64,000 nucleotides of DNA from NCBI RefSeq assembly GCF_008831285.2, contig NC_045141.1:16478106-16542105 (forward strand), in the 5' to 3' direction. Origin of the DNA: Nymphaea colorata. Taxonomy: Eukaryota; Streptophyta; Magnoliopsida; Nymphaeales; Nymphaeaceae. The number at the start of each line of letters is the position of its first letter. Within the stretch, counting starts at the first letter, position 1. Below, piece by piece: positions 1-64,000 of this stretch. The notes under the pieces were generated by a model that worked only from the letters and a program-made list of their open reading frames with translations, ran no database searches and was not told the DNA's origin. The position numbers and the translations under genes are program-made.

Positions 1-245
1 GTTGATGAAAGAGCCCCACCACCGCTTCTTCCTTTGGCTTTCGTGGAGTCAAGCACCATCGCGAAAGCCTTTTGGGTGCAGACGGGCAGCCCCAGGCAGC
101 TGATCTGATTCTCAGCCTTCAATCCTCCAAAAGGACTGATGCCACCAATGTAGTTCACCCGGGTGCCCTTCCTCTTAGCAGAGCTGCTGCAAACCCTGCT
201 GCAAGTAAGCAGTGCCTGAGATGCCGTCGCAGAGGCGGTCGCCAT
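1..245 (-). CDS. petM: petM, cytochrome b6-f complex subunit 7 (5' part, cut by window edge)
   Basis: PetM is a small single-helix subunit of the thylakoid cytochrome b6f complex; it is nuclear-encoded and imported into the chloroplast. Reading the minus strand from the ATG at 243-245 gives 81 uninterrupted codons. The start MATASATASQALLTC is rich in Ala, Ser and Thr, as expected of a transit peptide. It is followed by the family hallmarks VNYIGGISPFGGLKAEN, LGLPVCTQKAFA and, at the window edge, GGGALSST. I know these blocks from plant PetM proteins, where the order is the same. The transmembrane helix that follows GGALSST lies beyond base 1, so the gene is partial only because the window ends. 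No intron is seen in the visible part. The identification rests on remembered family motifs and is strong. Confidence 0.92.
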   Translation of the reverse strand, partial: MATASATASQALLTCSRVCSSSAKRKGTRVNYIGGISPFGGLKAENQISCLGLPVCTQKAFAMVLDSTKAKGRSGGGALSS

Positions 246-3200
246 CTCTGCAATCCAATTAAAAGTAGTCAATCACTCACAAGCAACTGAAGGGCATAAC
301 CGAATCCAACACCCCTGACTTGCTTTTGAAAGTAGTAGAAATTGGAAACTAAAATGCGTAGAGAAAACATATAGGACGAACAAGTTCAGATGGGAAAGGA
401 AGATCAGTTCACCTTAGTAAGAACTGATGGGTGCCTTGCTTGCTTTCTGTGCTTCTTCCTGAATTTGCAGATTGAGAAGCGTAAGGGTGCTAAGTATGAG
501 AAGGAAGCCTGTGGATAAGACGAAGGTAGATGTGTGGTGGGCACAAGCCTTCTGATCCTCTCGTTGGAAATAACCTTTTCCTTTGCGGCCAATACAATCG
601 GTCTCCAAATTCTCCTCATAGATGACTGTATTCACTATATAGGCAACAAGCCTGAAGCTTGAGCCTCACATCTTCGTAATCTAACGGTCTAAATCTAGAG
701 CCTCCTTGTGGGACTCATTCCTAATGGCAGTACTATGAAGTACGTGAGATGAGATGAAGAGTACATCGCAGCATCAATCACATCGTCGGGTTGGACCTCT
801 TTAATATAAGGTGATCCATATCCGGATCCAATTAAGGGGTTGCTGGCTGGGCTAGGCAGATTCGGACCGACGAGCATTTGATTTTGCAAATTGGGTCTTG
901 AGGACTTGGATTCTTCAACTACCCAAGTTGGGCAACTCCCTCCTTAACCAGGCTGGTGTTGCCGATGCTACATCAGGTAATTTCGCATACCAATCTCCAT
1001 TTCATGTACTTGGATGGAAGATGAAGAGAACTGAACATATAATTAAGTTGTGAAACTCCTGTAGGTGGACTTCTGAAATGCTTAGTGCTGATAAGCTTTG
1101 GTCTAATGGTTGTTTCTTTTGCCAAATTTTCTTCATGCTTCAGCCAGAATTTTGTGGCTTATTGACTCGATCTATAACTAAGCCATGTTTGTAACAGGCT
1201 GAGTTTCTTTATCCCTTTTCTTTTCGGAAGACACTCGGTATAGTCTTGTGCAGGCATCCAATGTTTTCAGTATCTAACCATGTATCTCGTTGTAGATTAT
1301 CAGCACCTTAACATCCTCACTGCTTGTTCGTTGATGCTCAGTAATGTTCTTGAATCGTTGGTAGCAGAAGTTCTTTTTTTTTTTTAATCTTTTTTTTGGT
1401 TCACTCCATCTCCGTCTACCTGATTCTGGCAGTCGTCAAAATTTTGTGAAGTTTTGCCTACAATTGATTCCAGCTGATTGTAACTAGCGAGGACGCAGTA
1501 GACTGTCATTTGTTTTATATGAACATTTAAGAGAACTTGCCATACTATAAATTAATTATGACTGATGATTTGTGAATCATGATAGTAACTAAGTTTTAGC
1601 ATGAAAGCAACCTTTTTGCTTTAACTGGGTTTGCATTGTGAAATTTATGGAGATTATGTTATACCCTACTTCCAGATCCATGAATTTTGAAGCACAAGTA
1701 TAATGTTAAAACCATATCTCTCAAATCGACGTGTCGTTCCCATCCTTGTTAAATAAAAAATATGGTTGTACTTTTCGATTTGAGAATGTTTAATGCAATC
1801 TGACTTTTGTGATGTTATCTTTTGCGGATTCATTTTTAATTGAAAAAGTCCGGAAATGGCTTCTTCCCAATTCAAACATAACTTCAGTTTTGAATCAATT
1901 CGGCTGATTACTTGAAATTTTTAGAAATTGATTTCAATAACGACTGATTTTAATGACATTGAGTAGAAAGTAGTCTGGCTTCACCTGTCGATGGCCTGAT
2001 AGAAATTGGTACCGAAGATTGAGAATTTTAATGCAGTCTGCCTGAGAATTTTTCAAAAAAAGAAGATTGAGAATTTCAACAACCCTTTTCTCGCACACCA
2101 ACTTTTAATTGATGGTGGTGGTGCTTTCCTCCATTCCTTCGCAGTCCTACACCCTCTGGAGACGATACCGAGGAAAGCATGGTGAACCGCACAGAGCTCC
2201 TAGCTTTCCTTCATCCGGCAAATGTCGATAACGAACAAGATAAATGATGACGATGAGGAATCAAAAGCCCAGACCTGAAAAAGCCAATCCTTAGCATACA
2301 TTATGGCCGCCTACTAGACTGCATGCAGTGAGCCATCTCTATGGCATTTATAAACCCTTGCTTATGAAAGCCATCTCTATGGATGCTGTCAAGTGTCAAC
2401 AATGCCTGGAAGTTGCGTCAAGAGCACTTTCTTTCCGGGTAATGGAAGGGGAAACAGATGAAGCCAATTTTGGACTGGCCGGAGTTAGGAACTTAGGTCT
2501 ACCATGGGGACTGTGTACCTGCAAGGAAATGTTCAATTCAACCTGCTTCTGGTTTGTAAGGTCTGTGATGGTCAAGTTGGTGCTGCTGGACTCATCAGGG
2601 ATGATACTGGCAGATTTTCCTACGGCATCAGAAAACCTTCTCTATGACGGTAAGAAAAGGCAATTGTAGTGGGGCAATAAGCTGTGAAACAGGTGGTCTA
2701 CGCCTCCATTCCAACACTTTTCCGTATTGTACCAAGGATACATATAGGACGAAATCGTGAAATTTGGTCTCTAGTCATCATCTTATTATCCAAAATTAAC
2801 ATGAACCACGGAAATGCCTTCGCAATGTTTTCGATGAAACAGAAAAAATTGATTTGACCTGCTATTTCCGGCGCCCCTTTGCAAAAGCTCAGCTGAAAAT
2901 CCATTCGGTCGGCACTGTTCCTTTAAGACCTGGGAAGGATCGATTAGCTGCGAAGTTTTATGATCGGAGAAAGGGAATTTCAGATTGCGAGGTGGTGGCG
3001 TACGAAGCAATGTTGGCCGACGCCTGCCATAAAGGCCGATCGCGTGGCTGCCCATCTCTGCCTCGCTTCTGTTCCTCTCGGCCTCCGACCTGATTCTGAT
3101 TGGCACGCGATCGTGGCGCAGAGTCCTGCGAATCCGTGACAGTCCCCTGTCATGACTCATGATTGGCCTCCAACCTGATTCACGATCCGCATCCTCTGGC

Positions 3201-5087
3201 GCAGAGAGAGAGAGAGAGGGACAGGAGGAATATTTTTCCACAGACACCCGCCAGATCTCTGCATCATTTCCATTTTCACCGTCTGACTGATGCGTGCTGA
3301 TTCCTGTGCAACACCTTCCATTCCAGGCAAATGTCCATTACTCAATCGGAAAGGAGGCCTTGCTCCTTAGAAATCATAAAAAAAAAAGAATTCCAAGTTA
3401 TATCTTTTAATTTATATTAATAAAAATAAGATTTAGGCTCTCAATTTAAATAAAGGGAGGAAACTGCCATATCAAACTTTGGCTTGGGTTGGCTCAGCTG
3501 TGATTGGCGTCGGGTTCGAGCCAAGAGGGATAGAGTCTCATCGTTAGAATAACAAAAACATGAATGTCTTACAAGTGAATATTAATAAGTGAATTTGTTA
3601 ATCTTACCATGATCCCTATTATTTAAACCAAGCACCGTAATAACAAGTAGCAGCTGTTTAAGGCTTTAAACCAATGAAAACATGTATAAATTCAAGATTC
3701 TCTCGCTCTCTACAGGTCTCTTTATCTTGGTGCAACACCAAGTCCCGATAAAAGAAGAAAACAGAAATAAACCTGAAAAGAATCCTTTATTTTGGTTTCT
3801 TTTTTACAGAATCCGAGTTGCTATGTATTAAACTTCGGACACGAACTCGATTACATCCCAACTGCGAGGATGTATCTGTTTGTGTCCAGCCGGAGGACGT
3901 GCTCTGTACCTGCGATTAGAAAGCGTAGGTCTGCATGTGGGGAGTCTGTGTATGAAGAGACTTGAAAGGGGAAAGAAGTGAAGTGATAAGAAAGGAAAGA
4001 GGCGCTCATCGTCTGCATTGCTTCCTAGAAGAACAAGTTTACGGGTCACGCGAAGCGCGTCTTTGGCATATTCCTTGCGATTCTCATGTATTGACAGTCG
4101 ACGGAACAGCAAAGTGGAGGGACCTTGTGTCCTGGTGTGTGAGGTAGGGCCTCCCGCCGACTTCCTTTTCTCCGCCATGTTTACTTCACCCTTCTCCTCC
4201 TCCTCCTTCTGAACTTCATCTTTTTCTGTATTATTTGCTTCAACTTCTTCTGAGCTTCATGTTTTTCTTTGTTATTTGCTTCAAACTGTTTTAGAGGATT
4301 GCCCAAGTCCTAAAAAACTGCATCTATCTACGCATATACGTGTCTTTGCATGTGTATGTGTTTTCCCGTATAGCCAGAGACTGGTTTCTTAATTTTATTA
4401 TGTAGAAGTTTATGAAAGCATGGTGTCGATTCATGATGACGTTTGGAAGACTGGTAGTTTGTAGTGACATCTTCCGTGTTGTGTAACAAGCAAGACAAGC
4501 ACAAGGCTGAGTTATGACAAGTTCTGTGCTATATTATGCATTGAACTGAAATGGAGTGGAAACAGGGCAATAACAGCGTTTAACTTGGTTAGTTGCAGAG
4601 AGCCTTCTAGCCTTCATTTGTTAACCTGTTGACAGCTGTAATTGTTGAGCTGTAAGAATAGTGTAGAAGAAATTGCAGGGCGTTCTTTTTAACAGGCAAC
4701 ATGAAGTGCATCGCCTTTACATGGAAACCATATCTGAGGCCAGTAGTAACAATAATATTGTCAGAGGCTGGTGGGCTCTTATAATTTAGTTTATTTATAT
4801 GTTAATGACTCCATACAATTTACTTTATTAATATTGGTGGCCCTCAAATCTGACTTTCTTTTAAGGATCTGAAATTGGACAGATGAAAATTGTTGGATAA
4901 TAGTTTTTCTTTTAAAAAAAATTCCTCGTACGAGAGACTGTACCGTGGGAGGTTATTTGAGGGGTCGCACCAGCGGTGGCTGTACTCGATGCTTCTCTTC
5001 TATTTTTGAAGGAACTTTTCTGTTCTGCTAAAGGACACGGTCCACCATTTTCAAGGAGTTCCTTGGCGGGCAGCCTAACGAGTGTGC
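246..5087. other. Gene-poor interval between petM and REM-A
   Basis: The first few hundred bases are the petM upstream region. The rest is AT-rich with short open frames only. A minus-strand frame with a true ATG at 4178 (116 codons, start MAEKRKSAGG) overlaps two possible splice acceptors near 3900, but I recognise nothing in it. Around 3055-3210 there is a loosely repeated block (two copies of a CTGATTC...GCAGAG unit). I see no tRNA, no retrotransposon landmark and no B3 exon. Confidence 0.6.
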
Positions 5088-7189
5088 ATGAGAAGGTGCT
5101 GCATGGATTGCAGGAAAGAGGTAGGCAACTCTTCCCAGAGCAATGGCCGGGACAGTCGACCGTGCTTCTTCACATTGCTTATAGGCGATTTCACAAAGAA
5201 GTTGGTAAGTCAGCTTTTCTCCCGGTTTCTGTGTATGCTACGTAGCAACGCGCGAATTAGATGTTGGTCGCAGCTTTGAGTTTTATTAGAAATTGCAGCT
5301 TTATCTCATTGTTGTTAAGTGAAAGAATTGTAACCTTCATCTTCTCATGCAGTGGATTCCACCATGTTTTGCGGACTATCTCATAACAGGCAGGGCCATC
5401 TTAAGGGGTCCTGGTGGTGATGTTTGGAATGTTTTGTTGAAGAGGAAGGGTTGCAGATTCTTCTTTGGAAAGGGTTGGAAAAGATTTGCCAGACAACATC
5501 GACTAAATACAGCGGATTTTTTGATGTTCACATATGATGATGCTTTGGAATTTAATGTGCTAATATTTGACAGCAGTGGGTGTGAGAGAGAGGACGCATT
5601 TTTGTTAGAAACAGGGCAAATGCGGATAAAAATGAAGAACAGAACAAGCGGCAGAATGCAGGGAAAAGTATATCCAATGAGGCTTATGTTGATTCCATCT
5701 CAATGGGAAGAGGGGAAACCAGTAGCCATCAGAAGCAAGGAAAACTAAGCGGATACTCATCGGAGGTCATCCCGAAGCCAGACGAAGCAGCTTTGCAGGG
5801 TAGAGACAATTACATTAATCCCTTGTGTGAACAATCCGAAAGGTATTCATTGGTTTCTAAGCTAAAAGTCTTGTGTGGATATTCTCCGAAAATGATGGCA
5901 TGTGTGGACTTTTGCAGATCAGATTGCAGGAAGCATCCCGTTTATAGATCCCAAAGGTGGAAAGAAAATGAGAAAGTTGCAAAAGTTGGTTGCAGATATG
6001 CATCTGGCGGTATGAAATTTCTTTGCTCAATCACGTTAAAATAACACCTACTAGAGGATGAATAACAAAATCAGGAATTATATGATCAGTTTTCGTGCCA
6101 TAGAGTGTTAGTCAAGTAAAGACGATACGTGTACTGCTGAAGTCAAACTATAAATAAAAGACTTTCTCCCATCTACAAAGATGTAGGACTCATATTTAAT
6201 CTAATCACCTTTTCATCAAGTTGGTAGTTTCATGAGCAGGCAACTAAGTCATCAGTCCTTGAGAAAATTTCCCTTCAGAAGTCGAGCTTTTAATCTTGAA
6301 TTGAACAACGCATGGAATTCTTCATTTGGGTTCCTGTGAATGCAAATATATGCAGAAAGCATACACCTATATAACCATATCAACCATGGGTCAATACTTT
6401 TCCATAATGGGGATTTTAACTATTTGTCTTTTGTTCACTGAGTTTTTCTAAGGATAACAAGCTATGATATATGAAAGCAGGTCCCTTTAGTCAAGCTCCT
6501 GTAACGCCACAATCCATCTACTATTTGATTCTCAGATTTTCTTTCTGGTCCGTTGGTGATTGGCTTATCTATATATCCTTGACCGTGTTTTTTATGAGTC
6601 CAGTGTCCACATCTCAGAACTTAGAATTAGTTTATGGGGATTCAAATCATTATAAAAATTATTTTAGGATTTGTTTCCATTCTGATGCAGCTGAAGTTGG
6701 TCGGCAGAACCAAACGGGCACCTCCTCCCTGTCAATTATAAGGCCACCTGCAACTATGGAAGAGAAATCAAGAACTCTGATAATGGCTAGTTCCTTCCAC
6801 TCTCGGCATCCCTTCTTTATTTCTCCCATGCGCCGATCAAGTGTTTCCGACCCATTTAAGCTGGTAACATCTTTGCTTCTCTTCCTGTCTCCACCATGAA
6901 AGATTTTTACCTTGATGTTCCTGCTTTTGTGCACTTGCAGCATATACCAGCCAAGTTTGCTAAAGCGCATCTCGTTATGAAGAACACGAAAGGCATCCTT
7001 CGAAATGCAATGTCCGGAGAATGGCCAGTTTCCTGCTACTATGACGAGAAACGAGGACATATGTTGTCTGCGGGCTGGCCAGGTTTTGTTCGTGCACATT
7101 CTCTGGTGGAAGGTGATGCTTGTGTTTTCGAGCTTCTTGAAGAAGAAGGTTTGGTTCTGAATGTCATCATATACAGAATGGCAGGATGA
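5088..7189 (+). CDS. REM-A: two-domain B3 (REM-like) DNA-binding protein, multi-exon
   Basis: B3/REM proteins are plant nuclear DNA-binding proteins. Exon 1 is 5088-5204 (ATG at 5088; the frame is open upstream only from a GTG). It ends in phase 0 with CFFTLLIGDFTKKL and donor GTAAGT. Exon 2 starts at 5353 (WIPPCFADYL) and carries the rest of B3 domain 1: FFFGKGWKRFARQH, ADFLMFTYDD and FNVLIFDSSGCE. A later exon, 6691-6863, starts in phase 1 and ends with HPFFISPMRRSSVSDPFKL in phase 0. The last exon, 6941-7189, gives domain 2: HIPAKFAKAHL, LSAGWPGFVRAHSL, GDACVFELLEEEG. The middle is unresolved. A third exon near 5801-6014 fits by phase (donor near 5668, acceptor ending at 5800, donor near 6015) but is a guess. 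REM-B follows 1.3 kb downstream on the same strand. Confidence 0.85.
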
Positions 7190-8538
7190 AACTATGCTCG
7201 TGTAGAGGAGAATGCTAAATGGCTTAGATTTCTGTTATGCTTCGCACATTTGTTTTGACATTGATCAGACTGCAAATTCAGATTGTGTCTGCTATGCTGG
7301 AAACGTAAAATCTTGCTGCTTTCTCATGCATCATTACTATAATTAAAGTATCTGTTATGCTGGAAACGTAAAACCTTGCTGCTTTTTCAAAACATTTTGG
7401 AAAATTTTACGAAAATGAGCTCAACATGTAGCCTACTTTATATTTGCAGGACTAGTCTTTGGCAAACTATATTTAGGTGCCTACATTATAATTTAATTTT
7501 CAAAGGACTGCTCGCACTGACCACCACCCAGTTAACCATAGTAAGTGAAACCCGCCCAATAATCTTTCCAAGGTAATCTTCTCAACAATTTATGAATTAT
7601 CAACCACATAACACTTAAAGGACCATCAATCAAGCTGGTTGAATAACTAATTATAAATTTATATAATCATTATGTTTAATTAATTCCGTGTTCCAAAAAA
7701 CTAGTACATAAACTGCCTATCAAACATTAACAATTTTCAATAAGGTTGATCGCATAGCTAATTATTAGTCCACATGAGTTCGATCGATTTATATATTTGA
7801 AAAAGCTTATACATATGCTGCTATCAAAATAGTGCTTATAAGAAAGGTGAATGATGAAAATAGTTAAGCCATCATTGCTGGTGAGCATTCACGTCGCTCG
7901 CTTAATGATGGGACAGAATTTTAAGTAACTTGTGTCGAGTTCATTAAAATTTCATGAAGAAATTCAATACAGACATATATTAACACCTCAATACCTTTGG
8001 CCAAGATCTAGCGTCCAAATTTTTAAAAATGAGCTTTAATTGTAAAACATGTCCATAAAACTTTGGAAAGAACTTAACAAGGATGAATATGGCAAAATTA
8101 ATCAAAGAGGGAGAGGAAGGGAGGGAGGGAGGGAGATACTTATGGTTTGTCGCTTCAGTCCAACTAACCAAGGATAACCCGCCAAAACAGAACGCTGAAT
8201 TACAGAGGCCAAAGGCAAGATCCTCCCTCTTACGGCTGTCTGGCAGGAGAAGTGATGTAGAAGACAACCGTCCCTTAAACCATGATGATGATGAGAAGAA
8301 TCGCTTCCTTCTTTCCGTTTCTCTAGCAAGTGTCTCCCGTCCGCCTTCTCTACCATGCCATAATTACCACGAGCTTCTTTCTATTAATGGTTTCATTTAT
8401 TAGTACAATCTCCCCTCTCACTCTCTCTCAGCCTTCGACCTTCGCTATTTATTACTTCTTTGATGTGAGAGGCAGACCCTTCTGCTTTCTCTTTTTGTTT
8501 CGTGGTGAATTGCCTTGGAGAGGATTCAGGGTAGAGAA
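7190..8538. other. Intergenic, REM-A to REM-B
   Basis: No gene is visible. A 30-base direct repeat (core CTGGAAACGTAAAA.CTTGCTGCTTT) occurs twice between about 7295 and 7386, in the 3' flank of REM-A. The last 300 bases, with CT-rich and pyrimidine-rich runs, are the likely promoter and 5' UTR of REM-B. Confidence 0.5.
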
Positions 8539-11289
8539 ATGGTGGAAACTTGTGAATGTGATGGCTGCGTGCGGAGGAAGAGGCCTCACTTCTTCAAAGT
8601 CCTTTTAGAGACCTCCCGGGCGCAACTGGTACCATCCAGTTTTTCTTTTTTTCGCCATTTGGTTTTCCGGGAATGTCACATAAAAATCGCCAAAACAACA
8701 ATTTCCGGCACACCATGCCGGGGTTTCTCCTTCTTCTTCTTCTTCTTCTTCTTCTTCTTCTTCTTCTTCTTCTTTTGCTTCTTCTTCTTTTTCCTTTCGT
8801 CAAATAAGAAGTTTGATAGCTTCTTTCGTTGCTTCTCATCTCAAACGTTTCATGCAAGGAAGAATGTCGCTTTCATTTTTGAACATGGTTTGCCAGGAAC
8901 CAACTTTTGCGTCCAACTTTTGGTGTGTTCCTTTTTTTTTTCTTTCATCCCCTGTTCATCACATTGAATTTGTAATTCAGAAACGAAAACATTGTGGATT
9001 TTTCTTACAGCTAATATTTTCTGCGCATGCTTTTGTTAAGCGTTGGATGTGCATATTCTCTTACTCGTCTCCCTGAATGATGAAGTGAAACCTTAATTAC
9101 CTCAATGACACAGTGCATGTGAAACTTTTCTTTGGTTTAAATTCACAGAAAAAATTGGGCAGGAAAAGACTGCTATCGCGATTGGACAAAATGAGTTGTT
9201 TGCGTAATTTGAACTGTACCATCGATCGCTTACCGACTTGGCTGTCGGATCCTCCAACTCTGTTTATTTACCAAATTTTAATATTGCTTTCCGACCTTTG
9301 TTTTGCTCCTAGGTGACGTTTTGGTGAAGTTTCTCACAGATGTTTGTTGCACTGTCATGCCCTGCGTTTCATGCAAACTTCATGTTTTTAAATTTTAAAC
9401 CCCCTGTAACTTCGTGATATTTTTATTAAGATCTAGTTCTCTCATTTACTCGAGTCCTTAAAGTAGTTTGTCTAGTTCTCATTTACTCGAATCTTAATGT
9501 ATTTTGTGAGAAAATTGTTCTTTCTTGGACTGGTCATGAACATTTTGGTACATGTTACGCTCGTAGTCACAGAAACTTGCTTCCCTTTTATGAAATCCGT
9601 CTCTGCAGCTGATTTGGTTACTTTATGTTCATTCCCAGAATTCTATCCTGATGTAATATTTTTGAAAACGTTTTCGCTATTCCTCTTGTTGCAGTATGGT
9701 TTAATTTAAGGTTCAAAACTAATCTTTATCTTTCAGCGGCTCCCCCCAGCATTTGCCCATCATATTGGGAAGGTGTCATCACCTGTCATACTTGAAACTA
9801 TGGCTATTAAAAGCTGGCCAGTTGAGTTAACCAATGATAGCAGTGGTTTGGTATTTAAGAATGGCTGGGAAGACTTTTATAAACATCATAGTTTGGAGAC
9901 AGGTGATTTTCTGATATTCAGATACAACGGGAACATGCACTTTAGCGTTCGTATATATGGTAGAAGTTATTGTGAGGATAGTTATATTCTTACGGATGAA
10001 CATCAGGGAGGTATGAACCATTTGGACATGCCAGTTCACCTGCCAAGTCTCAGGCCACAAGGCGGTGATGATGAAGATGATTGTGTTGGTATGAGTTATT
10101 TATCTCTATTATTCAAATTTATTCAGCTTCGGGATCTTATGAGAAACTTCTGTTCTGAAATATTTGTTTCATGAAAAGCATACTGATTGCAGTATGTGTG
10201 CTTATTCTGTCTCATTCACTTTCATTCATGCCAAATTTACTTTTTCCAGAGCTGTGCAGCACGTGCCGTGGAAGTGGCATTGCGCGCGCAAGTGGTAAAA
10301 TTGTGAAGAAGCCAGACTCCAAGGCCTCGGTTGATCGTAAAAAATTTTTGCCAGGATATCCTTCTTTCAAAATCGTTCTTAAGCGGGAAGGCGAACACGT
10401 TCAAAGGAATGTGGTATGTGTTCTTTCACTGATAATCATTGAATTAATATGTTATGGCATGTAAGCATTGAGTTTGATGAACATGGCATACACATATGTT
10501 CATGCAGCTAATCATAGAATGGTGGCTTAGTTTTGTTTTGAGTGATGTTCCTGCAGCCTATCTAAATCAGCAATATGAATTCGTAGCTTGTCCTTTATGG
10601 TAGTGGTTCATGTACATCAGTACATGTACACATTTTGGATGCTTCTAGTATTTTGCATAAAACTCGTGCTATTTGTTGCACAGAAAGTGCAAGTTCTTTG
10701 AATGATTAGGATAAACCAGAAGAATCTCCTGCAGTTATGAAGACAATTTCAGTTGTACACTCAATTGATAATGTATATGCACACATTTCGGATGCTTCTA
10801 GTATTTTGTATGAAGCTCTTACTATTTGTTCCACAAAAAACTGAATTCTTTGGATTATTAAGTATGCATTATGTAAACCAGCGGAATCTCCTGTAGCAAT
10901 GAAGACAAATTCCTGTTTACGTTGTACAGTCAATTGATAATACGCTAGGGCTTCTTTCAGTAATGCTTACGTGTCCTCTACAGTATGTTCCAACTTCATT
11001 CGCAAGGAAATACATGGTCGGAGAACTGGAACCCAAACCCACTGAAAAGCGACCGGGACGTCGGGCAGTTAAAGTAACCCTTTGTAATCAAAGTGATCCG
11101 AGTGTTGAAGTTTGCAATGCTCGACTGGTTGCAAGAACAACCAAATACAAGGTGGAAGATTATAGGATCTCTGGTGGTTGGCCAAAATTTTGCAAGAAGA
11201 GCAGGCTAAGATGTGGAGACACATGCACTTTCGAACTCACTGGTGAAAGATCAGGCTTTAATGTTTATGTTCATCGGGGCAGACGCTAA
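8539..11289 (+). CDS. REM-B: two-domain B3 (REM-like) protein, complete 4-exon model
   Basis: Four exons join with matching phases: 8539-8628 (phase 0 out), 9737-10088 (phase 1 out), 10250-10413 (phase 0 out) and 10984-11289, giving 303 residues. Exon 1 encodes CECDGC then KRPHFFKVLLETSRAQL. Domain 1 (about residues 16-114) continues RLPPAFAHHI, VFKNGWEDFYKHHSL, GDFLIFRYNGNMHFSVRIYG. The linker exon carries a second Cys pair (LCSTCRG) and ends with YPSFKIVLKREGEHVQRNV, the first strand of domain 2. The last exon gives YVPTSFARKYM, ISGGWPKFCKKSRL, CGDTCTFELTGERSGFNVYVH. The donor of exon 1 (CTG|GTACCA) is weak, but the phase and the family pattern support it. It is probably a nuclear DNA-binding protein; no target can be read from the sequence. 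Confidence 0.9.
8729..8774 (+). repeat. (TTC)n microsatellite in REM-B intron 1
   Basis: About 15 uninterrupted TTC units lie just after the first REM-B exon, followed by more imperfect CTT/TTT sequence to about 8800. The open frames crossing it (poly-Phe on plus, poly-Arg/Lys on minus) are artefacts of the repeat. Confidence 0.95.
10625..10941 (+). repeat. Diverged tandem duplication in REM-B intron 3
   Basis: Two copies of a roughly 155-base unit lie side by side (about 10625-10777 and 10778-10941). Shared blocks in the same order are CACATTT.GGATGCTTCTAG, TATTTGTT.CACA, AAACCAG.GGAATCTCCTG, ATGAAGACAA and TCAATTGATAAT. The duplication is intronic and leaves the splice sites intact. Confidence 0.85.
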
Positions 11290-13522
11290 CAGAAATACTT
11301 CTGGTTGATTATATCGTTTGTAAGTCTCGTCTCGTAGCCATCTTTGGATGCAATACTCTCTTCAATTGTTGGTGCATGTATGCTCAAGCTTAGTTTACAT
11401 GTAGGGCTGATGAAGAACAGTTAGTGATTTCACCCTATTAACCACAAACATATAGTGATCAAATAAAGGAAATTGAACTAATTTTTGTTCTAATTGTCTT
11501 CGGAATATCATTATGCTACATGTTTGTTTAGCAGGGTAAGTTGCTCTGCTTTGTGCCATGTCTGCTTACATTTTTACTGTTGCTGCATTAACAGGAAAAG
11601 CCCAACATAGTACCATCTCAATTTAGAAGCTTAGCAAATAAAGATTTGAGAAGATAATTGATATGAAGTACGAGTACAGATTCAGATTATAGAAGAAAAT
11701 CGAAATTGTTCTAGTTGTACTTCATATATGCAAGTAAACAAAGAAGTTTAATGCTGCATATGAGCATGCGTTTGCCATTTTTTTTTGTGTCATATTGGAA
11801 AAAAGGTTGAAACTTTCTTGGCGTGTTTATATAGCTTTCCTTTACCAATAAAGTATGACTGCTGCTTTTGCTGGTCTCCTGTTCGAATCTGCATGGTTTC
11901 TTATGATGATAATGCGACTCTTGAACTGTCCTGTTCTATGTATTATTGAACTTCCTCCGAGATTCGTACTTGGCTTCAAGGTTCATCTTTCTTTTGATGA
12001 GTGGAAATGATAATTTCTTGTTGTAAAAACCCTTCCAGTGAAAGAACTGTTTGTAACGAAAATTGCTGGCTTTTGTTCAACTATCATAAAATATTAGCTC
12101 GGTCAATAAGGCTACCATCTGAACTTTCGACATTGACATTAGTGCTTGTTCTTTCTCCAAGATACTTATGCTTGGTTTTTGGATTGCGTAGTCGTTTTGT
12201 GTGCTGTCTAACTGCTATCCTGCTTTCCGTTTTGGGTGCTTTTGACTTGACCTCAGAGTGTTCGATGCGGTCCACCTCTGCATATATCACGATCGGTGTC
12301 TTTTATGTTCCTGTGGTGTTGTTCGCCTTTCCTTCAAAGCTTGAATGCGTTTTCGACAAGTCAAAGCAACAAGTTTGTCAGTACATTCTGCGGAAGGCTT
12401 TTTAGCTACATGCTGTTCACTATCCTGTCAGACACCTCCATCCGCCAGGTCTCAGCAGTCATGGTGGGAGTGAAGGATGGAGAAGCTTTTGTCTTTTCCT
12501 GAGCTTGAACGGATTCTTGTAATGGAGGTCCTCATTTTGGTTGTTTTAGGAAGCTCCAATGGTGGAGCATCAATGTAGCTTGTCTTACTGAAACGAACTG
12601 TTGTGTTCATAAGTATGGATGCAATACCTGTATATGCATGCTTATGCATGGATCCGCGCCATGAGAATGTGAAGAGTGCGAATGCGAGCAACAGCTGCCT
12701 TCTGCTACGCCAAGTTTAGATGGTAGAGAAGTGTCCCGATAGATGCACTCCATCTACTCTTCGGCCTTTTATTCATCTTACAAATATCATGGCTTCTCAA
12801 ACCTTCATTTCTTGCATTCTTTTGTTTCTTCTAAGCAATGAAAGTGCTTACGACTGAAAACCTGCTAAATTTTTTCGTTTTTTCTATATTTTGCTTCTGC
12901 CATTTTTTCAGTCATCTTTCTCGATTTGCAAAATTACACATCATGAACAAAGACTATCACGAGCTATCCACGCTGTTTTTAAACGCCAAAGGCCCAAAAG
13001 AACTAAAGAAGCATTGGTGATATATTTCTTTTCGTGAAATTCACTTACCCAAGTAAATGGGCAACTACACCTCACAACCAAGGATTCAAGACATGACCAT
13101 AATCCAACATAGTCAGATCATGCGACATACACCATTCAAAATCTCAAGTTACCCTGGTTTTGCTGATAATTTCCTTAATTCAAAGCAGTCCTAATTCCCA
13201 TCGACGTGGTTAGGCTTCCATGAACGTCCGGCTGAGGATCTTACGCCACCAGCAGGAGAGGTTTCCTCGTGTTGCTAAACTAAAAAAATCCCCATTTTTG
13301 GCCCTTCTGGTTGCATCGGAGAGAATGCAACTCCTGCTACCTCAGGTCACCTTCCACGCTGAAGAACAAGGAGTTTACCTTGTTTCTTGACTCCTTTATC
13401 GGAGTTGCCTGCAGAGGCGGCTTCCCTGATCATCAATGGAGCAACTTGAACGGCCTCTGATCCCAAAACTCTCATCCTCGTCTCATTTTTTAGTTGCCCA
13501 TCAGAATTACTCACATTAGTAA
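11290..13522. other. Intergenic, REM-B to PPR gene (convergent 3' ends)
   Basis: It holds the 3' flanks of the plus-strand REM-B and the minus-strand PPR gene. Open frames near 12.0-12.5 kb are short, overlap one another on both strands and show no domain. I see no RNA gene or transposon landmark. Confidence 0.5.
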
Positions 13523-15106
13523 TCAACCATAAAGAGGGACTTTCCTCAGTCTTTCCATCTTCATGGTCAGATTGAAAGCCAGATCCTTCTTTCCATCATC
13601 CAAGAGACACTGCTTCAGCTTGCTGAACATCGGCCCTGGCGGCCGAATCCCCTTCTGCAGCATCTCCTGAAAGTAATCACAGGCTTCCTCCATCCGATTT
13701 TCGTTACAGAGCCCGCCGATCAGCGCCGAGAACATGTGCATGCACGGCATTACGCCCCTTTCAATCATCTTCTTCCACACTTTCATTGCCATGTCCACCT
13801 GCTCAGCCCCACAGAACATGGTCACCAGCATGGTGTACGTATCCAGATCAGGCTCACACCCGCCTTCTTCCATCTCCTTGAACACCTCGTACGCCTCTGC
13901 CGATCGCCCTGACTTGATCAGATGGCGCAGAACGATGCTATAGGTACGGGAGCTCGGCGGAACGCCTGAATTCCGCATTTCCGCTATCACTCTGAACGCG
14001 TCGTCGAACTGCATTGCCCAGCAGTAAGCCCCCACGAGCGCGTTGTATGTAGGAAGCCCAGCAACGAATCCCTTCGCTTTCGATTCTTCGAAGAATCCGA
14101 TCGCCTCGTCGAGCCGCTTCGCCGATCCCAGCCCGTTGATCAGAGTGCAGTAGAGGTGCGGGCTCAGCTGACGGTTCTTTGCCTGCATCTGCCGGAATTC
14201 CCGCACGGCAGCATCGTAACGCCGGTCTTTGCAGAGGGCGTTTATCAGGATGCCGTGGGTGACGACGTCGGGCTCGAAACCGGCGGCCTTCACACCGCGG
14301 TAGATCTCTCTTACCTTCTGCAGATCATTCTCGCTCCCCCACGCCTCCATCAGGATCGTGTAGGTCTTCAGATCGGGCTGAAACCCTTTCTTCTTGGCCT
14401 GTTCGAAGACCCTCTGAGCCCTAGCGACGTTCCGGGACTTCGCGATCGTGTCGATGAGGCGGTTATAGTCGGCGATCCCAGGCTCGAGCCCGAACTCCCG
14501 CATCCGGTCGAAAGCCTGGACGGCCTCGTCAGGCTTCCTCGCCCGCGCGTACCGGCGGGCGATCAATAGGAAGGTGTCTCTGCTCAGGACACCAAGCTTG
14601 TGCATGGATTCCACGAGGGACCAGATCAATCTAAACTGCTTAATCTTGCCGAGGGCGTCAATCAGGGCGTGGAACGATCCGGCCGTGTAACGGAACCCTG
14701 CCTGCTTCTCGGCCCACCGAAAGAACCCCAACGCGAGCATCCCGGCATTCCCGAGCCTCTTCAGAACCTCCTCAGCGAGCTCTGTGCTCACGGTGGCGCC
14801 CGACCGGTCAAGCACCGAGGCGACGCCGGCGCTGTCTGTCTGCCCCGCCAGCAACCTGCATATGCCACTGGCGTCTTCGGGGATGGAACCCTCCGGCCGC
14901 TCAGGAACTCCATGGAAAGAGCGGGGAGGGAACCCAAGCTCCAGATGTACGGCCGCTGTTTCTCGGTGGACTATTAGGGTTTTGATGGGGTTTGCAGGGA
15001 TAGCGGGATAGCAGGACTGCCCCAGGATAGACGACGGAGAGACAGAGGAAAAGGAGGACGATTTGGGGAGACAGCGGACGACGGTGGAAACCCTAAAACG
15101 CCTCAT
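13523..15106 (-). CDS. Pentatricopeptide repeat protein, P class (At1g71060-like), organellar
   Basis: PPR proteins bind organellar RNA in a sequence-specific way; P-class members act in RNA stability, splicing or translation. The single exon encodes 527 residues from the ATG at 15106 (the frame also runs on upstream from a TTG, but the first Met begins an Arg/Ser-rich, acid-poor stretch like a mitochondrial targeting peptide). About ten 35-residue repeats run from about residue 143 to 491, with the usual motif ends such as GFQPDLKTYTILMEAWG, GFEPDVVTHGILINALC and GCEPDLDTYTMLVTMFC. The C-terminal block GIRPPGPMFSKLKQCLLDDG matches my memory of Arabidopsis At1g71060 and its relatives. There is no E, DYW or SMR domain. 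It is GC-richer than the flanking B3 genes and lies alone between REM-B and REM-C. Confidence 0.94.
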   Translation of the reverse strand: MRRFRVSTVVRCLPKSSSFSSVSPSSILGQSCYPAIPANPIKTLIVHRETAAVHLELGFPPRSFHGVPERPEGSIPEDASGICRLLAGQTDSAGVASVLDRSGATVSTELAEEVLKRLGNAGMLALGFFRWAEKQAGFRYTAGSFHALIDALGKIKQFRLIWSLVESMHKLGVLSRDTFLLIARRYARARKPDEAVQAFDRMREFGLEPGIADYNRLIDTIAKSRNVARAQRVFEQAKKKGFQPDLKTYTILMEAWGSENDLQKVREIYRGVKAAGFEPDVVTHGILINALCKDRRYDAAVREFRQMQAKNRQLSPHLYCTLINGLGSAKRLDEAIGFFEESKAKGFVAGLPTYNALVGAYCWAMQFDDAFRVIAEMRNSGVPPSSRTYSIVLRHLIKSGRSAEAYEVFKEMEEGGCEPDLDTYTMLVTMFCGAEQVDMAMKVWKKMIERGVMPCMHMFSALIGGLCNENRMEEACDYFQEMLQKGIRPPGPMFSKLKQCLLDDGKKDLAFNLTMKMERLRKVPLYG

Positions 15107-15990
15107 CTTCGCTGAAACCAGAGAGATTGGTTCGTCTCTTCGATATATTATCAACACTTTGGTGTACAACTAATAATTTTACAATTCATTTGATGAACAA
15201 GAAATCTTCAAGAATAAAAACTTCGGGGCGAGCGTTGAAGATGAATGCCCAAAAGTGACAACTGGGATTGATTCTGAGGACTCTTGAATTTACTTCACTA
15301 CTCAATGATTCTATGAATTTACTCCACTACCCAATGGTTGGAGTAGATACTTATAGCACCAAACTTGTGTATTCGTTCTTGAATCTGGCCTCATCTTGGA
15401 ATAGATTTATGGAACAAACGACCCCAATCGGAGTAGATGCGTAAAGAACTAAACTTAGGTGTTCATGAATCTGCCCTTAGATTTATGGAACAAACAACCC
15501 ATCAGATTCGTTAGTAGCATTTCAGCTAAGTTTATTACACCAATCAAGGTCTCTCTATTGCTAGTTTTAACTATTCGAGGAGACGAGAGACCTATGCTTT
15601 TCGTAATTTCAGATGCCGTACACCAACAATGTTAACGGTTTACTCATGTTACATGAACTTTCAATAAATCAATACTTTCTTAGATTTTCAAATATAATCA
15701 ATAAGTAGTTAGTTCGATGATACTTAGATGTGGATGTGTAGAGAAAATTGATCACCTAGTAATTTCAAACCCCATGTTAACAAAGAATAATTAGGGTAGG
15801 GAGAGAGAGAGAGAGATAATAGAACAGAGCAGCTGTTTGTAGAAACAGATAATTACAGACCTAGGAGAGGCAGATAACTACAGATCTAAGGGACAAATAA
15901 CCACCAAATAACAGCATGCAGCAAACCAACTATCTGCAGTGAAATTGGATCCAAAAAATTAAGCGAATGTTCACAAACATTACACGTCGA
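15107..15990. other. PPR gene upstream region and REM-C 3' flank
   Basis: This holds the promoter side of the PPR gene and the 3' side of REM-C, both on the minus strand. Two loosely repeated blocks (GAGTAGAT.C.TA and ATTTATGGAACAAAC) occur between 15290 and 15510, and a short GA run lies near 15800. No gene is seen. Confidence 0.5.
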
Positions 15991-18659
15991 TCATTTTTTG
16001 TTTCCTGCCCTGAGTCCACGTTTGTGTTCTTTGAATTGAAGTGGAGTTATTTCTTCCACCACCCTGAAAATATGCACATCGATCATGGGGTACACATGTT
16101 CAGTTAATTCGAAGACGCAGACATCCCCTTCTTCCAGATTATGAGCAACTGAAAAGGGACCCCAGCCATGGCGAATCTGACCACGATGATCAGAAGGCCT
16201 TCGAGAAACTTTAGCTGCCCATTTCATGCCACTAGGACCCCGAAGAGCTACCGCAGCACCGTGCCTCAAGTCTACTTCACGCAAGAATGATCTAGGAATG
16301 TTCTGCAGAACAATGTCATTGTTCAAGTAACAGTTAGAACTCGTTAGAGAAAGACAGAAGTAGGAATCAAGCTCATCATTCAGGTAAACAGCAAAAGAAT
16401 GACATAAAAAGTTCAACACATGAACTGCTCAAGTGAAGATCTGCTCTAGGGCGTTTTTCTTGTTAGTTAGCAGCATAGAAACTGCCACCAGCCAAACATA
16501 TAGCAAGGAACCGACTGTCAGAAATAGATTTTGAAGATTCCATCCTATCTGCCCGAGTGCTGCCCGAGTTCAAAATGTTAGTAAGGTGGAGTTCAAAACT
16601 ATTGACTCATCAATCCAAGAACCAAAGGTGGAAGCAGGCAATGAAGTGAACGAGACTGATAATCTGCACTTTGGTGTAGTTGCAAGCCTAGTTTCTGCCA
16701 ATCTCCTTATTCTGATTTCAGCAGGACCCTACCCACTAACACTTCAATCTGTCAACCAAACTTATTTCTGTGTGTAAAGACGAGCTTATTCTCTTTCGTA
16801 AGCCACATACGAGTAGAACCTTTCAAAAAATGCAGAATCAACTTCTGCTGCTTGTTCTCTGAATCAGAAAAGCTCCCATTTGGCAGCCAATGTAAATTCA
16901 CGTACATGTGCATACCAACATCTTGTACTTAATAGGGCCAGGTAAGTTGACTATGACTGCAAAATATGAGGAATTGACCTTTATTCGAAGCAAAAATGGA
17001 GCATATTGCAAGAAGGAAGGCATTTAGGGAAAACTTACCAATGCAAAAATCTCATAGACATTTGTCCGAACCATCTTAGAAAGAAAATGAGGCCGACTTA
17101 GCTTCAATGATGCGGCAGCGCTAAGTGCTCTGTCTCTTTCTTTCTGAATCACAGGTTGTCTTTTTGAAGCATAACAATATGATCCCATTGTCGCAAGTTT
17201 ATCAGAATGACAAGGTACCTATTTGATGAAGCAAGTTCAAATTAGAAGATTTTCCCTGGTTGTCTGAATTGCTAATTAGGAAAATTTATCATACTAAACC
17301 TATCAATTTCAAAATATAAAAGCACCAGGACAAGATGTTTTCTAGTTGGTCTCTTCAACCTCTTGATGATTCACAATTTCGCTCTGAGTTCCTCTCCAAA
17401 CACGAAGGCCATTTGAAGGATCTCCACGTGGATCATAATGTTCTTCATGTTCCTTCTTGCCTATCCTGACGTTCTTGTGAAGATATGCAGGTGCTCTTTC
17501 ACATCCACTCCTATCAAATATCTTGACATCAAAATCCAAGTAATCGTTGTATCTGAACATTAGAAAGTCTCCAAATTGTAGGGAATGACATGCAACAAAT
17601 GCTGGCCAACCATTGCCAATGAAGACAGCACTGTTACATCTGTACAGTTTCACAGGCCAGGGGCTACCAGTGTGGCTTTTTATGGTGGCGTTGGCAAATC
17701 TGTAGATCTTGATGTGCTTTGCCATGGCTGGAGGAATGCACTGCAAAAGCAAAAAGCAAGCAATTTAACACTGAAGGTGAGATCCATATCACATATATCC
17801 AGATTTCTCATCTGATCTAGAATGCTACATGCATCAAGTGTTTTGAGACAGGAAGTAATATTTGAGGTTACTATCATCATGACCGGTTCTTTAAGATGAA
17901 AGATTTTGATTTTATATAACTTACTATACTAAATTGCTACGTAGCCAAAGTTATATCATTTTATAGTACTTAGTATAGACTTATGGTGTTTACAATAATT
18001 TATAGGTGTTATCTTTTCATACCACAAAATGTCTACTAGTATAAATTAAACACGATACATCTATACTAAGTTATATAACATTATAAAACAGTTACTACGT
18101 AATACTTCTATACTAAGTTACTAACCATTAAAAACACACACTAAAACCTAGCTGCTAACAGCCGAACAGAAAAGCATACATGATACACTTGCAGTAACAA
18201 ATATATACAAAATAGCCATACAAAATGCATCTGCACTGAGTTACTAACTAGACAGAACCTAAAAGCTCACTGCCTACAAAGGGAAAAGACAGACACGCTT
18301 GAAGATGCATAAAATTTTCCCATGACATATCAAAACACTATATCACACAGGCACCATATTTCCAGGAAATGCTTTCCGAAGGAAGTAAATAACAAACAAC
18401 CACCACCCAGAAATTGCAGGGAAACCAACGGAGACCAACATTCAGTATTTCAGAAAAGTTAGGAATGAAAGAAAACAGGAGATGTGACAATTCTTTTTCT
18501 TACTAATTTGGAAGCAAAATCCCCGATCATAATCTTAAAGAAGCACATTCCCACCGCCTCCTTCCCTTTCTTTTGGATCCCTTCTGCAAACCAACCACAT
18601 TCTCCGCGTTTCTTCCCGACATTCCCTAAAGACTTTTTCTCTCTTTGGGAGTTCACCAT
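15991..18659 (-). CDS. REM-C: two-domain B3 (REM-like) protein, 4-exon model
   Basis: On the minus strand, exon 1 runs 18659-18504 (ATG at 18659, ends CFFKIMIGDFASKL, donor GTAAGA, phase 0). Exon 2 starts at 17740: CIPPAMAKHI, FIGNGWPAFVACHSL, GDFLMFRYNDYLDFDVKIFD. The linker exon runs about 17218-17039 and ends RPHFLSKMVRTNVYEIFAL with donor GTAAGT in phase 0. Exon 4 is 16302-15991: NIPRSFLREVDLRHG, IRHGWGPFSVAHNL, GDVCVFELTEHVYPMIDVHIF, then a basic tail ending GLRAGNKK. The exon 2 donor is not fixed; the linker exon as drawn needs a phase-0 donor between about 17345 and 17420. The first exon differs from its sisters: the usual Cys pair is replaced by a basic stretch (GIQKKGKEAVG). The fold is preserved, so I read the gene as intact. 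Confidence 0.85.
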
Positions 18660-21600
18660 CACCGGAGGCTAGGAAATGGCGACAACTCCACCTCGCACCA
18701 AAATCTCTTATACCCAACTCCACCACAGAGCTCAGATTTCAAAAAGCTCGACTCCCCACGAGAATCTAAGCACTCATGGAGGGAAATCCGCCATGACAGT
18801 AAGACGAGTAATCACCTTCAGTGTCTGAATCAATCCTAGTAAGGGACGTGAGGATCGACCTGAAGGATTTTGCAGCTTAAAAATCAGACTCCATGTTCCA
18901 CATGTCCATGCAGACCTCTGCAACAACAGAGGAGTTCACGTCGGTCCTAATTGAACTGAAAAGACCCCAATTCACCAACTTGACCGGTCACGGGACAGGC
19001 CCGGCCACGCACACGTCCTACACGCATTCACCGTTTATGAAGTAACCACTGGATTTGAACGTATGCCAAAAGTTTGGAAGACCTCTGTCCTATCCATTAG
19101 ACAATGAACGCTATTCGTCCCATTTCTCTTCGTTGTGATTCTATGTTAATGCAATCAAGTACTCATTTTCTAAATCTCTTCTTCAATAAATCTGCTTATA
19201 TTTAGATATTTGGATAATTTATCGCTCGGTGTTTCTTTTTTTTTTGTACCACATACAGTTTGGAGTGTTAGACGTCAGAATTACAAAGCTCACAAATCGG
19301 ATGACACAAATTAATAATTTTTTATAAAAATCAGATCCATGACGTACGACTATGTCGTTGACATTCAAGTTTTTTTTATTTATTAATTGTTTTTCCTGTT
19401 CTTTTTTTTTTATTTATAGAATCCACATAATAATGTCTTCTGCTGCTTCATAAAAGATTCAGCTGATTCAATCCCCATTTGATTAGCTAATGGAGATTTC
19501 GTTTACTTTCTTTTTTCCTTAAAAAGATGGGATAATGTTGCAAATCAACAAACGGCGTACTTTGGCTAAACTAATCGAGTTTGAGCTCATACTTTCAACT
19601 TGAGTGCAAAGAGAAACCGAGATCGAGTTCTATACAGATACAATAAACCAGTCGTTCACAATTCCTACGGCTTCCGAAAAGATTGAAACCAATTTGGCTT
19701 AATCTCGTCCGCTTCAGCTTGATTGACATGTTTAATTGACCTGAACTGAACTCGAACGCTAGTTTTTCAATGTATATAAGCTCTCTGTTTCTCGAAATTA
19801 AAAAACTGGATTAACCGGAATGTTTGTTCCAAGTTGGTGAGAAAGCATTACTTTCTCACTGACTCGATATTTTCTATAATTCTGACATGAACGAAATATT
19901 GTGGAAGAAAAGCGACCCAAAATTAATTAAATCTCATGCCATTGCATCAATGGCTGGAAAAGAAAAAACTGACGCCCATGGCTTGACCCGCGTTTGATTC
20001 AGAGTCGTCGTTCAAACGCAAAAAATGAGCTCAACAGCCAGCGGTGCTTGGTTCGTTTTAATTTGTGCAAGCTCGTTGGATAAATTAACACTTTTATATA
20101 TGATATTGATGCAAAATAACTTGGAAGCACTTGTTTTGCAAAGTTAAATACTATTATTTCTAACTAAGAAAATTATGATTCTTCTAACAAGTCGCCCAAG
20201 ATTGGCTCGTTTAACCTGATTTCTTTATGAGCTTCAGCTTCGCTTTCGCAATTAAGAAAGGATTCAAGCCTCCCCTGATCAAGCTCAGTTGCATGGGTCG
20301 ATTGGGACAGATAAATGTGCAGATATTCAAATGCACTCACATATCGATGTGAAACAAAAAGTGTAGTTAAAATTGACAAGTGAAACTTGTGAGATGGATG
20401 CATTTGGCACATGTTTGTCAAATAAATGACCTCTGATTTTCTTGTCAGAATGAGGATATGTTTCATCAGGCAGAAGCAGACGCATAGTCAGATAAAGCTA
20501 AAATCAGCAAGCTGACGTGATATCTACCAAAGCAAAGGGAAGAAGAGACTAGAGAGGTCTTTAGATCTCAGACCACTTGCAATGGGCTTGATGCCAATAA
20601 ACGTCTCAGTGGAAGTTCGATACCTCACATCCAAAGAAAAAGCTTAGATCAGCTACATCACCCAATATTCCTCCTGAAGCCAGGTTGCATGAAATGGGAG
20701 CAGGTTATTTGTTATGCTCTTTGTGAAAAGCAGTGTGAAAAGTATGAAAAGGGGCAGCACCTCAGATGCAACCCTTAGACACGTTCCGTGGGGAGTTGTT
20801 TGGCAACTGAAACACTGAGTGTTATATGAATACGAATATATTTTTATAGATTGGCGCAGACTTATGAAACACTACAACCAAGAAACACTACAACCAACCA
20901 AGAAACACTACAACCAAATGTTTGGTAAATCTGCCCCAGCCAAATTCATGTGACTGTTCCAAAAGCTAAACAATACAACCAACCAAGAAACACTACAACC
21001 AAGTGTTTGGTAAATCTGCCCCAGCCAAATTCATGTGAGTGTTCCAAAAGCTAAACAATATTTAACGGAGCATAACATGCAAGTCGCACCCACATGAGCT
21101 CTTATATGGATAATTTACAAGTGATGCATAGTTAATGATAATAGTAAAATCATTGAAAATGATAATAGTAAAATCATTGAAGGATCCACAGAACCAAAGT
21201 AGTTTTCTTTTAGTCGTTTGAGGGAGGAAAGTATCTCCATTACTTTTGATGTACCCATACACTAATGGCAAAATATAGTGATATCTAAAGCATCGCTACA
21301 CATATTTTCGTTATCTCAATGTATTTTTGACACGTTTTGTGTTAATTTCATATATTTAAGTGTCTGCTTTCTCTCACAACTAACAAAACCTAATATTCAT
21401 AACTTTGGGGTTATTATCATGCCATTCAATTTTAGAAGTTATAAGTTTTTCTTAGGAAACCACATTTTGACAAAACTTCTAAGAAGAACCTTAGCTATGA
21501 AATTGCCAAGCATGCATATGCGTGTGCAAGCGTACTGAAACAGACTGCTCATTTTGTTCAAATCCCTGCGCAGCACCTTTAACTAAAAGGACAAATAGGA

Positions 21601-22072
21601 AGCCCCAAGGTACCTGGCCGAGCAGGCGGCCAAAGCATGTCATCAGTTCAATTCCTATGGATGCTACTCCGCTGCATTATAAAATGGTGGGATTGCAACC
21701 CTCTAGTTGAGAGGTATATCATACCCCACCCAAGTACTGACATGGCCCAAGACCCCGAGGTCCTTCAGGCCACTTTTCTAGGTAATGGGTTGTTAACCTC
21801 CTTACCTGGAAAAGGACAAACAGGAAACTAAACTTGCACAGTTCCATCATAGAGACATTTTTGCAGAAACCCCTTTTTTACAAGAAACTGTCGCAACCTT
21901 CAATGCAGAAAAGGTTGTGACTCAAAAAAGCACACAAAAAATTGATTAATAAAAGCCTAGTCAGACTTCACTCATTGGCTTATTTTCACATCAATAAGAA
22001 AGTACCACAATTTAGAAGACTAACATGCAGTTTTCAAATGAAACAACACCATTGGAAGGCTTAGCAAAAGCA
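18660..22072. other. Intergenic, REM-C to REM-D
   Basis: This is about 3.4 kb without a convincing gene. It includes the REM-C promoter side (to about 19.1 kb), AT-rich unique sequence, a tandem duplication at about 20.9-21.06 kb and a short 25-base tandem duplication (GATAATAGTAAAATCATTGA unit) at about 21137-21181. The minus-strand frame at 20173-20466 has a true ATG but no recognisable domain. Confidence 0.5.
20889..21059 (+). repeat. Tandem duplication, about 85-bp unit
   Basis: Two near-identical copies each contain CAAGAAACACTACAACCAA, TGTTTGGTAAATCTGCCCCA and TTCCAAAAGCTAAACAAT. They are preceded by further short ACACTACAACCA units. The low divergence points to a recent duplication. 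Confidence 0.9.
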
Positions 22073-23415
22073 TCAACTAACGAAACAATGGTTGCGGGTG
22101 CTCCTCTTCCTCTGTAGAGGAACAATTTCTTCTACAACTCGGAAAATATGCACTTTCAACTCCTTCTCTTTAATAAGCTCAAAGATGCATACATCTCCCT
22201 CTTCAATGTTATGGTGAAGAGTAAATTTTACCCATCCTCCACTTAGTCCTCCATAAAGGGAAGAACATACATAGCGTACAGGCCATGGTTTTCCACTCGG
22301 GTCCCAAAGAGTCAAATCACTAGCAGTGGAAGGAAGATAGTTTCTAAACTTGGTAGGAAGATGCTGCATTCACAACAAAAGTATTGGTGAACTTGTTTCA
22401 AGTACATAAAGTGTGTGTCAGAAGACATGTATTGAAAGATAGATAGTTGCACAGCATAACATTTCTCATAACAAAAGCAACCAAACATGTTACATTTAGA
22501 CAGTGTCCATGACACCACAAGAAAGTGCACATAAAATTTGCTCATTTAACCGTCTACAGATAAAAGCCTAGTGATTAAGATCTACTGATTGGACAAGCAG
22601 CAAACAATGAAAGAAAAGAGATGCATCTATTTAAAAAAAAAAATCCAGAAAAAGATTAGAAAGCAGAGAGTAGGCAAAAACAAAGTCAAAAACAACCAAA
22701 GGAAGCCAACATGATCACAAATTACAGTTTCTACTTTCAACTCGCCTTGAAAATGCTAGTGCAAAACTGGATGAAGCAACTTGCTTCTTTACCATAACCC
22801 ACACTTTGATCAGTACGAGAAAATATAAATCTCAAAAAATATCGCATACATTTAGAAAGAGAGATGACCGGTCATAGTTTAAAAAGTAGCTTGTCTGAGA
22901 AAACCACAAGGAGCTTGACCTACTAGAAGAGAGATTTCTCCCTAACAGCTGGAATTCTAAATTTATCTTTTTTAGCTGATTCAAAAGAACAGTTTTAATT
23001 TTTCCTCTGACTACTGTACACTACCCTTGGAACTCTAGCAATCAAAAGAAGGCCCTAAAGCTGAAATTTGTACATGCTCAAACACTTTTTCTACAATGAG
23101 GTCTACCTTTCCAAATCCCACTAGCATCAATGACTCCTTGACTGACAAGGTCTCACACCAGATTAATTAATTATCCCACATGGGAACCTTGATGCACGTA
23201 AATGAACAACCTGTTAACTGTAAAAAGATCCCAGACTGCAAGTTGACCAAAGCCATCTTCAACTGTCCAGTAAATTATCTATATAACATGGGTCCATCTA
23301 GCAGTTAGACTTGCTTTAAGAAAAGGCTCAAAATACCTGATGAAACAGCAGGCAGATTGCCTTGGATGAGTAAATCCAAGACCCAGTATATATATATAAT
23401 TATAATATATACATA

Positions 23416-23463
<48 letters not shown>

Positions 23464-23849
23464 GCGCTCCTGCTGCATTGATCCTCTTTTAAGTGGTTGA
23501 ATCCAATTTAATCCTACAGCCAAGAGGCAAAGGAGAAAAAATATACTTGTTTTCCATTATGAAAAGTATTTCAAAATAAATAAGCATGAAAAGATGATTT
23601 AACATAAGATAACTTACTAATTAGCAAAACGCTCTCTCTTTCATACCTTTTACTCTATGTAGCATGAAACCAATATTGATTAAAAGTTCTAAACAGGAAA
23701 CAAAAATACAACTGACCAAATGGAAAGAACATTAAGTAGTTTTAAAAGGATTATTCTAAAATAGGGCAGGAAAGGCACAAAATGCATCAACTGCAGCCAA
23801 CATGGCCTTGACCTTGTCCGTGTCCTGCTTTGTTGCATGGGCATGGCTG

Positions 23850-23901
<52 letters not shown>

Positions 23902-24749
23902 GATTCCTCCGGCCATCTGGCCAATTAGATGTCTCTCACATGCAGCCCAATGCATTGCATAGGGCTGCATGTATGGGACATCTGGATGGACAGATAGCCA
24001 AAGGATTTCAAAGAGACAGGTATATGTGGAATGCTTACTTCCCCGATGAGAATGAAACCCTTTGATCCGTTGGATTTGTCATGGAAGAATGGCTGACTTT
24101 AAGGGTGCCCCTTCCTTATTTTCATGTCCTGGTTTCCCTTACTTAAAGAGCAAAAGGGTGCCGATGCAAATGCCCAATGCAGCGAGGCAGGGGATGGCTA
24201 CCTCCCTCTCTCTCTCTCTCTCCCTTTCTCTCAACACAGCCCTCACACTGACAGAGCGCCTCTATTTTTTTTGTCCAACAGAAAATGTCTAACCAACACT
24301 CACAGCAATTTTTGGATTTCATGAAACCTTTTAAGTTTTTTAAGCTTATTTTGCTGGGAAGAGATGAGAACAGATCGTGGGATGCATTACATTTCCGTTG
24401 GATGTATATTGTGAGATAGCTTTAAAATTGACCAAGTATATTTTCCTTCAAGCCTTCTTACTGGACAACAGATTTACATTCCTTTGCTGCTTAATCAACA
24501 TATGAAAACCGTTGTATAAAAGAAAGACTGAATGACTGGACTAAATAATCAACTAAACATTTGGAGTATCCTTAGTTTATCAGAACTTAGCATCACAGTG
24601 TAATGGAAACTGGATAACCCATTGGGTCTATTAAGGGATTTTTACAGTAACCAAATTTACAACCCATAGCTATTTTTTTCTGTAATGAAATGCTAAGTAT
24701 GGCTCCTAATTTGGGATTTTGGTCAGCCATATCTGATGGTGCAAGCAAG

Positions 24750-24799
<50 letters not shown>

Positions 24800-25005
24800 C
24801 TTGCATGAATGGCAACGAGGAGGGAGAGGTGGAGAATACATGAGCCTACACAGAATAGGGAAGAAAAGAAGGGGTTCCCTTATCCTCTTTTTAGTGGGTA
24901 AAACTGGAAATAAAAAGTAGAAAGGGGCGCCCTTAAAATCAGCCGTTTAATAATAGCAAATCCAACGGCTCCATTTTCATCTGGGAAGTGAGCATCCCGC
25001 ATATA

Positions 25006-25054
<49 letters not shown>

Positions 25055-28000
25055 GTCTCTCTCGCTACTATCATTCGCCTGGAATTCCCTTGCAAATTTT
25101 CCTTTGTTTGTACAAAATTGAGAGAAAACATGTAATACAAATAAATAGTGTCTGCATGACAAGAATTCCAGAATAAACCAATGCTATTTTACTTTTACAC
25201 TTGATCCTTTAAAATTATCCTTCTCTTTCAAAAATCAACTATATTATTACAAAGCCAGCTCTGAATCCAGAAGCACCAAAAGTCTAATTCTTGGATTGCA
25301 ACATATGTATATTGAAAATAATAATTCAATAACTAGCAAATACCTATGTCCTAAGTCACATGTGTACTACAGTATGGTCCACAACCCATGGCATTGCACC
25401 CGTAGCTAAAGTGGGAACTTGGGCACATTTAAGTACTTTTTAGCTCGACGCTGATCCAAAATACTTTATTTTACTTTATTTAATTTTTTCTAACCCAGTT
25501 TTCATTCTGTATTTTAGAGTTATTGTTCATTAACATATAATGTTTGCACTTAGTTATATCACTTGTTATTTAAATGTTGCTTTCATTTTGATTCTTTTGT
25601 GTTATTTTGCATATGTACATATATATCCTGCCATACCCACACCCACATTTTTTAAAGTTATTGTGTCAGTACCCTTATCTCTGTACCCCTACCCGAATCA
25701 TACCTGTACCCATGTGAGACAGCCTATGTCCTATCCTTCCATAATAGTTCTGAACACAAACAAGCAACAAATACATAGTATTGACAATTGACAAGATTGA
25801 ATGATGTAGGGAAAATAAAGCACATATTTTGCTTCTAAGAACATAAACTTAGAACAAATATAACAGATACTAGAACTACAAAGCATGTGTGGAAGAAGCT
25901 TGCTAAAAAAAAAAAAAAAAAAAAAGTCAACCAAAGCTCTTACCATAAAAAACCCAAAATAAACATAAGATGGCGCCATAACTATTCTACAATAAGGCCT
26001 ATCTGACCGAAATGAACTTGCAGCTGCAAGTACCCTTTCTTTTTCTTCATCTGTGATAGCTCTCCTTTGTGAAATAATACCACGTCGAAGGGGGCGTTCA
26101 GCTTGTTCTTTTGATTTTTCTACAGTACCATTTGAACCTGAGACAAGGAAAAGATCTTTCTAGTTCCTCAATGAAATGCTTTCATAGGTAGCTTGCCAAA
26201 AAAAGCAGAAATAATAGCAACAACAAGAATAGATCCTTCCATTTAAGATGACAATAATATAGCAAGACCATTACAGATTAACTAGCATGACATGGCATTT
26301 TATATTTGTCTCCATTTGGCTCCACAAAAAAATGAGAAGTACCTTTCTTATGTTCTGATGCCCAGTATGCTGCTCGCATGTTTTTTCCACTTTCAAATCC
26401 AACCTGACATTCTGTGGGTGGGACATTTCCTTTTGAATTTTTCACATGAAATGCACTTTCTTTCTCACATGCAGATCTATCAAATATCTGAACACTAAAA
26501 TGCATGTTGCCATCATATCTGAAAACTAGAAAATCACCAAATTCTAAGCAATGATCTCTACGAAACCTCTTCCAGCCTTTCCTGAAGATCGTGCCATGAC
26601 AAATTTGCTTTATTTCCACACGCCAGATATTATTACTTGGCCCCTTCAATATGGCGTGATGAGAAGATACATTAATATGTTCTAAAAATGAAGGTGGTAT
26701 CCTCTGCAAAACATAATCACAAATTTTTTATGTGTAAATTCAGTACTCAGAACTTCACATCAACAAATATCACATATACAAAATATAGTTACAACCATAC
26801 ATGTGCAACTTTGCATCGCAAAATTGAGAGTAAAAGAGAAACCTAGGGTGCCATGCTCCAATATTGGGTGCACCACAAAAAAAACCAAATCTCTAGATTA
26901 GATTGAGATTTTGTTTATTGGCCCTATAACAATGTGGAAAATACATATAAATACATAGACTGCTCTGAAACTTAGTGATGCACAAACATTAACACTATTA
27001 TTTGTTGATTGCAATGGATACTGCAAATCCCAATGGCTAAAACAGTACTTCAGGATCTGGAACAGAAGCACATTTATAAATGGAGTTCTATGTCACACAG
27101 CTGCAGGATGGGGTGCATCATAGTTCAAGAAGCATAGGGCGAACATGTGGAGAGTATGTACATATATAATACATATAAACATACACATACATATGTATGT
27201 ATATATGTGTGTATGTGTGTGTGTACGTATGGCATGCATGTATATATATAGCAACAAATAAATAATTTGTTATATGGTTGTCCACAAACAACAAAATTAA
27301 TAATTAACAAGCTCTGCATCGACTCAGGTGCAGCAACTTTCTTGAAGAGTTCTTGACTTCTTGTTAGTAAGATGGAGTTATAGGAGGTTTCCAAATTTAT
27401 GAATCACAGTGACTCAATGAGTCTTTCTCACATGAACCATAAATAACTTCTAAAAGAAACATGTAGGTAAGTTCGATTATAAGAATGGTTACCATCGTCT
27501 TGACTGCAATGAACGTCTTGGGGGTGGGGATAATTCCAGTATTTTAAGATCTAAAAAGTAACCATATCAAATACATATCTAAGCAGAAGTACAGGAGATT
27601 CCCAGGCGTAATTGCAACTTTCAGTGATGAAAAAGAAAATATTTGAAGCCTGTTTATATTAAAATCAGGTTTCAGAAGCCATACCAAAACACTTTACTGC
27701 TGATGCGGAATCAGCCTACTTGACATGCACGAGATATGCACAATATACATGGTAGTAAATGTGTAGTGAAACAATTTAGAGACCAAGTCACAGAAATATG
27801 TAAACATTTCACTCTTTCAGGAAAGGATCTGCAGAATTCATCTGAGAATGCACTAAGAATGAGGTCGTTTCTCCTCACTGCAGCCCCTGGAAAGACTAGT
27901 ATTTGTGATGGTCTTACAGTCACAGCTAGCAATTGCACCAACCACTATCAAGTATGAGCTCAATATCAAAAAAAGCTTCCTAAGAAAAAGAAATTTAACT

Positions 28001-29309
28001 AAAGAAAATAGGAAAAAGTAACCAGTTTGACTTGCTTATATACAAGGTGAAATTCCAATCTATTGCTCACAAGGGCTCCACTCATCTGGTAAGCCAACTT
28101 GTGAATATCAGACGAGTGATGGGCTGTCATGAGTTCAAAATGGGGGTTTCTCTACCACAAGGACAAGGCTGAGCACATTCCTCGTAGAAGGAGTGCTTGC
28201 AAGGGTTTTTTCAACTAGAGACTAGTCAATATGCAGGGAGAGATTGCCTTGACCTAACAAAACGTTCAGACACATTTTTAAGAAATTCTAAATTAGCGAT
28301 GGATCACATGGTCATAACTTCACGAAGAAATTAAAAAACTGAACTCTTATAACATATTTAAGCATTTATGCATCTAGACCAAAAAGCTGGGTGGACCGGG
28401 GCTTCAAGAGTCTCATTTTTTTGCGCAAGCCAAAGCTTACAAAATTAGAAAGGTGCATCTAGAAGGTTTTAGCACTGCTCCCAAGAGGGTTCAGGTACCC
28501 ATTTTCTCTTTGAAAGCTTAGGAAAAAATGTATATCTGCAACTTCATAAGTTCTTTACGAAGCAAATCTAGTTCTAGTACCACACAAATGCATGCTCCAA
28601 AAAAAAAAAAAGACTCCTCTATCGAAGCATGATCTGTCATTTCCCCAAAGAGATGTCCACGGGAAAAGGGTTGCAAGAAAACTCCTTCGACACAACCACA
28701 GAGAACCCAAGACCACCCCGTCTTGTTTAGTCACTGTTAAACCAAGCTTTCATCTTGGCCGATAAACATACCAAGCCAAATAAGTAGAGAGAAAAATTGC
28801 AAACTAGTGATCAGAAGGTACAAGTAGCTGCAGCATGCAATTGCTTTTTAGTCCCAAACAAGAAAGTGGCAGTTGCTAAAGGAGAATGAAACTTTTACTC
28901 AACCAGCACATTCGGCAAATCAAGAATCTATCAAAATCAAATCTATTTGAAGATTAAATATCCGGACCATAACAGATACCTTCTCTAGGCCCCCAAAGAC
29001 GACGTCCCCTACCCAATCAACACTCAAATCCAGAGAAAAAATATGCCATGAGCAATGCATGAACTTTCAAGGTTATTTTGTAGCTCTTCAAACAGAAAAC
29101 AAATGGTAAAATGTGTATGGCAGGATTTTGCAAAAAATAAGAGAGAGAGATAGAGAGAAAGAGATGCTAACGAGTCGCTTAGCAGAGCCATTTGTCATGA
29201 TCTTGAAGAAATGAGGCTTGTCTTCCCTGCATTCTTCACAGAAGCGAGCCTGCATCTCCTCCGAGTCCACAGACGAATCACCATGATCATCACCTGGCGG
29301 CATCGGCAT
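22073..29309 (-). CDS. REM-D: two-domain B3 (REM-like) protein with very long introns, 4 exons
   Basis: The phases close exactly: 29309-29172 (phase 0 out), 26703-26343 (phase 1 out), 26137-25944 (phase 0 out) and 22363-22073, giving 327 residues. Exon 1 starts at MPMPPGDDHGD (ATG at 29309; the upstream frame has only a TTG) and has FCEECREDKPHFFKIMTNG. Domain 1 continues RIPPSFLEHI, IFRKGWKRFRRDHCL, GDFLVFRYDGNMHFSVQIFD. The linker exon ends RPYCRIVMAPSYVYFGFFM. Domain 2 continues HLPTKFRNYL, LSGGWVKFTLHHNI, GDVCIFELIKEKELKVHIF. Introns 1 and 3 are 2.5 and 3.6 kb; intron 3 holds the microsatellites and repeat blocks at 23.4-25.1 kb. This is the longest gene of the cluster, because of its introns. 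Confidence 0.9.
23386..23460 (+). repeat. (TA)n microsatellite in REM-D intron 3
   Basis: This is an imperfect then perfect TA run, ending in about 20 uninterrupted TA units. It is low-complexity and explains the Tyr/Ile frames seen across it. Confidence 0.95.
23852..23899 (+). repeat. (TA)n microsatellite in REM-D intron 3
   Basis: About 24 uninterrupted TA units, directly followed by a block also found inverted near 24.9 kb. Confidence 0.95.
23985..25063. repeat. Inverted pair of a dispersed repeat flanked by GA/CT microsatellites
   Basis: The plus-strand block at about 24013-24120 (TATATGTGGAATGCTTACTTCCC, then GATGAGAATG, CCGTTGGATTTG, GACTTTAAGGGTGCCCCTT) recurs on the minus strand at about 25010-24910 with the same elements in the same order. 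Each copy is bounded by a dinucleotide run: (GA)n at 24752-24793, (CT)n at 25009-25063 and a shorter CT run near 24204-24222. I infer a dispersed element that carries or seeds the microsatellite. I do not recognise the family. Confidence 0.6.
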
Positions 29310-32300
29310 CCTCCCCAGCCCCACAACAAGAGAACGATGTAGCAGGGCTTCTACTCTTCCCCCTAAGGATATATGATGGACCAACAACAACAAGTGCACC
29401 AAGCGAGTTCACCAGGCTTTGCAAAAGAACCTCACCTCCCGCTCTCCTTCCCAACTTTAAGGCCTAAGACTTACCGTGGACAAGCGCCGAGACTAGCGAG
29501 CTCGGGCTCCTTGTCGCGCTGACAATTAACAAGACAGATACGCCCGCGAGGTGAGATAGGCTAAGGATAATCCAGGAGCACGGCGAGGGACAGGCCGTGC
29601 ACCAATTTATGTTAAATTTCTTCAATAAAAGTAGTAGAAAAATAACCAAAAAATAGTTTTCGCTATGCCATAACCTCCTATTCGTGACAGATTATCCCGC
29701 TATATAAATGTTCAAACAAATACCTTTTTATCCAAGATTTTCTTTTTGCGATTATACAGGCTTTAATCCTTAAAATTAAAAAAAAAGGGCCACGAAAATG
29801 ATTCTGGGTTAAGCATTCTTTAAGCAAAAGCACACGGCGGCAAATCTTGGCAGGAAAATCCAAGTTTTCAAACACGCCATGAATATATTCTTGCAAATGG
29901 ATGGAACATGACAAAAAGTTACTGAGCTTTCTTTTCTGTCCGTACTACCAGTTGGACTCGATGTACATAATGTTGCAGGGCCTGCTCACATTCATCTCAC
30001 CGTTTTTTGGAAAAAGAAAAAACCTTTACTTCCTTTTGAACACCGCCGGAAAGAAGATGATGTTTCTTCTTAAAATGTTAGGGTCACAGGGAACTGCAGA
30101 TTGCACTGAGATTTCACTTTTATAGATGGCCCAAAAGTTTTACCTTTGTAGGTTTCTATACCCATTACTTTACCGTTGTCCTTCGAAAGCGTTTTTACTT
30201 TAAAAGAGGAAAATTCTTGTTCATAATAATTAGATATTAACTAACTTTACACTTCAAATAAATCCCATTAGGGCGATGTCTTACCATGGGTAAAGAGAAC
30301 TATGGCATTTATGAAGAGTTATTACTCTTGTAAAATAACTTAAATTTGAGCAATTTTGAGTGGCGACTTGTTTAGTGGACATCATGTCATTGTGAAAATT
30401 GTTAACAAGGAAATCAATTTTGATCAAGCTTGCCCACGCTTAAGCCTTTATGGCATTTAAGACAGAACAAGAAAAAACTGGAGATTTAAGGAGTGTTTGA
30501 TGGCATTCTATTTAAGAACAGTGGATTTAAAATCAGACCCTTTCTCCTCTTATTTTATATCTTACATTTGTTTCAATGCAAAGAAGTAAAATAGGAATCT
30601 TAAATATGAACCTTATGTCAGATTCTTAATTAGTTTGATGCACCATAACTTTTATCACAGATCCTTTGTCATATCAATAAAAAAAAATTCATGGTTTTCA
30701 AACCCGAAGTAATTAAATGCGCCATTATAGTTGTCAGTCGTATACCACCTGATGTAGGGGCTGCTACAGCACAGTTTTCAAGACACTCAAGCGTCTCATT
30801 AAATATACATTCCTTGTTCCAGAAATATAAAAAATATAGAAAACAGGTGGGAGAACAAAGAAATTCTTAAATTTAATTTATCTGGTTAAGTCTAGCATAT
30901 TCAAAGCTGAACGTGTTTTTGTTACCTCTTCAGGAGCTGTAAAATCTTAACATGGAAAAGAAACTTCTTGACAAAGGGATGCATAAGGAGAGCCTTGTAT
31001 TAGAGAGCTTTTAAGAAGACAGAATTGATCTTCTGTCTCCATTTTTAGGATGAGTGTCTTTGTAAAATTCTTTTCTACGCCTTCTGAAGTTCTGATATTA
31101 ATTTGTCATTCGTGCAGGTGAGAGCTCGCCTTGAAACAGTGTAGTCCTTTTCATCCAGCAATAACTAGAAAGCTCTCTTGTTCTTTTCCTTTAACGGCTA
31201 TAAAGTCTGAGTTTATAATATAGCATTTATATGTGGTTGGTATGGAGACATAGTAGTGCCCATGAAAATCAAGTTGATGCCAAGAAAATTTGGCCACCCA
31301 CAACTCAGAGGCTCGAGCTGGCTTGTAACAACCTGACTCATTCCTATGTTTGAGCTCTTGGTTTAATAGTTTCGGCTCTAGCCTCAAAAATCTCATCAAT
31401 TACTAATTTTTTAAGTCCTTGAAGATTTTTCACAATCTTTAAATACTAAACTTTTGGAGCGTTACATGTCTACTCTTAGACACACACACCAGTGTTCGAC
31501 CCTTCACTTCCTACACCAGTGTTCGACCCTTCACTTCCTTTACATGTAGTTGCAAGATATGATCGAGGGTTGAAAGTTGTTGGAAAGAAAGATCGTTCAT
31601 CATTCATGCTTTACTAAAAAACATTTTGTGTGACTTGAAACAATCATCATAACAACAGTACAATACACTTAAACAATTAGGATACTTGTGCAGGAGAAAA
31701 GGCTTTTACATAGTTTTTTAATCACTCTGTGATATATGAGAATGGCATGTTAATGCTTTAAATATTTAGAGAGAGGGTGACTTGAACCAAGAACTGTAAA
31801 AGAGACTTCAAGAACATACTTCATTATTTTTGTACATGTAATTAAATCTTACGTTTCTTCATCAAAATAAATATACAATTCACGCACTACAAAAAGAGTT
31901 TCGGTGCTTGTATTTTTCGTCCAACCCTAATCTTCATTAAACTTTTAATATGAAGAAGGATTTAAAGTTCCTTTTTTTTTTGTTTCCTTTTATACTAAGC
32001 AGCCGAAGTTTTGGACGGAAGGGTGAATGAGCTTCAAGAATCAAAACTCGAAATGAAGTAAATTTATTAAAATATAGGTATCATTATGGAGAAAACTAAA
32101 AAGCGACACTTTGGTGTGAAAGTCCTCTCCCCTAATGCATCAAGCGTCAACAGGACCCGAACGAGTTTGACTCTGCGGATGCCAACGACAGAATCCATTA
32201 GCTTTTCGGGGAAGTTTTCGCCACCACCATTAATCCACCATGGATTTCGTCTGACCATGAAGAAGAAATGGTGCATTAAGAAGAGAAAGAGAGAGTGAGG

Positions 32301-32376
32301 GGGAGAGAGAGAGAGAGAGAGAAGCGGGTGGTGGGGGCACTGCACACCGCTTCGTGACAATCACTCAAAGGTGAAG
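29310..32376. other. Divergent intergenic region, REM-D and REM-E promoters
   Basis: REM-D (minus) and REM-E (plus) are transcribed away from each other across this 3-kb interval. A tandem 26-base repeat (CACCAGTGTTCGACCCTTCA unit) lies at about 31488-31540. A (GA)n run at about 32285-32320 sits less than 100 bases before the REM-E ATG and may be in its 5' UTR. The minus-strand frame at 32067-32360 includes this run and shows no domain. No gene is seen. Confidence 0.5.
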
Positions 32377-35200
32377 ATGAAACGCAAGGGCGGCCCTTCC
32401 TCCTCTTCTCCCTCTGCTTCTTCTTCTTCCGTCTTATTGGTGGAACCAGAGGAGAGGAAGAACTGGTCCGAGAATCCGAAAACCAGAAGCTGGGGTATGG
32501 GAGTTCAACGTCGTCTAGCAGACGCTGACAAGAGACAGCTGTGCAGGGAATGCTTGTGGAAGAATCCCCACTTCTTCAAAGTGTTGATTGGAGCTTTCCG
32601 CGAGAGATTGGTGATGGCCTTTTCTTCTTCTTTCGTCATCTTTCGTCTTCTTTCGACGTTCTCACTCTCACTCCCCACCTCCTCCTTTCTTCATTGCTTC
32701 CTCTTGTTTTCGTTTCCCCTTAACCTTCCTTCTGCTCAATAGTTTCTTCTTAAAATATTATATACTAATTTGGTTTAGGATTGTTGTCTTTACGACACGG
32801 ATAAGTAGGTTTTCCTTTTTCCTCTATGTCGTTTAATTGTCAACAAACATACTAACAGAGTAATGGTTTATCTATATTGCAGATAGCTTACAGTTCACTG
32901 ATTTCTTTAACCTGTGCTATGATTAGGGAATCATAGCACTGCTTAAAGAAAACATAGCACTAGCATAAATCATAGATCTAGATAGACGAATCATGTAATT
33001 TCTTTATGTGGTCATTAACCGCTCAATCGTTGAGTTATTTCTCTAAGCAATAGCATCGTCATTCGTCTAAGTTCAGGTCCCTTCAGGCGATTCTTTATAT
33101 AATAGTATCATAACAAGGCTCAAACAATATATATATTAATCCACCTATATACCAAATGCCCCTAAAAAACGTTTCAATATTGAATATCCATCTAGATAAG
33201 AACCTTAATCACTTACTCTGCGCTGCCACCTAGTAAGTCTGCTGTGCATTGTGGAGATTGAGATATGCCTCGTGCTTGTGACGGAAGATGATCTCTGCAA
33301 TCATGTATTCCTGTCTGGAGGATAATCGTCTTTATTGTTGCTTCGAGGTTGAGCAAGTGAGCCATGTAACTTATTTGAGTAACACCAAATGAATGCAATA
33401 CATATACTGTAGATAAGCAGATCAACAAGCAACAGCCAGACAGTCATGGTGCTGAAATCTGCTATATAAAATGCTGAAGTTTTGTCTCCTCCTTTTACAG
33501 AGGCTGCTTGATCCCCATCCTCTTAGTTTTTGGCATTGTAACAACTAACAAGATGGCAGGTATCGTTCCAAGTCTTAAGTTGTTCAGTTCTTCGATGCTC
33601 GACTTTACCTTGATGGCAAGATTATCAGATGAATTTCTTTTGATTCCTCGTCTTCAAGAGGTTGGCAGAACAACAGGTGAATGTTCCTTACTGAAACGTG
33701 GCTTTTGGAGATTTACAAGTTTGAATGGAGGAGACCATGATGTATCACAAATGCTGGAGCTATTCTTTAGAATTAATGAATATTTATCCATTCTTTGCTA
33801 AAATGACTGCTTCACGACAACTGACAGCTAGTCTTATTTCCCATTCTTTTGTGATTTCTTAACGTTACATAATTTTTCTGGGAGCAGGATGCTGCTAGAC
33901 CACCTGTTTTGATCTCTTCAACATTAGTGAACATTCATCCATTCTTTCTTGAGATAACTGCTTGGCAACTGGATAACTGGTCTTGTTTCCCATTTTTAAT
34001 TATTTCAATGTTTTACATAATTTTTCTAGGGGAGAGAATACTGCTAATTAAGCCACATCTCTATTTATTCGTGTTTCTCTCTCTTTTGTTTAATCTGCAC
34101 CTGTTCTTCATGCTTAACATAAAGCTTCAACCAACAACCTATGAATGATCCAGTCCATGGATTTGTATTCTTTCCATGGGGAAGGAATGGATTGAATATT
34201 TCTTATGGCTTTTTATTATGTTCTAGTATTCATGGTCTTGCGGTTATCTTGGATCATGCAATGCATAAAGGATGTGGAGATGCTGGATTTTGTGAAGATG
34301 AATTAGTTTGTTGTCTTCCATTATGCAATCTTACTCACCAGTTATTTGCTGGCAGACACTTCCACCGGCATTTCTGAAACAACTAATGGTTGGGGAATCT
34401 GGAGCAGCTGTTGTCAAAGACCAGTCCAATAGGTGTTGGGATTTTGAATTGTTGAGGAGGGATAATGGTATGATATTTAGCAAGGGATGGAAGCAATTTG
34501 TTGTGGAGAATGACTTAGAAACAGGGGACTTTTTGGTTTTCCGATATGATGGAGACTTACACTTTACAGTCACTATCTTTGACAAAAGCTCATGTGAGAA
34601 GTTCACGGAAAAAAGGTGCCCAAGAATCAAAGCACAGGATGCAGCATCATCTTCATTCAAGACCACTAATCCATCATTCAAGATAGTGATGACGAATCGC
34701 CGTTATTCTCTGGTAACGTTCACTACAGTAACTCAGAGATGGCCTTCCTCCTTCATAATTTGGCCCTTGCATCTTTTATATGGAGAACTTTTGGAGTTGC
34801 TGTCTTACATTCACAGTTTATCGTTGAATGTTCCCTACAAATTTTTATTGACCTTTTTTCCTCTCATGATCAAATGATTCTGACCAACGGGTGCTAACCC
34901 CTCTTGTTTTCTCAGTATATTCCTGGTGGTTTTCCAGTGGCAAATTTGCCAAAGGAATCATGTTGGGTGACGCTTGAAGATTCGGTTGGTCGTCAGTGGT
35001 TTGTTAAATACATGAAGACCGTGCTCTCCCGTAATGGCCGAGATCATGTGCAAAGATCACTAAGTGCTGGTTGGCGCAAATTTTCTGTTGAAAGTTGCTT
35101 GAAGAAGGGAGATGTGTTAGTTTTTGAGCTTATAAGAGAAAATAATGTATTCAAAGTCCATGTTTTTCCAGACGAGAAGAATCAACGTCTTTTATGCTAA
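32377..35200 (+). CDS. REM-E: two-domain B3 (REM-like) protein, complete 3-exon model
   Basis: Exons 32377-32610, 34356-34712 and 34916-35200, all with phase-0 junctions, give 291 residues. The start is the ATG at 32377 (the frame begins at a GTG two codons earlier). The N-terminus has a Ser-rich run (about residues 8-20) and then LCRECLWKNPHFFKVLIGAFRERL split by type: a Cys pair followed by the first B3 strand. Domain 1 continues TLPPAFLKQL, IFSKGWKQFVVENDL, GDFLVFRYDGDLHFTVTIFD. The linker is read through without an intron and ends NPSFKIVMTNRRYSL. Domain 2 continues YIPGGFPVANL, LSAGWRKFSVESCL, GDVLVFELIRENNVFKVHVF. The exon 1 donor (TTG|GTGATG) is non-ideal, but the same donor context recurs in REM-G. 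It is close in sequence to pseudogenes F and G. Confidence 0.9.
33775..34060 (+). repeat. Diverged tandem duplication in REM-E intron 1
   Basis: Two copies of about 140 bases share ATTCATCCATTCTTT-like, ACTGCTT..CAACTG, CTTATTTCCCATT, TTACATAATTTTTCT and ATACTGCTA-like blocks in the same order (about 33775-33900 and 33925-34060). Confidence 0.75.
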
Positions 35201-36920
35201 GCTCAAACACAACGGTAATGAAGCATCAATACCGTATCGTTATCTAAAGTGCTATTAGTTAAAACATATGAATATATCAATAGAACAGTGCCGATGAATA
35301 TGTCAAATGTTATTTAAGTGATTCGCTTTCTTTTGTAAAGTTTAACCATCTATGCATGCGTTTCGTGGGAGGGAACAGGTATTAATGACAAAGGAAGGCA
35401 ATATACTGAAGGAGTGCCTCTCTGCAGTAAAGAGAGAATTGCAGAATGATACCATGACGACATCACTGGCGGCATTTTGATCGTTACCAACAACATGAAC
35501 TGGAGGAGAAGTCAAAAATCAAGGCCAACCTAATCTGCCAAATCTAGGCGCTGAGCTTCAAATGGAGATTTTGGTAGGCAATGATGATCCTCATTGAAAA
35601 TTTTGGTCTAGCGTTAACAGAATGGTGTACAAAGGATGGTATTTGAATCTGTATAGATCACCTTTTTGGGATCCTTTTTTTTTTTTTTTCTGTGCATGAA
35701 TTTTGTTGATAAATAAAATGATGATGGGGGTCCTGCTCCCCCAGCAACCTCTTTCCTGACACTATTTGTATTCCTGGCTACTCTACCAGCAGCACCAGAG
35801 CACCCTGATATCCTGGCTCTGCGTGCATTATTCGATATCAAAGTCATGGTGGATGGAGACTTCAAAAATCAACCTCAGATTGGAATCTTAGGTTGCAGCA
35901 TGCTACTTCTAGCTATGCACGTCTCATGTTGAAGCTGAAAAATCAAATTCTTGTGGGTGGGATTTTATGTACATTTCAATGTTTTTTCATTTTTTTTTGT
36001 TTTCATGATGAAAATACATTTTTTTTGTCAGAAGTGTTCGAGTGGTATTCATTTATCGCGCCTGTCGAGCTCACCCGCATGCCATCAAAAAAGTCTCTCC
36101 GTGTTGTTTTCTTTTTCTGCCTTTGTTAGCTGCATGGACATCTTGTCCCCGTGATAACTGAATTCCCATTTCGTTGGTATTACTGGCTTCGGTTAGCTTA
36201 AGGTATGAATCACGAGGAGAGATTATAAGATATTCCTTTTTCTTTCCTTCACTAACCGCCCAAGTTAGGACCGAGTGAGCCAGGAATTTGGAAAACTTGG
36301 AAGGAAGCAGTAATCTAAAAAATAACAAACAATCGACAATTACCAAAAGGTTTCAAAAATATTCTAAGGATGGGATCGCCACTGCCTTGTGGGTACCCAA
36401 TTCCACGACTGAAAAAAAGGTGTTATCCTAGCTGCCATCAACGGCACCTAATCGAGCTCGACATGTCAATTTCCGTGTAGCCAACAAAAGAATCTCTTGC
36501 TTTTCTCAGTTTCCATACCACCATCATGGACAAATGGCGGTATACTCCGTACACCTGCCGACGAAAGGTATTCGCCGGATAAAGAGGAAGGAATGGTCCT
36601 GTAGTCAAACGGTAGTGGGTCATCATCACTATCATGGGATTAACGGCGGTACACCGCACACCTGCTGAGCGAAAGCTACTCGATGACAAAAAATGAACAC
36701 TTCGCGCGCCGATTCTTCTTTCGGTCATATCATTATCATCCACCGTACACCTGCTGAGCGAAAGCTACTCGACGGCAAAAAAATGAACAGTTGTACGCGC
36801 GGCATTCTTTTTTTCTTCCCCTCCTTCTCCTCTTCTTCACCCCACCCCAGCGGACATGAGAGACAGTTGGTCGGAAAAGGCGAGGGTGACCAAAAAGGTG
36901 AGGGTAAGAAGGTGAAAAAC
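35201..36920. other. Intergenic after REM-E with a repeated block
   Basis: After the REM-E 3' flank there is no gene. Between about 36540 and 36800 a unit with GTACACC.CACACCTGCTGAG, CGAAAGCTACTCGA and AAAAAATGAACA occurs twice nearly intact (about 36648 and 36740 onward). A third, more diverged copy begins near 36545. I see no transposase or LTR landmark. Confidence 0.55.
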
Positions 36921-37255
36921 GATAGTTCCATGTTGTTTTTTAAAGGCTAACGAGGAGAATGTTCATAGAAAGAGTTAGGTTGAAGATTTTTACCAGAGCT
37001 TGGTGATTGTTTTGTGGTTGTTTTGTTATTCCTTCATCTTGTTTACTAATTTACTCCTCAATTTCTGGATTGCCTCCTATCTGTTTTTATCTCTTTTTCA
37101 TTTTTTCTTTTGTCTCCATTCTTGTCCTTACAATCATGTCCTTACAATCACCAAGCTCTCGCGAAAATCTTCAACCAACTCTTTGAAGAAGTGTGGCTTT
37201 TTCTATGAACATCCGTGGCACTGCATCAGCCTCTGGAAAACAACATTGAACTCTC
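36921..37255. pseudogene. Inverted pair of decayed REM first exons
   Basis: On the minus strand, 37255-37144 aligns with the first exon of REM-E: the ..CHGC.(stop)KKPHFFKELVED pattern is readable, with TAG where REM-E has the Trp codon of ECLWK, and it ends FRESL before a GTGATT donor-like site. On the plus strand, 36921-37010 carries the same sequence (GATAGTTCCATGTTGTTTT, GAATGTTCATAGAAA, GTTGAAGATTTT, CAGAGCTTGGTGATTGT) with about 16 bases deleted at the PHFFK codons. Both copies share the TAG, so the stop came before the inverted duplication. Neither can encode a working exon. The spacer is about 130 bases and T-rich. Confidence 0.75.
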
Positions 37256-37916
37256 ATATTTCGGCTTTTAGCCCTCGCCGCCTTTGGGTTCTCTTCTGCG
37301 TTCTTTTTTGCTTCTCTTTCTTGTTTATAGACTGTTTTGTGAGCCATTTTCTATTCTTGGTGCTAATTGAATTAGGCAATTTGTCGGTTGTGGGCATGAG
37401 AGGAACAGCCATTATTGTTTTAGGCAATACGAGGAAAATGTTTCTTGCAGATCATGCTGTGCGACACATTCTGTGGATAGTCACTTGTGTTTATTTTTTG
37501 GTTGCTGAAATAGTTTTTGCTTAGCATTTAAGGAGAAAAGATATGAAAACAAAGTCAATATTCACATACACAAAACACCGACATTTATAGTGTACACATA
37601 CGCTGGGGAACCCTCTTTCATTATGTTCTTTCATGGAAACTTTTTTAGTATTTATTTAAGGCAGAGATAAGAAGTGTAATAATAGAGAAATTGGACACAT
37701 GAGAAGCATATATTATATATGTATATATTTTCTAGATATTTTGATTATACATATGTTTTTTTTTGTGTGCGTATTATGGTTTGTCTGTGGACAGCTCGGC
37801 CCCCCCAAGCAAGAAATCTTGGCTCTGCCCCTGCCTAGAATAGAGTTTCAGTTCGGTAGGTGTGCTACTAGTTCCATTCCAGGAGATTATAAAGCTTTCT
37901 AGTTATTTCTTCTCAG

Positions 37917-38868
37917 CAAATTCCACCGGCGTTTGTGAAGCATCTGAGAGTTGGTGAATCTGGAGCAGCCATTGTCAAAGACCATTCTGGTAGATCTTGG
38001 AATATTAAATTGTTGAGGGTGGGTGACCGTATAATATTTGAGTAGGGATGGAAGGAATTTGTTGAGGAGAATGGCTTAGACACAAGTTACTTTTTGGCTT
38101 TCCGATATGATGGAGAGTTGCATTTTACAGTCACCATCTTCGACAGAAGCTCGTGTGAGAAGCTTCAATGTGTTGATGAGTCTCCTGCAACTCCCACTGC
38201 GGATTTGATTGCTGATGAAGAGCATTGGCAGTCTGTTGTGATGTGGACATGGAAGAAAAATGCACAAGAACGGAAGCATGGGATGCTGCATCTTCACTAA
38301 TGACTAACATTCAAGAAGATGGTGACAGAAAGCGACTCATATCGTATGGTAAGCGTCAATTCCTGTGGCTGTCTTCTTTCAATTTCATTTTGGTAAGCAT
38401 TCACTGCACTGACACAGTGATGGTGATGGTCTTCCTCCTTCCCTCCTGTTACGTGTGGGAATGCTTACAGTTGCTTTCTTATGCTCAACATTAATTTAAC
38501 CAGGAATTTTGTCTACCATTCCCCATTATCTATTCTTTTTTTTTTCTTGATCAAATGATCTGTAAACTACTGTTGTATGTTTTTTCTTTTGTCAGCATAT
38601 TCCAGCTGACGCTCCAAATGCAAGTTTGCCAAATAAGACTTGTCAGGTGAAGCTTGAGGATCCTGATGATAGGCAATGGCCCGTTAAATTCATGATGGGT
38701 ATCAACTCCAAGCGAGCTCATGCATTGCCTCGTATGCGAAGATCAATGGGTTCTGGGTGGCGCAACTTCTTTGAAGAAAATTGCCTGAAGAAACGAGATG
38801 TCTGTGTTTTTGAATTTATAGCAGGAAAGAACCTATTCAATGTCCACATTTTTCGGGACGGAACATAA
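37917..38868 (+). pseudogene. REM-F: B3 pseudogene with intact second domain exon
   Basis: Exon 2 begins after the acceptor at 37916 with QIPPAFVKHLRVGESGAAIV and matches REM-E closely. An in-frame TAG at 38043-38045 replaces the codon before GWKEF, where REM-E reads SKGWKQF. After it the frame is open again (FRYDGELHFTVTIFDRSSCE). A second break lies in the linker: stop codons at about 38297-38303 sit in the frame that leads into TFKKMVTESDSYRM. The final exon, 38596-38868, is fully open: HIPADAPNASL, MGSGWRNFFEENCL, RDVCVFEFIAGKNLFNVHIF. No functional first exon is found upstream; only the decayed relics at 36.9-37.3 kb are candidates. Gene death looks recent. Confidence 0.85.
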
Positions 38869-38911
38869 TGAACATTTGTATGCAATTTAATTGACAGAAT
38901 GACGATCATAT

Positions 38912-40070
38912 ATCAGTGGAGCGTTGTCAGTGCTTATGTTCAAATGCTATCTAAAAGACATTGTTATTATCTGTGACTTTTTGCCATTGAATATGTTCAA
39001 ATGCTGTTTATGTGATCCTATATAAAGATACAGGTCTGTTTTGCCAAGTATTTTTCTTCCGATTGTTTCAAATGATAAACCTTAACTGGCACCTAGCATC
39101 TTTACCTAGCACTTTCATATTATTATAAAATTTAGCATATTTACAGGATGTAAACAGAAGCAACTCGAGAAAGAGTTCTTAATTCACGCATGCTTCACAT
39201 TAGCGATGCAAACAGAAAGTAACTCGAGAAAGTAGTCCTTAAATCCCACATGATTAGTATGGGATTTAAGAACCAGCTATTTTCTGTTCACATCCCAGTG
39301 TTTGTAAGTATATACGTTCAATTTTATACAAATATGAAAGTGCCAGGTGATAGTGTTTATCATTTGAAACAATCGACCAGTATGAAGAAAAATATTTGTC
39401 AACAAAGATCTGCATCTTTATATAGGATCACTCGAACAGCGTTTGAACGTATTCATTCGCTGTTCATATGACTTACCATTTTCATTGAGCCCATGCGCAG
39501 CATCAATGCCTTCATCATTGCTAAGTCTCAGTTTGCGTCTTGTTGTAAAACTGGATAGAGTCAATATTGCTTTGGTGAAGAAGTCGGTGATCGTTTTCCA
39601 TCATCCAAAAAATGCCTTCATTTGGGACACAAGTTTTTCTTCAGGAAGCCCCGCTCTAATACCATGTTGAAAAAAATAAAATAAGCGAAATAAAATGATT
39701 ATTTTCATTAATCATGCATCGTTTTTTTCACCATGGAAGGCTTAGCCTTGATATCCAAGTAGATAAAGTCCCTCATAGATATAAGGGATGTTACTAATGG
39801 TCATTGATCCTTGATTTTAGGCGATTTTACAATAGTTCTGATGTTCTTCACTATTTGCTGCTTTGTTTCTATTATTTGTTGTGTTATCAGGATCAATAAC
39901 AGCTCCATACCTATCAGTAATAGCTTTCTTGATCTTAACTGAATCATCTCATAGAAGGTTCTGATTCTTGTCTCCAACGATTCGGTGGCAAAAATCCATA
40001 GATAATATCAATGTGTTTTAGATAGCATTTGAACATAATCATTGGCAACGCTCCGTGGATGTATTCACAT
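38912..40070. repeat. Large inverted duplication of the REM-F 3' flank
   Basis: The REM-F downstream sequence (about 38912-39128: GGAGCGTTGTCAGTG, TATGTTCAAATGCTATCTAAAA, GTGATCCTATATAAAGAT, GATTGTTTCAAATGATAAAC) recurs on the minus strand in two parts, about 40070-39980 and about 39460-39315. The 510-base interruption between the parts is the retrotransposon fragment listed separately. The spacer at the centre also has weak inverted symmetry (TTAAGAACC.. / AGTTCTTAA). Confidence 0.8.
39465..39979 (-). mobile_element. Truncated copia-type LTR retrotransposon fragment (LTR plus primer-binding site)
   Basis: Read on the minus strand, the piece starts CGTTGGAGACAAG (a TG-start LTR with one change), runs about 310 bases and ends TTTTTTCA near 39668. 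It is followed by ACATGGTATTAGAGC, which matches the initiator-Met tRNA primer-binding site typical of plant copia elements (TGGTATCAGAGC class). About 180 bases of leader follow and then the element stops. It interrupts the right arm of the inverted duplication. A short GAAT repeat at both edges may be the target-site duplication. No gag or pol is present. Confidence 0.6.
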
Positions 40071-41052
40071 ACAAGTTGAGCATGAGTTAGCGTGCTGGCA
40101 TTTCTGTGTTCTCCCAAATATCATAATGTAAAACTTGATATTGTCAGACTGAGTCTCCGAAATATGTTCTACCGGCAGCTTTGCACCTTGGACCTCTAAT
40201 ATTGGGATCTGATATCCATAGAGATTTCAACATCACCATTTTCCATTGATGCCTAAACATATAACCCGCTCGAATATAAGGAGACCTTTGAGAAATCCAT
40301 GGGAAAAAAATCTTCGTTAAGCAATAGTGAATGTAGATAAGCTGCATCCCGAGGCCGCAATTCCTTTCGATCTTTCCCACCATTGGACCAGAGAGATAGG
40401 ATTCTAATTGTACCAGAGAAGGTTTATATATCTTTTCTCTGCTGCTGTGTCCTTTGATTTCTCCTATAGGTTTGGAAATAGTTTTACATCGTTTTGAATG
40501 CCTCAATATGACTGCTATTCCCAATAGTTTCCAGATTTGATGTATCTGCATTTCGTGAGTGCTGGTTCATCTTAATCTGTTCAGATTCGATCGTCTTCCG
40601 ATATGCATGGAGTTTATTTCCAGAGACATCGATGGGATTTCAACGCTCTCTAGTTTGGTTTCTGTCGTTGAGTTTCTAGCAGAAGTTTAACACGAAGTTC
40701 TTTCTTTCAATATTTTTTATTATCAGGAAAAATACAAGTGTATGTCAGATGATTCACAAAGAAATTTGCTTCTGACATGGTATTATCGTAAAAGTTTGGC
40801 CTATCATAATTTTCATGGTGTTCGGCTGCATCTCCGTGCAGTCAGGAATCCTGACGGCGATTTGATCTTGCGGTGTGAACTGAGAATGCATCTTTTCGTG
40901 TTCTGTGACAGATGATGCATGTGAGGAAATGCTCCAGCGCAAGAGACTGAGAGAGGCAGAAGCAGAGGTAGAGGGTGGTGGGACAGTGCTCTCTGGCCGC
41001 CCCTTTCCTCCTGAGCTGTAAGAACGAAGCACAGACGGTAGAGAGGGGAAGA
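40071..41052. other. Interval before REM-G
   Basis: The minus-strand frame at 40144-40551 (135 codons, true ATG) shows no domain I recognise. The 40.8-41.05 kb stretch is GC-richer and corresponds in place to the 5' UTR/first-exon region of the other REM genes, but has no in-frame ATG before the REM-G exon. Confidence 0.4.
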
Positions 41053-42972
41053 TCGAACCCAAGGCGAAGGATGTTCAGGGAAGAAGCCACACTTCTTCAA
41101 GGTGCTGATTGGAGATTTTAAAGAGAGACTGGTGATGATTCTATCATTTTCTTCTTTCCGTTCTGAGATTAATCATTCCTCATCTTCTTGTTTTTTCTTC
41201 CTTTTCAGTGCTTGCACCACGTTATTATCTTGCTTGCTTCTTCTGCAATCTTTTAAGTTGCTATGCCTACTCATTTTCTCTTATTAGTAGTATCTTTGTT
41301 TTTAGTTTTTTGCTTCACTTCCTGGTTTGTCCATCTTTTTTATCCTTTCCTAAAACAAAGAGAAGGGGAATGGTTTTTTAGGACTTAAGTTTTATGGAAT
41401 CTCCGGTCAATTCCCTACCAAAGACATACGTATTTTTTTATTGTTCTAGTGGTTGGTGCGTTTCATGGATTACCTAGGGTTCCGCTTTTCGATTCCTTGT
41501 AGTCCTTCATTTTGGTCGACTGTTCATTCATTCTTTTATTCTCCTTATGCCATTCTATATTTCTATTAGAATGAATTTATTTGAATTTTGAGCCGCTAGT
41601 GGGTGGTTAGGTTGATCATAAATGTTGGTAACTGCATGCTGTGACAGAGAATTCCACCTGCTTTTATGAAGCATCTTGCAATTTAGGAATCAGGAAGAGC
41701 GGTGGTAAAAGACCAGTTCAGTAGATGTTGGGGCTTTGAAATTTTTGGGGCTGGTAAATGGTAATGATATGATCAGAAAAGGGTGGGAGAAATTTGTTGA
41801 GAGAATGACTTGGAAACAGGGGACTTTTTGGTTTTCCGATATGAGGGGGAATTGCGTTTTACGGTCACTATTTTTTTTACAAAGGCGCCTGCCGGAAAGG
41901 ACCTAATAGTGGTGATTTTTCTGCGAAATCCTAGTATTGACTTCATTCATCATCAAGACCATGGAGAATACACGCTCTAACCATCTCATAAGGAGGAAAA
42001 GGGAAGATCTGCATCATCTAACGCTTGGGATGCAGCTCCTTCGTTCAAGTCTGCTAAGTGCTAGCCCTACTTTCAAGAAGTTGGTGACAGAACCCAGAGG
42101 TTACAAACTTACAGTACGGGGAGTCTTTACTTTCCCTTTGTACTCTTCTTTGTCTTAATTTTATTTTTTCTTTTGGAGCGAAAAAGTACAGGATTGTTCA
42201 AACTGGCGAAGGTCCATCCATTTAGAAGGATCTCTATGTTCTCCAAAGCTTCTTGACTGTATGGTCTATCTGTTCATCATGACATTGGTGCTACTTGGTG
42301 CTTGTTTTTATCGTATGTTTATTGTATAAATAGCATGTTCTTGTTTATCGAGTAAATTCGTCCTTCTTTTTCTAAATTTCACATACTGGAAAATGCACAA
42401 AACAATGCTGTAGAAACCTGTCCCTTTACATGGAGCAATGCTTGATCACATTTAGAATTAGTGTACAGTAAAACGCCACACTACAGCCAAAAGGACGAGC
42501 ATGTAACGTTAGGTGATTTTCTGAAGCAGTGTTGCAGTTACTGCTACCTGAGTGCCTTGGACTGCAAGCATGAGACATACAGATTTACTGTCATCAATAT
42601 GAAGATTGATCCATATTAGACGGCATGGATACTTGTCCATTGCCGTTAATCTTTTCTTTTTCTTTTTTTTTTTCATGATCCTAAATGACGTCAAGTTATT
42701 GTTGCTGATCTCTTCGTTTCGCTTGATGCAGAAAGTTCCTCTTTCCTTTTCATCTGCATACTTAGCAAAAAATTGGGTGAAGCTTCGAAACCAGCATGGT
42801 ATGCAGTGGAACTGTGGACGTCAAATGCAACATTAGATTGTGAGCACTAACCACTGGGTGGCAACATTTCTCTCTTGAAAATCACTTGAAGAAAAGGCCT
42901 GTCTGCGATTTTGAGTTAATAAACAGAGAGCGCGAATTCAATGTTCATATCTTTGGTGACAGTGCAACATGA
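41053..42972 (+). pseudogene. REM-G: decayed two-domain B3 gene
   Basis: The first-exon remnant (41053-41131) reads GCSGKKPHFFKVLIGDFKERL split by its junction, with donor GTGATG, but a TAG at about 41035 closes the frame upstream and no ATG lies between. Exon 2 starts at 41648 (RIPPAFMKHLAI), followed by an in-frame TAG at 41684-41686. Later bases show frame shifts around the GW..F motif (near 41765-41810) before FWFSDM-like sequence. The linker block PTFKKLVTEPRGYKL is at about 42066-42110. The final exon starts at 42732 (KVPLSFSSAYLAKNW), hits a stop at 42834-42836, and resumes as HFSLENHLKKRPVCDFELI and FNVHIFGD to a stop at 42972. It has multiple independent lesions, so it is older than REM-F. 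Confidence 0.88.
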
Positions 42973-45900
42973 ATGCGTCATGCATGCGAGTTACAATCCA
43001 AGCTCCTGTCAGTAATGCAACCAAAAGCTTGCTGCTGTATATTACCTCTATGAGTATCTCTGCATCTGAGTGTTGTATATTTTGTAAAATCCTACATATA
43101 AAGGAGGTTAGCAAGAGTTTGATTGGATTTTGCATTCTCATACCATTTGACCTGTTTTAGTGCCTCTGTGTGGCATTTTGCGACCTGCAAGAGGACTATG
43201 CAAAATGTGGATCCATGATCTTCCATTTGCATTGGATTAGTAAACTCCTTTTGACTTGTGAAAGTCTGGTATCATCTCTCTCTCTCTCTCTCTTTTCATG
43301 GCAGTTGGTGTCACTGGAGTGAGGTGCCCAGTTGGGCCTAAAGGAAGCAGTTGTGCGGGACCCTGCTTGCTGCTGCCAAATTTTTTAAGACAACAGGGAG
43401 TTCTGACCACCAATTCTTATGAGGAAAAAAAACTATGGAGAAACTTGAGCAATAAAAGGACATGGTTGACTAGATTTCTGACATGAGAAGAAGCAAAACT
43501 TAAATAAGATTAAAGGTGTGCTTCATGACTTGATTTCTTTTTCCTGAGTGGCCTAATCTTGAAGAAAATTTTCAGGTTCTACAGTCTGACCTCCACAAGT
43601 CCAATTGAACGACAGCTCCTTGGATAACTATTCCTCCTTTTTCCTATGTTTGATACCCTTTTGTATGTAACTGATAATGATACGTACCAGTGAAGACGCC
43701 AGGGCCTTGCAGGCAAGCCTTCAACGGAGGGATGTCTTTGCCGGCTCCACCTTCACATGATTAGCAACATCCACCACGAAGTTTGAAAGATGAAACACAT
43801 ATCAACTGGTGAAGCCGTTCGCCACTAGCATGTTTAATGTTCGTTATAAATCAAATTAAACAAGTAACTATTTACCTTCACAAGAGTAGCAATGTCCACC
43901 ACGAAGCTTGAAAGAGTGGTGAAGCCGCCGCTAGCATGTTTTTAAATGCATTATAAATCAAAATCAACAACTCTTTACACCCCTATGTTTTTTGTATTTC
44001 ACCTGACACACAATGGCAACAATAAAAGCAGCCTACTAGTTGATGTTCTTAGTGAAAGGTAAAACCTATATCTGTAGATCCAGACATACAAGACCTGCTG
44101 TTGAGGTTCCTGCCTCAAAAATGGGCCGCCAAATTGAAGCTTCACTTGTCTTTCTAATCGCATACATTGATTAGATGGAAACTTTTCTTGTTCTATCTCA
44201 GAGTACCCATTCACTTGAAACTCCTCTGCTTCCCTTTCCACTTTCCATAAACTGAGTCCATGCTTTTGGAAGCCGCTCAACTGCTCCTCCAAATGGTTCT
44301 TCTGAATTGCATAATCCGATGAAATGACGATATAGCACCAGATTATGTCATGCACGCATAAGGGTGTCAAATTTAGCGTTAATATCATCAACTTGAAGTA
44401 TCTAAGATGGAGGTGCAAATTGGTTCGGAGTGACACACAGAATAGTATCAGATTCAGATGTTTTGGAACTATAAATGGCAGTCGGCAGACCTCTTATTAC
44501 CATGGCAGACCCATTTTTGCGACACTACCATGTTGTGTGGGTAAGCCATGGTTGCAGATGGATACTATAGCTGGGTTTCTCATGTGCATCTGTTCCTGCA
44601 GTTGTAGACCTGTATGCTATAACTGGGATTCTCTTGTGCACCTGCTTCCATAAAGTATGTCCTTAGATGGGGCGTTTGAGAGGGACCAACAGGTTGCCAT
44701 GAGAAGCTAGGCGCAATTCTAATCCAGTCAAGCTACATAAGCTGGAAGGGCTGGTTGTGGAGGAGGACAAGAGATGACTGTTGCCGGAGATCTGAACAAC
44801 CAGGTACGTCGCAAATCAGGAGGAGGATGGTGGTAGACGCTGCAGCTCCGTCGCTAGAGGTATGTATGCGCATTACCTTTGTGAAGTTAGAAAATACTTA
44901 GTTTAAAGGAACGGGGTTCTCTAGGATAGTAGTTGGAACCCATATCAGAGGCTACACTGTAGGCTCTGCTCCTCCGTGCGAGTCTCATCTTGTTCATGTA
45001 AATAGCTGTTTTTTCGGTCAGTAAAAGGAAGAGGGCCTGTTCCTCCGGCAGGAGTTTTACCGGAGAGACCAGAAGATTTTCATGGTGTACTCGGCAGATG
45101 AAATGTGTCCTCCTTGTACACCTTGCAACATGGTGCTAATTTTCAAATTTGTCCTACTTTTCAGTTTGGTACCTGGAATTTTTCCCGAAAAATAAAAAAT
45201 GGAGTCCGCTTTAATGGCTTCAAATTATTTTATGATATCAATTACCTCTTACAATATTGATTGAGGAGGGCCTCATTACTAGTTCTCTGGTGTAAACGGT
45301 AAGGTTGAAAACGCCAATATTTTACCAATTATCTTTTAGAACTTTATCGATTGTTTCTGAAATGACAAATGCTCCTTTCATTGTTTTTCTTTTGCAGTTT
45401 AAAAGGGCGCGCGTTTCGCAAGACTGAAGCACAAAACTAAGGCTTGCAACGGTTGCAGTCTTGCAGGTTTTCCACTGGTTTCTAATTACACAAATTTAAT
45501 CAAAAGGGTCTTGCTTGGGAATTAACTCCAGGTATGTGCCGGAAAATTCAATACCTTAATTTCCTACCATAGAATGTGTGGCAAGACTATCAGAAAAATA
45601 TGCCTTCGCTAAAGCGAAGAACATGTTACATTTGTAAATGAGTGCAAGTCGTCCTTGATATGTAAAGCCACCTTTTTGCAGTGGCTCCTATAAATGATAT
45701 CGGTTTGTTTCTTCATTTAGAATTTTTTATTTATACAACTTCCGAAGACGGAAAAGAATTGGGTGGGCTTAATTATACGAGAGTAGCTTGAAGAGACTCT
45801 GAGTTACCTAGAAATGCTCTACTGTTCATGACTTTGCAGAAGGCAACAGTGCCATCAACATTGGAACCATGAAAGCAAGAAGGGATGAGGCTGGTTGGGA

Positions 45901-46441
45901 GTAGTTTGCAGACGACTGAGTTGAAGGCTGCTTAATCGAACTTACTGTAAGCTACTGCAAAAGGATCAGTTTAAAGTTTAAACAGGATACGTGGCCTGAA
46001 GCTGAACCTTCATATCAGCAACTGGATATTTTATAAAAACAAACTAGGTAGATGTGATCTGCATATTTGCAAGGCCAGGAATCGACACAAATATCATATG
46101 CTGCTTTGATGTGCACACTAGATTTTTGTATAAATCCACGAATTAATTGCCGGAAACTTTTTTGGCTGATAAAATTGTATATGCACACCTGAGAGAAACA
46201 TGTTTTGAGCCTATTCTTATGTTTTTTTTGAAATAAAGATTGCATTCTTTAGTTTTACGTGGAAAATATACTTCGGGACTCTGATTGGTTGCCAACTGAA
46301 CATGGCAACCGGCCCCCGCTTAACTCTTCTTCCGGTTTCATGGGTTCACTACAACCTGACACATTCTAAAACCTTGTATGGTAAGTACAGAATTGGTGAG
46401 CGAATGTGGTTTGACTGTTGACACATGCCTTGAGTCATTGA

Positions 46442-46494
<53 letters not shown>

Positions 46495-46583
46495 GTGTGT
46501 TTTTGCTTCTCATCATGTGCCTCTATTGCCTTCCTCATTTTGTGGTTGACGTGATACTGAAGCTCCAAAGTGGTGCTTTTGTT
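42973..46583. other. Intergenic, REM-G to REM-H
   Basis: No gene is recognised in 3.6 kb. A direct duplication with a unit of about 125 bases lies at about 43751-43978 (shared: AT.CACCACGAAG.TTGAAAG, GTGAAGCCG, CTAGCATGTTT, TTATAAATCAAA). A minus-strand frame at 43999-44436 (145 codons, true ATG) has no recognisable domain. A short local duplication lies near 44550-44650. Confidence 0.45.
46444..46490 (+). repeat. (CT)n microsatellite upstream of REM-H
   Basis: About 23 uninterrupted CT units end roughly 95 bases before the REM-H ATG. The position suggests 5' UTR or core promoter. GA/CT runs of this kind are known binding sites for plant BASIC PENTACYSTEINE proteins, but any role here is inference. 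Confidence 0.9.
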
Positions 46584-47676
46584 ATGAGCAGAACTATGGA
46601 AGGAAATTGTGATGCCTGCCCTTGGAAGGCGAAGAAATTCTTCAAAGTTATGATGGATGGCTATAAGGAGACTCTGGTAAGTTCCATTCATTTTTTCTCC
46701 TCTTCGCCATGATAGATTTTCTTTCGAGGTAACATAGCAGCTCATTCTCTCTCTCTTTCTCTCTCTCTCACGGCATCCATGCTTTTGCTCTGCCATTACA
46801 GAAACTCCCACCAGCCTTTGTCTTGAACCATCTGAAAATTAATGGATCCACTGAAAGAGCCACAGTGGAAGACCATAGTGGTAAACTCTGGCACATGGAC
46901 TTGGTGAAGACGATCAATGGTTCGGTATCACTCTCAGGAAAAAGTTGGATGGAATTTGTGATGGGTCACAGGCTAGAGATCGGAGACTTCCTGGTCTTTC
47001 AATACTACGGAAACTTTAATTTCATGGCTCGGGTCTTCGATCACAGCAACTGTGAGAAAAAAGTGTACGTCGGTGAGGCTTCTAGAAATGCCAAATCACG
47101 GGATGCAGCCAACTCATTCAAAACTAGAAAGCCGTCGTTCATGAAGAAGATCAGAGGTTTGAAGCATGAAGTTTTGGTTAGTGTTCTTGCATCTTTTCTT
47201 TGGTTCACATATCCCACAACGTTCATACGGCCGTTCCTTAATAAACTAAACATTAGTGAATGAAAATTTCTTGCTAAGTAACCTGAAGCATCGTAACAAA
47301 GGATAATGAAGCGGAATTTTACTGATGATCTGTAATAATAATTTGAAAAGTTCCACACAGTATAGCCAAGTATAAGTTGCCAACGCTTAAACTTATCTCA
47401 GGAGACAAAAGCTTACACATTTTTCTTATTTAATTTCAGCACATTCCCCAGGACTTTTCAGACGAATACTTGCTTAAAGAGCCATGCTCGCTGAAACTCC
47501 AGAATTCTGACGGCAAGGAATGGAGTGTTGCATATGCCTATTCAACAAAAAGAAGTTCACTAAGGACTGGCTGGCACGCCTTCTGCACTGCAAATAACTT
47601 GAAGGCAGGAGATGTCTGCGTGTTTGAGCTTAACGGGCAGAGAAGTTTCAGGGTCCATTTTCTACGCAAAGCCTGA
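46584..47676 (+). CDS. REM-H: compact two-domain B3 (REM-like) protein, 3 exons
   Basis: Exons 46584-46676, 46802-47176 and 47440-47676, all with phase-0 junctions, give 234 residues. The start is the first ATG of the open frame (MSRTMEGN); the second Met at 46596 is an alternative. Exon 1 has CDACPWKAKKFFKVMMDG. Domain 1 continues KLPPAFVLNHL, LSGKSWMEFVMGHRL, GDFLVFQYYGNFNFMARVFD. The linker is short and intronless and ends KPSFMKKIRGLKHEVL. Domain 2 continues HIPQDFSDEYL, LRTGWHAFCTANNL, GDVCVFELNGQRSFRVHFL. Introns are only 125 and 263 bases, making it the most compact member. It is the last intact gene of the cluster on this side. Confidence 0.9.
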
Positions 47677-48169
47677 CTATGGCCTCCCATCTTCCGTTCA
47701 ATGAAGAAGACATCTGTCATACACAACTTATAGTTCATTAGCTTCTGTCATACACAACTTTTATTTTCGCATGTCAATCATCTCTCCCATCCTTTCTCAC
47801 ATATTTTCGTTATACATGTTTCGGAAGATTGAACCAATTCCACTGACGGGGAAATTTTACAGACATGATTTGTATGGGGCTCATGCCACTTTATATCCTT
47901 CAAGAACATGACACAAGTTAGAAGAAAGAAAAGATCCTGAGCCCTGTTTGGCAAGGTGATACCATTGTTTATTTGTTTATCTGATAAAAAAAGAGAGAGC
48001 AGTAACTGTAGCATCACAGGCTAAGAAAGAGAAAATTGATTGTATTTCTTCATCAGCTATAGGGGTGTTGCAGAAAGCAGGTATACATAAGATGAGTTTT
48101 TTGCAAAAGAATATTGCATCTAAGGGAGCTCAGGCTCAAGTCCCACAGAGCAGGAACCATCCGCGTTTA
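47677..48169. other. REM-H 3' flank
   Basis: A 20-base direct repeat (TTCTGTCATACACAACTT core) occurs twice just after the REM-H stop (about 47713-47762). Nothing else is recognised. Confidence 0.5.
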
Positions 48170-48451
48170 GGCTCATGCGATTGATATAGGCATTAGTGCC
48201 TGACTTTTTGCTGTTGAGTTTGAAGATACATTTGTCTCCAGCTTTTAGCATATGTTATCTTTGCAAAACGTGGTCCAACCACCGGTGACTATACGAACAG
48301 ATGCCCTGAACCTTATCCTATGAAGAAGTCTAATGTTAAATACCTATACGCCTGGAGTACTTCCGTCGCAGTGTTAAAGACTTAAAGTTACTGTAGACTC
48401 TGTGCTAGGTGCCAATTTTCCAAGTTCCCTTGCAAATTCGATCGGGATATG
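48170..48451 (-). pseudogene. Isolated decayed B3 domain exon (minus strand)
   Basis: Read from 48451 down, after an acceptor (CTTGTACAG), the frame gives HIPIEFARELGKLAPSTEST and VTLSL, then a TAA at 48376-48374. Further down, in other frames, the typical second half is still readable: VTGGWTTFCKDN, then LKAGDKCIFKLNSKKSG and AYINRM. This is the layout of a second B3 domain exon, closest in style to REM-B (GGWPKFCKKSRL, CGDTCTFEL). At least one stop and one frame shift are present. I found no matching first domain or linker on the minus strand upstream (48.45-49.3 kb), so it looks like an orphan exon or the end of a lost gene. Confidence 0.75.
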
Positions 48452-50388
48452 CTGTACAAGATGCACTAAAGTATGCATCAAAATAAATATTGGCACATTG
48501 TAAATAAAAAGAAACGTGTAACTCGTAAAAAAATTGTCCGGACTATTAGTGTTGAAGACAAAAGAATACTTGTTAAAAATAATTTTAGTCGGACAAATGA
48601 ATAGCATAACCAGAACATATCCTCATCTTAAGCCGAATTTTTCCATTTTACTGTACAACATGCAGTTTCCAGGACATAATTTATACCTCACAACTTGTTC
48701 CAGATAGAATGCTTCATATTGCATAGAATTTGCAGTTTTTTTTTTTTGTAGCCAATAAACGCGGACGGGAATGGAAACAACTAGCGGGGCTTCCATGTTT
48801 TGTCAAACACAGAATGCTCTTTTAGAAGAAAAGATCCCCATTTCTCAAAAAACACACGCACCATCCTAGAAAATGAAATCCAGCTGGTAGGTCTGATATG
48901 GAGCCTGCTATGGAGCTTCCACACTCCAATAATCAAAGCTATAGGTTAGTTTGAAACCGTGGCTTCTAACTCCATGTTATGATATAAACACACAATGTAT
49001 GTGCGTATATATGCATAGAGTAGGTTAGCTGATAAAGCATACCACATATCTTTGAACGCTTGAGCCTTGCCATCTAATGACAACGTTAAAAGAATAAAAA
49101 AGGGTTGCTTGATAAGAAGTGTTCGACCGAGGAGCAGCCTCAAGCTGAGCCTTTCTGACAACCTTCCCAGAGGTTGGAAACTTGGCATGCGTTGCTCTGC
49201 CAAGGGAAAAGGAAAGCAAAAAGAAGCACAAAGGTTGGCATCAAACACTCGTTTCCTCAGAAAGACAATAAAACGAGAACCTTTCCTGATAATCGCACAT
49301 AACTATGTAAAGGTTAACTGGAAGCCAAAATAAGGGAACAATGACATACCAATTGCAGAATTTCTAACACTTCTTTCTCCGGGAGAAGCCAATTGCAGAG
49401 ACAGAGAGTATGTGTGGCAGAGTGCAGGTCGCTGTAGCAATAAAAGCAGACCTGCAGCGGCAGCTACAGCAGCAAGAGAAGAGAAGACGCACGCGGCGCT
49501 GCCATCGACGGCACCGGATCTCTTTTTTTAGTTTCTTTCTTCCACTCCTCTCTGAGTCTCTCTGCGGCAGCTATAGTAAGAAAAGAAGAGGACGCACGCG
49601 GCGCTGCCATTATCTGCCTCTACCTCTCTCTCCTCCGTGCACTCTCTGTCTCTTGTTTCTACTCGGAACTTGAGAAACCAAAAAAGACAGGGAGCTTGGA
49701 CCCTCAGTCTGGAGTTGCGCTTAAGATGAGCGGCCGGGGAAAGCGACCGAGTTCCCATTTTGTCGTAACTGCTGGTAAATCTACAGATTCACTATGACAA
49801 TACAAAGCTACAGTTAGTACCTCGTTGTGGCCGTCTCGTTCTTGATAATCAAGGAGACATCAAAACGCCGTTTTCCCGCCGAAATGCATTCCGCAAAAAG
49901 CTTCGTGGAAATGGGATGGGATGGGTAAAGGTAGAAGCGCCTTTATGCTGACGTCTATCAATACCGATAACTTGCTATCGGCATTATGCTATGATTTTCT
50001 CTGTCATCGTGATCCAACATCCGCCGATCCGCCGCTGGGACATGCGACATGAGATGGCTCTCTGTTTCAGGCTGCCGACTCATCTTTTACACTGGGCGCA
50101 AGTGCTATTATCGGCTGGGTTGTGGCTCCAGCCTCCATTGATGGTGAAGATCATAAGTGGTCACTGGTTTGAGTGTCCAAGGCTCATTGACATGGCCCGT
50201 TGAAGAATTATATCACAGGCAGCAAGTACCTACCATTAGACCTTGTTTTTTCCTCCTTATTTTGACTTGGATATCCTTGTACTGCTAAAGAAACCTATGG
50301 CTGCGCTCGAGCCAGATTAAATACAGTCACCCCATGTTCGGGTGGGTTTAACTAGAAGATGCTCAAATCTGGATGGAGAAATTCAAAA

Positions 50389-50391
<3 letters not shown>
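48452..50391. other. Gene-free interval
   Basis: Short frames only. A block with GAAGACGCACGCGGCGCTGCCAT recurs at about 49484 and 49587 (direct duplication). The GC-richer 49.4-49.8 kb stretch looks promoter-like or 5' UTR-like, but no following exon is recognised. Confidence 0.45.

Positions 50392-50454
<63 letters not shown>
50392..50454 (+). repeat. (TA)n microsatellite
   Basis: About 31 uninterrupted TA units. Confidence 0.97.
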
Positions 50455-50455
<1 letters not shown>

Positions 50456-50865
50456 CATGCAGTGAGTTTTGTGAGAAGAAGAGATAAACCTTAAAGAAAA
50501 TCAGCTCCTGTTGATCTTCCAAAAATTGAGCTGCGAGAGAGCTTCAAAAAGGTAAGTTTAACTCGTTTGGGTAAACGACCAGCACTATTGGCAATGTGCA
50601 ACTTCTAGGAATGATCCAACGTTTTGTATGTTAAACAACAGTTATCGGCTCGCCCGAGTTATATGAAGAGATCGTATTTTGACCTCTAAGAACACCATTC
50701 CTTTTAAGACATGATGGTGAGAGGAAAGCACTTTGAGATTTTTCTTTTGATTTCTGATAGTGTCCACCTGATCCTACTTCCCACGTCTTTAGAGTGTCCA
50801 TATCCAAAAAGCTAAGTAATTTTTGAAAAGTAAATATATTATGCTACCCTTGTCTTGTTCTACGA

Positions 50866-51000
50866 TAAGGTTGAAACAACCATTTTAAAGATATTCAAGG
50901 AAAGAATCCCAACAACATCAATCAAAATTAATGATTAAAAAAAAATCTTTTCACAAAAATCAGATTTAGTTTCCTATATTTATTGTTGCCAAGATTATAG
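50866..51000 (+). mobile_element. Partial LTR copy adjoining the TRIM-like element
   Basis: This stretch (GATAAGGTTGAAACAACCATT ... GCCAAGATTATAG) matches the first half of the LTRs of the element that starts at 51001, including AAGGAAAGAATCCCA, AAAATTAATGAT and CAGATTTAGTTTC. It ends abruptly where the next LTR begins, as if one element had inserted into, or recombined with, another copy. Confidence 0.7.
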
Positions 51001-51812
51001 TGTTAAAGATAAGGTTGAAAGACAACCATTTTAGAGAAATTAAGGAAAGAATCTAATAAGATCAATCAAAATTAATGATAAAGGGAAAAAAATCTTTCCA
51101 CAAAAAATCAAATTTAGTTTCCCTTGTTTATCGTTGTGAACTTTAACTATTTAAACTCTTTCTATGCATTATGTAACCAACACTCATGGTGACCTTCTAT
51201 AGTGAAAAACTATGCACGTTTAATGAAAAAAATCTTTTCATTGTTGGTTTTTATTTGTTTTTCTTACTTGGTATCAAAGCATGATGCTTGAATAATAAGA
51301 ATGAAGCTCATAGATGACTTGCAGATGACCAAATACATCGATGCCTTCTTCACCAAAGCGAAGAATCGATCTTATGAAGAAAATCTTGAGGAATCAAACT
51401 TGGGTTTTTCGAATCGCTGACAAAGCACGATCTACCTTTACAAAAACTTCATGAAGCAAATTTGGGCTCGCCGAATCACTGCCAAAGAAACGACATGATC
51501 ACCTTTTACAAAGTTTTGTAGCAAACTTGGACTTTTAGATCCATCATCCAATTTGAGAAAGGATGTTAACGATAAAGTTGAAAAACAACCATTCTAAAGA
51601 TATTCAAGGAAAGAATCCCAGCAAGATCATTCAAAATTAATGATAAAAGAAAAAGAAAATCTTTTCACAAAAATCAGATTTAGTTTCTCAAGTTTATCGT
51701 TGCCAAGATTATAGGAACTTCAACGCCAAGATTATAGGAACTTCAACAATTTTAACCAACACTCATGGTGGCTTTTCATGGTGACAAACCATGCACGTTT
51801 AATAAAAGACAT
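51001..51812 (+). mobile_element. TRIM-like miniature LTR retrotransposon
   Basis: The left LTR begins TGTTAAAGATAAGGTTGAA at 51001 and runs to about 51265. A primer-binding site follows (TTGGTATCAAAGC, 51268-51280; initiator-Met tRNA type). The internal part is only about 280 bases and has no long frame; it contains a tandem pair of about 70 bases (AACTTGGGTTTTTCGAATCG / AATTTGGGCTCGCCGAATCA). A polypurine-like tract (GAGAAAGGA, 51555-51563) precedes the right LTR (TGTTAACGATAAAGTTGAA, 51564 to about 51812). Shared LTR blocks include CACAAAAA.TCA.ATTTAGTTTC, ACCAACACTCATGGTG and ATGCACGTTTAAT. LTR divergence is visible, so the element is not recent. Size and lack of coding capacity fit the TRIM class; exact right end and target duplication are not fixed. 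Confidence 0.78.
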
Positions 51813-52501
51813 TAAACCCATATATACAACCCACCATTTGATGAACAAAAGGTATCACAAGTTTTTGCATCTGCCAAAAGGAAAAATGTTTGAAATAAAT
51901 ATTAAAGGAAAAAGACAAACGCTTACACCAACAAAGCAGTGGCGGAGCCACATGGTGGCTAGTGTGAGCATTTGTCACCCTAACCTTACAAACTTCACTT
52001 ATTTTGATGTTAATATTTTCATATATTACCACCAAAACTTTGATGCGTAAAGTACTTGGGTGACAAGGCAACTTATATTTAAAGGGATATGAGATTTGAA
52101 TTCTATGGTCGCAGTCACCCTCTAGCATGTTACTTTTTTGAGTTGTAAATGATAGTAAGCGCAACACACAGATGATGCGTCTACTAGACCTCATAATGTT
52201 AGGGTATGATTTAATTTAAAATTTTCACATTGCAGGTTTTTCCACAAGTAAATATTAAAAGAAAACAAAACTTACAATGATATCAACATCCGTATTAGAG
52301 GCATATGATTATATGAAATGATACGTAAGATAGTGCTGTATCAGCCCCGTTGAATTGAGGGTGAATTTGTTTATTTTTCACTATGTTCATTTAAGAACAG
52401 ACTTTAAAAACTAAAGCAAATGAAAAAAAAAGAATTGAAAAAATTGGCATTCACTTGCCCACCACCAACTTACACGGCCCTCCTTCAATGATCTAAAAAT
52501 A
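51813..52501. other. Interval between TRIM-like element and foldback element
   Basis: Only short frames, with no true domain. It is AT-rich and may contain further transposon-derived sequence, but no boundary can be fixed. Confidence 0.4.
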
Positions 52502-52679
52502 TTCATCCATGAATAAAGAAATATTTGATGTGATTCATTCCCAGTCTCACATATTTGGTCCGGAAACGGTCAATGATGTATAGTTGGCACATCCACCTGG
52601 AGGGCAAATTGCTGTTTTTCAATTGTTGGTTTGCTTGCCTCTTCTTTTGACACATGGGTACATACACAAGTGCAGTATC

Positions 52680-53036
52680 ACCAAATTAGCGACGGTTCTT
52701 TCCACCCTGTTTTGGGTGAGCAAGGTTTAAATGCTGCGTCTCGTCACGACTCCTGTTCGGAGGAGCCTATAGGTTGCACGTCAACTCGCTCTCGGGGTCG
52801 CTAAAGACAGTGTTTTCGTTCAACACTTGCCCGGCTGCATTGGTGAAGAGAAGGATAAAAGAATGAGTCCAATCCGATTCCATTAACGCCTTAGCGACAT
52901 CGAAAAGCGGGCGTTGCGTATCCATTTCGGTTAAAATTTCGGGAGCTCACCGTAATTGAATCCTCCCAGGAAGGCGTTTGCGGTGGGCTCGTGCTGCTGC
53001 TGCAACTGCAACTCGGCAAGCAAAGCATCCCTCGAC
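52680..53036 (-). pseudogene. Captured host-gene piece in the left foldback arm
   Basis: This is the inverted copy of the fragment described at 53461-53821. Exon-like piece 1 (53036-52951) is six bases longer because of an extra TTGCAG-type unit in the Gln run. Piece 2 starts at 52834 and contains a stop (CNL then TAG) and changes in the Arg-rich part. It is therefore more decayed than the right-arm copy. Confidence 0.6.
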
Positions 53037-53460
53037 CTGCGGACCACCAAGCAGAAAGCACGGGGTTAAGAGGAGGAAGCAGGAGCAAAGCAATCAGGGA
53101 GGAAAGAAATGAAGGGAGGAAGGGGTGCAATACCGTTTTCTGAAATCGGGCAATAAAGAGTTGGACGCTTAGTATTATTTCCAAGCAAACCATCTGGAGG
53201 GCAACATGCTGCTTTTCAATTGTTGGTTTGCTTGCTTCTCTTTTGACACATGAATACATACAAAAGTGCGCAGTATCACCAAATTACCGATGGTTCTTTC
53301 CACTCTGTTTTGGATGAACTTGGTTTGCCTGGAAATAATACTACGCGTCCAACTCTTTATTGCTCGATTTCAGAAAATGGTATTGCACCCATTCCTCCCT
53401 GATTGCTTTGCTCCTGCTTCCTCTTCTTTAACCCTGTGCTTTCTGCTTGGTGGTCCGCAG

Positions 53461-53821
53461 GTCGAGGGATGCGTTGCTTGCCGAGTTGCAGCAGCAGCAC
53501 GAGCCCACCGCAAACGCCTTCCTGGGAGGATTCAATTATGGTGAGCTCCCGAAATTTTAACCGAAATGGATACGCAACGCCCGCTTTTCGATTTCGCTAA
53601 GGCGTTACTTAAGGGAATCGGATTGGACTCATTCTTTTATCCTTCTCTTCACCAATGCAGCCGGGCAAGTGTTGAACGGAAACACTGTCTTTAGCGACCC
53701 CGAGAGCGAGTTGACGTGCAACCTAGCGGCTCCCCGAAAGAGGAGCCGTGACGAGACGCAGCATTTATTTAAACCTTGCTCATCCAAAACAGGGTGGAAA
53801 GAACCGTCGGTAATTTGGTGA
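53461..53821 (+). pseudogene. Captured host-gene piece in the right foldback arm, two exon-like blocks
   Basis: Block 1 (53461-53540) follows a good acceptor (TGGTCCGCAG) and ends at a good donor (TTATG|GTGAGC): SRDALLAELQQQHEPTANAF then LGGFNY. Block 2 (53661-53821) follows ACCAATGCAG: AGQVLNGNTVFSDPESELTC then NLAAPRKRSRDETQHL and a stop at 53821. The phase of the intron between them (phase 1) is correct on both sides. A Gln-rich start followed by a short basic RKRSRDE-type motif resembles the N-terminal part of plant S-ribonuclease-binding/BOI-type RING E3 ligases, but no RING is present and the match is from memory. The fragment lacks a start codon and a C-terminal domain. Confidence 0.55.
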
Positions 53822-54194
53822 TACTGCACTTTTGTATGTATTCATGTGTCAAAAGAAGAAACAAGCAAACCAACAATTGAAAAGCCGCATTTTGCCCTCC
53901 AGATGGATGTGCCAATGGAAGGGTGACAAGAAGGAATATCAATGGATAGAGAATGGCAATGCATCAAAGGGTAACAACAAGGAATAACAATCGATAGAGA
54001 CTGGGAATGAATAAAAGATTAATCACATCATACATTTCTTTATTCAAGGATGAAACAGAAGTTTACAACCATAAATGAGTGAAAAAATATGTGCAATTAC
54101 AGTGAAGTCGGACTAATGCATGTTGGCCTTCTCTCAACGGAGATTACAGGAACACAAGAAGTTAAATTAACCCCCTTGTTTTACAGTGTTATCT

Positions 54195-55741
54195 TCACCT
54201 CCGACTGCTCATGAGCTTGCGCCTCTTTGCTTCCTTCCTCTCCCGTTCTCTCCTCTCTTCCTCTTCAATGAGGGCAAGTTCCCTCTCGTCTTCCTCTTTT
54301 GCAATCCTTGCGCTAAAGACCCAAAAGAGAAAATGAATTCATCAATCTGATGGAGAAATTTATCAATCTCAACTTGCAGATTGCAGATCTTGCAAACAAA
54401 ACATGTGTTCTTAACTTTTCTGATTTCTCTCAAAACCATCGCGAGTCCAAGTCCTACACCATCAGGTAAACAAATCAAAAAATCGGGAAACTACTTTTAC
54501 ATCAATAAAACCTTACAGGCTTCCTTTTTTGCATAATTGGAAAGATCAAGTACATGACAACAAACAAGGTCAGAAGTTCAAGATAAAACGAGCAAGTGAT
54601 TACCTTGGCCTTTCCTCTGCTTGAATGCGTCTGAAATCTACCTCCATGTCACTGTCATCTTCGTCCATCCCTCTATATCTATTAGGATCATACCTGTACA
54701 AGATCCGTGAAAACCACCGAGTAACAGGTCAGCCAAATACATTGTCAACCCATTTTTAAAATTTATGATGATTCAAAATTATGAATTGATAATGCGATAC
54801 AGACTTGGCTGATCAGACCAGTATCAATGCCCAAGCTCCAGGACAGGCTTATTCTTTTCATGGAAGCAACTTAAAGAGGTTTGATTTTTAAAGTAATATA
54901 AAAGCAAATACCTGAACATTTGCCTAATCAAACTTCGGTAATCCCCTCCACTCCCTTCGTCATCAGAATGTTCATCTGCAGGCCTCTTCTTTGGCCGTTT
55001 GGTGCTTGTAGGCCAAGAAGGGAGTTGCTTTTGAGGGTTCCCATTCTACAAGAAAAATACAGTTAGATGAGAGAGATAGAAAGACAGAGACAGAGAGAAG
55101 CTAAAGCCATCTATGCAGAGGAATATAACAGAATAGTTACCCACACCTTTATGTAAGTTACATATCTATCTAACAAGATCATGACATGCAAGAGAACACA
55201 AGTCACAGGCACATTTGCAGTTGTATTCTGCTGCCACATAAAATTAACATCCTTTCTCCATAAAATCTTCCACAATTTTGCACTATGCACATATCTCCAA
55301 AGAAGTGAATAAATGACAGCACCCGAACTGTTTATTCTGAGGTCTGAAAATTAATTTAAAGTTTCCAGGAATATAAACAAAAGACAAGAAGGAAACAGTT
55401 GTTTTCAGGTTTGTTCGAAATGGAATACCAACAACTAACTAAGCAGGAAATGGCAATCCTTAGGGCTTCCTCTGACCAGCTATATAAGTTTTCGGAAGAA
55501 GGCAGGACAAATGCACTAGAAGACTGTATAAAATCTAGGTGCTTAAGCCTAGTAGCAGTAGTCACGGCATCTCCATAATCTTATTGCATCAAAATGCACT
55601 TAAGAAGTAAACCAGTGAAGCATTTAAGAAAACTCCTTATGAGAGGGAGAAAAAATGCAGTCATGGAATGCAATTAAATATAAGTTACTAGGTAAGGTTT
55701 AGAAACAAATTATGTGCATATATACATGCAAGCATGAGCAT

Positions 55742-55774
<33 letters not shown>

Positions 55775-58700
55775 GAGAGGGTGGTAAGGAAGAGAGGAGA
55801 GAGAGTCAGAGAACCTGTTTTCCTATTACTTTTGGGTGTTGGGTTGTAGGCAACGGTCGTTGAGAAGTCATTTTAGGAGTTGCATGCTCAGCCTTTTCTG
55901 CTCTATGTATTGCTTTTGAACCACCACCTGCTGCTTTGGTAAGGGTGTCTTTGGTGCACTAACAGAAGGCTTATGCTTATTTGTAGCACTAATAGCCTTC
56001 CTGTGGTCCAATGTAGCACCACGCAACTTTTGACCTGGCACTTTTGTTCCAATGGGCCGGCCAAGTCCATTCCCTCCATTACCAGCGGGAAGCTTCCCAG
56101 GTTCACCTTTCCTTGCATTACCAGCAGGAAGCTTCCTAAGTTCACCATATCCTGCATTACCAGCAGGAAGCTTCCCAGGTTCACCATTTCCTGCTGCTAT
56201 CTTCCTAGGTTCACCATTTCCTGCATTACCAGCAGGAAGCTTCCCAGGTTCACCATTTCCTGTTGCTATCTTCCTAGGTTCACCATTTCCTGCATTACAA
56301 GCAGGAAGCTTCCTATGTCCACCATTTCCTGCATTGCCAGCAGGAGGCTTCCTAGGTTCACCATTGCCAGAAATACTAGCAGGAATTTTCCTAGTCCCAC
56401 CAGATGATTTAAGGTTGCTCGCAGGAGCACCTTTTTCTGCGCCAAAGTGAAGTGGAAGCCTACCAGCTGAAACTGTTTCTTGGTTACCATGGACAGCACG
56501 CAGTGCGTTCGCAGGCTTGCTCAGTGATGGCTTTCGATTGGCAGTCACTTGGCTTGACCAAGCATCTTAGACATCAGAGTAACTTAAATAAATCCTCCTG
56601 GTGAAAATATATAAGAAAGAATAAACTCAAAGATAGTGGACACAACGTCACTATCAACACACCAAAAGTAGGAAGCACTTTTGGTTGAGGGATGGGATCC
56701 TTTGCAGGTGCAGGAAATTCTGCATCTCCTGACAACAGGAATGAATAATCTCTGGCTTCTTTAAGTTTCTGTGTTTTCAGCTTGGTCTGCAAGCACAGAG
56801 CAATCCTCTTCAAGGTAAAATTTACATATCGTTGTAGGCAAGTCCTTTTTGACCACCATACCTTGTCAACAGGCTTAGGTGGTGGCCTACTTTCAGTAGA
56901 TCTTCTATGTGCATTTGCCATGCTATGGACATTCTTGTTTTGCTGCTGGAAACATTCAGTAGGTGAGTCAGCAGGACAGTTACATGCAAACTAATGATCA
57001 CACTCACCCATTCATACCTGTGAAGCAGCCTTTGATCCACTGATTGTAATGTGATGTAAATCCAGCATACCACGCCTTTCTTCTATCACTCTTTTTGCAA
57101 CAACAGGCTGAGAAGGCCCAAAGAAAGAACCAAAGCTGCAAAATAGAACAGTCATCAGTTTGGAACTTAAAATAAAATAATCATTACAAACTATTTCTTA
57201 ATGTCAAAATTGATAGAAAGAAACCAATACTCAGCATGATAAAGGTTTTATCACAAAGTTCTGATTATCAATTTTAATAAATTATGAAATTTTTATATTC
57301 ACAAATCACAAGCCTTAAGCCCAGCCTATTTAGGGAGTACTAAATGCAAGTTATGGCAATTGGTTCATACCATCATACAGTGATACTTTTTATTTAGACT
57401 ATCTATCTCACAGGACTAAAGATGAGAGAACAACATTTTGGTGAAATTGCATACCACGCATTATACATAAGGTGGTATAATATGGTAGTAAAAATTAGGT
57501 ATCCACATGGTCTATGCATACACTATGCATTTCATCAAATTGCAGAAGCAAGAATCAAGTGTGAAGTGCAAGCTGCGGAACATCTTCTTGCATAGTCCAA
57601 TCAAGTCCCATCACAAGGGAACAGCGAGATCTGTTAGGGTCCATCTCATTTGTATCCAAGAATGCCCCTTCTGAAAATAAATCATGTAAGATCTGTCCAT
57701 ACTCCAATTGTGGAAATTAAGCTTATGATGATATGCAAAATTCAATGCCCCAATATGCTGATGGTGTTGCTTGCTTATATAAAGGAAAAGGAACTACAAA
57801 CATGAAATTATTATTTCTGTCCAGATGAGAGAAAAACAATCCTCTGAAGACAACAAGACTTTGAAATACCTTTCTGTCACACAGCTATGGAAAGAGGGTC
57901 ATAAGGCTGCAAATTACCTGGTTAGGTATGTCAGCTTCAAGCCTGTTTGGCCTTTGTGGCACAGGGTACATACCTGCATTGAATTCTAGGGTTCCTCCAG
58001 AGACCTCCTCATAGGCAAGGTAAGCGCACCCTGGAGTTTTCCTCGATAGACAAACAAAACGAGAAGTGGAAGATGAAAAGCATAGCTGGTTATAACTTAT
58101 ATGTGTTGTCTAATTGTATGTACATGAATAAGAGCGGATGTTTTATTTCTCATAAATGTCTCCATTTTCTGGTCTGGTGTAATTGTTTTTACTGAGAATG
58201 TTCCAGTCAGAATCCCAAAAAGGAGACACCTTTGATTCCTCAGGATAAAATGTACAATGGAACAGATAACATCTTTTATATGTACATTGTGCAGTCAACA
58301 TGCACATCCTAGGCTGGCAAGTCCAACAGAAGAAAAAATTTGGCAGTTCATTCACAATTTTAATGTACAAAAAGGTCTTTGGGCTTCTGCATTTAACCTC
58401 TTTACAAAAATGAAACATGAACTAATATAAGTTACCAAAGCATACAGTTTAAATTGCAGATCCACAAGCCCAACATTTTTGACAGATCCTACATGAAAGA
58501 TGACGGGGTACCAATTTAACATGGAGAAAGAAATATAAAAGAATGATATTCACATTTCACTGTAAATCCATGTGCATTAGCCAGCAAGCAACATATAAGG
58601 GTTTCAAGAAACGCAGAGATGCCAAAACAAGTGCAAGATATTCACCACACAAGAATGTTAGTTGGCTAGACTAAGATCAGTCCTCCACCATGCAAGCCAA

Positions 58701-59037
58701 CTTCAAAATATACAAATGAAAGAAAAGAAGATGGCACATTTCAGAAGCACAAAAAGGGCCATGGGTGATACCTATCTCTGGAAGATGATTTCTTCTCTTT
58801 GGCTGATACCAAAACCAAGTCATTCTCCTTTTTCATTTTCTGCCTTACAATTTCCTTCAGCTTTTGTCTCCTTTCCAAATATTCCAACTGGTCCTTGGTG
58901 AGCTGTGGATCTTCTTCCTCATTATTTTCATCTTTATATGCCGCTTCTTCTTCTTCCTCTTCATACTGGTCATTGTCTTTGTACTGTTCATCTTCTTCAT
59001 ATTCATCCAACTCTCTATCACTCTCTGCAACGAACAT
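54195..59037 (-). CDS. SPT2: SPT2-like chromatin protein (two apparent frame breaks; 5' end not fixed)
   Basis: SPT2 is a nuclear histone H3-H4-binding protein linked to transcription. Exons on the minus strand: about 59022-58772 (acidic: SDRELDEYEEDEQY, then LTKDQLEYLERRQKLKEIV), 57136-57018, 56945-56862, 56786-56663, 56565-55815, 55045-54912, 54693-54604, 54312-54195. The C-terminal SPT2 domain is clear: KRPKKRPADEHSDDE, GDYRSLIRQMF, RYDPNRYRGMDEDDSDMEVD, RRIQAEERPRSARIAKEEDE, ending RRKLMSSRR. The ATG at 59037 may be intronic, since GTTGCAG lies just before SDREL; an upstream exon is likely. Exon phases fail at two places: one extra base in a T run at 57118-57123, and one missing base in exon 5 near 55890. 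Each is fixed in frame by a single base. This is either assembly error or a true pseudogene. Confidence 0.82.
56070..56380 (-). repeat. In-frame GNGEPRK/LPAGNA tandem repeats in SPT2 exon 5
   Basis: The central part of the SPT2 protein has eight to nine units of the form GNGEPxKLPAGNA (13 residues, 39 bases), some shortened to GNGEPRKIAT/A (10 residues, 30 bases). The long and short units alternate twice, giving a 69-base higher-order repeat. All are in frame. The segment is basic, Gly/Asn-rich and probably disordered. Confidence 0.9.
57800..57990 (+). mobile_element. Possible RNase H-like remnant of a LINE-type element in the large SPT2 intron
   Basis: On the plus strand the frame reads SVTQLWKEGHKAANYLVRYV. 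This resembles the end of plant LINE/RNase H-like domains, where the pattern W-R-E-G-N-x-x-A-D-x-L-A recurs. Sequence on either side has stops in this frame and no reverse transcriptase motif is visible. It lies in the 1.6-kb intron between SPT2 exons, in opposite orientation to the gene. Confidence 0.35.
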
Positions 59038-61054
59038 CCAATTTGTGGAACTGAATTATTACCAATTACAATATGTTAAGACTTAAGTACACAAGCACAA
59101 AAAAGGTTCATGGAAAAAATGATGATTCATATGTCAAACCAGAAAACTGCTTGCATATCCATCAGGTCCCCGCATTGGTTTATAACCATCAAAACCTTCT
59201 CAACTGATCTCAAGCATGTATGCTGCAAATCTGTGATACCCGTGCATTGACTAACCAAATAAAAATGTTGGATACACTATGGTCAGTGAGAGAAATTTCC
59301 GAATAATCACAAGATGTAAGTATGAGTTCAGGAAAAGAAAACAAGAGCAATTTTAGATTGCTTATTTAATGCACATTACTAGCCATCCCACTGATTTTCT
59401 TTTATCTCTTGCTTGTGAATGTGAAAGGCAAGACTATCAAATGCAAATTTTGAACATTTTGATATAGTTGCTACTAAGGAAGCCTTGTAATATGAGATAG
59501 GAGCAATCAAGGATTCAAGAGTCAAAAGGGTCCTCCAGCAGTTGAGACTAACCCGGTAACCCCTTGTTAAATGACAGCCCTAGGAAAATTCTTTTCTAGA
59601 AACTGATTGATCCCTTTTTTAGTGGCAGCCCCAGAAAAACTCATTTTCTAGAAAATCGGTCTCCTTGAAAGTAAAACTTTTGTCTAGAAACTGTGTACTC
59701 AACAAAGTGAAAATACATTCTGAGCCTGAATAGTATTTGGATTTTGGAGAGCAACTAATACCCCACATATCTCCTGGTTTCTTAAAAATGTTATCCGGAT
59801 AATAATGTGCCCAGTCTGCAAAATTTCATTAGATATTCACAAATAACATATACTATTCCTTAAAATTATATTCCTTTAAGTTCCAAAAAGAACTTCCAAG
59901 CCAAATTTTAGAACCTTCATGTAAGCAGATCTAACGTTACTTTGTGAAGCAGACATGAATACAGCTATGGCTATTTGAATGCTCAAAAGTACAATTTCCC
60001 AAATTACAGCATATACACTTAAAACAGAAGGACACTTACTACAAGCATGTATCCTATCCACCTGATTGTCGTTACAAAACAGGTGAGCATGAGAATTTTG
60101 AAAAGTCTTTGCAACCAATCCACCTCTGGTTGACAAAGTTGTGAATGTCCTCTAGAAGATTTTTACTATTTAAAGCCTCAAGACGAATCAAACGTTCACA
60201 TTCTAAGAAACCAAAAGCATTGATGGATCACAAAGACGTACGACATTAGTTGAAAATTAGTACAAAAACATCACAAGGAGTAAAAATATCGACCGTGGTC
60301 TATGAGACACTACCAGATATCCGAGGCGTACATTCGAACGAAGGAAATTTTTTATGGTTTATGAAGTCTATTAAACAATGGAACCGCAGTTGGGACAACC
60401 CCGCCAAACCCACCCCATCCCCCCACCAAACACCCCGGCAAAAAAAAAAAAAAAAAAAAAAAAAAAGAAATAAGCCACACACACACACACAATATCTGTG
60501 TTTCCATCACTCTTTTCCTACTTTTTCCATGAATCATATATTCGAGATTGCAAACCTCGATAAGTAGATTTTCCGCCATTTTCCGAAGGCATAATTTCTC
60601 CTAAGTTTCTAGAGGAAGGCCTTGATTGGCATCGTAACGCCTTCAATTGCCCCTGAGATCTATTTGTGCAAAACGAAAGCGATGCATAAGAACCCCAAGA
60701 ACCAACATTCTAGCGTGATCTTTCAGAAGGTGTGCCCAACAGAAAAAAACTCGTAAAATAATCACAAAAAGTGGGATATCACAATAGCCGAAAACAAGAG
60801 GCAAAGAGGGTGCCAAAAGGGGGCGTATGGCCGGAGGAACGGCCAGACTAATAGGTCGCCTCGTCGGAAGTCTCGATCGCACTGTCGGAGATTGACGAGA
60901 GCGAGAGAAATAGATTGACAAGAGGGAGACTAAGAGGGCATGGTTCACAACAGCTTTTCCGAAAGCCCCGCCTACAAAACCGACCTTTTAGAAGAGCGCT
61001 CAGATTTGCTGTCCCCGACGGCCACCCACGTCGTCTAAATCCTTCGTCTGTCAC
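59038..61054. other. SPT2 upstream region
   Basis: This should contain the missing 5' exon and promoter of the SPT2 gene. A minus-strand ATG at 59175 begins MRGPDGYASSF, which resembles the Met-Arg-Gly start I recall for plant SPT2, but its donor phase does not match the next exon. A GC-richer, CT-rich block at 60.6-61.05 kb looks like a 5' UTR. A poly(A) run (60440-60466) followed by (AC)n (60477-60491) may mark a retroposed insertion. An internal 50-base duplication (GGCAGCCCCAG.AAAA.TC / TTTTCTAGAAA) lies at about 59570-59665. Confidence 0.45.
59847..59886 (+). repeat. Dispersed 38-base repeat, also twice at 63329-63404
   Basis: The sequence CATATACTATTCCTTAAAATTATATTCCTTTAAGTTC (shown here split: CATATACTATTCCTTA / AAATTATATTCC / TTTAAGTTC) occurs here once. 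It occurs again as a direct tandem pair at about 63329-63404, 3.5 kb away, almost without change. Confidence 0.85.
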
Positions 61055-63774
61055 CCCGCACCAAAAATTACACCTCCAAAAAATGATTTCTTTGCCAGCA
61101 GAAGAGCGCTTTCAAGAAGGCTTTACTTGGCGATTCAATCAAAATTATCATGAACGATTTATAATTTATTTCAAAAATCTTATAACACTGAATGAAGTAA
61201 ACCTTATTGCGTTTGAGTAAGAAAATGGCCTATTAGGAAACGTTTAAACTTTTTGTAGATGTGGAAAATTTTAGGGTAGAATTAGCTTTTGGTGACACTA
61301 TTTCTTTGAAAGTTTCGAACTTGTTTTGACTTGGTGCAAGCGAAGATTCCTAAAATTGGTTGGAATTTTGCCTTGGGAACACTTTCAAAACTTCACACAC
61401 ATCCTTGGAAAGTGCAGTGGTAAAAGGAGAGTTTTGCAGAGATGTTGAAGTGAAGAAACTTCACTTAATAAGCGGCTTTTTAGAACTTCACTTAGAAGGT
61501 AACCACACATATGGGCAATCATACATTCATCTATGCATTATTGTAAGCGAAAATGTATATTAGGAAAACGAGTTTCCATAATTTGGAAATGTACTCACGT
61601 CATTCCATTAGCTGCTTGCAATTTGCATAATTTACTTAGAAAGCGTTCGATAAGAACATCATGTTCTTCAAACACGTTCTTACAATATATGATCTAAAAA
61701 TACCAGGTTTTTGTTACAAGATACATAATGGTTCTTGAAACAAACATATAGTGTTTTTGAAATGTGTGTTACCAAGAATACAATGTTCTTGCAAACACCC
61801 TTGAAGTATCCACATTTTGTTAAAAAATTCTAACTTGTCAAAGCTTAGTTCAACGCACAAGTAAAAAGCAATGATAGATGTGCCAATGTAAATGTCCATT
61901 GCTTAAAATTTTAAAATTAGATACGGATATAGCTAAAATTAGAAAAATCTTTCTATATAGAATCTAAAACTTGGAAATATAGCAAACCTAATGGACCATC
62001 CCCCCGCACCCAAGGTCTAGGCATGTTTAGGCTTGTGCAAGCGTCCAACGCCCATGGAGGTTGAACAGCGACTGCACACTAAATGCCTTGGCCTGCACCA
62101 TGATGAAAACCCTCTGTGTGCAAGCCCAGGACAAGAACTGAAACTGTGTTGCAGCAAATCACTCATCACATGCATGAATGACATCAGGCAAATCCCCAGG
62201 TGTAGTATTAGCAGGGGTATCAGCAATTTCGTTGCATGCTAAAGACATGCATGAGTGAGCGTGTGCAGACATACACACGTTCATAGAATTTCCTGTATTC
62301 ATCAAAACAATCATTTGCTTTGCACCGCAGGAGTTTCCTTTAACACCTAAAGTATAACCTCTGTCACATTATCTCAAGTAAATCACATAATGCAAAGTTT
62401 CTGGCAACATTTAGATGTCAAGAAGACTGGGTTTGGAACTTTGGATGACGGCTTTGGGGGTAATGTATGCCAACAAAACTTAAATCAAAGAGATCAGAAT
62501 CTCTCTCTTTCTCTAGGAGAGAGAATCAGCAACAAGCACATCCTGCAGATTGACAATCGGTTGCATAGTGAAGATGCAAGTCTAAATAGCTGCAGAAGAT
62601 CACAAACATTAGTATCCTGAGGAAAAGAAAGGAAAAGAACCCAAAACTTACCATACGCCCACAACTTTAGATACACATGAATGACAACTGAAAGCACAAA
62701 CAATAGAACTATTGGTAAGCTTGTTCAGCATGGAAAGACTTTTGGGATGGCAAGAAAATAGTTGAAATCGTATGAAAGAAATTGTGGTTCCACCAAAACG
62801 ACCAGAAAGAATGACGCAAAGAAAGAAATATTGAATTAGAACAGAAAAAGTGAAGCATTTGCTCATTTTCAATAATTATTAACCGAGGAAAGAGAATAAA
62901 TTCATACCTCAACAAGCACTCATTAAGAAGTCCACCCGTACATGCAACAGAAAGAGAGAATTTTTCCATATCTAGAACAAGAAAAGTACATGCTAGACGT
63001 GTAATAGCCTACTAGAATAAAAGCCAAGCATCAAATCTCTTCAAATGGGACAGCAGAGGGCAGAATTTGAGGGAGGGCAACAAGTTGGGCAGATCATAGG
63101 CTCAGGATAGCCCATCCAGCTGAGCTGAAATTGGCCATGAATCAGCCCCAAACTCAGGATACCTTTAGGGTCACCAAAAGCCAATTCTTCCGAGGCATGG
63201 TGTATAGTGTTTTTTTTTTTTATAGAGGAGGCATGCTTCCTTTCTTGCTTCCCCATTTGGAAGAACCTTGCCTCCACCCATGCTCTCCTATGGGAGTTCA
63301 CTTTCTTGCCTAACAAGCAAGTTCAAAAACATATACTATTCCTTAAAATTATATTCCTTTAAGTTCAAAAACATATACTATTCCTTAAAATTATATTCCT
63401 AATTAACTTCCGGTCTGCTTCTTAATCCATTCCTAATTTAATGCACGATTTTCTTCCAATTCATTCCTTGCTTCCCACTTTTTAAGATTTTAAGGTATCC
63501 ATTTCCCAAATTGGAAACATAAAAATGCACTTATGTATTTTATACAGTCAACGCTTGCTAGAAAACAGATAAGTCAATGTGATTTCCATTCAGAACTTTA
63601 GCTTTCATGAGGCTTAATGTAATCTCATCAATTGCAAAGCACAAATGAGGTCAAAATTTTTATCCACCAATGAGCCAAATCAGGAGAAGTAAACACAGAA
63701 CCATGAACTCTACCAAAATAAGCTTTTGAATCAGGCAACATTAGACAACACTTGAAACCAGGTCTTGTAGTAAC
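61055..63774. other. Intergenic region
   Basis: AT-rich with short frames only. A GTTCTT-rich stretch at about 61650-61800 has many near-repeats and may be an old MITE-type insertion. I recognise no coding exon or RNA gene. Confidence 0.45.
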
Positions 63775-63898
63775 CTGATGTTGAAACTCTAGAAGCCTAG
63801 AATACTGTGTAATTATTGCAAATAGTAACTTCTGAATTTCTGGAGTCCCATGATTCAATTGAATGCAAACCTTTGGAAGGATGACATTTCTAGATGAT
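63775..63898 (-). other. Exon-like stretch of an unidentified gene
   Basis: On the minus strand the frame between a possible acceptor (TTTGAG, 63899) and a possible donor (CATCAG|GTTACT at 63774) is open and has balanced, protein-like composition: SSRNVILPKVCIQLNHGTPE then IQKLLFAIITQYSRLLEFQH. It looks amphipathic and helical. I cannot assign a family. It could be an internal exon of a gene that continues beyond the right edge, or transposon-derived. Confidence 0.3.
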
Positions 63899-64000
63899 CT
63901 CAAATTCTATTTTCATTTCAACTTTTTACCTCATCAAGTTAACAAATCCCAGAATTCCAAGGGGGTGCTTGATGGCCCAGAAAAGGTTGGACATTTTCCA

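Follow-up and report, generated by a model that had tools for sequence, protein, structure and literature searches.

The cutting of hairpin transcripts into siRNAs by Dicer-like enzymes is an established pathway. For MIRNA loci, inverted duplication is an established model of birth (Allen and colleagues, cited in PMC3237417); in the outline given there, inverted partial copies of a protein-coding gene resemble their parent beyond a 21-mer and are foldable. In rice, two pairs of inverted pseudogenes with small RNAs from hairpins were reported, in which pieces of a single parent lie in opposite orientations within 2 kb; for the pair described in detail, a 185-nt stem, a 1,283-nt loop and many small RNAs are given (PMC2708354). 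Among MULEs and Pack-MULEs with extra TIRs, an intron-bearing gene fragment lies between inverted repeats and extra repeat copies occur; in the tomato part of that work, all 61 of 61 such MULEs have a TSD, and their TIR families number 266-1341 copies (PMC3310237). The Mu killer locus of maize is an inverted duplication beside a gene that derives from and targets a transposon. A hairpin RNA made by read-through from the flanking gene was once proposed for it, whereas silencing plants are reported to have antisense transcripts that do not originate in that gene (PMC3440606); Mu killer illustrates how debated read-through hairpins are.

The locus analyzed here lies in a 64,000-nucleotide stretch of Nymphaea colorata DNA (the window). 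Ten inverted-repeat pairs were found across 51000-56000, all of them within 52502-54054, and a palindrome at this position was confirmed as real. Its parts, together with the host neighbour, are as follows.

52502..52538, + strand: left arm outer end, an inverted copy of the SPT2-like 3' UTR/poly(A)-signal end, 89% complementary to 54018-54054.
52539..52583, no strand: left outer spacer, which aligns cleanly with the right spacer (53917-54017) at the first bases only.
52584..52719, + strand: segment A, left copy, from the inverted-repeat listing and the arm alignment.
52717..53173, - strand (gene sense): captured BOI-like fragment of the left arm, 89.2% by blastn to parent L005 4861-5333.
53190..53326, + strand: loop, the third copy of segment A, oriented as the left copy in the arm alignment.
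53340..53782, + strand: captured BOI-like fragment of the right arm, 85.1% by blastn to the parent, with splice sites read.
To about 53379, + strand: right-arm exon 1 tail, followed by intron 1 at 53380-53460.
53461-53540, + strand: right-arm exon 2, followed by intron 2 at 53541-53660 and the start of exon 3 from 53661.
53780..53915, - strand: segment A, right copy, from the inverted-repeat listing and the arm alignment.
53919..54017, no strand: 48-bp tandem repeat (x2.1) between A and the SPT2 UTR end, in the right arm and not in the left.
54018..54054, - strand: right arm outer end, the SPT2-like 3' UTR end, with AATAAA at 54044-54039 (- strand).
54035..59219, - strand: SPT2-like gene, the host neighbour, from colinear blastn blocks with a paralogue on contig C3.

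Aligned end to end, the arms (52502-53192 and 53321-54054) were identical at 628 of 664 aligned bases (94.6%), plus indels that amounted to 17 nt in total at one place in intron 1; the outer spacer also differed. The loop copy of A was identical to the right copy at 127 of 135 bases and to the left copy at 120 of 135. Read from SPT2 on the - strand, the order is X (UTR end, spacer, A), g (the BOI piece), A', g' and X', where the prime marks the reverse complement. The initial annotation had described inverted arms and, as the loop, the outer arm segment in a third copy, and the arm alignment bears this out. Acceptor, donor and phase, said to be intact in both arms, hold as well. Its two captured exons are both present in each arm, but the piece also contains the exon 1 tail and intron 1. 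The hairpin, called perfect-looking, is only roughly so, as the arms carry indels and unlike outer spacers.

Compared with the MIRNA inverted-duplication model, the arms add a piece of the SPT2 3' end and segment A, and they keep two introns. Compared with the rice pair, the stem is longer (~600 bp) and the loop shorter (128 nt). Neither the TSD nor the TIR family of the tomato MULEs was found for the palindrome in the searches given below. The target of Mu killer is a transposon, whereas that of the palindrome would be a host gene.

Against the rest of the window, the best match of the palindrome outside itself had an E-value of 0.096. The 62-aa peptide of exons 2-3 reached at best E 0.42 by tblastn elsewhere in the window, and it had no match in Pfam (E 0.1) or PDB (E 1). 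The window gave no Rfam match at gathering scores and none with ARAGORN.

The surroundings also contain repeats and genes of other kinds. Diverged direct repeats lie immediately left of the palindrome at 50864-51812 (a 144-bp tandem, and copies 565-579 bp apart). Genes with a B3 domain are clustered at 5323-47260, in either orientation; 11 of the 19 scanned window frames matched Pfam B3, and a PPR gene lies among them at 13526-15169 (- strand). Inverted repeats within this cluster (37147-41136) pair 37147-37219 with 41064-41136 at 79%, 38908-38992 with 39980-40064 at 84%, and 38983-39059 with 39384-39460 at 83%.

To find the parent of the captured piece, the genome (407.8 Mb, 783 contigs) was searched with the right-arm query 53461-53821. 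Among three candidates scored, one match lay outside the palindrome locus, on contig C7, with 88% identity over query positions 1-322. The parent expected by the initial annotation was thus found in the same genome. In the C7 DNA (locus L005), four exons positioned by eye make up what reads as a complete gene for 357 aa, at C7:17.2784-17.2799 Mb; judged from DNA searches only, this gene would be the closest parent. Its protein carries a C-terminal RING (Pfam zf-C3HC4_3, residues 307-348 of 357, E 2.3e-11), and the earlier guess of a RING E3 ligase agrees with a parent that encodes a RING protein. We call the parent BOI-like from the name BOI/BRG, which we assume for this gene, together with the RING match and the domain layout. 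According to PMC11432932, BOI has an N-terminal domain, a central domain and a C-terminal RING, and the layout of the parent is the same. In BOI/BRG-type ligases, the central domain can form a coiled coil.

The captured piece corresponds to L005 5333-4861, about 0.47 kb of genomic DNA that comprises the exon 1 end, intron 1, exon 2, intron 2 and the exon 3 start. Because the introns are present, capture took place at the DNA level. Arms derived from a protein-coding gene that is still in the genome, as found here, are a feature of inverted-duplication hairpins. Exon 3 of the left arm holds an in-frame TAG, and therefore no protein function is suggested for the captured fragment.

The order of events was read from an alignment of the parent and both arms over the captured region. 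In 426 gap-free columns, 385 were identical and 22 changes were common to the arms; the right arm alone had 9 changes, the left arm alone also 9, and one column differed three ways. Slightly different bounds of the captured region gave 24 shared, 9 right-only and 10 left-only changes. The breakpoints of the captured piece are identical in both arms. From the shared changes and the same breakpoints, it follows that a single capture of the gene piece preceded its inverted duplication, although some of the 22 shared changes may have arisen in the parent lineage. The stepwise build-up proposed in the initial annotation is therefore upheld.

The same divergence bears on whether the palindrome was produced by assembly. 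Long-read assemblies can generate false palindromes, in which nearly identical arms are expected. Here 36 of the 664 aligned bases are unlike between the arms, which also have indels and dissimilar outer spacers, and private substitutions occur on both. Because the arms diverge and carry private changes, a simple artefact is highly improbable.

Two junctions could be read against both sources. The A-gene junction has an overlap of TCA and the left arm-loop junction one of CCA, 3 nt each. Template switching or microhomology end joining could leave such overlaps, but they are frequent by chance and weigh little. A 7-nt junction microhomology (ACTACGC) was withdrawn, as the sequence of the unjoined acceptor there is not known. 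A methylation-type mutation bias was also dropped: C>T/G>A accounted for 6 of the 9 changes private to the right arm, 3 of the 10 private to the left and 10 of the 24 that are shared, too few to use.

The outer ends of the palindrome were compared with the SPT2-like neighbour, which matched Pfam SPT2 at E 1.1e-10 as a hand-joined peptide. Its stop codon (54195-54197) lies 141 nt from the outer end of the palindrome. The right outer end, together with its flank, has a match on contig C3 at the SPT2-like paralogue, where 54035-54354 aligns at 76.5% over 327 columns. This homology spans the last exon and the 3' UTR of SPT2 and runs beyond AATAAA down to 54035. The conserved SPT2 3' UTR thus takes in 20 bases (54035-54054) of the 37-base right outer repeat. 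The left outer end (52502-52530) matched the end of the paralogue 3' UTR at 82.8% over 29 nt (E 0.036). On this homology, part of the outermost repeat can be assigned to the SPT2 3' UTR. Within the SPT2-like gene, a tandem repeat was also observed at 56067-56394, with periods of 39, 30, 69 and 108 bp, parts of which match the C3 paralogue.

Six queries were used in a shuffle test against the paralogue stretch. The left outer end with A scored 67, compared with 32.7 +/- 5.4 for the shuffles; none of the 300 shuffles scored as high, nor did any of 1000 pieces drawn from real genomic DNA. When only the 300 nt behind the paralogue UTR were compared, the score was reached by 27 of 1000 draws; the strong score thus comes mainly from the UTR end.

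The origin of segment A itself is less firmly placed. Of 300 shuffles, 3 reached the score of left A alone, 3 that of the left spacer with A, and 207 that of loop A. Pieces drawn from real genomic DNA reached the score against the paralogue stretch in 20 (left), 276 (right) and 760 (loop) of 1000 cases, and against only the 300 nt behind the paralogue UTR in 11, 335 and 797 of 1000, respectively. Left A seems to resemble the DNA just behind the paralogue UTR and the right and loop copies do not, which is only suggestive; A is possibly native SPT2 flank.

The reading that we prefer, with a probability of roughly 60%, is that the palindrome, found at one locus, arose without a transposon, by an inverted duplication whose anchor is the SPT2-like gene's 3' end.

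A low-copy DNA transposon, either Pack-MULE-like or of the foldback type, would instead have A as its long terminal repeat and the BOI piece as cargo, and its palindrome would stem from two head-to-head copies or from an extra solo TIR. The stretch 53190-53915 alone reads A-gene-A', and a captured host gene fragment with introns, as found here, is a feature of Mutator-like elements and Pack-MULEs. Pack-MULEs typically capture 5' gene pieces with introns, and the TSD of Mutator-like elements is 8-10 bp. Extra internal solo TIRs do exist in MULEs, some of which carry gene fragments, according to the text on such elements in PMC3310237.

TSDs were scanned over 240 x 320 end pairs (TSD of 2-12 bp, with 13 or more of the 20 terminal bases in agreement), and 15 pairs passed. 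At the outer ends, only 2-bp TSD matches were obtained among end pairs with similar termini, which speaks against a transposon; the candidates above 2 bp (8/10, 7/9, 6/8, 4/5 and 3/3) all lay inside A. The genome search with A returned three matches, all at the palindrome locus (three candidates scored, very common words skipped), and the whole 1553-base unit gave, at E<=1, no match other than itself and the parent (two candidate places scored, very common words skipped). Five arm segments matched nothing at E<=0.01 in a sample of ~275 kb, in which a family of a few hundred copies would be missed; besides what remains of the window and two parent loci, the sample comprised 20 10-kb stretches, two of which adjoin the window. 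Long TIRs that other genomic elements also carry, as in Mutator-like elements and Pack-MULEs, were seen neither in the genome searches nor in the sample. No transposase was found among the 19 of 94 window frames (at least 90 aa) that were run against Pfam.

In foldback elements of the FB type, the outermost repeats consist of element sequence and are dispersed. Here the outermost repeat is partly SPT2 3' UTR rather than a transposon end, and one locus was found. The term foldback element, as used in the initial annotation, fails in its transposon sense, given this outer repeat, no fitting TSD at the scanned ends and no second copy in the searches. From the TSD scan, the copy searches and the SPT2 3' UTR homology, a transposon was rejected as first choice and is regarded as a rather doubtful alternative.

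The preferred inverted duplication at the SPT2 3' end would have taken two steps. In the first, the BOI-like gene piece (exon 1 end to exon 3 start) would have been joined to A beside SPT2, with an inverted A behind g at the g-A joining. In the second, the unit of SPT2 3' UTR end, spacer, A and gene piece would have been copied in inverted form round the further A, and the product would be the X-g-A'-g'-X' palindrome. Template switching as the mechanism and A as SPT2 flank are what we infer, and the anatomy, the parent, the capture before duplication and the SPT2 source of part of the outer repeat are observed.

The palindrome folds strongly by prediction. The + strand had a predicted MFE of -1205.4 kcal/mol, compared with -459.7 +/- 12.1 for 20 dinucleotide shuffles, and 610 base pairs were predicted between the arms; folding into a long hairpin, a proto-MIRNA feature, was thus found by prediction only. 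In the right arm, 58 of 714 21-mers were identical to the parent CDS, and in the left arm 51 of 671; the arms retain identical stretches of 56, 45 and 32 nt. With such 21-mers in both arms, hairpin siRNA action is possible, and the palindrome could possibly make hairpin RNA against the parent gene. Transcription by SPT2 read-through (- strand) or from an internal promoter would give a hairpin of ~600 bp, and Dicer-like cutting could yield siRNAs, some identical to the parent mRNA.

A working natural hairpin-siRNA locus, or a young proto-MIRNA locus, that would down-regulate the BOI-like parent is nevertheless unlikely. The predicted hairpin, the long identical stretches, the small RNAs of the one rice pair and the inverted-duplication model of MIRNA birth are all in keeping with it. 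However, the AATAAA at the edge of the palindrome faces SPT2 and should end SPT2 transcripts before the hairpin, and the arm that is read in sense, whichever it may be, could lose an intron through its splice sites; both speak against routine siRNA production. In addition, the arms are drifting, as their private changes indicate, and for the rice pair described in detail no small RNA was detected from the parent (PMC2708354). A still bolder reading takes the palindrome as a natural RNAi construct, made by replication template-switching, and not by a transposon, from the SPT2 3' end and an inverted BOI-like fragment. A hairpin fed by rare SPT2 read-through beyond the poly(A) site would tune the ligase and so couple a chromatin gene to defence/gibberellin signalling; we consider this quite improbable.

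The kind of locus is already known. Its frame of host 3' UTR sequence is unusual, and we make no claim that this is absent from print. How precursors of hairpin siRNAs or MIRNAs are born usually has to be worked out from old remnants. At this locus, the parent, the paralogous flank and the two arms can all be read in a single genome, and the order from capture to inverted duplication can be traced. Furthermore, a palindrome that looks like an element, with apparent terminal repeats, can contain host 3' UTR sequence.
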